DNA of 64,000 nt from the NCBI GenBank assembly GCA_008802785.1, contig VUYT01000003.1, forward strand, positions 558,001-622,000, read 5' to 3'. Source of the stretch: Symmetrospora coprosmae. Its lineage: Eukaryota; Basidiomycota; Cystobasidiomycetes; Symmetrosporaceae. The notes beneath the pieces were generated by a model, which had not been told where the DNA came from, did no database searches, and worked only from the letters and a program-made list of their open reading frames with translations. Position numbers and translations under genes: made by a program. Of the stretch, positions 1 to 64,000 are shown one piece after another. The stretch's first letter is position 1. Each line of letters opens with the position of its first letter.

Positions 1-429
1 GAGCGAGCAACCCGTCAGCCTCGCGCGTACAGCTTGATGCGTGTCTATACATTTGCGCACCTCGCTCGGGCGCAACGTTGATGAGCATGGCTTGTGACAT
101 CTTGGGCTGGTATCCTTTGCTCGGTTGCCGTCTGTCTGAGCCAGAGCCGCGTCGCCTGCTCTACGGACGGACCCTCCAGTTGGTGCCTGAGACCCAGGAA
201 GCAATGGCAGAGCGATGTAGAACGAAGACAGACATGACGCGGACATTGCTGGCTTGCATATGGGATGCATTGCACAGAGGCACGATATGTTACAATTAGG
301 GAGACTGCGCTCCGGGAGGTGGGTGGCGTCTAGATGCATATGCGTACGAGAGGGGAAGGGACAGCCTGCACTGCTCTGTACAGTACGCGTGGATGTCCAC
401 CTAGTCTGTCTCCTCGGGTCCATGCCGCG
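1..429. other. Gene-free left edge
   Basis: I see no convincing coding pattern on either strand; short open frames overlap one another and lack family resemblance. It probably holds the 3' flank of the secreted-protein gene that follows. Confidence 0.4.
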
Positions 430-923
430 TCACCGCAGCTTCTGCCCGGTGATCTCCGCCAGCGACTCCTCGAAGACGCTCCTGATCTTCTTCTTTTTGA
501 GCTTGCCCTCTATCATGTCAGGCATGATGATGACATTGTTCGTGATGGCTGTGGGCTGGTGCGTCAGTCTTGATCCAATGCTTCTTTCAAAGAGCAGACC
601 TGCGGCTCACGTCTCGGTGCTCCACGCTTTCGCTGTGTCGCCGGCGCCCTCGAGCTCCTCCGCGGTACAGGCTTTGGCTTGGACCGGACAGCACTACGCT
701 TCCTCCAGATAGCCCATGAAGATTCCCTGGGAGTAGGCTTGACTATGATGTCCAGCATGGGAAAGTCGCGCTTGGCTGGGACGGCTTTGTATGAGGTGAG
801 ATTGGCCGCACTGGGAGCACTGATAGGCGCTGCGAGAGTGAGCGACACATGGCAGGCGAGAAGCGAGAGGAGGATGCAGGAGAGGAGAGTAGCGCGCGGA
901 AAGTGCAGTGCAGTGAAGAGCAT
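430..923 (-). CDS. Small secreted basic protein (hypothetical)
   Basis: Two exons, complement 611..923 and 430..548, joined over a 62-nt GTGAGC...CACAG intron with a CTGAC branch-like site; together 143 aa. The N-terminus reads as a signal peptide: a short basic stretch, a hydrophobic core (LLSCILLSLLACHVSL), then small residues LAAPISA before a likely cleavage point. The mature part is rich in Lys/Arg and contains three dibasic sites (AKR, RKR, RKR), the kind cut by Kex2-type proteases in the Golgi. The last exon ends in a lysine-rich segment and a short amphipathic stretch. I recognise no domain or Cys-rich pattern. An upstream in-frame Met exists, but starting at 923 puts the signal peptide at the N-terminus. 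Role unknown; secretion and processing are inferred from sequence character alone. Confidence 0.55.
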
Positions 924-1521
924 GGCCGCGTGAGGTATTGCAGCAGGGTGCCAATGACCGACGAGCAAAAAGGTGGAATGGGAGACAAGGAAGCCAAGAG
1001 ATTCCAAAGGAGAGCAGCAGCGCTGTGTCACTGTTAGCTAGCTTGTTGATTCGCGTCTAGGTCAGTCGAAGAGTGCTTGTGCTCCTCGCTCGGTCTCGGA
1101 AGGCTGGTGTGCATTCCCTCGAGCTCGGCCGCCAATCACGGCAGTCTGGGACGCATCCAGCAATGAGCCCCTCGTGAGAGTGCGCGGTCGTCGAGTCATC
1201 AGTGTCCGCTCGATATCACTGGCCTGGTTCGCAGTCAAAGTAGGCAAGTGCAAGTCAGAGCTGCTGGTGAGAAGCAAGGCGGTGTGGACTCGCACTTCCA
1301 CGTGGAAGCTGCCGGACCTGCGGACCTGCTCCGGCGCCAGGTACGGACAGGGCAGATCCAGATTACCATGATCCTCCATCTTCGCTCCGGGCCTCTATCA
1401 TCGTCTTCGAGGAGCACGGGCCGCACTTATCTGCATCGAGTAAGGACAAGTCGTCTCTAGTCGTTAGCAGCCATCGCGTCGGGCTGATGCGACGCTTCTT
1501 CCCGCGTCCCGGCCCGCAGAC
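924..1521. other. Intergenic region
   Basis: Divergent spacer between the minus-strand secreted-protein gene and the plus-strand acetyltransferase, so it probably holds both promoters. A 105-codon minus frame (1062..1379) has no recognisable features and I do not call it. Confidence 0.4.
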
Positions 1522-2097
1522 ATGTCCCTGAACGGCTCCGAAAACATCTCCGCTACCCCGTCATCGCTCGTCTCAGCTGGCGCGCACGACACGTCAACCT
1601 TCACGATAGGGCATGCTCGGATACCGGAGGACATTCCCGTCGTCCGGGAGCTCTTCACAGCGTACGCGCTGTGGCTGAACATCGACCTGGCGTTCCAGGG
1701 CTTCGAGGCGGAGCTGGACTCGCTTCCTGGCAAATATGCAGCAGCCAATGGCGGGCGCATCCTCCTTGCGCGGCGGCGTCCAGGCTCAGTCGAGAGCGGA
1801 GAAAGCGAGGTGCTCGGCTGCGTTGCGCTGCGCGGCCTTGCGGCTGCAGGACCAGGATGCAGCGAAGTCAAGCGGCTATGGGTCACACCGGCTGGAAGAG
1901 GGACCGGCGTGGGCAAGGCGCTCATGCGGGCGCTGGCGGACGAGGCCAAGGAGATTGGATATACCAGCTTGCTCCTCGACACGCTCAGCCATATGACACC
2001 CGCCGTGAGGCTCTACGAGGGCCTAGGGTACACTATCGTTCCACGATACAACGACAACCCACAGCCAAACGTGCTGTTCTATGGGCGAGCGCCCTGA
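1522..2097 (+). CDS. GNAT-family N-acetyltransferase
   Basis: Intronless, 191 aa. The fold is that of a small GCN5-related acetyltransferase, which moves an acetyl group from acetyl-CoA to an amine. The diagnostic motif A lies around residues 118-135: a beta strand (VKRLWVTPAGRG) followed by GTGVGKALM, which fits the Q/R-x-x-G-x-G/A pyrophosphate-binding loop. Downstream come an AxxxAxxxGY helix and a strand LLLDTL, then MTPAVRLYEGLGY, the usual motif-B region ending near the C-terminus. The first ~35 residues are Ser/Thr-rich and probably unstructured. The substrate cannot be told from sequence; GNATs of this size act on amino acids, antibiotics, polyamines or protein N-termini. It stands alone between two unrelated genes. 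Confidence 0.85.
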   Translation: MSLNGSENISATPSSLVSAGAHDTSTFTIGHARIPEDIPVVRELFTAYALWLNIDLAFQGFEAELDSLPGKYAAANGGRILLARRRPGSVESGESEVLGCVALRGLAAAGPGCSEVKRLWVTPAGRGTGVGKALMRALADEAKEIGYTSLLLDTLSHMTPAVRLYEGLGYTIVPRYNDNPQPNVLFYGRAP

Positions 2098-2630
2098 TGT
2101 GGTGACGGCAGCAAGGTAAGGGTCGACCCTGTCACATGCACACGGAGCGCCGGCAAGCCGAGCTGAGGCCACTAGCTCCGTCTATGGCACAGCTCGACGT
2201 CCAATGTGGACGAAAGGGCGCCACAAAACATACCTTTGTCAGCCACTGCTTGCCGGCGCGTGCGTCCGTGGCAAGTCAGAAGACACGTCCACATGGAGAA
2301 GCGGCCACTCGGGAGAGGAGCGAAGAGCAGCACACACCATAGATGTAGCTGCACGAACGTGTTAGCCCGCAGGCCTGGTCCTCCAGGTGTCAGCTCCCGC
2401 GTGCGCTAAAGCAGACGTCCGTCAAGCGAGGCTATCGGCATAAAGGGGAGGTTTTCGCCCTCGACACTGCACGCAACAGCTGCTCACCCATGTGCAAGGC
2501 TGCCTCGTGGCGTCCTGACTTGAGAGTGCCGCTTTGGGCTCTCCGCCCCTTGCCTCTCGCCTTTCGCTCTGCCACACAGAACCTATTGAAGCGCAAGCAA
2601 TCCCTACTATTCGCGGCGCCGCTTGACACT
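2098..2630. other. Intergenic region
   Basis: Spacer between two plus-strand genes. An open frame runs upstream of the next ATG (from 2490) but has no family features; I take it as leader sequence. Confidence 0.35.
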
Positions 2631-3503
2631 ATGGCGAACCTCCCAGCCATTCCACTCGCCTTCAAAGGACGAACTCGGCTGCATCCTGCCGCTCAAGCTA
2701 TAGGTCCTGGCGTCCAGCTGACTCCAGTACAGCAGCGAGACCATCTGGTTGGACATCTGGCTCACCTGAAGCACCTTCTCGCCAATTACGAGGGCTATTT
2801 AACGCAGCTAGAGCAGTCTAAGACCGACGCTGAGAGGTGGCATGAAGGCATGCGCAGAAAGCTCAGAGACAATTACTGCGCTCATCCCGAGAAGCAGGGC
2901 GCAGAGTTCGCACGACGATACAGCGAAGCTCGTGTCAAAGACAGGAGCGATATCGCGTACAACCAGGATACCATCAGGCAGATCAAGGAACGCATGAACG
3001 AGCCTAGAAATACCATCATCAACATAAAAGACCAGATTGAGTGTTCCGAGTCGGACCTAGAAGAGGCGAAACGCAAAGTGGGCGAGTTCGTAGCTAGACA
3101 GCAGCAACAGCGAGCTGTTCAGCCACACGTCAGCCCACCTAGGGCTCCTTCCCCTCCAGCTCCCCATCCGGCAGTTCTAACAAAATTGAACACATGCCTC
3201 GACGACCATCCTGTTCGTTTGATCAACAAGCTGTACACATGGTATGCCGTTGCGCTCCAGATCGACTCGCTCGTCACTGGCACCATCGTCGGCGTCGGGC
3301 CGACGATGGCACGCGGAACCGATTGGAGGCGCACTGGTCGATATAGAGACCTGCTCAAGCTGACAGCGACCTTCTACGACGTACGGACGGACGCTTATGC
3401 GCGAGGAGCAAGCGCTTGCGGTGCTTGGCTACGACTCCTGAACAACCTGCGCACGGTAGGTGCTATAATAGGCAGAATGCGTCGGGAGTGGAGAGTTGGC
3501 TGA
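2631..3503 (+). CDS. Hypothetical coiled-coil protein
   Basis: A 290-aa frame read without introns. Residues about 25-160 are strongly helical and charged, with spaced Leu/Ile positions typical of a coiled coil (for example HLKHLLANYEGYLTQLEQ and later QIKERMNEPRNTIINIKDQI). A Pro/Ser-rich linker with a QQQQ run follows, then a second, more hydrophobic helical part of about 110 residues. The Met at 2631 was chosen because the upstream in-frame stretch (from 2490) is Arg/Pro/Leu-rich and looks like leader; that longer start cannot be excluded. I recognise no domain. It could be a structural or adaptor protein; no function is claimed. Confidence 0.5.
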   Translation: MANLPAIPLAFKGRTRLHPAAQAIGPGVQLTPVQQRDHLVGHLAHLKHLLANYEGYLTQLEQSKTDAERWHEGMRRKLRDNYCAHPEKQGAEFARRYSEARVKDRSDIAYNQDTIRQIKERMNEPRNTIINIKDQIECSESDLEEAKRKVGEFVARQQQQRAVQPHVSPPRAPSPPAPHPAVLTKLNTCLDDHPVRLINKLYTWYAVALQIDSLVTGTIVGVGPTMARGTDWRRTGRYRDLLKLTATFYDVRTDAYARGASACGAWLRLLNNLRTVGAIIGRMRREWRVG

Positions 3504-4195
3504 CTGTGCCGAGTGCTACCGGACTTTCGTGCCCGGTACGCTCCTCGTGAATCAGAAAATGCCACACGGCCCCGCGGTCGAGCCTATTGCGGTAGCCATC
3601 CAGTGCTTCCTCAAGCGCTTGATGACGGAAGGGAAGGTGGCTCGTACACTCTCAGCTTAAGTCACTCGTACAGGCCTGTCTGGCGCCCATGTACACGCAG
3701 CTCCGGAGCGATAGGCCGCCGGAGACACAGCACATGGCCGTGCTAGGCATACTCCCGCATCTGACGCATTCTGCCATCATATTTGAATCGCACGAAGCAA
3801 TGCCTTGACCGCCAGCGCCAGACCCTCACGTCGCTCCTCCAGCTTCTTGCTCCTCCCCTCCATCTTGACTACCGAACTTTTCCCATACTTACCTGTGTCG
3901 AGCGCCGCTCTTACGTGACGGCTGGCCGCTGTGCCTCTCTCCGATTGCTAGCCATCAGGCCGCAAATCCGCCTCACAAGATCTGGCGCCCAATCAGCACA
4001 GAAGAGCAGGACGATCAGATCCCACATATGAGATGACGTTAGGCTTCTCAACCAAAAGCTCAGTCGCCCGGTACGGAGCCGACAGCCGGACGCCTTCACG
4101 ACGGGGGCTCTGGAAAGCGCAAATTCCGCCTCAATCTCACTTTGCCTTCGCCTAACTCGAGATCCTACATCAGTTAGATCAGACAACGAGAGGAG
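3504..4195. other. Intergenic region
   Basis: Spacer of about 690 bases between two plus-strand genes. Short open frames on both strands overlap each other without coding character; I see no RNA gene. Confidence 0.35.
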
Positions 4196-5504
4196 ATGAC
4201 AGGCAATACAGAGCAGAAGCACAGTGGCCAGCCTGTCGCCGTAGCCCAGCTTAACGTGCGTCCCCAGCAATGGTGCCCATCACCTTGACTACAGACTGCT
4301 GACCTGGAGATGCTCACACCGCGACTGTCCAGGTTGGACAAACCCCTGCTGCCATCACGAAAGGCTTTCTGTCCCTTCCTCCCGAGCTGCTGGAGTTGAT
4401 TGCCGAGACGCTCGTCAGCATCTTCGACGAGGATGCGCCTGACGATTGCCTCGACCCGGAGGTATGGGGACAACCGCGCTACCCCAGCCAACTTCTAGCT
4501 CGTCTTGTCCATCTCTCCTTCACCCCGCTGCTCGACGTCCACCTCTTCGACCACCTCGAAATTCGCATTGAGGTGCCTCACATTCTTCTTGAAGCCACGC
4601 CGGCCAACGCTGAGGAGAATGCGGGGTTGCGAAGATGGAACGACAACATCGACAACAGCAACATGCGCTCCATGCAAATTGCACGCCAAATTGTTGACAG
4701 CCGGCTTGCTAGCTGCATCACGTACCTTGCCATCGAATATGACGGATTAAACAATAAACCTTCATCGTTGGAGGTCGACGGGCAGAACTTGGCGCTGTTC
4801 TCAGCTCTCTTGCACGCCACCGCCAACAAGCTCACCAAACTCCGTATGGAGGTGTACACCTACGGATCTCCAGGCTTTGCCGTGCAGTGGCAGCTCGATC
4901 TCCCTGCTCGCTTTCCTTGTCTCAAGGGTATCACCTTCACCGGCTTTGTTCTGTGTAGCCTGGTGCACGCGATCTGCGAGCGTGCCGAGCCACTGGCTCT
5001 CCGCTGCTGCCAGCAAGACATGGACTCCCATGCTTACGTCGACGGTCTGACTCTAGCAGCACCGTGGCCTCCACTGGAGTACACTGTCGTTGGCGCCAAT
5101 GGAGCCTTGGCAGGTGTCTCTCCAAGATGGAGCATTGTGCCGCAGATCGATTTGCACCTCGACGCATGCCTCACCTCCCCCCTCTGGCCGGCCCTCTTCA
5201 CTTCATTCGGCCCCAACCGCTCAACTTAGTCATCCAACCTCCGTTCTGGCCTGGGAACCAAGACATCGGAGACTCTGTTCGGATACTCAAGGACAGCATC
5301 GATGCTTCCAAGTTGGTGTCAATCACGTTTCGCGTTACGCACTCCCGGGGCGAAACGGCGATCGAGGAGCGGACAGCGGCTGCACGCGAGTTGAGGCTCG
5401 CGCTGATGGAGCAATGGCGTGGCTCGGGCGTCAAGCTCGTGTGGATCTGTACGAAATGGGAAGGCACGCGATTTGTGACAACAGTCGTGGAGACTGTGAT
5501 GTGA
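4196..5504 (+). CDS. F-box-like protein
   Basis: Proposed exons 4196..4255, 4333..5113 and 5230..5504 give 371 aa. The first intron (GTGCGT...CCAG, 77 nt) joins a short N-terminal exon in phase to the segment LSLPPELLELIAETL at residues about 30-45, which fits the start of an F-box (L-P-x-E-[IL]-x-x-x-[IV]). F-box proteins bind Skp1 and present substrates to SCF ubiquitin ligases. The rest has leucine-rich segments such as YPSQLLARLVHLS and FSALLHATANKLTKLRMEV, as in fungal F-box/LRR-like proteins, but no clear repeat. The second intron (116 nt) is needed to enter the final frame, which continues with a well-formed helical C-terminus; without it the protein would stop at 5229. The target is unknown. 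Confidence 0.6.
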
Positions 5505-6145
5505 TGGCATGGCGCCGTCCACAAATCGGGGTCTCAGGCTAGGTGCGGCTCGTCTAGCCTGTACATCGAGCGTTGTTTCCAAAGCGGCCGAGAGTGGAAG
5601 GGAAACGGAGTATGGCCTGCATATAAACCACGTCAGCTCGAGTTCCCGTACCATACATCGTGTCAACGTGACCTTACGAGACAGCTGCGCGCCGGCAAGC
5701 CGCAGAGGAGCTACCGAACTAGGTAAATGCCTCGTGACAGACACAACACGGCATAACTCGCGATAGCAGGAACCGCGCGAAGCGTTCCTTGCCCGCCAAA
5801 GCTTGGCCCTCCGTGTTCGGCGTAATCGCAGGAGGAGACAATCGACCGAGTCGCAGACCGACCCACGGACAGCTGAGGGGTCCGCCAGACTTCTCATCAG
5901 CGAGCATAAGTCGCGCGACGCGACGTGTCAGTATGATCATAAGGACGATCTTCAGTCGCATTGAACTTGGGTCGAAAGGAAAGCCAGTTGATTGTCGCGC
6001 AGGGAACAGCAAAGCCAATAGACGTCTAGTCTACATCGCGGCCGGAAGCACTGTCCTGCCTGGCCTGCATCTCCGTGTCGATGGTCGAATTGACTCCATC
6101 TATCGACTCTGTTTTATGGTGAAAAGCAGGGGCGAGATGTCTCGC
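5505..6145. other. Convergent intergenic region
   Basis: Holds the 3' flanks of the F-box gene and RPL12, which point at each other. No gene seen. Confidence 0.45.
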
Positions 6146-6971
6146 TTACTCCTCGGGGACCTCTCGGTCGCCTGCAGTGACACAGAAGGCAATGGAGGTC
6201 AGCGCCATAATCAAGACATGGCCGATCCGAGCAGATAATGGACGCACCAGAGTCGATCTCCTCGATGATGGCGTGAGGAGGCTGGCCGTCAACGGTGCAG
6301 CCAACGCTCTGCGCGGTGCCGAGGATCTCTTTGACTGTCCCGCTGAGCTCCTTTGCGAGCGACTTGTACCGCATGGTGCGTGCAATGTCAATGATGGCGT
6401 CGAACTCGATGTTGCCGGAGTGCTTGATGTTCTTCTCCTTTTTGCGGTCCCGCGGTGCCTCCTTGAGCGCGCGGATGACGAGCGACGATGCGGAGGGGAC
6501 GACGGACACGGCAGCCTGTCGGTTCTGGATCGTGAGCTGCACGGTGACGCGCAGACCCTTCCAGTCGCCAGTGGCCTTGGCGATGTTCTCTCCGACGACC
6601 TTGGGCGAAAGACCAACTGCGGGCGGGGCGGGCGGACGACATGAAGCTTCAGCATGTACTCCGACGCTAGGCAAAGGTAGGAGATCTGGAGTGCACTCAC
6701 GAGGACCGATCTTTGGCGCAAGGGCGGAGGAAGCACCGACCTCACCTCCGGTTGCCCGGACTGAGTGCGCGTTGGAACGAGGATCGCAGAGATGGTAGAC
6801 AGGATTAGCACATGGCTCCAAGTCCGGCCAAGGTGCGCATCCCGCGAAAGGGCTATCCCTTACGGTAGATGATCTGTAGCGTGTGCGTGCTATCAGCAAG
6901 GGCTTTCTGGGTAGGGCGAGGTCGCTTCTGCCACTCACCTTGATCTCGTTCGGGTCGAGTTTAGGAGGCAT
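6146..6971 (-). CDS. RPL12: 60S ribosomal protein L12 (uL11)
   Basis: Five exons (complement 6939..6971, 6864..6873, 6701..6760, 6248..6616, 6146..6171) encode 165 aa, the usual length of eukaryotic L12. The reading begins [11 protein letters not shown], passes [20 protein letters not shown] and [19 protein letters not shown], and ends in [10 protein letters not shown], all family landmarks. The protein binds the GTPase-associated centre of 25S rRNA at the base of the P stalk in the cytosolic large subunit. Exon 2 is only 10 nt long (codons for I-I-Y plus one base) and is required to reconnect NEIK with LRATGG. The first exon is 33 nt. It diverges from RACK1, another ribosome-bound protein, over a 641-bp shared upstream region. 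Confidence 0.95.
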
Positions 6972-7612
6972 GGTAGGAAACTACTAGGGAGAAGGGGCGC
7001 GCAGCTACGTCAGCGACTGTGTCCAGCTGTAGACGCCGTGCTGCTTGACTGCAGGCCGGTGGCGCCTGCGCCCAGAGGTTTTGGAGGAGCGTGCACCGGC
7101 TGGTGCAGCGGGAGCATAGGCAGTCGGGGGCGTCCGGTGGGCAGGCTACGGCATCTCCTTCTTGGCAGTGATCCCTGCTTCCCACAGCGCTGGACCACTG
7201 CAGCTTCCTGTTGTTGTCGTGCATGGCCAGCTTCTTCCCCTTCTCCTGCCCTTGCCGTGCGCCTCCATGTCCCTGCTGCACGCCGCACCCTGCACGCCGC
7301 ATACGCATATCCCGCTCCCCTCTCCAGGCCGGGCGCGCCGCCATCACAGCGGCAGCGGCAGCACAACATTCATGCTGTGTGTATGCTCACGTAGGATGTG
7401 GTGGGGTGGTGGTCGAGGTAGTATTAGGTGAGTCGGCGGGGGCAACAGTAGGTCGTCGTCCCCCTTCTCCCTCCTGGACGATTTTCTGCCCTTCAAGTTC
7501 TCGATCGCCTTCAGGGCAGGGCAGAGGGGGAGGAAGCAGCAACGTCGGGCTCGCGGGGCGACACTTCTCCCCGTGAATTCATATACACACACCCACACAC
7601 ACCACAGCAACC
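6972..7612. promoter_or_regulatory. Shared divergent promoter, RPL12 / RACK1
   Basis: 641 bases separate the two start codons of oppositely directed genes whose products both sit on the ribosome. The half near RACK1 is pyrimidine-rich and ends in a CACACACCCACACACACC-like stretch just before the RACK1 ATG. I looked for canonical HomolD/HomolE-type boxes and saw none that I trust. Co-regulation is inferred from arrangement only. Confidence 0.55.
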
Positions 7613-9050
7613 ATGTCTGAGTCGCTCGTATTCAAGGGAACCCTCGAGGGCCACGGAGGGTGGGTCCACATCGTCACATGCCTGATGTCGCCGGCCGCTC
7701 ACTCCGTCATGCACGACTGCGCTGCTCTCTGTGCATCCACAGATGGGTCACCGCCATCGCCACGTCGCGTGAGTGGGCATGGCATGGCAGTGCAGAGACC
7801 ATGATGCACACAGCTCATTGCTCCTGTGTCGCCCGCCCGCAGCCGAGAACCCGGACATGATCCTGACCGCCTCGCGCGACAAGACCATTTTCGTCTGGCA
7901 GCTCACCCGTGACGACGCCAGCTACGGCTACCCCAAGAAGATTCTCCACGGTCACAACCACTTTGTCTCGGACGTCGTCATCTCGTCCGACGGCCAGTTC
8001 GCCCTCTCGTCATCGTGGGACAAGACGCTCCGCCTGTGGGACCTCAACACCGGTGCCACCACCCGCCGCTTCGTCGGCCACACCTCGGACGTCCTCTCCG
8101 TCTCGTTCAGCGCAGACAACAGGCAGATCGTCTCTGGCTCGCGCGACCGCACCATCAAGCTCTGGAACACCCTCGGCGAGTGCAAGTTCGACATCCGCGA
8201 GGAGGGCCACACCGAGTGGATCTCGTGCGTCCGGTTCTCCCCCAACCCAATGAACCCCGTCATTGTCTCTGCTGGATGGGACAAGGTCGTCAAGGTGGGT
8301 CATTCTCTCTCTGTCTGTGCTCGGTTGCGGCTTGTCCGCAACCGTCACTCCCTCCCCCATCCATTCCATCCATCCCCTCTACATCTCAACACACGATGAA
8401 TACACAACTTGTTCAATATATATTTGCTACTTTAGAGGGACTATCTATCCCTATGAGAACGACTAATTCCACCAAGATCGCTGAACTCCATCCGCCTCTC
8501 CTCTTCATCACCACACTTCCGCTTCAAAATGGAACCCCTCGCTGACACGCTTCTGCTATCTCGTGCACGCACAGGTCTGGGAGCTCAGCAAGTGCAAGCT
8601 GCGCACCAACCACTTTGGCCACACCGGTTACATCAGCACCGTCACCGTCTCGCCCGACGGGTCGCTCTGCGCGTCCGGCGGCAAGGACGGCATCACGATG
8701 CTGTGGGACTTGAACGAGGGCAAGCACTTGTACTCGCTCGAGGCCGGAGACATTATCAACGCCCTCGTCTTCTCGCCGAACCGCTACTGGCTCTGCGCCG
8801 CCACGAGCTCGTGCATCAAGATCTTCGACCTCGAGTCAAAGAGCATTGTCGACGAGCTCAAGCCCGACTTTGCCGGCAACACCAAGGGCGAGTGCACCTC
8901 GCTCGCATGGTCTGCCGACGGACAGGTGCGTTCACTATCTGCTTCCTTGCGTATACCTTCCAACTTTCGCTGATCCCCTCCGTTCGTCGTGGACAGACCC
9001 TGTTCGCCGGCTACACCGACTCGCTCGTCCGAGTCTACACCGTCATCTAA
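7613..9050 (+). CDS. RACK1: RACK1/Asc1/Cpc2, ribosome-bound WD-repeat protein
   Basis: Five exons (7613..7659, 7743..7768, 7843..8294, 8575..8925, 8997..9050) encode 309 aa, a seven-bladed WD40 propeller. Blade signatures are easy to follow: [105 protein letters not shown] and a closing [15 protein letters not shown]. The protein binds the head of the 40S subunit near the mRNA exit, couples signalling (PKC and MAPK-type inputs in fungi) to translation and contributes to ribosome quality control. Exon 2 is only 26 nt. Intron 3 (8295..8574, 280 nt) is much longer than the others and contains a U24-type box C/D snoRNA. The gene diverges from RPL12. Confidence 0.96.
8391..8486 (+). ncRNA. snR24: U24/snR24-type box C/D snoRNA inside RACK1 intron 3
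   Basis: Read directly: box C-like ACGATGA at 8393..8399, a first guide stretch ATATTTGCTACTT (ending about 8432) followed by a D'-like TAGA (8433..8436), a short hairpin AGGGA/TCCCT, a C'-like TATGAGA (8452..8458), a second guide CCACCAAGATCG (8469..8480) and box D CTGA (8481..8484). Both guide stretches match what I recall of yeast snR24 and human U24, which direct 2'-O-methylation at neighbouring sites in domain II of large-subunit rRNA. In budding yeast snR24 is also encoded in an intron of ASC1, the RACK1 gene, so host and guest are the same pair here. Box C differs from the RTGATGA consensus at one base. The exact ends are approximate. Confidence 0.88.
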
Positions 9051-9617
9051 GCGATGCTTGGCGGGAGCAGCCTGTCGAGCCATTAAGAAGGACATCAGGG
9101 ACTCGGTTCTCGGTTACCGCTGCCTAGGACAGGGATTATACATGGCATAAAAGGTCGAGCGCTGTTTCTCGTTGTCGTACGTGTCTGGTCTACACACCAG
9201 GCGCGCTTGGCTTGCTGGCAAAATGAAAGGTCATACTTGGCCTCACTTCTACATACAACACAACAGCGACATATCGCTTCCTTCCTCCTGCTACTGTGAC
9301 GACCCTTCTCGGCAGCTCGCGCACGACATATTCCGAAGTGTGCCTTGCCCTTGGCTTGCCCGCGTTCGGCCCGCAGGATCTGCTTGCTGTACATCATGAG
9401 ACCTGCTATGGCAAGCCAGTATGTACGCTCCTGCCGTTGTTGGTGTAGGGCACATCTTAGTCAGCGAATCTCCGCAAACACGCCATTCGCGCCGAAGACG
9501 CGCGCCGTTTGTCGCCCGAACGACACTATTCCCACTTCTCGTCTGCTCCGCTTTCCGTCAAACGCTTCTTGAGCACCTCACCTCGCATCTCACAGGGACT
9601 GCCTCACATTCGCAAGC
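9051..9617. other. Intergenic region
   Basis: 3' flank of RACK1 and upstream region of the TMEM14-like gene, both on the plus strand. No coding pattern or RNA gene found. Confidence 0.4.
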
Positions 9618-10246
9618 ATGTCGAACACCAACGAGCTGGACCAACTCGGCCTGTTCGGCGCCCGGGCTCCCGAAGTCGATGTGACCACCCATGCAGAAGC
9701 TGACTCGCATTGTGACATGGCTCGCCTATTCTGCGCTCTTCTACGTGTGTCTACAGTGCCTATGCTGGCCTTGTAGCTATCGGCGGCGTTATCGGCTGGA
9801 TCAAGGCCGGCTCAGCGGCGTCACTTCTCGCTGTTCGTCCAGGGATTGCCGCGCATCAGACAAGACAATCATGTGCTGACTGACCTCGCTCGCTGTTCAA
9901 AGGGCCTCGGATCCGGTAGGCGTGACGGGCGAAGCTGATGCACGTCTTTGACCGCCCGCTGACCCCCCTCACCCGGTTTGCACCAGGCGGCGCGCTCGCG
10001 TATGGCGTACAGAACGACAAGCGCGTGGCCCTCGGTACTTCTGTACTTCTCGTCCTCGCCATGGGCAGGCGCTTCTTGGTAGGCCTCTTTCCGTCCCCTT
10101 CCACCTCCCAATATCCCGGAAACTGGCGGAGTCTGACGAGCATGTGCGATCGCTCGCAGCGCACCAAGAAGTTCATGCCAGCAGGTCTCATTACGCTCCT
10201 GTCGGGCTTCATGTCTGTACGGTACTACCAGGTCTTGTTCGCGTGA
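9618..10246 (+). CDS. TMEM14-family small membrane protein (UPF0136)
   Basis: Well-supported exons 9757..9832, 9903..9915, 9987..10078 and 10160..10246 give the core of a TMEM14 protein: YAGLVAIGGVIGWIKAGS (first membrane segment), GGALAYGVQ, then RVALGTSVLLVLAMG and KKFMPAGLITLLSGFM (further membrane segments) before a short tail. These proteins have three to four membrane helices and are found in mitochondrial or endomembranes; animal TMEM14C takes part in haem precursor transport, but no such role is shown here. One exon is a 13-nt micro-exon. The first coding exon is not resolved: the ATG at 9618 opens a frame whose GT sites do not join the next exon in phase, so the true start may lie elsewhere. 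Confidence 0.72.
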
Positions 10247-10573
10247 GATCCGCTTGGCCGCGCAGACTATCAGAGCAAGCATGCGTATATCTGAGCTTCA
10301 TATGCAATCATAGTACAACGACCTGATACACTACGTCCTGCTGACTATATCTTCAAGCCTTCTTGCTAGACCTCCAAAACTGCCCATCCAGCAATACCTG
10401 CTTCGATGATGGACGCACTAATTCATCGGACTAGCGCCTCTAGATTTTGGTGGAGACTGGATGGCGCTGCGGGGCAACATGTGGCCAGTGGTATCTTCGT
10501 AGTGCCGCAGCTGCATAGCGAACAGACGACTTTCAGCACAAATCCCAGTGCGATCCGCCAGTCAACTACGGTA
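10247..10573. other. Convergent intergenic region
   Basis: 3' flanks of the TMEM14-like gene and the kinase gene. Nothing else seen. Confidence 0.4.
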
Positions 10574-14496
<3,923 letters not shown>

Positions 14497-14967
14497 CGTG
14501 CGTGTGCGTATGGGAAGGTGTGTGCAGTATTTGCGATATGGGTGGGACACCCCGACGTGTCGGAGGTCGTGCAGAGGAGAGAGGGACTTCCCGGGGGGTC
14601 AAGGTCAAGGGCACAGGCACGGGGCGAGCAACAGGCGCAAAGCGTACAAGACTCGGGGCACCACAAGACTGAGAAGCCAATCATGCTGAGACTGTTCGTT
14701 AGAGCTTGAGAACGGGATTGGTACGCTGCTGGCAGCATAAGGAATACACATGGGGGAAAGTCTGGAGAAGGGCGATGCATTGAGGCACAGAGCCATATTT
14801 GAGAGCGCAGGAAGTGGGTGCCGTAGACGACCAGAATCGCTGTATTTCCGTTCCTCCCCGGCGGGCAGTTGCCGGTTGTGCGTTGCCCGTGCCTGCCTGG
14901 GACAGCCCATCCCGCTCTTCCATTCTGCCTGCTACTCGAAAAGTCCCGATGCGAGCCGGACAACTGC
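14497..14967. other. Intergenic region
   Basis: Upstream region of the kinase gene and 3' flank of the ALY/Yra1 gene, both minus strand. No separate gene seen. Confidence 0.4.
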
Positions 14968-16764
14968 TCAAGCAGCCGTCGTAAGTCCCTTCTGGTAGTC
15001 CTCCATCTCCGCGTCCAGGTCCGCCTCGGTAGGCGCCGGTCGGTCGCCGCTCTTGCCTCCCCGTCCTCCCCTTCCGCCGCGGCCGCGTCCGCCACGAGCC
15101 CCGCGTCCTCCAGTCTGTCCCCTGCTGTCCCGCAACATCCCATCGCGCAGTGCGTGCGCACGGCAAGTGTAATCGTCCAGTCGGAGAAGTGTAGAAAGTC
15201 GAAAGTCGCGAGAGTAGTTGTGAAATGTACGAGGTGTTTGGGTGAATCGTCGAGCGATGTAAGCGTCGCGATAGCGATCGGGAATCGTAGGGAAGAAGGT
15301 GAAGCAGGGTGGAAACCGAAAGTCGTAAGCGTGCGTCCTAGCCATATCCGTCGTCGTGTGCATCGTAGAAGGAGGACGCAGCGGAGTAGCTGTCGGCGCA
15401 GTGCTGCTGCTGAGCGGCATACAGCGGCCAAGCATCATGGCGATGCTCTTGGCTCGCTTCGTAAGCATAGGTCCAGCTTGCTTCAGCAGTCGGCGCCGCT
15501 CCAAGCGGTACGCTTGCTCGCACTGCAGCTGTACTCTTCAACGCTGAAAGCCGATGTGAGCCCGACGCATTTGCGAGTTTTGCTGCGCGTCAAGAGCTTG
15601 CCAGCTGGACCCGCGAGCCATGGGCCATGAGCGCAGCAACATGACCGCAAGCGGCTCCTGCAGGTGCCGCGCCGGCCTTTGCGTCGATCCCGTTGGAATC
15701 ACCCTTTCATGTACGGTCGGGCCATTTTGGCGCGGCTCTGCGTTAACGGCTTGAGCTTCTGTCATGGCTGACGCTCGCTTTGGTTCTGCATGCTATGGAG
15801 CCATATCTCCTGGCCGAGAAAGCTGGAGCTCGCAGCTGAGCAGCCTACTTGGCGAGAAGCGGCTCGAAGGTGCCTTGCACCTGCTCTGCTGAGGTGCCAA
15901 GCAGTGCATAGGGAGATAGGGGAGGGGAAGCCAAAGGTCAAAGTATCCGCATCATTTACCTAGCTGCGACGGCTGCCGGTGCGACGGGCACGACGGCGAC
16001 CTGAGCTGCGCGTGGTGCGGGTGCAATCCTCGAGTTGAGCGGTGCGGGCGGGAGTCTTGTGGGGTCGAAGACAATCTCGACCTTCATGGGTCGGTCTTTA
16101 CAGCAGACAAGAGCGCAGTGTGTCAGACCAACTGCAGGGAGCGACGACATCAATCCTGCGGGTGATGCCGGACTCACTGCCATCGACGAGACGAGCGTTG
16201 TATTGCGTGAAGGCGACCTGAGCATCGCCGGCTCTCTTGAGGTCAATGTGTGCGACACCCGTTGACTTGCCGTTCTTGTCGTACGAGAGCTGGATGCGCG
16301 AGACGGGTCCGACGGTTTGCGTGAAGAGGTCCTGCAGGGATGGCACATCGGCATAAGTCTAAAGAACTCTTGAGAAGGAGGGGGCTGAGGCGCAGACCCA
16401 CCCTGATCTGGTTCTCGGTGACGTCCATGGGCAGGTTCGATACGATGATCTTGCTTCCATCGGCCATGAGCGGGATGATGGGCGCCTGCTTCGAGCCGGC
16501 GGCGGCGGGTGCGGCAGCGGCTCCTCCGCCGTTCCTGGCGTTGGCAATGTTGCCCGAGTACCTGTTCCGGACGGGTCCCGTTCCGCCGGCGGCAGTCACG
16601 GGCTGCACAGCGACAACCTGGACCTGCTGCTGCTGTCCTCCTCGTCCTGCACCACCGCCTCGAGCCGCGCCCCGTCCGCTTCCCTTGCCGCCTCGCCCGC
16701 GAGACGAGCGCCTCTCTGCGCGCTTTGCGTCAATGATGGCGTCGAGGGGCTTGTCGATATCCAT
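14968..16764 (-). CDS. YRA1: ALY/REF-type mRNA export factor (Yra1/Mlo3-like)
   Basis: Four exons (complement 16402..16764, 16178..16331, 15960..16095, 14968..15121) encode 268 aa. The N-terminus MDIDKPLDAIIDAKR fits the short UAP56/Sub2-binding helix of the family, followed by an RGG-type region. A single RRM spans roughly residues 100-190: KIIVSNLPMDVTENQIR (RNP2 side), LFTQTVGPVSRIQLSYD, KSTGVAHIDL (RNP1-like) and RPMKVEIV. The C-terminus has a second RGG cluster and ends with DLDAEMEDYQKG, the C-terminal UAP56-binding motif. Known role: adaptor that links TREX/UAP56 to the Mex67 export receptor on spliced mRNPs. Intron 3 is 838 nt, far beyond its neighbours, and splits off the last RGG box plus the UAP56 motif. 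Divergent from the mannosyltransferase gene. Confidence 0.9.
15122..15959 (-). other. Unusually long intron 3 of the ALY/Yra1 gene
   Basis: The donor is AG|GTAAAT at 15959 and the acceptor GACAGCAG before 15121; exons on both sides keep phase (AG+G gives Arg). Most introns in this window are under 120 nt. The sequence just before the acceptor is purine/G-rich (GATGTTGCGGGACAGCAG) rather than pyrimidine-rich, so the 3' splice site looks weak. If the intron is kept, translation stops one codon past the donor. I found no box C/D snoRNA pattern inside. Yeast YRA1 also has a very long intron used for autoregulation, at a different place in the gene. Confidence 0.75.
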
Positions 16765-17563
16765 TGTGGGCTAAGCGGGAACTGAGAGTGACTGTGCGTG
16801 TGTCCGCGTAGAGGTGGAGAGGGTGCAAGTATTGCGAGAAGGGCTGCTTCAGGATCCCATCCGTCCAACGAAGAACAGAACCGCTCCAATCAAGCCGCGG
16901 GCGGGCTCGCCCAGGGTGGCCGGCTCGCTAGTCCTCCCTGCCCTGCCCCTGCCATTACGGCGATGACCATCTTGCACTGGACTCACGTTGATGTTGAGGA
17001 CGAGCTGCTCCTGTCGCTGTTCTGATCTGGTCTGACCGTTTCAAGGGAATAGATGAGTGGGCGGGAAGGAGGGAGGGAAAGGGCCACGCGGGCTCATCGG
17101 CTCAGGCGGCTGAAGCTCCTCGAGGGGATGGAGACGCAAGCTGACAATATCGACATGCCTCTCTCTCTGGCGAGGCACTCTGAAAGTCAACGAGAAGATG
17201 CAATGAACACAAGCAGACTGTGCGCATACTTACAATACTGATGCGTTGCTCCGTGCGCAGACCGCCCGCAGCCGGTGCTCCGAAGACCATCGACCTTGCC
17301 ATCTGGGCATTTCGGCGCTCCCATCTTCAGCACACATGGCCCTTTGGAAGCTGATGCCTGACACTCTCGTTATGGCTCGTGTTTGTTACATTCGGGGTAC
17401 CTCCATTCTATTCATGTCCCGTCAGCGTCGCCAGAGAAGGGGAGAAAGCTATCTTGGACAGCAGCCACTGATTCGCCGTCTCTTCTCTATTCGAAGGCCC
17501 GCGCAACCTCTGAACTCTCTGTCTCTGTTGACTTACCGTTCCCTCGCCTCCTCCTTCTATTGT
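16765..17563. promoter_or_regulatory. Divergent upstream region, ALY / mannosyltransferase
   Basis: About 800 bases between two outward-pointing start codons. An open frame reaches upstream of the mannosyltransferase Met but has no signal-anchor character, so I treat it as leader. No specific binding site is claimed. Confidence 0.45.
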
Positions 17564-19510
17564 ATGCTCGGTCTACTTCGCCTCTTGGGCGGACGACACC
17601 CAGCCCTTCGCGCCCTTCTCCTCTTTACCGCCCTGTTTGGGATCGGCACACTACTCTTCCTATGGTTGGTCGAGCGTCCTTCTCCTATGCTGAGAGGATC
17701 GCTCCCCAGCCCCTTCCCTGCGCCCGAAGACAAGACATTGCTGCCGAAACTCGCAGGCCCGGGGGAAGCGCCTTGGCTCGACGATGCAGAAGCATCGGAC
17801 ATCAGCGCCGAAGACGAGGAAAGCCAGCTCATCCCTCAAGCCAGCGACGGCAGTGTCTTTGACGAGCTGGATTCGTCGGTCCGCGCGCGCCTACCGCCCA
17901 TCTGCGCACCGCCAGATCCCTACCTCGCCGGCAAGCGGGAAAACGCGACCATCCTGATACTGGCACAGAACAATCGAGCAAAAGCTCTAGCTGAGACCCT
18001 TGTCAACTTTGAGGCCAAGTTCAACGCTGCTTACCGGTCTCCGTACACCATCCTCAGCGATGTGCCGTTCTCCGAGCCGTTCCGCCAGGCTGTCGCTGGG
18101 ACTTTACCTGACGGCGCTCTAGTCGAGTATGGCCTCATTCCAACTGAGCACTGGGGCATCCCAGAATGGCTGGATCAGGACAACGTCAGGAAGGGCTTTG
18201 TCAAGCTCGCGAAGGAAGGCGTCATGCACGGCGGCAAGGAAAGCTACCACAATATGTGCAGGTATTTCTCCGGCTTCTTCGCTATGCACCCGCTCCTCGC
18301 AAAGTATCGATACTACTGGCGGCTAGAACCGCAAGGTAGGTACAGAGAGTCTAGCTGCTTCTGCTGAGGGTGTGCTGACACTCTCGATGGTTCCTGGACT
18401 AAGTCGAATTCTACTGCCAAACGACATACGATCCGTTCCGCTTTATGCGCGAGAACGACAAGATATACGGATTCAACATAGCGCTCTTCGAGCTCGGCAA
18501 CACGATCCCTTCGCTGTTCCGGACGGCCCTGGACTGGCGGGACAGCGGGCCAGTACGGGACATATCGCGAAAGACAGGCCAGCTATGGGATCTTTTCCTG
18601 AAAGACTCTTCCGGGCAGACCAATGGTGGCTTGCGAGCAAAAGAGGAGTATAGTGAGTGCGGGCGAGCATCTAGCGAATTCCCGACAGCGGCTGGCTGAT
18701 GTCGGTTCCTGTCCGCAGGTGGATGCGTGAGCTGCTCGAACGTGATCTGGCCCGAAACTGGGTCTCAATACTAAAGACTGAGGTACTGCCACCTACTTCT
18801 TGCGGAGCAGCACTTCTGGACCAACTTCGAGCTGGGTGATCTCGATTTCTTCCGGTCCAAAGACTACCAGAGCTTCTTCCGGCACCTGGACAAAACTGGC
18901 GGCTTTTACTACGAGAGGGTGGGTCAGACACAATCAGCCTCGAAATTAAAGTCTAATCCTGTTGCAATGCCTGGCCTCGCAGTGGGGAGACGCAGCAGTC
19001 CGTTCCCTCGCGCTTGGGTTGCTCGCCAGGACTGACCAGGCGCACTAGTGAGTGGCGCTCTCTCTTCTCATCTTCCCATACACATCCTCTCCTTTATCTG
19101 AATATGACTATGTGGCTATCAGCTTCGAGGACATTGCCTACATGGTGGGTTGGCAGATGCGCGGCTGTGTGACCGCCTCAGGCCGAATCTGACGATCTGC
19201 GAAATATCGCTTACTTGAGCAGCACTACCCGTACCTCCACTACCCGGAAGATGAAGGGCTCAGGTGCAAGTAGGTGGACTAATCGAGCGTGAATGCGGTC
19301 AGCCCTCGCTGACTGCCTCGATGTGTCCCAACTTGCAGCTGCGATGCGGCGCCGCAGTCAATGCTGCAGTCGAACTACCACAATATCGGTGAGTGTCGCG
19401 ACCGCACCTTCCCTCGCTCCTGTAGCAGCTGAACCATGTCCCAATCGATAGCCAAATGGGAGGGCGAGACGTGCATGCGACGGTGGAAAGAGCTGCAGGA
19501 CCGAAGCTGA
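17564..19510 (+). CDS. KRE2/MNT1-type alpha-1,2-mannosyltransferase (GT15)
   Basis: Nine exons (17564..18335, 18404..18652, 18719..18726, 18811..18918, 18983..19047, 19123..19144, 19223..19269, 19339..19388, 19452..19510) give 459 aa. It is a type II Golgi protein: a short N-tail, one membrane anchor (ALLLFTALFGIGTLLFLWLV) at about residues 17-36, a Ser/acid-rich stem, then the catalytic domain. GT15 landmarks are NATILILAQN, GGKESYHNMCRYFSG, YYWRLEPQVEFYC, YGFNIALFE, the YSGCHFWTNFELGDLDF segment with the nucleophile-site Glu, WGDAAVRSLAL, HYPY, and CNCDAAPQSMLQSNYHNI near the end. Such enzymes extend N- or O-linked mannans of secreted and wall proteins using GDP-mannose. Exon 3 is only 8 nt and supplies the SGC of YSGCHFW; exon 6 is 22 nt. 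Confidence 0.93.
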
Positions 19511-19857
19511 AGTGATTGATCCGGTCACGTGCCAGGGGATGCAGCTGGACAACCTCAAAAGGTCGAGCTAGAATCGTCTGAGTTGCTGCAGGCCACAGTG
19601 CAGAGCAATAGTGTATGCTGCTCTCGGTCATCTCCGCATGCACTCGCCTTGTCTCCGTTCACACTGCTTGCGAGGACCATCTGCAGAAAATGACATCCCT
19701 GTGACAGGCCCCAAGTGCGAGCGGCACGCGACAGAAGGAGACCGAGAGGGGAAAGGGGAAAGACTAAGCTCGTCGTCTTCGTCTCTCTGCTCAGAGCGCA
19801 CAGGTACAGCGGCATAGCAGCCAGGACAGTACATACAGTGATACACACATTCCAAAG
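19511..19857. other. Intergenic region
   Basis: Short spacer between two plus-strand genes; no coding or RNA feature seen. Confidence 0.4.
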
Positions 19858-20935
19858 ATGTCGACGGCAAAGCGACGCAAGCTCGACGTTGATACCGCCT
19901 CGAACGGGAGCGGCAGAGGGACCTCGAGCCGGCGAGCAGCCACCGGGGCCACGGGCAAAGGGACAGCAGGAGGGGCTGCATCGGGCTCAGGGCTGGCTGG
20001 AGGAGCTGGCGGTGGTGCTCTTGGTGGTGGAAATGGCGCCGGCGGCAAAGGGAACGGCCTTGCTGCTGGTCTCGCAGCGGGAGGAGCATCTGCAGGAGGG
20101 GTCGGCGGCGCCGGTGGCCCATCTGCGGCAGAGAGCGGGCCATACGTGCCAGTGGTGAGCTGCTCTGCACTGAGCTGAGTATATTCAGCAAGCCGACTAA
20201 TACTGATACTGCGCGTCTGCTCGTCAGCTCCCCCTCTCCTCTCTTCCCGTTGCAGCTCTGGCTCGCTACGCGCTGCATTACGCCCTCGTCCCACCGGAAC
20301 CCCTCACGCCCGCTCAGGCGACTCACCCTACCCCTGCCCTGCCCCGCCAGCTGCCCCTCGCATCAAGCTACTACGCCTCGCCGCACCAGCCCGTCTTTCG
20401 CAGGCGCGCCTCATTCATACCAGAGCGCAGGCACAGGTCCGACAAGCTCCTCCCTGTCGCGGGGCCCAGCTCTACTCAGCAGGGCGACGGCCTGATGGAG
20501 CTCGATCGCGCTCAGCCCAGTGGCGAACACGGTGCCTCCTCCACTTCCAAGGCCGCTAATGCAGGCGCAGAGCCGAGCACAGCGAAGACACTCAACGGGG
20601 AGATGGAACCTTCCCCTCGCTCGCAAGAGCCAGAATGGGAAGATCCCGGAGAGCCGGATGCAGAGGAGCTGCGCGGCATGACTGCCTACGATGGTGGCAT
20701 CGAGCAGTTCAGGGAGCGCTTGGGAGGCCTCGCAAAGACGCACTGGGACAGGACACAGACCGTCAAGGAAGGGGAGACGATAGTCAACTTTGCCTATGCT
20801 ATCCGGATGCGGAGTGGGTTCTTCTCCCGTTCCGACCGTTTGGAGCCGGCGCGTAGACGCAGCACTCAGCTAACGATACCGTCTCCGTGATTTCCATCTT
20901 CAGGCAAGATCCTCAAGTCTGTTCCTCCACCTTGA
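19858..20935 (+). CDS. Unassigned, probably nuclear protein
   Basis: Three exons (19858..20154, 20228..20813, 20904..20935) give 304 aa. It starts MSTAKRRKLDVD, a good basic nuclear-localisation-like patch, followed by a Gly/Ala-rich low-complexity stretch of about 70 residues. A helix of type LPVAALARYALHY lies near residues 104-117, then a Ser/Pro and acidic region, then a conserved-looking helical end (EQFRERLGGLAKTHWDR and GETIVNFAYAIRMR) and a short final exon ending VPPP. The first helix is reminiscent of the Leu/Arg/Tyr helix of SAP30-type Sin3-binding domains in histone deacetylase complexes, but this is a weak motif likeness only. No function is claimed. Confidence 0.55.
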
Positions 20936-21477
20936 TTGAGCCTGGCCAGTCTTCTGCGTCTTTCCTTCACCGACCTGTCGTCCATCGAATCCAGCCGCTT
21001 CGCATCAAGTCATCGCTACAAGTCAAACTCTCGTTGTATAGATGCACGCAGCGTCGTATTGTTCATTGACTGTTGTCTACAGAGTCTTCTGATAGCTACA
21101 AGAGGCGAGAGCTGCACTGCTCTGATAAAGCTCGGGGTCCTTGTGCTCGAATTGGTCCAGGAGTACTAACAGCGGCCGGCAGGATCATCTCTGTGAGCAC
21201 TCAGCCGCACGATGTGCCGCTGACGGCCGCCCTCACTGCAAGGTTGAGATGGTCGTGGTCTCAGGCTGTGAGGCTGGCCCTGTCGGAGCCTGTGCCGGGA
21301 ATTTTCCATTACGAGGGCCGCAGCAGCGAGCGGCGAGTGGCGCCGGAAGTGCACCAGAAGGACACAGAGCACAGCTCGCACTTGTATTATTCCACATCTG
21401 GACAGCTTCTGCACTCCAAGTCCAGTCCGCGCGTCTGGGCTACGATTGTACAAGGGGAGATACGGCGACGGTATTCA
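20936..21477. other. Convergent intergenic region
   Basis: 3' flanks of the preceding plus-strand gene and of chitin synthase. An open frame on the plus strand (from 21073) has no family features. Confidence 0.4.
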
Positions 21478-24400
21478 TCAGCCCTGGAACAGCCAGCTGA
21501 TCATGTATACACTAGCTCCAATGGCCTTAATACCTGTAGTTCCGAAATCAGAGGCGCATCAGCTCGGTCCGTTTCTCGATGCACAGTGCAGACTCACAAG
21601 CAAGACCGGCCACTGAGCCGAGCAGGAAGGTCATGTAGACACTCGTCCTTGTGTTGCCGCCGTCGCTTGCGAATGTGCTACCGGCGCCGCCGAGGATACC
21701 AATGGCGAGGGCTCCATTCGTGATTGCGTAGAGCAGGACGATGTTCGTGCGTAGGTTCTTGTACGAGTCTTCCGTCTTTTGAACGAGGTCGACCTTCTTG
21801 ACTTCCTTGGGCGGCGGTCTGCAATGTGCGTGTGTCAGCGCGGATTGCGCTACAAATGCCACGAGCTCGGGAACAGACGCACTGAGCTAGGACGTGCTTT
21901 GCATCCTCGTACGCAGCGTCAATGTCCTTCTCGTCAACCGGGATGTCCACATCGACCTTGTCCTTCTCGTCCCCGGAGCTCTTGACCACTCCAAGGTCGG
22001 TAGAGACCGTCGTAGAGCCTTTTGTACCCCAACTGCACATACAAACTTGTCAGACTCCGCACCTTTCAGAACACCTGAGCAGAGAAAGGGACTCACCTGA
22101 TGTCGTGCTGTATCCGGAGCGTCCCAGGCGCAATTAGAGAAGTGCCGGAGAGTATTTCGTGAGCGCACCGGGAGGAGAGAGTGGAATGTGTCAGAACTCA
22201 TTTGGAACCATGACAGATGGCAAACAGACTCACCACATTGCAGAAGGCATACACGTTGATGACGTTGATATACGTCGGCGAGAGGAGGATGTACTGGATG
22301 AATGACGTGAGCATATGCCAAGGATCAAACGCGATGAGCGATGCGTAGAGCCACAGGCCATACGTCGCCATGAGTGAGATGACGATGGAGCGGAAGATGG
22401 CGTTCGTGAAGACGTCGCCGCTGTGTGCAGAAGCGCTCGTCCGTCAGCTCCGATGGCGGTTCCCACTCGACCCGAGGAGACTAACATGCTAAAGCTGCCG
22501 CCATCCGCCTCGACCGCTGCTTTGGCGTTGATGATGCCCTTGACGGTAATGAAGAATGCGCAGAACTGCGAATACAGCAGCAAGGATCAGCCCGTAACTC
22601 GCCAGATATTTTATCCGCTAAGATGCACACGCACCGTCATCCAGACCGTGATGATGGCAAACATGACCATGGCAAACGTGAACATCTTCTTGGATCCCTG
22701 CGGCCGATTGCCCATGGCGAGGAGAAAGCACATGACGAGGAGACCGAGGTAGAAGTAGTGCAGGACAGCGTTGAGGTACTTTGTCCATGCAATGTTGAAT
22801 GATGGATTTTCGACCGACTTGGCCAGGATTTCCTGCATCAACCGAGGAGCATCGTAACGTCAGCAATGACAGGATAAATTCCAGTACAGGGCCGCCACGC
22901 ACAAAGGCAATGTAGTAGTTGGCCAGGCCGAACCACGCAAAAAGCTGCTGGAAGACCTGGTAGACGAGCTCGACGTGCAGCCAGATTTTCCGGAGCATGC
23001 CGTGGTCGGACCGGTACAGGTACCCAAACTTGACCGTGGCGTGGATGGCAGCGAAGAAGGAGCCGTTCAGCCATCTCCGCCGCTGCGAGATGAGCTCTGG
23101 CACAGAGTCCGGCGTGTCGGTGACGCCGTACGCTGACTTGACGTAGCTAAGACTCGACGATAGATCAGCTTACACGATACCAACGCTGATGAGAGGGAGA
23201 CGTGACGCACTGCAGGATCCACTTGCTCTGCCTCTTACTGACAAGCTCCCAGCAGAGGACACGATCTTCGGCCAGGTACATGTTCTTGGTGAGGAGATCC
23301 GCATCTGGAGCCGACTCGAGCGTCTCGCCTTTGAAATACTCCTTGAGCGGTCCGTTCCCCTTTGGATCGTTCTGCAGGGCGTGCCACCTGTACGCCGAGA
23401 AGGCACCGGGCAGCACAGTGATGTAGCCAAAGACGGACTCGAGTGGCTTGTCTAGGATGTTGGACATCTCTGCGAGTGCCCAACTCTCGTTAATCGCCTG
23501 ATCCGGTTCCCGGTTGAAGCCGGCGCCCACCCACTGTACTCGAAGTTCTGGGCCGCAACGAGCGGGTTCAGCAGCGATCTGCCATACTTGCCCTTGAGCG
23601 TCACGATTTCTCCGCATGCTCCTCCGACATTCGAGTTGGTATCGAAAGCCTTCCAGAGGTGGTAGATGGACGTAGGACCAGGCCGCGTTCCAACGTCGAG
23701 CAAGATGCATACGTTCGGGTTCAAGCAGCGGGCGAAGGCGTTGAAGAACCAGCGGTGGCCTATTGAGCGGATTGAGACCCAGATCAGATGTGCCCATGAC
23801 CTGTAGCGCTGTACGTCTTCCGCAACCCACTGTTGATCTTCTTCTGGTTCTGCTCCTTGAGCGCAAAGATGACCTGCACGGGGACAATGCCGGATTCTGC
23901 GCCCTTGTACTTGAGCTCTGGCGTGACTGCAATCTGCGTCGTGCACTCGTAGATCTGCGTGCGTGCCGCGACTCTTGTCAACACCGACAGAGCGAGCGTC
24001 CTTTACCAGGAGGTGGAGAGACCTACGTGACATGTGACTGGCTTGCCATTGACGACGTTCTTTGCAATGCCGTCCTGGTAGATCCCCTGAGCTGCGATGA
24101 CGGACAGCGTGCGTGCGTTAATCTTCTTGCGGCCGTCCGAGACGATGACCACGACAACCTTCTTCCACGCGTCTGGGCCCCACATCTTGGACCGGTTGCG
24201 CGTGCACAGGTGCTGAATGTTCTTCTGGACGCCATACATGGTTCGCGTGTCTGTGAAGGGACCGGACTGATCAGCTCAGGCTGTCGCATCTGGACGTACA
24301 GGCCGGACTCACAGAGGTCGTCGTCCTCATTGTACATTGCTGTGGGCAGGAAGCATTCAGCTTCTGACGGCTTCAAGTTCGCCTGACCGCCGAGTCTGCA

Positions 24401-25433
24401 CACCTACTCATGACAATCATCAGCTCGACCTGTCTCGGCGGACTCATCAGCTGCTGCCTCAAGCTGTAGCCGTCCTCGAGGAAGCTATCCGGATCGCATG
24501 TGGCGGCTGTGTAGCGGACCCTGCTGAACTCGCGGTCCTCCTTGAAGGGACATTGGTCGAGCAGCTTCTTGGGTAAAGGGACGTCAATGATGAGGTTGCC
24601 GCGGTAGAGCGGCACTGTGACAGTCCTCTACGCCATCAGCCCTTCTTCCCCACAGCGGGAGGAGACGCGTCCTTGCACGACGCACCTTGCTTGATCGTCT
24701 TGAGGCGCCTCGGGATCCGCTGCGGGATCCTGCCGTACCGCACTTGGGACTCTTCCTCCTCATCTGCGCCCGCAAGCAGCGCATTCGGGTCTGCGAACCC
24801 TCCCGGCCCCGCGCTCGCTCCTCCAGCCATGCCCATAGCGTCTCCGTATGCGCTTCTCCCGCCTTGACCGGGCAGGTGGTACAAGTGCTGCCCGCCCGCT
24901 TGCGTGAGCAGGGGAATATCCTCGTTGGACGCCATCCCAGGCTGCTGATGCTGTTGCTGGCTGAGCGGGTCAACACCTCCGTTCGCGTGCGCGCCAGGCG
25001 TGTCGAATGGGTTCACCCCTCCGAACGTCTCGCTCTCGTTCGAGTCTGAATGCCTGAAGCCAGGCATGCCGCTGTCATCACTGTACGCGCCTGGCCCTGG
25101 CCCTGGCGGAGCTGCCTGTATCCAGTGGGCGTGGTGGTCCGGTCGCGTGTTGGGCTCGTCGTTGTCGCCCTGATCGTACGGCTGGACAGGCTGCAGGCCA
25201 TATGGCTGCTGCTGCTGCTGGTATTGGTCGTCATACGAGTACGTAGCCTGGTGCTGGTAGCCCGGGTGGATGTACGGCGGCTCCTCGTGTGCAGAGTATC
25301 CATATCCTCCGTGCTGCGACTGGTGTGGCTGTCCCTGTGGCTGTCCCTGCCACTGCTGAGCCTCGTCCGCCTCTCCTCCCTGGTGGAACCCTCCTGCGCC
25401 AGGCTGCTGCTGCTGGTTGCCGTAATAGGCCAT
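21478..25433 (-). CDS. CHS: Chitin synthase (GT2, division 1)
   Basis: Fifteen exons (complement 24686..25433, 24408..24614, 24313..24339, 24027..24250, 23831..23954, 23535..23759, 23211..23469, 22903..23146, 22635..22832, 22486..22565, 22234..22420, 22097..22107, 21883..22032, 21598..21818, 21478..21533) give 986 aa. The enzyme polymerises UDP-GlcNAc into wall chitin at the plasma membrane. A Gln/Pro-rich disordered N-tail of ~240 residues precedes the catalytic core: [63 protein letters not shown] and [12 protein letters not shown], then about six to seven membrane segments and the NVHDISWGTKG block before the last two. Exon 12 is an 11-nt micro-exon coding HDI plus part of S; exon 3 is 27 nt. 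The final exon restores the normal hydrophobic end ([12 protein letters not shown]); without that intron the tail would be odd. Confidence 0.95.
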
Positions 25434-25856
25434 TGCTTGTGGGAGTGTACTGTATACTGACTGCTGCGGGTACGGTAGAAGGAGGGACAGCGCAGCACTC
25501 AGATCTGCTCAGAAGCGATGCAATCATGCCGTGGCCCCTGTCTTCCCGAGGCGCGTGCATGTCCCGGCGCGACCCTACACAGCCCCTGTCGAGACACCCA
25601 TGCTGACTCAGGAGGAGGCAGAGGGAGAGCACAGCAAATAGGAGAGAGGCACAGCTCCATGTATCCGTGTGTATGGCATTGCGGCGACTTGCATCTACGT
25701 CGGTGGGAGAGACAGTCCTGGAGGCTGCGAAACGAGGGACAGCGCTCTACCTGGACCTGACGCGCAGGAGAGACAGGAGAAAGCGAGGACAGATACTAAT
25801 GTAGGCTACACGGCACCACAGAGAGAGAGAGAGAAGGAGGAGAGGGAGGAGCGGAA
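25434..25856. other. Intergenic region
   Basis: Upstream region of chitin synthase and 3' flank of the membrane-protein gene. Contains a purine-rich GAGAGAGAGAGAAGGAGGAG stretch near 25820-25850. No gene seen. Confidence 0.4.
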
Positions 25857-27378
25857 CTACGACTTGATGGCCTCCTCGAGCGTGAGGAGTGGCGTGTCCT
25901 CCTTTGCGTCCACATCCTCGACGACAATGAGCGGCTTCTCGGTGACGAGGTCCCGCTCGACGTCCTGCTCGGCTGCAGCAGAGACAGTCTTGAGCGGCGT
26001 AGCGTTCTTGCCCCACGTCTCCGAGTACGTCCAGATCATCTTCTTCTCGCCCCGCACGCTCGCTCGGGTGGCGACGGCGATGGCGAGCAGGGGTACCGTG
26101 AGGAACATGGACAGCAGGCCAAAGACCTGGCCCTGCATGTAGGCAAACTCGCCCTCCGACGCGTTAGGGAGGACCTCCCACTTGAGCGAGTAGTAGAGCA
26201 GTGGCGAGAGGGTGAGGAGGCAGCCGGATGCGATGAGGTACGCCATCCGGTAGTAGACCTTGCGACTGGCTGCGAGCGGCTGGGCAGAGAGAGTGGTGGG
26301 GACCACCAGTCCGACAGAGGTCAGGCCGGTGCAGCCATTGTTCCTGGCAGCGACCTCCTCGAGGGCGAGAGGAGCCACACCCTCGTCGAGGGTAGTGGCA
26401 GCCTGGCTGTGGTCGAAGCGCAGGAGGCACGCAAGGTAGTGGCCGACTGGTGCAGCGTAGAGCGAAGGGACGAGGAGGCGGAAGAAGGCCATCATGCCCG
26501 TGGGCATGTCGATGGCGTCCAGGGGCACGGCAGCCGAGTCCGACACAATGTCGTCGGCCATCTCGGAGGTCGATGCGAACCAGGCCATAGCGACAGACAG
26601 CGCAATGACGACTGCCTCGTACGCGATAAACGCGATGGTGAGCTTCCGAATGCTCGTCGTCTTTGCTGGGCCCCTCGAGACAAAGCTGACAACGAGGGCG
26701 GCGGTGCCGAGGTAGTGAAACACCTGGGACGGCATTGGGCACTCCATGCCGAACGAGCACAGGCTGAAGGCGCTCAGGAGGAGCGACCAGACGACAATGC
26801 CGCCAAACTTGATCTTGTCGGCCTTGGTAGGCAGATGAGGTCGGTACGAGACAGCTGTGACGGACACGTTCAAGGGTCAGTGCCTATCTTGGGCGGGTGG
26901 CGCTGCGCTGCGGCCTGCCCACCTCCGGTCTGAAGTCGTCGGACCACGGTCTGCACGCCAAAGATCTTGGTCCAGAGTCCGACGTGGGCCGCAGTCTGAT
27001 GAGGTGCACAAGTGGTTGCACTACATTAGCGCTGTCCGGCCACTCTGATCTATGGCGACTCACCAGGATGGAGCCCGCGAGCACGCCAAAGAAGGCGCTC
27101 AGGACCTGCTCGTTGTCGCTGAGGATGACGTACGCCTCTGTCGAGAACACCAAGCCGCAGAGGACGACAATGGCGAGTGCACGCTTGACGAGCTTGCGCT
27201 TGAGCGCCTTGCGGTCCTGGTCATTCTGAGGCGCCGGGGCATCCGCTAGCTGGGACACGGCGGCAAAGGTGCGGACCGAGGAGTGCGCCGCGAGGTCATA
27301 CGATAGAAGGATCACGGCGGGGAGGATGAGAGTCGCAGGGAGGTTGAACGCGTCCATCGTGCTCATGGGTGCGACCAT
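25857..27378 (-). CDS. Multi-pass membrane protein, unassigned
   Basis: Three exons (complement 27064..27378, 26923..26995, 25857..26854) give 461 aa. Hydrophobic segments run through the whole protein: LPATLILPAVILLSY near the start, ALAIVVLCGLVFSTEAYVI, FFGVLAGSIL, then in exon 3 IVVWSLLLSAFSLCSF, FHYLGTAALVVSFVS, LTIAFIAYEAVVIALSVAMAW, FFRLLVPSLYAAPVGHYLACLL, a polar loop, AYLIASGCLLTLSPLLYY and LLSMFLTVPLLAIAVATR, about nine helices. The tail is acidic and cytosol-like. A charged loop (QDRKALKRKLVKR) lies between helices 1 and 2. I do not recognise the family; the topology would suit a fungal-specific integral membrane protein or transporter-like protein. The Met at 27378 is followed by two further Met codons, so the start is uncertain by a few residues. 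Confidence 0.65.
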
Positions 27379-27825
27379 CTCTGAGGGAGGTTGGTGGATG
27401 GTCGAAGGCCGAGTAGAGGCAAGGGCAGCCGACGTGGCTCGCCGGCGGCCGCACGGCCCCTGACCTGCCGGTGGCAAATGGGCACATCGCGTCACGGAGA
27501 CAGTCGAGGCGGTGGGGAGCGAGCGGACAGCGGACAATGTGGCAGAGTATACCTTACGTGCGGCGATCACAAGGGCTTAAGTAAGATTTCCTTGCGGTCA
27601 TAATGCATGAGCCGAGAGTAAGAGCGTATGACGGCATGTCGATATGACCGGGGGACATCGAATGCAAGAACGCGGCCAACTCCACGGAGACAAAGGCATG
27701 TCCAGCATACCTTTGCAGGCGGAACTCGACCAGACGGCAGGTGAGGCGCCCCAGCGCTTCAGCAACGGGGCTTCGGTCTGGGATGGGACCTCAGGACTAC
27801 CTCCAGAGATCGAAGTTGTCTTATC
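27379..27825. other. Intergenic region
   Basis: Upstream region of the membrane-protein gene and 3' flank of the first helical-domain paralogue. An open frame upstream of the membrane-protein start lacks coding features. Confidence 0.35.
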
Positions 27826-28836
27826 CTATTTCCACCACTTCATCCCCTGCCTGGCAAATCGCATCAGCCTGCCCGTGGGCGCGATTTTGGGTCCCGGTAC
27901 CTTCGATTGTGGAAGAGGGATATGCGGTCGGCGCTGTCCTGCCATCTTCGTAGCAGCCTGCACTGGTTGATTCGCGTGTCCCGGCAAGCGCGACTTGCCA
28001 TGATGCCCTTGAGGCTCGCCCTGGACGTGCTGTTCCGATTGCCTTGCTGTATGGAGAGTCTGAGCATATTCCATCCACTCAGGTGGCTTCGATCTCGGGG
28101 CCCAAGGTGCAGCCTCGGGTCTGGGGATTGTTGTTCGAGGAGGTAAGGCGCCTTTCCCGTAGCGCATACCTGCCCCTGCGGCCGTCGCGATGGGGTCACT
28201 CTTAGATGCAGGGGAAGGCCTGTCTGGTGTTGACGTGGATGTGCTTCTCATACCGCGATGGGTATTGGGTATCGGCTTCCGCGTTGGCATAGAACCTCCG
28301 GTCCCCGGCGGTAAGACGGCAGGCGATTTCGGTCTGGGCGAGGAGCCTTGCTGCTTGCCCATTTGGGTTGGATGAGGCTTACTTAGGGAGACATTGGCAC
28401 CGCGGCCAGTGCTGACCACAAGTGAGCCAGATGAACCACTTCGTCCGGATGTACCCAAAGGTGATTCAACGCGAAGGCCGAGCAGTTTCGCGAAGGGCTT
28501 GACAATGTTGGGCCTTGTTGAGAGGTACACCTCCGCTGAAACTTCTCGCTCTGACCAAGCCGTCTTCGCCACCTCGAGGAACTTCTTCAGCATGTCGTAA
28601 TCCTCCGGTGTTAGCTGTCCGTTGCTGTAAAACTCCTGGAGGCGCTTTTCCCAGATTTTAGCAGCCCAGGGGTCCATGTCGTCTTTGTACATCTGCACAG
28701 TCAGTTTTCCTGCGATACAGAGGCGTGCGTTAGCATCTACGTCAGACCCTGCTCGCAACTCTTTCAGCTATGCACTCATCGCCTCCTTTTGCTCGGCCAC
28801 CAGCCCTTCGTTACCACCTCCGGAGGATCTGTGCAT
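27826..28836 (-). CDS. Helical-domain family protein, copy 1 of 3
   Basis: Two exons (complement 28776..28836, 27826..28709) give 314 aa. After a ~20-residue N-terminal piece, residues about 21-110 form a predicted all-helical domain: QMYKDDMDPWAAKIWEKRL, LTPEDYDMLKKFLEVAKTAW and VYLSTRPNIVKPFAKLLGL. The remaining ~200 residues are Ser/Pro/Gly/Gln-rich and probably disordered. The same domain plan (M-Y/D..., W, Leu-rich helix ending A..A, 'KP..V...A..L.L') occurs in the two genes upstream on the same strand, and the phase-1 intron falls six residues before the Met-Tyr pair in both copies 1 and 2. I recognise no named family. A binding or scaffold role would fit the layout but is not shown. 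Confidence 0.65.
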
Positions 28837-29154
28837 GGCAATGAAGTTTCGGCTGAAGATGGAGGGCGATGGCGGCTGACAGACGGAGACGTTGTATCGT
28901 GTCGAATAAGAGACTAAGAGAGGAGGCTGGTCAGGACCACAAGCTAATTGGCACTGGGGTGAAGAAAGGGAGCTCTTCAGCACAGCGCCTCGGCTTGCCT
29001 TTGAGCCCTGTTCGGATCGGATGCGGCAGCCAGCAGGTTGGGGGTGAGAATTGCATTCACCGAATCGCACTCGATGTAGCACAAGTGCATGTCCAGCATG
29101 CAATGGTCAGGGAGCGTCTCAAGCCTGTAGGGGCACGCGCCATCCACTTAGGGC
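28837..29154. other. Spacer between tandem paralogues 1 and 2
   Basis: 318 bases, upstream of copy 1 and downstream of copy 2. No gene seen. Confidence 0.4.
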
Positions 29155-30842
29155 CTATCGCCTTTGCCTCAGATTCCTGAATGTGCGATAGGCCACAAGC
29201 GTCAATCTGCTCAGCAGAGTAGGCTGCGTCGGTACCGACCTGGGCGGCGCAGGGAGATCGATGCGACCCGGAGGTTTCGATGCATTCCGCCCGGCACGCT
29301 TGTGAGTAAATTGTGCATTCGAGCTTGACTTCGGAGGGCCCCGCCAAGGATCATTGCCTGGAACATCTCGTCTCGGGAGTGCCGCCGGGGAGGCTCCCGC
29401 GCGCCTGGTGTACGTGGGCGGCTTTCGTCCCTGCCAGCCTGACGAGCTTGGCTCAGACGCCCGGCCAATCGATCCTGTAAGTAAGGATGGTCTTCCGAGA
29501 TGTAGACCAGCTTGCGCGGCTGAACCAGCCGCAGATGCTTTGGCGGGCGCTCGCGGCGGCAGCGACGAGCTGTCATTGGACCTGGCAGGAGCCGGTTCAG
29601 TCATAGATTTGCGCCCTGGCATAACATTGCTGCCGATGTTTTGGCGGTCACCGGATGGAGTGCTGAAAGATGCTGCAGGACTGCCTTGCAGAGATGCGCC
29701 TATAGCTAACGATTGCTCGAGTTTTGCCGAGCGTCCAGGAGGTACAGCACGTGAGGCGGGTGTGCTTTTCGGCAACGGCTGAGCCGGACCCTGCTTGGTG
29801 GGGTGTGAAATCGGTGACCGAGCATGCTGAGGCCGTCGGACAAGAGCAGTGCTGGGCTCCGTCGTGGGCAGCCTGGACGATCTTCCAGGAGGTGCGTCAT
29901 GTGAGGCGGGTGTGCTTTTCGGCAGCGGCTGAGCCGGACTCTGCGTGGCGGTGAGTACCTCCTGTGGCCGCGGAAGCTCTGGCCGTCGAACAAGAGCAGT
30001 GCTAGGAAACGTCGTGGGCAGCCTGGGCGACCTTCCAAGAGCCGCATCATGTGAGGCGGGTGTGCTTTTTGGCAGCGGCTGAGCCGGACTCTGCGTGTTG
30101 GTGAGTGATTTCTGTAGCCGCGGAGCCTCTGGCCGCCGCACAAGAGCAGTGCTAGGCTCCGTTCGTGGACTGAACGACCTTCCAAGAGATGCGTCGTATG
30201 AGGCGAGTGTGCTTTTGGGCAGCGGTTGCTTGGTGTGGTGGCGGTCCGGTGGCCGAGCATTCTCAGGCTGTCGGACGAGAGAAGTGCTGGGCGTCGTCGA
30301 TGGATCAGCCGAGCGCGAGGAGGGCACATTATGCGGATTGGACGGGCTCTTTTGTCTAGACGGAGGCGGAATCTGCGTGGGCGCGGGGGAGTTAGGAGGG
30401 CGAGAACGCTCCGACTTTGCGTTGGGATGGGAGCTAGGCTTCTCCTGCCCTCGAGCGATGATGGGCAAATTGAACGCCTCCGCGACACGCTTGACCTGTT
30501 CAGGCTTGCGCTCAAAGTACTTCTCTGCCGTGCAACCAGCAGAATACGCCTCGAAAGCCATGCCCACCAGCTCCCGAGCTGCATCGAGCTCATCGTGTGA
30601 CAGCCGCCTCTGTGTGTTGGGATGGTTGAGGAAATTGATCCAGACTTTGCGAGCCACGGGCGTCATGTACTCCCTGTACATCCGGACAAGGATGGCAGCT
30701 TGGAAGCAACGACGACTGTGAGCTTGCAGAGCAATGGGCACAAAGGTGCGCAGTCTGTCGGGCGCATGCGGAACTCACGGAAACCCTTCTCAGCGGCGCT
30801 GTCGAGCTCCTGCCATGTGACTGTTATTGGGTGAGGTACCAT
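29155..30842 (-). CDS. Helical-domain family protein, copy 2 of 3, with tandem repeats
   Basis: Two exons (complement 30779..30842, 29155..30698) give 535 aa. The helical domain occupies about residues 22-110: RMYREYMTPVARKVWINFL, LSHDELDAARELVGMAFEAY and YFERKPEQVKRVAEAFNLP, aligning with copy 1. The long tail (over 400 residues) is Ser/Pro/Arg-rich and contains three near-perfect units of 49-50 residues, plus partial ones, built around PLPKSTPASHDA, LGRS, PSTALVRRPE and SPAQ. The acceptor chosen for exon 2 (CCAAG before 30698) gives the same phase and the same position as the intron of copy 1. A downstream acceptor at CACAG would not keep phase. Function unknown; the repeats could be a modification or binding platform. 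Confidence 0.65.
29730..30240 (-). repeat. 150-bp tandem coding repeat
   Basis: The plus-strand phrase GTGAGGCGGGTGTGCTTTT recurs at 29751, 29901 and 30051, exactly 150 bases apart, with a diverged copy near 30198. The unit encodes 50 residues of the copy-2 tail. Confidence 0.9.
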
Positions 30843-31327
30843 TTCAGAGAGGAGAGATGCGTTAGGCCGTCCTGGGGTCTGCCGATGGAGTCGTCGGGTC
30901 TTGTGAGCAGAGGCAAGTGGCAAGGGGCAGGACCCGGACTCTCCCACCTGCACCATCCGAGCAAGTCGACGGCGCACCGGCAGGGGTGCTGTGCACGTAC
31001 TGTCGCTCGTTCTCCCTTGCATGAGTGCCGATCTGGAACCGAGCCGGGAGAGCGTGAAGTGGGCCCGTGCTGATCATCCTTTGACGCTGCGCTGAGTAAG
31101 GGGCGCCAACAGCCAGCTGCTCTCCGTGAATATCAGGCCGAGTCAGGAAGATGGGGAGCCAACAGGTCAGCTGCCCCAGCCAGGGGCAAACTCAGCACAG
31201 CCCAACCTGAAAGGGGCGAGGACTGCTGTTTGCGAAAGGCAGGCGGACGGCGGCGCTCGAGACACATCAAGGCTGTAGCCAGTACAGACGAGAAGAGAGC
31301 CGAGCTGCTGGACTGAATCATAGAGTC
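30843..31327. other. Spacer between tandem paralogues 2 and 3
   Basis: About 485 bases upstream of copy 2 and downstream of copy 3. No gene or RNA seen. Confidence 0.4.
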
Positions 31328-32344
31328 TCATACAGCTATGGCGGAGCGGTGTTGCAGCACTGGCCGACGTGTCCGTCGGAGGCGCGGGGTCCCGAGGTTG
31401 GTGCTCAGAGGGGCGCCCGCTAATGTGGGTTTTGGGCCCATGACAGGAACAGGTATCGCCGCCGAGGCTGACGCTGCTCCTGCCAAACCAGCCTGACCTC
31501 TGACGAAGTGATCTCTCAAGGTGTCGCCTTTGCGACTACTTGGATTGCTCGATGTTGTCGTACAGCGACAGGGCACGGTGTCAGCCGCATTTATTGAGAG
31601 GCTTGTTGAGGAGTTCGTCCTGGACAGACCGCTTTCGGCTCGCTTGAGAGCGGAAACAGACACAGGCTTGTCTCCCTGCTGAGGACCCGGGCTTCCACCA
31701 CCGCGCTGGACACTGTTTGTTCTGGTCTGCGCAGCAAGACCCTGCGAGCTAGACTGCGGTGTGAGCGCGCCCGAGGCGTGTGGCGATACAGCCTTGCGGA
31801 TCTTGTCAAGGCTTGCTTGTGGTACGATGGGACGCTTCGCGGTATGGGCGACGGGAATGGGCTTGCCGTTCGGTACCAGGGCTACCTGCTGGGCATCCTG
31901 AATCGCAGGCGCAGGGACGGCAGGCGAGCGCTTTGGGCTTGATGATCTGGACTGCCGGAGAGAGATGCCCAGTTTCTCGACCATCTTCGGGTTTGCTTTG
32001 ATGAACTCGTGCAAGCTCATACCCGCACGCCGGTCCAGCCAGGCTGCGCGGGCAACATCGATGAGCTCTGCGAACTCTCCCCAACGTAGGAGATCGAAAG
32101 AGGGACATGATCTTATCGCAGATCTCCAGACTTGCTCATTGTAGTCGTCCATCTTGACGTGCGACAGCTTCTTCACGACCGGCTGGACATCCCTGAATCG
32201 CTCGTAGTTCTTGAATCTGAACAACACGTTGAGGATGTCATCGGGCCCTTGCTTGCCGCGATCAATGAGATTTTGGAACTCCGCAGCAAGCACTTTGCCT
32301 GCCTGATAGATGGCACTGTCGGAGCGGTAGTGGGCGAGAGCCAT
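31328..32344 (-). CDS. Helical-domain family protein, copy 3 of 3
   Basis: A single 338-aa frame. It has about 60 extra N-terminal helical residues (for example YQAGKVLAAEFQNLIDRG and VLFRFKNYERFRDVQPVVKK) before the shared domain: MDDYNEQVWRSAI, WGEFAELIDVARAAWLDR and HEFIKANPKMVEKLGISL at about residues 66-130. The rest is Ser/Pro/Arg-rich and probably disordered. The common Trp, the helix ending ARAAW and the 'NPKMV..LGI' stretch tie it to copies 1 and 2, although it is the most diverged. No intron is needed; the other two copies have a short separate first exon, so an additional 5' exon here cannot be excluded. Divergent from UBA3. Function unknown. Confidence 0.6.
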   Translation of the reverse strand: MALAHYRSDSAIYQAGKVLAAEFQNLIDRGKQGPDDILNVLFRFKNYERFRDVQPVVKKLSHVKMDDYNEQVWRSAIRSCPSFDLLRWGEFAELIDVARAAWLDRRAGMSLHEFIKANPKMVEKLGISLRQSRSSSPKRSPAVPAPAIQDAQQVALVPNGKPIPVAHTAKRPIVPQASLDKIRKAVSPHASGALTPQSSSQGLAAQTRTNSVQRGGGSPGPQQGDKPVSVSALKRAESGLSRTNSSTSLSINAADTVPCRCTTTSSNPSSRKGDTLRDHFVRGQAGLAGAASASAAIPVPVMGPKPTLAGAPLSTNLGTPRLRRTRRPVLQHRSAIAV

Positions 32345-32658
32345 GGCGGACTGCTGTCTGAGGCAAAGCAGAGGTGAGTGAAGGTGAGCAGAAGCGGGTT
32401 TGTGCCTGCCGAGACATTAGCACGCCAGCCAGGCTAACACAGCCATCACAATGGCCTGTACGGATCAGGGAGGACTGGAACTGCACCATCCCCATTGTCC
32501 GCAGTCCGCGGTGCTCGTTGAGATGCGGTCACGGGGCATAGTCCCTGGCCAGTGCAGGAGCCAAGCTGTTCGAGAGCGTCCATCCGTCTACGATTGCACT
32601 CGCCATGTCAGTCATTCGTCCTTGCTGTGAATGACACATTCTTGTCAGTATTGTCGGG
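32345..32658. promoter_or_regulatory. Divergent upstream region, family copy 3 / UBA3
   Basis: 314 bases between outward-facing starts; it should carry both promoters. No specific site is claimed. Confidence 0.4.
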
Positions 32659-32721
32659 TTGGACGGGATCAGAGCCGTGCCTGTCCCCTCTTTGCCGTCC
32701 AGCCGACTCTCTGCCGAGGAC

Positions 32722-32753
<32 letters not shown>

Positions 32754-34658
32754 GACAACCATGCCCGGACCATCGTTGAACGGCAATGGACACGCGACGA
32801 CGGAGGTGGATGCGTCACTCATCAACACCACACCGGACTGGCCAGGTGGGGGGAAACGGATGGTGCAGACGGTGGCGTCACGTACACAGCTGCCGCGCGC
32901 ACATGCGATGCTGAGATGTGCGATCCCTCTGACGCTGCAGGGCGATGGAGCCACACGGACAAGGTTCTCAGCCGCCCTTCTCCCTTCGCGCCCGACTTCG
33001 CCCCTGGAGATGCCGTCAGTGGAGGGGTCCTGCTCGGACTTGCAGCTCGAATGACGCGCCTGACGTCTCCGAGCATCTTTCCACGACTATACGACAGACG
33101 AAAGACTTCCTCCGCAACAAGTGCAAGGTCCTCGTCATTGGCGCGGGAGGCCTGGGATGCGAGATCCTCGCCAACCTCGGTCTCCTCGGGTTCAAGGATG
33201 TGCACGTCATCGACATGGACACGATAGACATCTCGAATCTCAACAGGCAGTTCCTCTTTCGGTGCGCTTACGCCCCTTCCTCGTCTTTCACCTCGCGCTC
33301 GAGCTGAGCGCAAGCGTCTGTGGTACACCCCCAGACACAAGGATGTCGGACGCCCGAAAGCTATTGCCGCAGCAGAGTTCATCATGCGACGCGTTCCCGG
33401 ATGCAAGGTCACCCCGTATTTTGGCAAGATCCAGGACAAGGACGACGAGTACTACATGCAGTTCAACCTCGTCATCTGCGGGCTCGACAGCATCGAAGCA
33501 AGGCGGTGGATCAATGCAAAGCTCGTGCAGCTCGTCGACGAGGACAACCCGGAGAGCATGAAGCCGCTCATTGATGGCGGGACGGAGGGTGCGCCCATTC
33601 GATTGCTTTCGACTTGTTCAAACTCACTGCTGATCCGGGCTGATGCTCTCCTGTTTGCAAGCACAGGCTTCAAAGGTCAGAGCAAGGTCATCCTTCCCAC
33701 CCTGACTGCGTGCATCGAGTGCCAGCTGGACCTCAACACGCCTCAAACCACGTACCCGCTCTGCACGATCCAGAACACGCCACGCCTGCCCGAACACTGC
33801 ATCTCCTGGGCGTCAGTCCTCGAGTGGCCGCGCGTATTCAAGGACAAGAAGATGGACACGGACGATCCGGACCACATCGGCTGGCTGTTTGAGCGCGCAA
33901 GTAGGCGCGCGGCAGACTTCAAGATCGAAGGGGTCACCTGGTCGCTCACCCAGGGCGTCGTCAAGAACATTGTGAGGCGGCGTTACATCTGGCCGGCAAG
34001 CTTTGTACAGCGGGCTGTTGACTGCGGCTTGCTTTGCCCGCGCCAGATCCCCGCCATCGCATCCACGAATGCCATCATCGCCGCATCGAGCTGCAACGAA
34101 GCCTTCAAGATCGCCACCACCTCCGCTCCTTACCTTGACAACTACATGTGCGTGCCCGCCGCCGGCGCATCCGCTGGCATCTTTGCGCGTCGGGCACGGA
34201 AGTAGAACCTGATCAGTCTCTGTGCCCGCTGCCAGGCAATACTCCGGGACCGAATCGCCGTACACGCACACCTTCCAGTACGAAAAGAAGCCCGACTGCC
34301 CCGTGTGCGGAGGCGAAGTCACGGAGATCACAGCTTCGCGGGACCAGACGCTGGAGGACTTCATCGAGGACCTCAAAGCGCGGCCGACAGTGTGCGTCGC
34401 CTGTCTTCCCCACACTCGTCATGCTCCTTGACTTGGCTGATGATCTTCATGAACGCTGGCAGGCAACTCAAGCGCCCTTCCTTCTCACTGAATGGCGCGC
34501 CCCTGTACTGGGTCGCACCCGCCCAGATCGAGCAGAGCACGCGAGCGAACTTGTCAAAGACGCTCGGGGAGTTGCTCGCCGGCAGCGGAAACGAGGACCT
34601 CACGGTCACCGACTCGGCCCTGCCCATCGAGCTCAACCTGCGAATCACTTTCGCTTGA
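32659..34658 (+). CDS. UBA3: NEDD8-activating enzyme E1 catalytic subunit, UBA3
   Basis: Eight exons: 32659..32845, 32941..about 33011, about 33073..33261, 33335..33588, 33667..33971, 34047..34147, 34236..34391, 34463..34658. Landmarks in order: [15 protein letters not shown] (family N-terminus), [15 protein letters not shown] (nucleotide-binding loop), [56 protein letters not shown] with the tail of the TACIEC adenylation/thioester motif, [21 protein letters not shown] (catalytic Cys in the PLCTI context), [27 protein letters not shown] (zinc Cys pair), and a ubiquitin-like C-terminal domain. UBA3 with ULA1/APPBP1 activates NEDD8/Rub1 and passes it to Ubc12 for cullin modification. The exon 2/3 junction did not close on a unique GT-AG pair. 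The N-terminus carries a poly-Ala run from a GCA repeat; a Met at 32761 is an alternative start. Confidence 0.93.
32722..32750 (+). repeat. GCA trinucleotide repeat (poly-Ala in UBA3 leader)
   Basis: About nine GCA/CAG units in a row, read as alanine in the proposed UBA3 N-terminus. It lies before the conserved part of the protein and is likely length-variable. Confidence 0.85.
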
Positions 34659-35003
34659 GCAGATGACGAGAAGCATGCTGGATGCCTTGTTGAAGACGAC
34701 AGACGTCCTGGCAATCGTCATGACAGACCGGTCCCAGTAAGCAAGCCAAAAGGCATGGACCGCAGACAAAGCAGTTTCAGTACAGTAGACCAAGTGGCGC
34801 ACAGGGGGAGGGGGATCACAGGCAGGATTGGGAACGCGATGCCCGCAGAACCCGTTGAGCGCAGGAGGGGAAGACAATCGCCAGACCACACCAGCTGTAT
34901 CATAATTGGCAGTTCTTCCGAGGACAATTAGGCGCAAGTTGACGTTGCCTTGAGAGCATTCACGAATGTTGCCCTACAATAATACAACCCGAGCCTGCGA
35001 GCA
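34659..35003. other. Convergent intergenic region
   Basis: 3' flanks of UBA3 and VPS33. Nothing else seen. Confidence 0.45.
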
Positions 35004-38000
35004 CTACCTGGCCTTCAATGGTGGCCCGAGCGAGTCCATGATGCTGTTCCCATTCAAGATGCCCGTCGTGAGAACAATGATCTTGCGCCCGGACATGCGC
35101 TGGCTCGTGAACCGGAGCGCTGCGATCTCCGTGTATGTGCAGCCTCCGACGAAGCAGACGACCGTCACTGCTGGGTGATCAGGGGTGAAGGAGGCTGCCA
35201 ATGGACGAGATTCGGGAACAGGGTCCGATCAGCTTGAGGGAATTTATGAAGAGCACTGGACAGCTTGGCTGGAAACTCACGCTTCGTCTTGACTGCATCC
35301 CCAGCGGGCTTCTGAGCCTCGTCAAACACTGCACCCGGCAACGTCCGCATGACTTCTTCGAGCCCTCTCCAACCGACGACATTCGCGCCCGTCTTCTCCC
35401 GCTCATTCCCGCCCGCACCCCGCAAGCTCCCCGCACCGGCAGCAGCGGCCGCCGCGCCCACTGCGCTTCCGATTCCTCCTACAAGCCCACCGCTCGTCTG
35501 GCCGAGTCCCAGTGCGTGCTGCACGAGTCGCACGCTGACGGGCGCATACCCAGAGTAGACGTACGCGACATCCTCGGGCGCTGACTCGTCCACGTCGTCC
35601 ACGATGAGCTTGAGCGGGCGCCGACATTGCACGAAGGCCGACTTGCCGCTCGATGACGAGGATGAAGAGGACGTGGGCGTCCGCACGAGGAGGTTCAGGT
35701 CCGCAAGCGACACCAATAGCGGCAGGTACTCGTAGCCGTACGTCTGCAGGACCTCGCGCTTGATCTCCTCGAGCACCTTGGGCTTCAAGCCGTTCACTAC
35801 CAGGCTGTACAGGCACAGCAGACGCAGGACGGTGAAGACGTTTGCTTCTTGGTTGATGAGCTCGCGGATGTTGGCCTCCTGGTACGCGACGTCAATCCCG
35901 GCGACGAGGTCTGCCATTCGTCGAGACGGATTGTTAGTCGGCGGACTCGGCAGCTCACTGTCAAGGCGAGACACGCACTCTGTTGGATCTCGAGAGCACG
36001 GTTGAACTCGTCTGTGCTGGTCGTTGCCATGATCTGCTCCGTCAATCCCGTGTCTGTAGAGATATGGAGTTGGTACACGATCAGCCACTACCAGAGCTGA
36101 CTTTCCATAACGAGCTCAGTAAGGAGGAGCCAAACGCACGCAACCGCAACGCCTGATGCTCGGCCTGCAGCGCCGAGAGCTTGCCCACAAACTCGCGCAT
36201 CTGGCCCACCGTCTGCGCGGCATGGCGCTGCTCATAGTTCTCGTTGATGCGCTTGGCGACGCGGTTGAGGGTGCCGCCGACGACGGTGAAGTTCTTGTCT
36301 CGGAGCTCGGCGAACAGCGGGTCTGGCGGGGCGGACGCGGACGCGGGCGCAGAGCCATTCGCTGCTGAAGAAGAGGAGGAAGACGATGGCAAGGCGGAGA
36401 GGAGGTGCTTCTTCCTGCGCGGGGGCCCACCCTGCGCGCCAAAGTGCGTCGCCGTGCTGCTCGACGGCGTGGGTGGGACAGGCGGCGCGGTGAGGTTGGC
36501 GTCGACCTCGACAAAGCTGTGCTTGATCCCGATGATTTCGTCAATCAGCCCTTCGTACGTCAGCTGGGTGCACAGAGGCGTGACCATGTCGACTTGGCGG
36601 TCGAGGAGGATGAGCGAGTCAATCTGCCCGTATGACGGCGAGAGCGTCGAGCTCGACGCCGCTGCTGGTGGCGCGGGAGACTCCTTGCGCAGGCGGGCCA
36701 TGATGTCGGTGAGACGCTGCGAATGGGTGGGACGGGTGGAGCTGTGTCTCAGCCGGTCGTTCGCGCTCATCGGAAAAGAAGGGCCAGAGGAGGACGCACC
36801 TTCGACGCGTCGCCCTTGCCCAGGATGCGCGGGATGTTCCCAAACGCCCTCTGGAGCGCGACGAGCGCCCTTCCCATCTCGTAGATGCTCTCATAGTCCG
36901 AGTCGAGGTAGATGTCCCTGTAGCTGCGTGCGCCGAGCTCGAGCGAGAGGACGTCGCGCTCGAGCGGGATGAGCGACATGGGAAGCTCGTGCATCTCGAT
37001 GCTCCCAAAGACGCCCAGGTCCTCAAGGACTGACGCGCACACGGACGTCACGCGCGGTGCGAGGAGGAGCGTGTACGAGTGATTCTGCGAGGCTGGGGCA
37101 GACTTGATCTGGTCTGCGATGTCGCGTCGCAGAGGAGGAGCGGCACCGCAGACGGATAGATGCAAGTGTCAGTATTGGATCAAGGGCGGAGGGGCAGATT
37201 GGTGACTGAACGGATGAGGAGGGATGTATCCAGGATGTTCGGAGACGAGCGCAAGTCCGTGGAAGTGCGTGTATGCGCAAGCGAGGCGAGCGGACGCCGG
37301 AACGTCGCTAGGCCGGGACCTGGCAAGCGGATCTGCTGCTCTTGAACGAACACGCTGTGGAGGTCCATTCGCAATGAATGCGAAAGGGGTTGGCTCTCCG
37401 GACGCGGACTGACCCAAGTTCTTGTGGAATGGTTGGCCTTTGGCGGTTTGCGTGGTGCGTACCGCCGAGAGGGCCTCAAGAGTGTCGGGCTAATATGGTC
37501 CGGGTTTCTTTTGGGCAAGAGGGAATGCGAGGAGAGGACACAAGGCAGACAAAGAAGGAGGAAGGGAGACAAGGAGCGGCAGGGAAGCAAAGGGAGGACG
37601 CACCCGCTATGATGCGCATGAGGCCGATCTCTGGCCTGCACACGTAGACAATGTTCTTCTGTGCCTGTGAGAGCGCACCGTGCTCGAGCCAGAACAGCTT
37701 GTCGACGCCGTGGTCCTGCATGACCGCACAATGGTTGAGGTGGGAGACGCGCACACGCTGAGCATGCACCAGGCAGATCAGAGCAGCATCCATCCATGCT
37801 CACCCTCAGCAGCGACATCTCTGCGACGAGGCCCAGGGGTCCAGCGAGTGCGGCATCGAGGACGAGCGTCTTTGCGCCGGCAATCTGAGCTGCGGGGGAC
37901 ACGGAGATGCAACCGGGCGTGTATGAGCATGGGATGTTGGCATCTGAGAGGAGCAGAGTGCACCTTGTCGAGTGCGTCAGTGAGGCTGCGCTTTGCGAGT

Positions 38001-38134
38001 ATGCTGAAGGCCGTCACGTCGGGGAGGTTCGAGAGTGCATTCGACGACGAGAAGAGCGAGGCGGCGTCCCCGGTTGCGGTTGCGGTCGCATTCGCCGTCT
38101 TGCTGCCGTCGTTGGCTGCTCCCATTGCTGCCAT
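35004..38134 (-). CDS. VPS33: VPS33, Sec1/Munc18 subunit of HOPS/CORVET
   Basis: A multi-exon Sec1-family protein; I resolved the first exon (complement 37964..38134) and list the rest by content. In order: LPDVTAFSILAKRSLTDAL, AGAKTLVLDAALAGPLGLVA, DHGVDKLFWLEHG, IVYVCRPEIGLMRIIA, QIKSAPASQNHSYTLLLAPR, LEDLGVFGSIEMHELPMSL, LIPLERDVLSLEL, YESIYEMGRALVALQRAFG, then SLILLDRQVDMVTPLCTQLT YEGLIDE (the SM-family 'LDR..D..TPL' motif), FAELRDKNFTVVGGTLNRVA, QEANVFTVLRLLCLYS, GYEYLPLL, and a C-terminus VVCFVGGCTYTEIAALRF. VPS33 templates SNARE assembly for fusion with endosomes and the vacuole. One intron (complement 37114..37603, about 490 nt) is long for this window. Ser/Gly-rich inserts occur in the middle. 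Confidence 0.93.
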
Positions 38135-38615
38135 TGTCCGTATGGGTGCACCTCAGGGCGCTTCCATGGTTGTCGTTCGATGGTGGTGTTGGATGCGGGC
38201 AGACAGAGGGGCGCAGGCCGTCCCTCCCTTGCCTGCTTGCTTGCTTCTGCCCAGCAGCGCATCAGATGCAGCAGCAGCAGCTACATACACAATGCGAGCA
38301 CCTTTGCTGACAATCAGATCTCATATACGGATGCAATCTCAGTCTCCGTACAGGCTCCTCTGACTAACAGCCAAGGCGCATGGCGTGGTGCTGCTTGGCC
38401 TGGCTGGCCTGGCTCAGTGACGCGCGCCGTGGTCAGCTCCAACTCCAGCTTCGAGGCAGGGAGCTCTTTCTCTCTTTCGCTGTGTGTGCCATCGTCACCG
38501 CTCTGCTCTGCTCCCTCTGCTAGGAGAGAGCACATCCTCGTCCACCATCGAACACGGCACTGTCCATGGTGAGTAGTGTGCTGCTGTTGCTCTTGCTGGC
38601 CGTGGCTGACCATCC
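38135..38615. promoter_or_regulatory. Divergent upstream region, VPS33 / unknown gene
   Basis: About 480 bases between outward starts. Contains several GCAGCAGCAG and GCTTGCTTGCTT-like short repeats near 38240-38280. No defined site is claimed. Confidence 0.4.
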
Positions 38616-40040
38616 ATGCACGCTCACCTCCAGCACTACACGACCTTCCCATTCAACCACCCGCCGACCGCATCCGAGATTGCAGCCGCGAGAGGAGCAC
38701 ACCAGCACGATGGACAGACGTACCTCTACGAGGATCCCCTCGTGTACGACAACGGCAGCTCGGCCACCTCGATCCACACCGTGACGGGCGGGGGTCGGCG
38801 GGCACGGCAACCGTCAGACGCCGGTAACTCCTGTGATGCATACCCAGCTGGCTTCACCTCGCCAACAACAGCCACCGCGACATTCACGGGCGGACGGCCG
38901 CAGCGCACAGAGACCGAGAGCTCGTCCATCTCGACCTGGTCCACCGCCGACTCGACCACCTCCTCCCAGCTCATCCACGAGAACAACGACGCCTTTGCCC
39001 AGCTCCGCACAGCCAACGGCGTCGGACCTGCAGGACAGCCCTACTCGAGCACGCCCATCGAGTGGATAGAGTACGACGCACCGTCTGTCAAACGCGGGGA
39101 CTGGAAGTCGTACGGGACGGTCCACGTCCGCGTGTACACGCTCTTCCTGGACAAGAGCAGCAGAGCCGACTGCAGCAAGCGAGAGATAAAGAGCACTCTC
39201 AAGACGTCTAGGTCGAGCACCTGTGCTGGCACAGTATGGGTAACGGCGGTGCGTCCCTCTCTCTCTCTCCCATCAACGTACCAAAGGCAGAAGATTGACC
39301 AGCGTCTCCCGCTCCCAACGACACAGGACCGCCTGCTCTTTGTCTTTGCAGAAGGCAGCCTGCCCGTGCACAATGACGCAGCAGAGACGAAGCGGCACTC
39401 GATCGTCTCGAGCTGGATCGACAAGTTCCGCACAAGCGGGAGCAGCAGCGGTGACCACCACCACCAGCCAGACGGCCAGCTCTCGCACAGCAGCAGCAGC
39501 CGGCGGCCGGGGCCCGCAGACGAGGAGGTGCCTTACATGGACAACGAGACGGGCTACCCCGTAACAGGGTTCGAGGTCCCCCTATCGACGCTCGTGAAAG
39601 TCGGGAGCAAGCGCGTCGAGGTGGCCTCCAAGGACAAGGAGAAAGGGCGGCGCGGTTCGTCCGGGTCCATGTCGCGCACCTTCTCGCGCACAACGACCCA
39701 CTCGGCAACGCATACGCCCGCGCTATCCCGCGTGCAGTCGAGGGCTTCCCAAACGCACGGAGGGAGACACAGTCCGGGTGCTGCAACAGGTGGCACGTCC
39801 TTCTTCGGCGGCGGCGGCGGGGCGGGCAGCGACGAGCGCCGCATGCCCAGCAACGGCAGCGGGGGCAGTGGGACCAGTACCGGCAAGAAGCACCAGGACT
39901 GTGTCATTGTCGAAGCGCGGCAGGACCTCGGCGATGCGGGGAGGAGGTTCACGAGGCTCGAATTCACCTTCAACAGCTCGGGCTTCTTCCAGGACGAGGC
40001 GAAGGAACTCGTCAAGCAGCTCAATGCAAGCATGCGGTGA
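38616..40040 (+). CDS. Unassigned protein with low-complexity C-terminus
   Basis: A 474-codon frame starting at 38616. A 42-nt stretch GTGCGT...GGCAG (about 39249..39290), pyrimidine-rich inside, looks like an in-frame intron; removing it would join the segment before RPSLSL to KIDQRLPLPTTQDRLLFVFA. Residues ~1-145 are His/Thr/Ser-rich; the middle has a more ordered look (IEWIEYDAPSVKRGDWKSYG, VHVRVYTLFLDK, RLLFVFAEGSLPVH, HSIVSSWIDKFR), followed by a Gly/Ser-rich, probably disordered part and an ordered end (VIVEARQDLGDAGRRFTRLE, FFQDEAKELVKQLNASM). I recognise no family. The alternation of conserved-looking short blocks and filler suggests a regulatory or scaffold protein, but that is only inference. 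Confidence 0.6.
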   Translation: MHAHLQHYTTFPFNHPPTASEIAAARGAHQHDGQTYLYEDPLVYDNGSSATSIHTVTGGGRRARQPSDAGNSCDAYPAGFTSPTTATATFTGGRPQRTETESSSISTWSTADSTTSSQLIHENNDAFAQLRTANGVGPAGQPYSSTPIEWIEYDAPSVKRGDWKSYGTVHVRVYTLFLDKSSRADCSKREIKSTLKTSRSSTCAGTVWVTAVRPSLSLPSTYQRQKIDQRLPLPTTQDRLLFVFAEGSLPVHNDAAETKRHSIVSSWIDKFRTSGSSSGDHHHQPDGQLSHSSSSRRPGPADEEVPYMDNETGYPVTGFEVPLSTLVKVGSKRVEVASKDKEKGRRGSSGSMSRTFSRTTTHSATHTPALSRVQSRASQTHGGRHSPGAATGGTSFFGGGGGAGSDERRMPSNGSGGSGTSTGKKHQDCVIVEARQDLGDAGRRFTRLEFTFNSSGFFQDEAKELVKQLNASMR

Positions 40041-40242
40041 TGCTCGTTCCCATCGAGTCTCCATGTCTGCCTGGCCGCAAGCACCCCTCTCGCCATTGTA
40101 TCACCTCGCCGTCTCACGGAAAATGTAGCCTATACTCATATGCATCCCCCCACACCCTTCCGCATGATGTTGTAACGATACTGCAAGCTTTTCCCACGTC
40201 GCCAGCGCGTCTATGCTACAACACATTCGCAGTCCTGCTGAC

Positions 40243-42466
40243 TCACCGCCATCTCAGCGTCCCGTCCTCCTGCCTCTGCGTCCTCCGATCAAGAACCTCT
40301 TCCACTTTATGCCTGACCCCAATCTTGCCGTTCCACTCTCCCTCAAAGTACGCAAGGACCTCGTCTCTGCTCACAGCGAACGAGCCGCTGTTCTTCGCCT
40401 CGCCCTTGACGACCTGTCCGATCTGCTTCTCCGTGGGCAGCGCGAGCGCCGCGTGCGGGTACGCCATGTACCCCTTTTGCTTCTTCTGTCCTCCTCCTCC
40501 TCCTCCATGAAGCGCAGGGAGCTTTGTCTCGGCCCCGTGCGTTCCGGAGAAGAAGACGTCCCGGACGTGCTGCTGCGTCACTTCGGGCAGCGTCGCCGGC
40601 AACCACGGCGGGCGCTTGCCCTTGTACTCCTTCCGCTGCGGACCGAGCGTGCACGATACGCCGGTGACAAAGTCGGGTGCGAGTGCGGGTGTCTGCTCGG
40701 TGGAATCGGACAAAACAAGAGATGCAGAGCAGTGGGGGAGTCGGATGTCCAGTCAGCAGAGACCCATTTGGCCGTACGTTCGGGAGACGCTGCCGCACTC
40801 ACGCAGCACACAGACGCAATTTGCAGATCGAGATCAAATACCTCGATAATGTCCATCTTTGCGCCCCGGCGGATCCCTTCGAGCGCGACTTTGACGCTCG
40901 TGGGTGAGCGGAACTCGATCGTCTCTCGCGTCTTCTTGGCCCACGCAGCCATGTCCTCCCCTGCACCCTTCTCGAGCTGGCTGAGCGCGCTGACAATCTC
41001 CTCTGCGCGGTTGAAGGCGAAGCACGAGTCAATGGCGAGGCGCTTGGCTCCGACGAGCTCGTACGCCCGCACGCCCGCGCTCGCCGCCTCGCCGTCGCCG
41101 ACAAACTCCTCGATGCACGCGTTGATGAGCTGCTGCCCGGCCTGCGAGGTCGATGGTGCATCTGCCGGGAACTGCAGGTTCGCCAGGCGCTCCTGCAGCG
41201 CGTTGAGCCGGTCGGACGGGACGTAGTGCGTCGCGATCCCAGCGAGGTAAACACCGTACCCGCTGAGCCGCTCGCTCGTCAGCCCGAGGTAGGCGCCCAG
41301 CTGACCGTCCAGTCGAGAGAGGAAGAAGTTGGCTCCGACGTCCGGGAAGAGGCCGATTGTGGTCTGCCAGAATACCTCGGAGAGTCAGACACGTGCACAT
41401 TCGGGGCAAAGCCAGCTAGCGAAACGCCGCACCTCTGGCATGGCGAACAACGTGTTCTCTGTTGCGATCCGGAACGGCGCATGTACCGAGAGGCCGACAC
41501 CGCCACCCACTGGGTTGACAGGAGGTATGCGTCAGTGCGTGATCGGACAGACTGCAAGGAAGCTTCGCAACTTACTCGTCACGCCGTCCATGAAAGTGAC
41601 GACGGGCTTCTGCATGTGAGCGATGAAGCGGTCGTTCTCGTACTCGGAGACAAAGAAATCGATGGCTTTCTGGCGCGTCTCGTCCTTCTTTGCGAACTCG
41701 GTCAGGGCTGCACGGCAAGCCTGGCTCAGCTGGTTGCTTAGTCTGGTGGAATAGTACAGGGAGAGAGGCTCACCGACGACGTCGCCGCCCGAACAGAAGG
41801 CGCGACTGCCTTCTCCCTTGAGGATGACGACGTTGCAGGATTTAGACGTCTCCCAGCTCTGTGCGCAGGAGGGCGGCGTGGACAGTTAGAAGGCATGAGC
41901 AACCAGCTTAGAGAGGGGAAGCGCACCTTGAGCATGGGCGAGATAAGGTCCACCATCTCCTGGTTGAGCGCATTGAGTGCTTTGGGCCTGTTGAGCGTGA
42001 GGACACGAGCGCCTCCGATGCTCTCGCTCCGTACGGGGCTCTGCAGAGGAGTTCAATGCGAGAAGGCGGCGCGTAAGCATCAACAAGCATACGTCAGCTG
42101 TGTACAGCATCATGCGGGCTGCTCTCGGAGCTCCCGAGCCCGCACTGAGCAGCGCGATGCGAGAAAGCTCACATCCTGTCCCGAAGCCGCAAGGAGCGCC
42201 GCTGCATCTTTCGGCAGCTGCGCTTCCGCAGCTCGCGAGCTGGCAGACGAGCTCATGTGCTTGCTGAGCATCCCTGCGCGTCTCCCTGCTGTGGCTGCCG
42301 TATCCTTCTTCCCTCGTGACGCCGTCATGCTGCTGCTGCTGCTCCCCGAGCTGATTCCCCTGGCGCCCGCGACGAGCTTGACGGCGGCGACGGCGCTCCC
42401 TGATGGCGCTGCTGGTGAGCGAGAGGCTGCCGAGACTGCTGCTCTGCAGGCGCGTCGTGGTAGCAT
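40243..42466 (-). CDS. EHD3: 3-hydroxyisobutyryl-CoA hydrolase, mitochondrial
   Basis: Seven exons (complement 42173..42466, 41927..42040, 41774..41858, 41576..41707, 41433..41509, 40803..41363, 40243..40692) give 570 aa. The N-terminus from the Met at 42466 is Arg/Ser/Ala-rich with no acids for 50 residues ([17 protein letters not shown]), a good mitochondrial presequence. The enzyme core is crotonase-like: [31 protein letters not shown] (oxyanion-hole strand), [52 protein letters not shown], and [10 protein letters not shown]. The GLFPDVG block is typical of the HIBCH branch, which removes CoA from 3-hydroxyisobutyryl-CoA in valine breakdown. The last exon adds a family-typical helical end with a Gly-run insert (GGGGGG) and VRHKVEEVL. 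An upstream in-frame Met would spoil the presequence. Confidence 0.93.
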
Positions 42467-42741
42467 GTGTGTATTCAAAGTAGCAGGAAGGAAGAGAAAC
42501 AAGGGAGCTCGAAGGCGACAGTCAGGAGCAAAGACCCCCAAGCGCGTTCCCTCCTCCTCCTTCGGCTCCGAGACCGCCGAAAGCCGGAAAGAAGCCCTCA
42601 CTCCCCTCATTGCCGGTGTACAGGTCAGAGATGGGTTGACAGAGACGCGCTTCTGTTATACAAGCGATTGTGATTGTATGCTACACACACAGAAAAGAGT
42701 TACGTAGATCTTGCGTGGCGCTTTCCAGGCATCCCGGCACT

Positions 42742-44360
42742 TCAAATCCGCCACTTCTGCTTCGCGAATGGCCGCATCTCGATGGGCCGCTTCCTTGCCT
42801 CGTAGAGCACCCATGCTACCGCTGCCGTGGCCGCTGCGAGCAAGCCAGCCGTCAAGATCGACGGCGTCCAGTATGCGTGCTGCCGCGTCGCTCCCGGAGA
42901 GCCCCTGATCAATGCAGCGCCGAGGGGCGCTCCTGCCAGACCGCCGAACCCGCGCAGCATGTATAGCAGGCCATTGACCGAGGCATACTGCGCAGGCCCA
43001 AAGAGCTCGACGAGCGACGCCGGGAACAGCGAGACGTACGCGCTGGCGAAGGTCCCGTAGGTGATGGAGAACGCGATGAACAGGCCTCGACTTTCGGGTA
43101 TGCCGCGCGTGAGCGTCGATGGAATCCAGAAGGCGGCAGTCCCGACCGCACTGACGAGCGTCGTCAAGGCGAGCGTGTTGATGCGGCCCAGGTAGCGGTC
43201 CGCCAGAAAGCCAATGACGATCTTGCCCAGCGCGTTGCAGGCGTTGTTGATGGCGATGAAGTTGGCGCCTGCAACAGCGCTGTAGTTGAGGCTTTGCGCA
43301 TAGGACGAAAAAAAGAAGAGGGGGATGTAGTACGCCATCCCGTGAAAGGTGGTCCCGATGGCTTGTGCTACAAACGCTTTGGACCGGGCCACGCGCCAAT
43401 TGACGAGCGGAATCTGGAACAGGTCCGCTAAGAGCGTGCGCTTGGCGAGGGTGTTCTCTCGCTTGAGTCGCGCTTTGCTGGCGTCATCCCAGTCCAGTAC
43501 GAAAGTCGAGGCAGTGAGGACGGCGATCGCGACGGCTCCGTTGATTCGCAGAGCGACCCGGAAGCCCAGGCGATCATTCATGGCCTGGATGGCAGGCGCC
43601 CAGACGAGCCCTCCGATGCCTGTCCCCGAGAGGACAATGCCCATCGCGAGGCCGCGTCGCTTGGTGTACCAGGTCGGCGTGACGGTGACGGCCGTGATGA
43701 AGGCGAGGCAGCTGCTGATGCCCAACAGGAAGCCCTGCGTGAGCATGAAGTGCCACAGCTTTGTGCTGTAGCTCGCCGACAGGCAGGCGACGAGATAGAG
43801 GACGCCAGAGGAGAAGAGCACGACTCTCGGCGAGAAGCGCTTGACCCAGGCGCTGGCCAAGGGCGCGCCTATCTGCATGAAGGCGACCGAGAGCGTGCCA
43901 ATGAGGCCGATGGCGGATTGCGAGACGCCCGTGAATGGGTTGCCCGGCTCCTGTGACATGTCCTCGTACAGCGCTTGATAGACTCCATAGGCAAAGTTCA
44001 GGCCACATGCCGTAAAGATGACGACAAAGGCCGAGATGCAGATGAGGACCTCGCGGCTGTGTAGGGACATGGGCATCAGTACAGTCCCTCATCGCCTCAT
44101 GAGCATGGGAAGCACGCAGCTCACAGCTGCGAGGGCTCGGGAACTTGGGCCTCGTCGGCCGGTCCCGCTTCTTCGGAAGAGGCGTGGAGTGTGGACGCGG
44201 ATGATGCAGTATCCTGAAGAACATGGCTGGCATTGCTGCCCTGACTATGCCCAGTCGTGGAGACGGAGGTCCGGCTTGCGGCTGCCATCTCCCGAAAGTC
44301 GGCAAGTTCGTGGGTCTCTGCCTTCCCAACTGCGGAACCGGGTGGACCGCTTGAAGCCAT
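42742..44360 (-). CDS. MFS transporter, monocarboxylate-carrier-like
   Basis: Two exons (complement 44125..44360, 42742..44056) give 516 aa. Exon 1 codes a polar Ser/Thr-rich cytosolic tail of about 78 residues; exon 2 holds twelve likely membrane helices. MCT/Mch-type landmarks: the first helix with GLNFAYGVYQALY, the loop QSAIGLIGTLSVAFMQIGAPLA, then AYSTKLWHFMLTQGFLLGISS, and WYTKRRGLAMGIVLSGTGIGG, the conserved R-R-G-x-A-x-G-x-x-x-x-G loop of this family, followed in the second half by IGFLADRYLGR. These carriers move monocarboxylates or related small acids across the plasma or vacuolar membrane; the substrate cannot be told. The intron donor CT|GTGAGC and acceptor ACACAG keep phase and avoid the weaker Met at 44076. 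Divergent from the Cys/His-repeat gene. Confidence 0.85.
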
Positions 44361-44945
44361 CGCGCTTAGAGTAGCGCGAAAGATCTGGATCGCACGCGCG
44401 ATGCTCTCGTTGCTATGCGTGCGTGTGCGAATGAGGAAGGGCGGAGGACAAGACGCGTCAAGACTGACGCTGACGGCGGCCGGCACTGACGCGGGTCCTG
44501 CAATCCCACGCTGACTTCGGGTACCACTCGTCGGTCGCGTCAGTCTGCACCCTGGATCGCTATTCATTGGCTGCAAGGCCGCCGCACGTCTTCTGATCTA
44601 CACGCTTGCTAGTTCTCTCCCCTTTCATCGGTCCTGCAAGAGGGCCAGACCGCGTCCTGCGTTCACACGTCGAGCGGGAGCGCCTCACTTTCAGGGAAAC
44701 GAAGGACCATTTGTGTAGAGGCCGTCATTCGTTGGAGGACCATCGCATGTTGGAGGACCATGCCGTGGGGCATGAGCCTTCGGAGGCGCAGTATGGGGCA
44801 AGACAGCTGCGTACTTCCTCTTTGGATCTCTCCCTCACAATACCACAATTCCTTCTCCTGCGTGCGCCCTTTTCATCGACTTCACCCGTCTGAAGCTCCG
44901 TTAGCCTGCCGATTGCGTAGCGCGAATTCCCAAAAGTGCCACACG
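44361..44945. promoter_or_regulatory. Divergent upstream region, MFS / Cys-His gene
   Basis: 585 bases between outward starts. Around 44720-44760 the phrase TTGGAGGACCATCGCATG / TTGGAGGACCATGCCGTG occurs twice in a row, a short imperfect direct repeat. No defined regulatory site is claimed. Confidence 0.4.
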
Positions 44946-46155
44946 ATGGTCCGCATCCGCGTCCGCCCGGTCTGCGACCTCGACGACCTCGACCCAACGC
45001 GCAGCCCTTGCAGCCCATCCAGCTCTGGCATCCCCGTCCCAGCACTTTCAGTGAAGGTCAGGCCTGCATCGAGCTTCACTTCACCAGCTACTCATGTTGC
45101 AGACGCGCCCAATCGCGGCTCGAGCTACGGTACAGCACGCTCTTCTCTTGGCACACCGCCTCTTGTCTACTCCTACTTCTCCCCCGACTCCGAAGGCGAG
45201 GACGAAGCCTTCCAGGATTCCGCTTCGTCTTGGTCTTCGTGCTTGTCAGCAGCTTCCGACTCGTCATTGGAGCCCCTCTTCCACGAAGGAGGCGCGACTG
45301 CCAGGAGTTCGAAAATGCGAGACTTTGCCATGCTGGGCGACCATCGCTCTCGCATGCACGATCCGATCCCCCTCATCCCAGTTCCGAGCGGCAGCGCCTT
45401 GCTGCGGGAGGTTTGCCTGACCTGCAAGATCTGCAGCAAGCTCGTCGAGCACCCGATGGACAGCGGGTGCGAAGACCGTGAGTGCATCTTCGGCGCAACG
45501 CATAGTGAGATGCTAGACCGACTCGCGGGCTTGCGTCTTGACACCACGTAGACAAGTGCGCACACCGCGATTGCGGAGATTTGCCTTCCGGGTGGTACAC
45601 ACCTTTCTGCCATGCGCACGAGTGCAAGAAGCGCGGCTGTAAGTTCTGAACATGCGCATGCAACAGCCTGCCAGCATCGTCTGACGCTTTCCCTCCTTCT
45701 GGTACAGGCCCACTGCCTCGAGTCCCGCTGCATCTGTACTGCTCGTCGCACAACTGCTCCGTGCCTACCTGCACCATCTCCAGAGAAACGGGCAAAGCGC
45801 CATTCTGCCCCTCACATGCCTGCCAGCTAGATGGGTGCCGGTCCAAGCGCGTCGACTGGAGCTACTTCTGCTGGGAGCACCGCTGCCGCGATCTACATTG
45901 TGAGCATCTCAAAGGAGGGTCATCGCTCGGTGCGCTGGGTTATTGACCGACTGTCATCTCTCGATAGGCGAGAAGCCTGTATGCGAAGCCAGCTGCCTCT
46001 TCTGCAAGACGCATCTCGCTGAGAACCATGTTAATGTCGAGACGTACGGCCTCTCGCCCGATCTCCGCCGACTCAGGGTATTGCACAGCTCGCTCGATGC
46101 CGGCTTGCATAGAAAGCGGTCGAGGCTGGGTCATCCGACGTACGCGAAGGTGTAG
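44946..46155 (+). CDS. Cys/His-repeat (putative zinc-binding) protein
   Basis: Four exons (44946..45477, 45552..45638, 45708..45899, 45968..46155) give 332 aa. The first ~160 residues are Ser/Pro-rich and acidic. From about residue 155 a repeated Cys/His pattern begins: CLTCKICSKLVEH, KCAHRDC, YTPFCHAHECKKRGC, YCSSHNCSVPTC, APFCPSHACQLDGC, YFCWEHRCRDLHC and SCLFCKTHL. The core unit reads F-C-x2-H-x-C-x4-C, spaced 25-30 residues apart, as in tandem small zinc-binding modules. All three introns are phase 1 and fall between Cys residues, so every exon must be spliced for the pattern to appear; no single frame shows it. I do not recognise a named domain. Metal binding is a fair inference; partner and role are unknown. 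Confidence 0.7.
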
Positions 46156-46615
46156 GACAAGACGTGATTGCGTTCCTGGTGGCTTGCGACAAGCGCGTAG
46201 ATAGACGGTCTGCTGCGAAGTGATCACTTGCGACAAATAAGGACGATAACCGATGAGTGCGATCTGTAGATGGCCCTGGTGTGTCGGATGCAAGACTCCT
46301 CCGTGATGACCTCGCGCACGCATCCTCATCAGGTCGATTGACCTTTCGTCGGGGCTCTATTGAATGTATGCACATGTTCACGCAGCCTGGGAGTGGGAAA
46401 GTAAGTAACAAAGAGGGCGAGCTGAACGTACGCCGCATTAGAGAAGCTCAAAGGACACATCATCGTCAAGGGCATCGGTCTCTCCTGTCATCTCGTCTAT
46501 CCGCCGCTTGTCGCGTCCGAGCCGCATGTTCGCCGTGTTATGAGCGATCGTCCGTCGTAAGCCTGCTAGCTCGAAAGTGCTACTCCCTAAGGCGCGCTTG
46601 CTGTCCGCGGCTACT
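46156..46615. other. Convergent intergenic region
   Basis: 3' flanks of the Cys/His-repeat gene and BAH-like gene A. No gene seen. Confidence 0.4.
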
Positions 46616-48541
46616 TCATCGGCTGGAGTATCGGGCCGCCTCTTTCTCCTCTGATGCCTTCTTCTGAAAGCCCTGCAATCGCGACGGATAGACAAGTAAG
46701 CACAGATCTGGATAAAGGCGCGGAGGGATTGGCAGTAGACTCACTCGAAGCATGGTCGTCCGTGTCGACTTCTTGCGGCGTGCCTCGGGCTTCATTCGCT
46801 CGTCGTCCTTGACCTCGAGGCCCGTGAGGGAGAGATAGCACTGCAAGGCGAGGCTAAGCGATGATGGGCTTGTCTCCGGTCCTGTGCGCAAGCGAGTACT
46901 CACGAAGAGATGGTCCGCGCCGCCTCCATAGGCGTCTGAGTGTGCGATAAGTGGCCCTAGTCAGTACGGGAATTTCGCTTGGATGCGGGCAGGGCAGTGG
47001 GAGACGCACCAATGCCAACAAAGTCGACGTGATCCTGCAGGATCGGACAGAGCGGCACTTAGCTTGCCTCGCGTGTCAAATTCACGATAGACAACCCTGC
47101 GCTCACCGAAACGATCATCTCGTCCCTGTCGAACCTGTACCTCTGGACCTGCTTCTCGTAGCTCTTGTGCAGCGCTTTGACAGCCTTGAGATCGTCGGGC
47201 GAGTAGAACCACTAGATACCGCGACACAATTCACGGTCAGCCAGACTGGGTTGCCGTGCATCGCCAGGTCGGGCGGGACGCACCCTGATGCGGAGGACGC
47301 CCAGAGGCTCTTCGCCCTGTCCCCGAGGCTTGAAGGTGCAGCAATCGAGAATCTCGCCGACCCTGACCAGGCAGGGGAACGCGTCTCAGATCCTCGCGCG
47401 TATGGCGAGTGGTTCGGGGCCCTGCTCACCACCAGTCGGACCAGTCGAGCTGAGTCTGGTCGATCTCCTCGCTCAACGAAGGAAGCTCCCTTGGATCGGG
47501 AAGGACTGGATGCCAGTTGCTCCATAGGTCAGCAACAGGCCACGTCATGTCTCCGTCGAATGCACCTCACGGTAAATCTGATCCTGGCGCGAGAACTTGA
47601 CTTCGTAGGTGATGCCGTCTCGCTCCACCTCTGTTCGGATTGACTTGTGGTACTCGAGGTATCGCGGTACGTCCTCCGGGGCGAATTCAACGCTCTCGGC
47701 TTCCCAGGTGTCTGCAGCAACAAGCGACCCCGCATCAGCTGAAACGCAAGGCAAGAGAAGATGAGGAGTCAATGGGAGCGCACAGCCCCTGGACGAGACA
47801 GATCGGACTCGCGGGCTGTCATCGTCATCGTCGTCATCCGACACGCTCCCACTCGCGCTCGTTGCAGTCGTGCTCTTCCTCTTCTTCCTCCCTCCGTCGT
47901 TTCTGCCAGACGAGCCAGCGTTCCGCTTGACGGGTGCCTGCTTGGCCTTGGCGGTGGTCGGCTTCTTGCCCGCGACAGCAGGTTTGGCCTTCTTGAGAGC
48001 GGGCTCTCGAGGTGCAGGCGAGCTTCCAGGGGGAGGAGGAGCGCGTCCGCCTTTGCGGCTCGGACCGAGCAGAGCCACCGTGACATCGGCCTCTGCGTTG
48101 TCTTCCTCCGAGTCTGTCGTCGATGCACTCGTCGACTTGCGCTTTCGGGTACTTGCAGCGGCAGCCGTCTTGCCAGCGTTCTTCGAGCGGGACGTGGTTG
48201 TAGTCGTCGTTCCTGTGGTCGTTGTTCCCGTCGTTGTGCTCTTGTTTTCGTCTGTGGTGGCAAAAGCGCGTCATGCGCGTCAGTCCGGCTCTCGAGGCCA
48301 ACAGAAGGCTGAGTGAAAGACGGGACGCCGCACCGCCAGTACGAGAGCGGTTCCTTCTTCTAGATGGCTCCTTTGCTCCAGCTCCAGCTCCAGCTCCAGC
48401 TCCAGCTCCAGCTCCAGCTCCAGCTCCAGTCACAGTCCGCCCTTGCTTCCTGGCCCTCAGGCTCGTGTCGGCAGCCGTCACTCTTCCTCTACGCTCGGGG
48501 TCATCGACCGACAAGGACGGGCTGCTGCTTGCGGTGGACAT
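46616..48541 (-). CDS. BAH-like domain protein, paralogue A
   Basis: Ten exons (complement 48322..48541, 47784..48251, 47571..47711, 47430..47505, 47284..47362, 47107..47211, 47010..47034, 46904..46935, 46745..46840, 46616..46672) give 432 aa. The N-terminal ~230 residues are Ala/Gly, Thr and Lys/Arg-rich with an acidic patch, like a chromatin protein tail. The domain then reads YTWEAESVEF, YEVKFSRQDQIY, LPDPRELPS, WWVGEILDCCTF, LGVLRIRWFYSPDDL, KSYEKQVQRYRFDRDEM, SDHVDFVGIDAYGG and LTGLEVKDDERMKP. This order matches a bromo-adjacent-homology fold (GD-x-IY start, W[FY]Y strand, SDHxD end). It is one of five head-to-tail copies. Exon 7 is 25 nt. A nuclear, chromatin-related role is inferred from the fold only. 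Confidence 0.75.
48374..48429 (-). repeat. Hexanucleotide repeat (Ala-Gly run in paralogue A)
   Basis: About nine copies of GCTCCA (plus strand) in a row; on the minus strand they code alternating Ala-Gly in the N-terminal tail of BAH-like protein A. Such an array is expected to vary in length between strains. Confidence 0.9.
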
Positions 48542-48963
48542 GTTTGAAAAGGAGGGAAGGCTGCACAATAGTGTATGAGAGTGGACGGTCTCTGGCTTCT
48601 CCAGCGTAATGCCGACTTCTGCACGATGCAGCGGAGGAAGAGAGGGAGGCCTGCATCTCGCTTGTTTGTTTTGAGGAGGGACGTCTCCACCACACGTGAC
48701 ACGTCTTGTCGTGTAGGCGGGAGGTGGGGACGACAGCGCGTAGATTGGAAGCAGGGATGTTGCATTGACTTTGGGGTGCAGACAGACTAGGAACTACAAA
48801 GGGGCAGAGTAGCTACAAAGACAAGGGGTACAGGCTCCGGGCTATCCAGGTTTCAGGAGGTGAGTTCAGCGGCAAAGCAGGAGATGGAGACGGGGGGCAA
48901 TGTTCTACGAGAAGGGGCAAGCGGCGTGGCGTCCTGTCACGATCGATTGGGTGCACTGCGCGT
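48542..48963. other. Spacer between BAH-like paralogues A and B
   Basis: About 420 bases upstream of A and downstream of B. No gene seen. Confidence 0.4.
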
Positions 48964-50506
48964 CTAGGCCTTGCGCTTGTTCGAAGTCGACGACGGCTTC
49001 TTCTTCGCCGCCGTCTTCTTGGGTGCCTTCTTGGCTCCAGCCGAGGCGGACGAGTTGGGCGCTGCGCGCGAGTTCTGCGTCTCGTCGGCATTGGCGTCGT
49101 CAACGTCGAGCGAGGCGTAGTACTTGGCATTGTTGTCGTTGGCCTTGAGCGTCCACCCGACGAGCTGAGTCACCTTGGGCTTCTTGAGCTTGATGCGCAT
49201 GTGGGGCGGCTTGAGGCGCTCGTCGTCAGGGACAGACAGCCCACGGAGGGTCAGGTAGTTGTACGTGCCCTCGGCATGGCCGGCGTACGAGTCGATGCCT
49301 GCATATGGCATAGCTTGCGTTCAGAGGAGGCTGCTGCAGGCCGACACCCTTGCTTGGAGGGGTCCACCTACCGATAAAGTCGTAGTGGTCCGATGCGATC
49401 CTCTCGTCCTCGTCCATGCGGTACTTGAGGAGCTTGGTCTTGAAGCCTTCGTGCAGGTACTTGAGCTTGGGCACGTCGTCCTTGCTGTACATCCACGTGA
49501 CCTTCAAGACGCCCAGGTCCGTCTCGCCCTCCTGGGGAAGCGAGTAGCAGCTGTCGATCTGGGCGACCCACCAGTCGTCGTCGGCGAGCTCGGACTGGTC
49601 AATCTCCTCGGACCGGGGCGGGACTTCCAGAGGCAGGACGATGGTCAGTCTTTGCTGCCGGAAAGCCCGGATGAGCACGCAGGCATGGTGACTCACGGTA
49701 CGCCGGGTCCGGAAGGACGAAGATGAGGTTTCCTGGCTTGAACTTGACCTTGTTGGCCACGCCGGCCCTCTCCAGGGTCGTCTTAATGACGGGGTGCTGC
49801 TTGAGGACATTGTCGAGATCCTCAGGCTTGATCTCGATCTTCTCGGCGTCCCAGGTGTACTGAAATTGAGCAGACTATCAGTTTCCCTGCCCCATCCCTC
49901 TGTAAAGGCAGCATCGCTCGCTCACGCCGCGAGCAGAGGTCGAGCGGACGGTCCTGGCTGCTCCCTCGTCCTCTGAATCCTCGGTAGTGCCCGTGGTGGA
50001 CTTCCTCTTGTTCGACTTGGACGACTTCTTTGCTGCGATAATGCTCTTGCCCTCGGAGATGGGCGCCTTCTTGGAGGCCTTGGACGCCTTCTTGCTGGCG
50101 CCCTTGCCGGCAGAGGCCGGGGCATTGTCGCGGCTGCCCTTGCTGCGCGGAGCGAGCAGCGAGGCCTGAACGTCGACCTCCTCCTCGGTCGAGACGTCGT
50201 CCTCCTCGATGGACGAGGGCGACTCGGTCGTCTTGCGGCGGGGCGAGCTTCTCAGCTCGTCGTCTGCGGATTAGCGAAAACAACACGGCAGGCATCCATC
50301 AGATGTGCATACCGGGCCGTTCACACGGAAGTTACTCATGACTCACTCTCCTCGGAGCCGGCAGTCGACTCGCGGGCGCTGACATGCTTGCGGGCAGTTC
50401 GGCTGCCGCTCGCGGGCGGGGCGCGCTTCCTTGCGACAGACGAGGTGCTTCCTCGCGAAGTGGGCTTGGCACCCGACGCTCCGACTGCGCTCTTGCGTGG
50501 TGGCAT
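48964..50506 (-). CDS. BAH-like domain protein, paralogue B
   Basis: Five exons (complement 50347..50506, 49926..50263, 49697..49859, 49372..49623, 48964..49298) give 415 aa; the cleanest gene of the array. The N-terminal ~165 residues are Ser/Lys-rich with acid clusters (KKASKASKKAPISEGK) and look nuclear. The domain runs YTWDAEKIEI, VKFKPGNLIFVLPDP, DDDWWVAQIDSCYSL, LGVLKVTWMYSKDD, LLKYRMDEDERIASDHYDFI, IDSYAGHAEG, LRGLSVPDDERLKP and then a family-specific block VTQLVGWTLKAND. The tail is Lys-rich (KKTAAKKKPSS). The introns before YTW (phase 0), after FIG (phase 1) and before the PP-R-S stretch sit at the same places as in A and C. No catalytic motif is seen; binding of modified histone or protein partners would be typical of BAH domains. 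Confidence 0.8.
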
Positions 50507-51022
50507 TGCTATCTACTGTCGTCGTTGTCAAGGCGAGCGGAGCGGGCCAGCCATCCCATCCTCAGACGAATCAGCGCACGCTCCCGATGGGAATGCATTG
50601 TGACGGGGATGAAGGAGGGATGCGCACCTGTGTCTTCTTTGATTGTTGCTCCTCTGCCAGCTGAATCCAACCCCTGTCCCCTTCTTTGCTGGTGAGACGG
50701 TAAGAGGAAGGGCCACAGGCGAGCCGGCGGGCGCACGTGGTGCAGGCGAAGAGATGTTGAACGAGAGGGGCGCGGGGCGGCAAGAAGGTCAGAGGGAATG
50801 AAACATGCTTCTGACCCTACAGAGTGACAGAGTGAGACAGACGGACAAGCGCACTTGGATCCACTCGAACATACAGTCATGATAGTTGTGCATTGCATCT
50901 GTAGCCTGTACATTCGTGCCGTTTGTCCGAAAACACAACCATCATCCCGCTGAGACCCGTCTCCGCAAAACGTGCTCATTGCACAAATACACACAAAGTC
51001 AACAGCGCAGCATTCTGTGGGG
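50507..51022. other. Spacer between BAH-like paralogues B and C
   Basis: About 515 bases; upstream of B, downstream of C. No gene seen. Confidence 0.4.
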
Positions 51023-53090
51023 TCAGAGCCTGTCGTCCGAGTCCTCCCTCTGCATAGGCAGTGTGTCCTGATCCTGCGTCTGCGACTGGTTCTGCGTGCC
51101 CACTTTTCGCCGTTTCGCATCTCTCGCGCTCTCCGTCCGGCCCGCAAATGCTTGCTTTTCGGCCTCGCGCTCAGCCGCAACTTTGAGCGTCCACCCTACC
51201 ATACGCGTGTACAGGTTCTTGCGGGGCGGTTTGCGCTTCGACTCGGGTCGCATGCGGTCCTCGTCGTCCACCTCCAGGCCGGACAGACGGACGTAGGCAT
51301 ACTGCTGGTCCGCGAAGCCAGCAAAGGTGTCGATGCCTTCGGATCGGCGGACAGGTCAGCCTGCAGTTTTGTTCGAATGTGAAGTCATTACCCACCAATG
51401 AAGTCGACGTGGTCCGAGTCAATCAGCTCATTCTCGTCAAAGCGGTATGCCCGGATCTTCTTGATGTAGTCCCTGTGCAGGCTCGAGATCTTGGTGCTAC
51501 ATCGGAGAAAATGAGACGTTAGAGAAGGACAGGGAGTCAAGGATCGATCTGCCTGCACTTACCAATGATCTGCTCGGCGGGCGGGAAAGGAAGGGAAGGG
51601 AAGGTGAGTCAGCGTTGCTCATCGAATGCAGCGCGAACTGGGCTGGCTTACCAGGCGAGTAGAACCACTTGATGCGCAAGATGCCTAGCGTCTTCTCGCC
51701 ATATTGAGACTGGTCTGTGTGGTGAAGGGCGTCAGCGGGGATTTAGAAGACTGCGACAGTCCGCCTTTCTGACAGCTTACCCAATGCGCAGCAGTCGAGG
51801 ATCTCGGCAGTCCTGCCAGAGACAGTACCGTTAGTCTCTCCCCTGGTCTGGATTTCCCAGCTCGCCTTGCACTTACCACCACTCTTCCTCGGGCAATTCG
51901 GCGATCCGGAGGTCCGGGCCGTCCTCGGGCAGCTCCTCCAGCCAGGCAGGATCGGGACATACCCTTAATGCAGCATAGATAGATCATGTCAGTCTGACTC
52001 AGAGAGTCCCTTTGCATAACGATTCATGGAAGCCAGTCCTTCGCCCACTCACCAGATCTTGTCGCCTCTCCGGAACTTGACAATCTCGTTCTTGCCCTCA
52101 CGCTCGATGGTCGCCTTGATGCTGTTGTGATACTTGATACGACGCTTGACGTCTTCAGGCCGGATGTCTAGCTTCTCCGTGCGCCAGAGGTACTGTGCAT
52201 CACAGCAGGGCAAGAGGCGACCAAGGCATGTCAGCGCTGCTGACCGGCTGCAGCTTGTAGAAAGCACACGAGCCACGAGCAGAACTTCACTCGTGGCACT
52301 CACACCTCGATGCGACGTCGACCGAACCCGCGGAATCGAGCTGTCATCCTCGCTCTCCTCGCCATCCGAGCGGCTGCTTATCTGCGTCGTCGTGGTATCA
52401 TCCGGCCTTCTCTTGCCCCCGCTCTGATAGCTCCCCGTAGTCTTCCCCTTCCCTTTGCCTCCCTGTCCCTGTCCCGCATTGCTCGTCGACGACTTGCGCT
52501 TGAACGGGCTCGTCCCTGTGTTGCTCGATGTGGTCGTGGTCGGGGCCGCACTCACACCCGAGGAAGTGGTCGAGGGCGAAGGGCGGCGCGCTGCCTGCTG
52601 CTGTTGCTGCTCCTTCTCCCTGCGACGCGCCTGTTGCTGCTGTGCCGCATTCCGCGCGTTGATCAGTGGCGCAAGGAGCGAGGCGTCTGGGACCTCTCTC
52701 GACGAGCTCGAAAGGTCGGTCCGGGCGTCAGCCGGCTGAGAGCTGCTGCTCCCTGTAGTGCCCGACTGCGTCTGCTGCTGAGTCTGCTGCGTCCCCTGTG
52801 CGCGCTGCTGGGAAGGGCCGGCGAGCCCTGTTCCGCTGGGACCGGTCGACGTCGACGAAGAGCGGATGATGTCCTCGTTCTCCTCGTCTGCACACGCATG
52901 AACAGTCAGCGATGTCCCTCAAAGGGTCTGTGTGCGAGGCGCACGCACCAGAGAGCGGCGGCGGCAGTGGGTAGGCGTTGGCCTTTCGCGAGACTCGACC
53001 GTCCGGAGGAGGCGCCGTCGTCTTTCGAGCCGTCAAGGATGGGTCGGGTGTGTTGTCATCGCGCTCGAGATTGAGGCGCTTGGGAGGCAT
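51023..53090 (-). CDS. BAH-like domain protein, paralogue C
   Basis: Nine exons (complement 52949..53090, 52304..52887, 52053..52192, 51877..51963, 51781..51812, 51652..51714, 51563..51569, 51396..51496, 51023..51336) give 489 aa. The N-terminal ~240 residues are Gln/Ser/Thr-rich and basic, ending in the acidic stretch SDGEESEDDS and RVRSTSHRG, as in A and B. The domain reads YLWRTEKLDI, IVKFRRGDKIW, CPDPAWLEELP, EEEWWTAEILDCCAL, LGILRIKWFYSP, LHRDYIKKIRAYRFDENELI, DSDHVDFIGIDTFAGFADQ, VRLSGLEVDDEDRMRP and RMVGWTLKV. Exon 7 is only 7 nt (ATCATTG on the minus strand); including it makes the loop between WFYSP and LH exactly as long as in paralogue A, which supports it. The tail is Gln/Asp-rich. 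Confidence 0.8.
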
Positions 53091-53500
53091 TGCAGCGATG
53101 CGATTGCGCGTGCAATCTCAAGCGTCTGAACCGGGGTGGTCTGTCGGTGCGATATCGATATCGAAGCAAGGAGGAGAAAGGCGAAGGAGGCGGGAGACGC
53201 CGCCGACTCGAGGCGGCGGCGGCGGTGGGGACTGCAAGCTCCTCTCGAGGTCAACCCCAGGGACGCAGGCAAGGCAACGGCAGCGACAGGCATGGGTACA
53301 TGGCAAGCGGTATATTGACAAAGCAGGCCTCGGCGAACTACCAGCCTGTTGAGTCTGCTCGTTCGCACTTGTGTCATCCGAGTAGTCGCCGGCACGTGCG
53401 GCCTGCTTTACTCTCGAGCGCGCATGGGTGGGGACCGGGGACGATGGGATAAAAGACAAAAAAAAGGAAAGATTGTTCCTATCACACTGTAGTCACGGAG
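53091..53500. other. Spacer between BAH-like paralogues C and D
   Basis: About 410 bases; includes a run of about ten A residues at 53457-53466. No gene seen. Confidence 0.4.
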
Positions 53501-55317
53501 TCATGAGACTGCTGGAAGCCGGAAGAGAGCCTCCACATTCTGTGGCACCAGCGGCCGACTTGCCGAAGATGTGCGGGGACCAAAAGTTGGCAACAGCTGG
53601 CTGATCTCCATGCCAGCTCGCCGCGCATGCGTGATTGAGGTGTCCGAGGCCTCATCGCTTTGATCTTTTGGAGCTGGTCTTGCTCGGCCCTGCCTCACCT
53701 CAGAGGACGCGTCCCTCTTCTTGCCAGAGGCCGAGCTTCCACCATTCTTCTTGCTCTTGCGCTTGCCTAGCTGAGCTTCATCGTAGGTAAGCTTGCCATC
53801 CCTGCCGCGCTTGACACGCGCATCCAGATCGATGCGCTTTCGCTTCTTTCGGTCGTTGAATCCCTGTGAACCGCTGGAAGAGGGGGCAGTCAATCGACGT
53901 TCTACCACGGTAGCCGTAGAAGCAGTGCTGACCGTCATTCAGACCCATTCCGTGAGCGTTCTCGGGTTGCAGTCTTCATTGGGGCCAATGCGCTCGACAT
54001 CGGCTACCTCCAGACCTTGAATCTCGAGGTAGGCGTAAACCTTGTCCGCGAAGCCGGAGAAGCACTCGAGGCCAATGAAGTCGTAGTGGCTGCATGGTGT
54101 ACGAAGGAGAGTCAAGCGGATATCGCAAGGACTTGGCCTCTGTGGTGGCAGCGATTCATTCGGTGTAGACCCTCTGTCCGGTGCCATGGCGCAGAACCGG
54201 CAACATGGCGTCTGAAGGGTCAGCCGACACTTCTTCGCGACCGACAGAGTCAAAGTTCACTCCGAGCTTTCGCGTACCTCGCGAGACTCGAACGACATCC
54301 TTCGGACTCGTCCGACGTGCTGCGAGTGGGGCACCTCGAGCCTGTCGTACAGCTTCTGAACGTCACCCTGGCTGTAAAGCCAACGGACGCGAAGGACGCC
54401 GAGATCGGATGCTCCCCCCTCTTCATGCGCAGTCTTCCTCAGGGTGCAGCAGTCTGCAATCTGCGCAACGCACAGGTCCTTCGTGCGCAACTCAGCGCGC
54501 TTTCCGTTCACGTTCTGGTCGTGCTTCGCCTCCAGATCCTTCGGATCCGGCAAAGTGTAAATGAAGTCGCCGCGCCTGAATTGAACCGTCCTTGCCTTGC
54601 CATTGATTTCGATTTCCGTACCGAAGCTGGCGTGCTTCTTCATGTTCTGTAGAACATTTTCCTTGCTGAATGCCAGGACCTCGGTTTTCCAGTCATACTG
54701 GGCCCAAGGAGAATCCGGTAGGTATGGACCCGATTAGATCTATTCGCGGCCTTATGGACATACTCATCGTCTGGCCGCCAGTACTCACGTCATTGGGAGA
54801 CAGATACCTCCGGTCGGGGCCGCGATATTCGCGACCATTACTTTCGGCAGCGCTGGTCTCGTCATCGGTTGAGGCGGTGTCATCGGGGTGATCAGGAGAC
54901 GGGTCCTGCTTGAAGCGTAGAGGCGGCAGTGCCTGCTGCGCCTATCTGTCTGGGTTCGCTCGGATGTCACTCTGTGCGGGTGCCCGAGCTTGACTCTGAA
55001 ACGCATCTGTGGCAACACTGGGTCCGGTGTTGACGCTTGACTCGCCAACCACAGGCGCTGCGGCGTCGCGAACGGTATTAGCTTGCTGTTCAGCTCCAGA
55101 GTGACCTCGACCTGTGCGTCTTGTGAGCTGCTCAAGCAGAATATACGGAAGAGCGCGTGCGATCGGGTGGATGGGTCACGCGAAGGTGAAGAGGGGAGAA
55201 CAAAAGCCATCAAGACGCGACAGTATGGTCAGCCGACGCAGACGAGCGGGTCGTCACCCGGCTGGACGAAGAGGCTGGTATCTAAGAACGCAACTGACCG
55301 CTTTTGCTGCGGGCCAT
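53501..55317 (-). CDS. BAH-like domain protein, paralogue D (possibly degenerating)
   Basis: Supported exons: complement 55299..55317 (MARSKSG start, 19 nt), 54789..54905, 54261..54697, 53945..54089 and 53501..53863. The domain is intact: YDWKTEVLAF, VQFRRGDFIYTLPDP, VAQIADCCTL, LGVLRVRWLYSQGDV, SSDHYDFIGLECFSGFADK and IQGLEVADVERIGP; the tail IDLDARVKRGRDGKLTY matches paralogue E. Two things are odd. First, the stretch between exon 1 and 54905 has homology to E in its GRG..SSV..T part, but I could not join it without an in-frame stop. Second, where E reads WVWIT before the last intron, D has TGG GTC TGA; an earlier donor (TGG|GTCTGA) with the acceptor before 53863 restores a full-length tail lacking VWIT. 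It may be a working gene with a shifted splice or one losing function. Confidence 0.6.
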
Positions 55318-56952
55318 TGGTGCAGCTCTGTCTAGGCAGGGAGAACCAGCGGGTCGGCCCCGAGGTCAGCGAGACCGAGTCTGGAGACCGCTTTCTGTGA
55401 GCCTACGGTGTGCTGAGAGGATGACCAACTGATGTGGGAACGCTTCACGGTGTTGCCCGGCAAGGCTGAAGTCGGCGAAAGGAAGACATAGGCCAGACGT
55501 CCGTCTTCCGTGTCTGGCCGATGCGGAGATTGTGCTGCGAGCGCTCAGGCCCACGTTCGGACCTGCGCGGAACTCTACTCGTTGTATATAAATGCTCGAT
55601 GTCGCGATGGTGGACGCTCTCAATTGCTCTGTTGGACTGCAACTACCCCATCTCCCGGCTGGCGCATCTCCTTGAAAAGGTCTCCGCAAGCTCGGCCTCG
55701 ATGCGGGTTCTGGCGAGATGAACTGTGTCGGCGGATCCCTCGAGACGACGGTCTGCAATCTGAAAGTCAGAAGATACGGAAAGCTCGTATCTCGACGCCT
55801 GCAAAGCCGCCTCGGCCGTCACCCGCGAGATAATTCTGGCCGGGCCTGTCGCGGTGGATCGGGAGGTTCTGCCACTGCTGTTTCTACACACTTAATCGCT
55901 TTCCAACTCCCGCAGTTATCGGCGGCACTTCTATCGCTTTCCAACTCTCACAGTTATCGGCGGCCTTCTACTGCAGGACTTCAAGACAGGACATTGCCAG
56001 CCGAGGGTCTTCGGCAAACTGCAGGATCGGCGAGAACGAGCTTGACGAGAAAGACCCATATTGCGTGCTGCGTGCTCGACGCGCCTCGACTAGAGCCCAG
56101 GCTGCGATGTTGCCGTCGCATCCTCTGCCTTGGGCCAAGGTGCAGCTGTATTGGGCGCGCTCACATTGTCCGTCTCCCTGGACGCAGCCAGACTTCCGAA
56201 ATACGGTGGATACCGGTCATTGACCTTCTCCGTCTCAGAAAGCGGCAACCAGTGCGCCCTTGAACGCAATTGTGAGCGGTACGTCTGGCTTAAGTAGCTC
56301 TTCAAGGCCACCAACTGCAAAAGTCGAGCCGCCATGCGATGTGCCGCGCTTCCGTCATTCCTGATGCAGGTGGAGATGAGTGACGGTGAAGGCGGAGAGG
56401 ACGCCCTAGCGTAAGTATGCGAATCTAAGCCATATCATGATATGCGATTGCACCTTTATGAAAGGACAAGAGAAGGAGACCCCAGAAGCGTGAGGCGAGG
56501 GAGCCTTTCACATAAGAGGCTCAAGCGCGCAAGCAAGGCTTGACGCATGCGAGGCAAGACTACAAGTCGTGGATCTATGGCTCACACAGACCACTTGACG
56601 GTCGCCAAGGCGTGCAACTGGATTAGTACATGCATCAGTGCGCCCGTAGTACCGCACGTGCAGGCTGCCGGCGTTGACTCGTTATGACCGGAGTGTTCAT
56701 TGCCATGGCAGCATTGAGCGGTAAAGGGTAAAGACGTGGAGTGCGTCGAGGGGAATGATACAACGAGGATGTACGTTTGTGAACTGAGTAATGACTTCTG
56801 CGAGATGTGCGGAGCGGGAATGCGCGGGGTCGGTCGCGAGGTTTTGAGAACTGAGAAGACGTGAGCCGCATCGCAGCTGGAGCAGTCGGAGTCTGACAGC
56901 CGGAAGAGCTGGCTTAATCCATCGAGCTTGAGCGAAGAGCCGAGCAGCGATG
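55318..56952. other. Gene-free spacer between BAH-like paralogues D and E
   Basis: About 1.6 kb, the longest gap in the array. Open frames here are short, overlap on both strands and show no family features. It contains a 38/37-bp direct repeat at 55895..55969 and no RNA gene that I can see. Its length would suit a deleted or decayed further copy, but I could not align any part to the BAH-like domain. Confidence 0.4.
55895..55969. repeat. Two-copy 37-38 bp tandem repeat
   Basis: The phrase starting ATCGCTTTCCAACTC and ending GTTATCGGCGGC(A)CTTCT is present at 55895..55932 and again at 55933..55969 with a few differences. Confidence 0.85.
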
Positions 56953-58537
56953 TCATCGTTTCGCTTTCTTGGAGGGGCGCCGGCTCGTACCAGCCTGGCT
57001 GGCCGACGCCTTCGCTTTGCTGCCACCGGATGTCGCGCCCCTCTTCTTGGCTTTGGTCCTGCTTGTCTCCGGCTCAACGTAAGTGAGCTTTCCGTCTTTG
57101 CCACGTTTGACGCGCGCGTCAAATTCAATGGGCTCCCGCCTCTTCCTCTCCTCGTAGCCCTGCGTGGTAGAGGGGACATGTCAATCAGGCGGCACACTGG
57201 GCAGATTTGCTTCCTTGCGATCACTACGAGATACTCACAGTGATCCAGACCCATTTCTTCAGAGTCTTTGGATTCCTCCTATCCACGGGCCCAACGCGCT
57301 CGATGTCAGCCACCTCGAGACCATGGATCTCGAGAAACGCCTGAACCTTGTTGGCGAATCCAGAGAAGCACTGCAGGCCGATGAAGTCGTGGTGGCTGGG
57401 CAAAGGTGGGAGGCAGCCAGTCCGGAGATATTAGGTTCGAATGCTGCCGCAAGGACCTGAGCAGCTTACTCGGAATAGATCGCCTGTTGAACGGCAGAAG
57501 ATCCGCGGCGTGGTCAGTCGGCTTGCGCATTAGGCAGCGGATCATCGCCTTCGCTGACCTCGTACTTCCCAAACTTCATGCTCTTGATTGGCTTGATGTA
57601 GTTCGAGTGAAGTGATCCGAACTGGTCATTCAGCTCCGTGACATGCCTCCTGCTGTAGAGCCAGCGAACACGCAAAACTCCGAGATTGCTCTCTTCCCCA
57701 CTCTCCGGGTCAGTGGTCTTGAGGACACAGCAGTCTGCAATCTGCGCGATCCACATATCCTGCGTGCACAATTCGGTACGCCTCGCGCTTGTATTCTGAT
57801 CCTTGTTCTCTTCAAGGTAAAGTGGATCCGGCAGAGTGTAGATGAGGTCGCCGCGATGGAATGCAACCGTCGTCTCTTTGCCTCTGAGCTCGACCTGGGC
57901 GTTGAAGCTGGCATGCATTTTCATTCTCTTCAAAACGTCCTCCTTGCTGATCTTGAGGCACTCGGTTTCCCAGTCATGCTTGCGCAGAGACCACGAGAAT
58001 GGTCAGCATTTAGTACATGACTCATACTGTCGTCATAGAGAGTTAGAATGCAGTACGACCAACTCACACCTTCAGCCGACGTGTTCCTGGAGTCGGGACC
58101 TGGGCGATTGTGCTCGCCTACATCCTCCTCAGCATCGCTCGACTCATCGTCGTCTGTTGTCGTTGTCGTTGTAGATGTGTCCTCGACGTCATTGCGTCCT
58201 CGCTTCGAGCGCAGAGGAGCCCTTGCCCTTCCCGCCTGGTGCCTGGGCATGAGCCTGGGATGTCGATGCCGCAACGTTGCGGTCGGTGCTGACGCTTGAG
58301 TCGCCTCGACCCTGGTTCTGGCTCTGTGTCTGTCGAGCTGCGTGGTCGTCAAGTTGGCAAGGCGGATATGTGCGCATTGGGCGCGTTGAGCGGCGAAAAG
58401 CGGAGAGGGTCGAGGGGGGATGGGGGAGCAACAAGTGAGCGCCGGCGAGTCAGAAGAGTACAAGGGCAGTCAGCACTCGTGTTGAACTGTGTAGCTGTAT
58501 CTTCGTCATCCGACTGACCGCTGCTGGTCCTCGCCAT
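56953..58537 (-). CDS. BAH-like domain protein, paralogue E
   Basis: Supported pieces: complement 58519..58537 (MARTSSG, 19-nt first exon ending AGCG|GTCAGT as in D), a second exon starting at 58337, an acidic segment before 58066 (TDDDESSDAEEDVGEH), 57527..57978 (domain), 57239..57395 and 56953..57159. The domain reads HDWETECLKI, VAFHRGDLIYTLPDP, WIAQIADCCVL, LGVLRVRWLYSRRHV, LHSNYIKPIKSMKF, HHDFIGLQCFSGFANKV and IHGLEVADIERVGP; the tail IEFDARVKRGKDGKLTY and a Lys-rich end follow. The domain exon lacks a good GT donor in the needed phase; AATGC|GCAAGC is a candidate GC-AG intron, which would keep phase. The junctions within the N-terminal region are not resolved. E and D are each other's closest relatives in the array. 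Confidence 0.65.
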
Positions 58538-59772
58538 GTCGTCGCTGCGCGTCAGAGTCCATTTAGGTCAGCTAGGCTTTGGACAGGAGGTGCACGGGCG
58601 AACGAGTCTGCCTGTCCGCTCACGGTGTACGGTGCACTTCTGTTGTTCGTACCAAAGCTGCAAAGGTGCTGTGGGCTGCTGAGCCCTCTGTGGTGGGGGT
58701 TGGCGAGAGGAGACCTCGCTGAAACGCCTTCCGAGTCCGCAGTCGAGCTCGAGAGGATGTCCAGACGGAGATGCGCTCAGGACTACTCTCGAAAATTGCG
58801 CACTTGCCCGCACACTCATAGCGACATTCGGACTACTCGTAAAATACTATGCGTTCTCCTGCTCCTGCTGCTTGGATCTGGCTTCTGCGTCTGCGCGCCG
58901 CCGACGACATGATCTGGACCTCGACAGCGTGACACTGACAATGCGGGTCCGATCCTATGCATCCCTCTGAGCCAGACCATGCGCAACGGCAAAGATACGG
59001 CGCTAAAGTCTTACAGGTCACTGTGCTCTGGCCGCACACCATATGCGGGGCCAACCTCCTCCGCCACTGCAGCCCCATCTCTAGCGCGGGGCTGTTCTGG
59101 TCACTGTGACATCTTTCCGCCACTTCGGGAGCTGCTTCGGGTCACGGCTGCTCTCGAGCCTCTGATTCTTTTCCTCCTGCATTACTGTACTGTCCTTGAC
59201 AAGAAACGCTGGCCGCTCCGCCATCTCCGCCAGAGACCCTTCGCTGACTTCGAGATTGGCGCGCTCGACCATCGCAAGGTCGCGTCGGCCTCGCTCTGCC
59301 TATATGAGAGAGTAACCAGGGCGAGATCTGTTTCTGATCTTGCCCATCTCTTCGACGTTCGTATCAGAGAGGGGACAAGGGTGCTGAGCCTCCTCAAGAC
59401 AATTGCTGCCAGGCCCGCCGCGTCGCTGCAACGCGTCCTTCGCCCTGACGTCACCGTCGACGCCGTCAAGCAGGCCACTGACTTGACTCGAGCGACTGAC
59501 AGCACCATACCGAATCTCTCTTGCAATGGCTCGCCCCTGCTCCTCACTTTGTCCTTCGGGCACTGAATTCCAGCTGTCCCGACTTGACCTCGTATTAGGC
59601 AAGTTCAGCCTGAAATACGCACACGAGAAGGACTCGGGCGTGCTTCAAAGACCGATAAATCCGCCCCACCCATCGCCCCCTGCTCGTCCAACGGGAGCGC
59701 CTTTGTCTGTTTGCTTCTCTTCTTCCTCTGCAGCTTCACTACTTCTACACACAAACACATCGTCACATCGCT
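58538..59772. other. Divergent region, BAH-like E / alternative oxidase
   Basis: About 1.2 kb between outward starts. A 195-codon plus-strand frame (58979..59566) has a helix-like middle (for example HLFDVRIREGTRVLSLLKTI) but overlaps long minus frames and shows no family motif; I do not call it. It should contain the promoters of both flanking genes. Confidence 0.4.
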
Positions 59773-61500
59773 ATGAACACCATCCTATCGCGGCGCATCC
59801 TCGCCTCTGCCGGACCTCCATCACGCCACCTTCTGCTCGCAGCCGCCACTCCGGGTCGGGATCTCGCATCGCGACGGGCGTTCTCGAGTCAGCGCAGCGT
59901 GGTACGGCAGCTACAGGAGCAGCAGCATCAAGAGCCATCATCATCTCAGCAGCACCGCGTTGACAATGCTATCTCCAAGACGGGTGAGCCTGCGCTGCCC
60001 GAGTCAGGCACGCCCGACCGCCGGTACCTGAATCGCTCACTTACTTAAGCGCACTCGCTTGCAGCCTCCACGCAGGACATGCCGACCATCTCGCCTCGTC
60101 TTCCTAGCGATCTCGATAGCGCGACCGTAAACACGGCAACGGCGGACTCACCGCTGTCGAATGCGGCGGCTTTGGAGGAGGACCGGAAGCATGAAGACTG
60201 GGGTGAGCTCGACAAGCGGGTAGCTTGTGGAGGGACATTGTAAAGAGCCGTTCGAGCTCACCTTCCGCTTCGCATGCAATGCACGCAGTCCTCTACCACC
60301 CCGTCTACAATACGCAGGACCTGCACTCAGTCAAAGTCCTCACGCACGAGAACAAGACGCTGTCCGACAAATTCGCAGCGGGCCTCGTCAAGCTGTTCCG
60401 CCGCGGTTTTGACATCGTTACGGGGTACAAGCACACGGACCCGAAGGCGGTCCTTGACGCGACGAGCGACAAAGCCAAAGCACAGATGAGCCTTCAAGAT
60501 ATGCGCAAGAAAGGGCTCGTCATGGACGAGAAGCAGTGGCTGAGCGTGAGTGCACCAAGGCGACTGCTAAGCTCGCTTCACATATACTGACGCTTCTCGC
60601 TTATTGTGCATACGCAGCGTATCCTGTTCCTCGAGAGCATTGCGGGAGTTCCGGGTATGGTCGGAGCTGTCTTGCGGCACCTCCGATCCCTCCGGAGCAT
60701 GAAGCGCGACAATGGTTTCATTCACCTGGTGCGTACGAAGACGGGCGCGATGTTCGTCACGCTATGTCTCAGCTGACACTTGGATCTCACCACCCATCTG
60801 CAGCTACTGGAAGAAGCCGAGAACGAGAGGATGTGAGCTCAGCCCAGCTGTTCCACGCGACGGACATGTTCAGTCGTCTGACGCGCTTTCACCATGATCA
60901 GGCACCTCCTGACCTTCATGAAGGTCGGCCAGCCGTCCCTCTTCTTCCGCGCCATGGTGCTCGGTGCCCAAGGTGTCTTTTTCAACGCTTTTTTCCTCTC
61001 GTACCTCATCTCCCCACGCATCTGCCATCGCTTTGTGGGCAAACTGGAGGAGGAGGCCGTGTACACATATTCGATGGCCATCCAGGAGGTCGAAGAGGGC
61101 CGCTTGCCGGAATGGACTGACAAGCCCGCTCCACGGATCGCTATCGACTACTGGCGGCTGCCGGAGGACGCCAAGATGCTTGATGTGCTCTATGCTATGC
61201 GCAGCGACGAGGCAGGTCACAGGGTGCGTCGAACCTTTCCGCTTCTCCAATATGACGGAGCCAGACTGACGCTTGTGTTCATGTCGGCAGTTTGCAAACC
61301 ACTCTTTCGCCAACTTAGACGAGAAGGACTTCAACCCTTTCGCAATCAAGAAGCCTTCTGGAGCGGTGCAGGGCAGTGTAGTCGGCTTTACCAGGGAGCA
61401 AGGCCTGGAGTGGTACGACAAGGCACGGCAGGACCTGCGCGAGGCAGAACGGAAGCGGCCGTCGACGCAAGAGTCAGGCGAGAGGCAGCCTAAGCAGTGA
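59773..61500 (+). CDS. AOX1: Alternative oxidase, mitochondrial
   Basis: Seven exons (59773..59983, 60065..60202, 60289..60545, 60618..60728, 60804..60832, 60902..61223, 61291..61500) give 425 aa. The N-terminus [14 protein letters not shown] with further Arg residues is a mitochondrial presequence. The mature enzyme has the di-iron ligands in their usual settings: [14 protein letters not shown] (Glu 1), [11 protein letters not shown] (Glu 2 and His 1, split by the 60832/60902 intron), [12 protein letters not shown] (Glu 3) and [13 protein letters not shown] (Glu 4 and His 2). It oxidises ubiquinol and reduces oxygen to water at the inner membrane without pumping protons, bypassing complexes III and IV. 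Exon 5 is 29 nt. The C-terminal extension (about 60 residues, Lys/Glu-rich) is common in fungal AOX. Expression in fungi is often induced by respiratory stress; no site is claimed here. Confidence 0.96.
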
Positions 61501-62524
61501 GGATGCGGAGAGACGGTTATTGCAGTTGGGAATGGCTACATGCGTGACATTGCTTGTTGTATTCATAGGCGCTGATGATGCAAAGACTCCCAACTCCGTC
61601 TGCTAGCCGGCCACACGCTGAGGCTCTCCATCGATTGCAAGGCATTGTAGCATGTGGTGCTGCGTGTGAAGAGAACTGCAGAACAGAGTGGCCTCGTCAG
61701 CGCAGTGCTCTTTCCGCCCGCTTCGCACGGTCCGCCCGGACGTCCTCAAGCTAAAAGAAGGAGGGTGGATGTCGGCGGATATCAGACACTATCTAGCGAA
61801 TATCCCGGATGTGCGTCATCACCCCCGGACGGCCCCGATGCATTGGTGTGCGGTGGGACCATGGTGTCCGGGTCTTGATGTCCCTATCAAGGTATGGTTT
61901 ATCATCGTTTTGTGGGAGGGTGGAAGGGGAAGAGATGGGGCTGACGCGCGGGTGGAGAAGGGCGTGCGGGACGGACTGGCAGGACGTGAGAGGTTGACTT
62001 ACTGTATTCAGTAGGCGAGGCCATGTCCGCTCCTTGTCCCGCATCGAGGGACGTGTCGAGGTCAGACCTGCTCGCAGAACAGGGTAGGAAGGTCGCGCCA
62101 GCAAGCGCCCAGATCCGGGAAGCCACGTTCAAGTTGATGTCGCTCTCATGCCAGCGCCTTCGTTGCCTCTGCTGTTCTGCACCTGCTGGCTGAGCGAAGG
62201 AGAGAGGACTTCCGTCGCGCTGCTCTCGCCCTCTCCAAGCTGAGCTGGCCCTCGTGCAATTTTCCCCCAGAAGGCGATCGAAGCCGGACCTCGACGACCT
62301 CGAGGACAGCGTCGACAGCATTGCCCTCCTGCCCCCCAGCTAAACGTACTTACGCATTAGCGACCCTTTGGTGAGTGAGAAGCAGTGCATGCATGCAGAG
62401 ATGCTGCAGGATGCTCTGTCGCGATCCCGTTGCTGCTCGACACCCGTGGGCTGACTCTGTCCTGCACCCGCTCTGTTCCACTGCCACCCTCGCAGTCACC
62501 GCTGTCTCATCTACAAATCACAAA
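61501..62524. other. Region between AOX and RPS20 with a weak gene candidate
   Basis: About 1 kb. Apart from the low-confidence candidate described separately, it should hold the AOX 3' flank and the RPS20 promoter. No RNA gene seen. Confidence 0.35.
61654..62343 (+). CDS. Candidate short gene with basic N-terminus (uncertain)
   Basis: The frame from the ATG at 61654 starts MVLRVKRTAEQ, then VSAVLFPP and KRRRVDVGGYQTL. The order 'LRVKR... Ala-rich strand ... KRRRVD ... Gln-Thr-Leu' resembles the N-terminus of Iwr1/SLC7A6OS-type proteins, which accompany RNA polymerase II into the nucleus, but the central Iwr1 block was not found. A donor-like GTGCGT follows at about 61810. Further down, after a TTTTCCCCCAG acceptor near 62271, one frame reads KPDLDDLEDSVDSIALLPPS and stops at 62343, which looks coding. 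I could not join these pieces with confidence, so limits and product are tentative. Confidence 0.3.
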
Positions 62525-63118
62525 ATGAGGTGCGCAGGCAGCGAGCGTACGGCATAGTTTGTAGGTTGATCTCTGCTGATCATGCTCTCTCCTCTCGCCC
62601 TCCCAGTTACGTCGCAAAGGAAGACAAGGAGGGAGTCGAGGCCGGATTCTCGGCAAAGACGCACAAGATCCGCATCACGCTCACCTCGAGCAAGGTCAAG
62701 GCCCTCGAGAAGGTGTCGAACGACCTCGTCAACAGGGCAAAGGACAAGGACCTCCGCGTCAAGGGCCCCGTCCGTCTCCCCACCAAGGTCCTCACCCACA
62801 CCACCAGGAAGACGGTGAGTCCGGGTGTACCATAGCGATGAGGGTTGAAGCATGCCAGAACCGTAGCTGATCTTTGGTGTTGCGTGCTCCTCACAGCCCT
62901 GTGGTGAGGGTTCCAAGACCTGGGACCGATACGAGATGAGGATCCACAAGCGCCTCATTGACCTGACCTCGCCTTCCGAGATCGTCAAGCAGATCGTGCG
63001 TGGCCTCCCTTCAGCCCGCGAGCGGATCCACTCCCATACTGACATCCTCTCGACATCACAGACCTCCATGTCCATCGAGCCTGGAGTGGATGTCGAGGTC
63101 ACCCTCTCCGAGAACTAA
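62525..63118 (+). CDS. RPS20: 40S ribosomal protein S20 (uS10)
   Basis: Four exons (62525..62529, 62607..62814, 62897..62995, 63062..63118) give 122 aa, close to the usual 119-120. After [11 protein letters not shown], the uS10 landmarks are [36 protein letters not shown] (the loop that reaches the 18S rRNA head), [19 protein letters not shown] and PSEIVKQI, ending in [10 protein letters not shown]. The protein sits in the head of the small subunit next to RACK1's binding site, so two neighbours on the ribosome are coded in this window. The first coding exon is only 5 nt (ATGAG), the splice completing Ser-2. All introns are GT-AG and 60-85 nt long. Confidence 0.96.
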
Positions 63119-63490
63119 GCTCTCTCCAGGCAGAGGTGTGCGGGCGCTACGGGTGGACTCGCCATTTCGGACTGGAGAGAGCGGCTCGAGGTGATGCAGG
63201 ATGAAATGGAGGATGTACAGGGACGGTAGCTGTCATGGCGCATCGTCGCATCTCCTGTGCTGTCGCGAGACGGGTGACTAGCCGTGCAGCAATGAAAAGC
63301 CGACCTTTCCTCCACTTTTCGTGTCCCGTTTCGCTGCTTTGCTTTGCACTATCGCACATTGCCCTGCTCTCCCTATCGCGATATGCAGTTCTTTCGCTCC
63401 TTGCCGGCCGTCCGTACGCGCTATTCAAGCTCTCCGAGAGCTTGTCGCGCTTTTTGGAGGTTGAGCTCCGCACGACATCAATCCGCCATC
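63119..63490. other. RPS20 3' flank and left flank of the retroelement
   Basis: About 370 bases without a gene. I could not recognise a long terminal repeat here; its partner would lie beyond the window edge. Confidence 0.35.
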
Positions 63491-64000
63491 ATGGAGCACC
63501 TCAGCGTCTTCCGCGGCGTGCAGAAGCTCGAGGGCGCGTCCAACTACAAGCAGTGGTCCTTCGAAGTCCGCACCTACATGAAGGCCTTGCGGGTCTGGTC
63601 CGCCGTCGATCCTACTCGGGCATAAAAATCCGGCGACGAGGACGCGCCCGAACAGATGATCCCTCAGCAGGACGGGCAGCCGCCCAGTACAGACACCTCC
63701 GCTCCCTCGCTCTCATCTTCATCCTCACCTGCTCGTACACCATCTGCACATCCACCATCGCCCGTTGATCTGCACACCCTCGCCTACATCGTCGCCTGCG
63801 TGTCCCCTTCCCACTTCATCTACATCGAACTGGCACAAACCGGACGTCAGGCATGGCGCATACTGCGGGACCTCTACGCGCCAGTCGACAGCATCGCCAT
63901 GGGCTTGCGAAGAAGACAGTTCTGGAGGATGACCCAGGAGCCTGGGGAGAGCTTGGCGCACTGGGGTGCCCGCTTCAGGACCGCAGCGGCAGAGGAGCCC
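63491..64000 (+). mobile_element. Copia-type LTR retroelement fossil, gag region (cut by window edge)
   Basis: The region reads like the gag of Ty1/copia elements: a start resembling LEGASNYKQWSFEVRTYMKA, the usual W-containing opening of copia gag, and further on YAPVDSIAMGLRRRQFW and MTQEPGESLAHWGARF, the 'L...L..LKM.EGESV..H...F' stretch. No single open frame covers it, so the copy looks broken, with at least one break in the part seen. Pol and the right end lie outside the window. Age cannot be estimated without the LTR pair. Confidence 0.75.

Follow-up and report, generated by a model that had tools for sequence, protein, structure and literature searches.

Known BAH-domain readers of methylated histone H3

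The BAH domains of the plant H3K27me3 readers SHL, EBS and AIPP3, and of mammalian BAHCC1, grip trimethyl-lysine 27 of histone H3 and Ser28/Pro30 with an aromatic cage and an H-x-D motif. In PtSHL the cage around the trimethyl-lysine is made up of Tyr41, Trp63 and Tyr65, His88 and Asp90 hold H3S28/P30, and single changes of the cage, the His or the Asp abolish binding, as reported (PMC6013494). AIPP3 makes its contacts through Tyr149, Trp170, Tyr172, His198 and Asp200, and the report on it proposes that cage, His and Asp in combination identify a BAH domain as an H3K27me3 reader, and states that such domains occur in fungi too (PMC7718874). The structure of a second mammalian protein, TNRC18, was solved with an H3K9me3 peptide. 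EPR-1 of Neurospora, a BAH–PHD protein, is described in three papers as an effector of H3K27me2/3 (PMC7348808, PMC10638273, PMC13068663); in the first, a 2020 review, the way in which H3K27me3 represses in fungi is called a complete mystery (PMC7348808).

The Symmetrospora coprosmae family presented here resembles EPR-1, as described in those papers, in consisting of fungal BAH-type proteins with predicted reading of H3K27 methylation; it differs in that EPR-1 has a PHD finger, whereas the family, with about ten copies, five of them in tandem, has no Pfam PHD in its members A–C. With SHL, EBS and AIPP3 it shares the predicted BAH fold, W-x-Y and H-x-D, and with SHL and EBS also the SDHxD string, but its cage and H-x-D are farther apart, a Trp occupies the first cage position (cage-1) and Pfam matches no PHD finger in A–C. 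The predicted fold is likewise common to BAHCC1 and TNRC18, and W-x-Y and H-x-D recur in BAHCC1.

A tandem array of five paralogues

The window, the whole 64,000-nucleotide stretch that was analysed (C33:558001–622000), belongs to an assembly that totals 20,053,935 bases over 77 contigs, with a GC content of about 0.56–0.63 and short introns. Five paralogues, A to E, lie head to tail on the minus strand between 46616 and about 58.5k, as the initial annotation had described, and their motif blocks align. The common domain, extending from Y-x-W to the GLEV block, is about 170 residues long, with protein identities of about 38–52% (38–44% to C in the motif-block alignment). This likeness exceeds chance, since the C domain, used as query against the genome, recovered E (best E-value 6e-29), D (4e-19), B (1e-17) and A (3e-6).

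Genes were modelled by three-frame reading of the minus strand with splicing at GT...AG. Models are complete for A (48541–46616; 10 exons, 428 aa, with a disordered N-terminus, the BAH-like domain and a short tail), B (50506–48964; 5 exons, 415 aa) and C (53090–51023; 9 exons, one of them 7 nt long, 489 aa), and those of D and E, also on the minus strand, comprise the domain and tail only, their first exons being provisional. In B, a single exon (49372..49623, minus) holds the whole ligand signature, WWVAQI, W-M-Y and SDHYD. The D domain (53939..54697) is divided between exons 54697–54261, which carries most of the domain core in a single open frame, and 54089–53939. The E domain and its basic C-terminal tail (56953..57978) occupy exons 57978 to about 57559, 57395–57239 and 57159–56953; the splice donor before HHDFIG (about 57559) is provisional, and one or more putative upstream exons reach to about 58.5k. 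Two 32-nt units, 94% alike and separated by 38 nt, lie in the D–E spacer (55895–55964), and exon 1 of A encodes a (Gly-Ala)n run from an in-frame hexanucleotide repeat (48380–48427, minus).

Introns in the array models measure 59–171 nt. Their reported recurrence at the same places applies to the intron before Y-x-W, present in all five genes (one base off in A); the others are confined to subsets, the W|V intron to A and C, and a Gly intron before IDxFAG to B and C, with its counterpart in A one codon later. The block read initially as GFA has that form in C, D and E, but is GHA in B and GGA in A. The low-complexity tails described earlier are evident at the N-termini of A–C, with 13–20% K/R, 27–29% S/T and 7–10% bulky hydrophobic residues. 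They contain an acidic-hydrophobic motif, EEVDVxASLLAP in its strict form in B and relaxed in A and C, which is a candidate docking site; motifs of this type occur also in the metagenome relatives P0001 and P0004, and one regular expression, run on seven loci that hold dispersed copies or fragments, gave no match.

Fold of the domain

The proposal of a divergent BAH domain is backed by predicted structures of two relatives, one of them weakly, in which the BAH beta-core is present, and we regard the fold as very probable. TNRC18 was the top Foldseek match of the B-type model, with BAH domains of the ORC1 and DNMT1 types also ranking high, and the highest identities among its VIA-align rows belonged to SHL and EBS (22–24% over the matched core). 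Only the fold is claimed, and not membership of PF01426, because the curated cut-off of that family was reached by none of three exons; one of nine members matched it at E 0.22. NCBIfam and PDB profile searches gave no BAH assignment for the family, and an HMM–HMM comparison, run with hhalign against an Rsc-type BAH domain, produced no match. Six Pfam families were listed at E ≤ 10, with no PHD finger among them for the full models A, B and C; the top one, DEC-1_C (E 0.0072, one of nine members), probably reflects low complexity. Pfam also matched no enzyme domain in these three models.

Conservation of the predicted ligand-contact residues

Across the ten near-complete copies in the genome (A–J), the W-x-Y part of the cage is kept, with Trp in nine and Tyr in all ten; His replaces the Trp in I. 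The third cage residue, Tyr41 in SHL and here the W before V-A (cage-1), is Trp in 7/10 (A, B, C, E, G, H and J) and non-aromatic in the other three: Cys in D, Ala in F and Asp in I, so that I has lost both the cage-1 aromatic residue and the W-x-Y Trp. H-x-D, the His and Asp of which correspond to the H3S28/P30 contacts, is found in every copy. In a family alignment of 13 chosen rows, Y96, E124, H130 and D132 are invariant and W94 is kept in 12; I40, L90, G154 and V157 are reached by 12 rows and show no variation among these. The W, Y, H and D columns were also invariant in a 12-row MAFFT alignment with the PDB sequences of PtSHL, EBS and BAHCC1, from which copy I was left out. In the structural register, PtSHL 95 and AIPP3 205 both end on residue 296 of P0004; if the stretch is ungapped, His88/His198 would fall on P0004 His289, and Asp90/Asp200 on Asp291.

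The residues with published H3K27me3 contacts belong to the best-conserved columns, which lends indirect support to the chromatin reading postulated initially. This match is a stronger argument than fold similarity alone, yet it is one made from residues. It suggests that the family probably reads methyl-lysine, and somewhat favours H3K27me3 as the specific ligand. The Foldseek ranking of TNRC18 and of ORC1- and DNMT1-type domains, and a cage-to-H-x-D stretch exceeding the SHL length, would suit BAH-fold readers of another methyl-lysine, either H3K9me3 (as for TNRC18) or H4K20me (as for ORC1 and DNMT1); that reading is unlikely, as SHL and EBS give the B-type model its best VIA-align identities and SDHYD appears letter for letter in SHL. 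Less likely still is a BAH fold serving nucleosome or protein binding without methyl-lysine reading, in the style of ORC1b, RSC or MTA1, against which it counts that H-x-D and W-x-Y rank with the best-conserved columns even though the best matches between copies are only 31–52% identical.

Distribution and age of the copies

Protein searches of the genome with C, D, B, H, J and F, which yield lower bounds, identified at least ten near-complete copies, the five of the array and at least five outside it, plus at least two fragments. The family thus reaches beyond the array. Copies H (C33:660.7–661.4k), G (C33:663.7–664.4k) and F (C33:769.9–770.6k) share its contig, I (C44:718.7–719.1k) and J (C75:204.5–205.1k) lie elsewhere, and the fragments are at C11:633.2k and C22:82.1–83.7k. 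A weak match on C49 was discarded as a family copy. H and G are divergently oriented, with about 2.3 kb between them (C33:660.7–664.4k). With 8/10 near-complete copies on one contig, the suggested local expansion is upheld; the binomial p (6.8e-10 given the contig, 5.2e-8 after multiplication by 77) is a measure of clustering only, because tandem copies are not independent.

The copies are old, since the closest match of each within the genome falls in that same 31–52% range and the units of the array have no direct repeat of more than 48 nt in common; recent tandem duplication was ruled out on the same grounds. Public metagenomes contained relatives passing E 0.01 (3 of 1,211, 10 of 7,995, three of them shared with the first set, and 1 of 84 candidates). 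By best BLAST score, P0004 and P0010 are closest to B (48% over 347 aa and 77% over 115 aa), P0011 to E (58%; D 53%), and P0001–P0003 and P0005–P0009 to C (41–60%). The presence of B-, C- and D/E-type relatives, 41–77% identical to their nearest array member, implies that the paralogues are old: these types probably split before the metagenome organisms did, and the lineage-specific character first suggested for the expansion gains no support. In the tree, B+P0004 and D+E are the only starred groups, and 7 of 12 inner branches are open. No title or abstract opening in the literature searched described a BAH gene array in a fungus, most subscription journals lying outside it.

Damaged copies and flanking genes

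Gene D has an in-frame TGA (53941–53939) ahead of its basic tail, where E and F have TGG; beyond it the tail remains open, read from 53863 to 53505, and its sequence RVKRGRDGKLTY resembles the E tail RVKRGKDGKLTY. The frame changes within the domain of H, the C11 copy is a truncated piece and the C22 copy is disrupted. This damage is what would be expected of a family largely in decay with little present function, but A, B, C and G retain intact domains with usable splice sites and relatives of the B, C and D/E types persist in metagenomes, which makes general decay improbable.

A Pfam scan of 10 window exons identified a Glyco_transf_15 mannosyltransferase (17207–18364), ThiF (33228–34202), an MFS transporter (42745–44088) and an alternative oxidase (60882–61490), the last two being the nearest identified flanks of the array. 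PF01793 is typical of fungi. Together with the intron style, the mannosyltransferase, the transporter and the oxidase point to a fungal genome. A tRNA search returned none. Fast drift, tandem and dispersed copies and partial decay could be features of the genome-defence system proposed initially, or of a selfish one; nothing was found for it, the flanks being a transporter and an oxidase, and it is scarcely credible.

A candidate writer and other chromatin genes

On the minus strand of C23, at about 57.6–58.55k, a CXC exon and a SET domain split over exons, all under the Pfam cut-offs, make up a gene resembling E(z)/KMT6. Its CXC match is weak (E 0.20) and its SET piece matches PF00856 at E 0.01, under the cut-off; the CXC exon alone matched no PDB chain and no Pfam family. 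With tblastn, the CXC–SET region of human EZH2 gave a summed E of 2e-18 against the 3 kb locus, a generous value obtained with a single-locus database and composition correction off. In the whole-genome search the locus scored E 0.022 and three others scored higher, as general SET domains are expected to match. The C23 locus is, on these sequence matches, likely to be E(z)-like. A SUZ12 VEFS-box search had no genome match, nor did any control give a signal, and the EED search gave 17 matches (E ≤ 0.01), from which no decisive candidate emerged against the background of WD40 repeats.

PF01426 itself was found at two loci in the genome, both outside the array. One resembles Rsc1/2 and polybromo; in the other, at C13:77.4–78.5k, a PHD-like exon lies downstream of a canonical BAH exon, and by eye the gene resembles Snt2. 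These Rsc1/2- and Snt2-like proteins have a BAH domain in common with the family, but theirs are recognised by Pfam. A search for an EPR-1 orthologue with an SHL/EBS-like query of 74 aa, used without a positive control, gave no genome match.

A putative reader family

On balance, we lean towards an old family of readers of methyl-lysine, probably H3K27me3, that was amplified locally, has its core in the array and includes cage-impaired and decaying copies. The protein layout, a single divergent BAH domain between basic or acidic disordered tails, is read most economically as that of nuclear adaptors, with the BAH domain for the mark and the tails for partners. The proteins are probably nuclear, and we infer their location, ligand, partners and role in repression. 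An E(z)-type enzyme would write H3K27me3, and the BAH domain would dock on this mark, or less likely on another methyl-lysine. The divergent tails, with the acidic-hydrophobic motif as one of their elements, would bring in silencing partners or compete for them. D, F and I, each with a lost cage residue, may be weak, competing or decaying readers.

A multi-copy family with reader residues, overlooked by standard domain annotation, provides candidate H3K27me3 effectors; changes of the D, F and I type offer natural cage variants, and counts of fungal BAH proteins may be underestimates. More speculatively, a single Polycomb reader may have turned into a repertoire in this fungal lineage, in which some ten PHD-less BAH proteins, unrecognised by Pfam and with divergent tails, act on H3K27me3 with different partners and the cage-impaired D, F and I serve as antagonists. 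If this were true, the choice of reader produced would modulate silencing, and these proteins would stand in for EPR-1.
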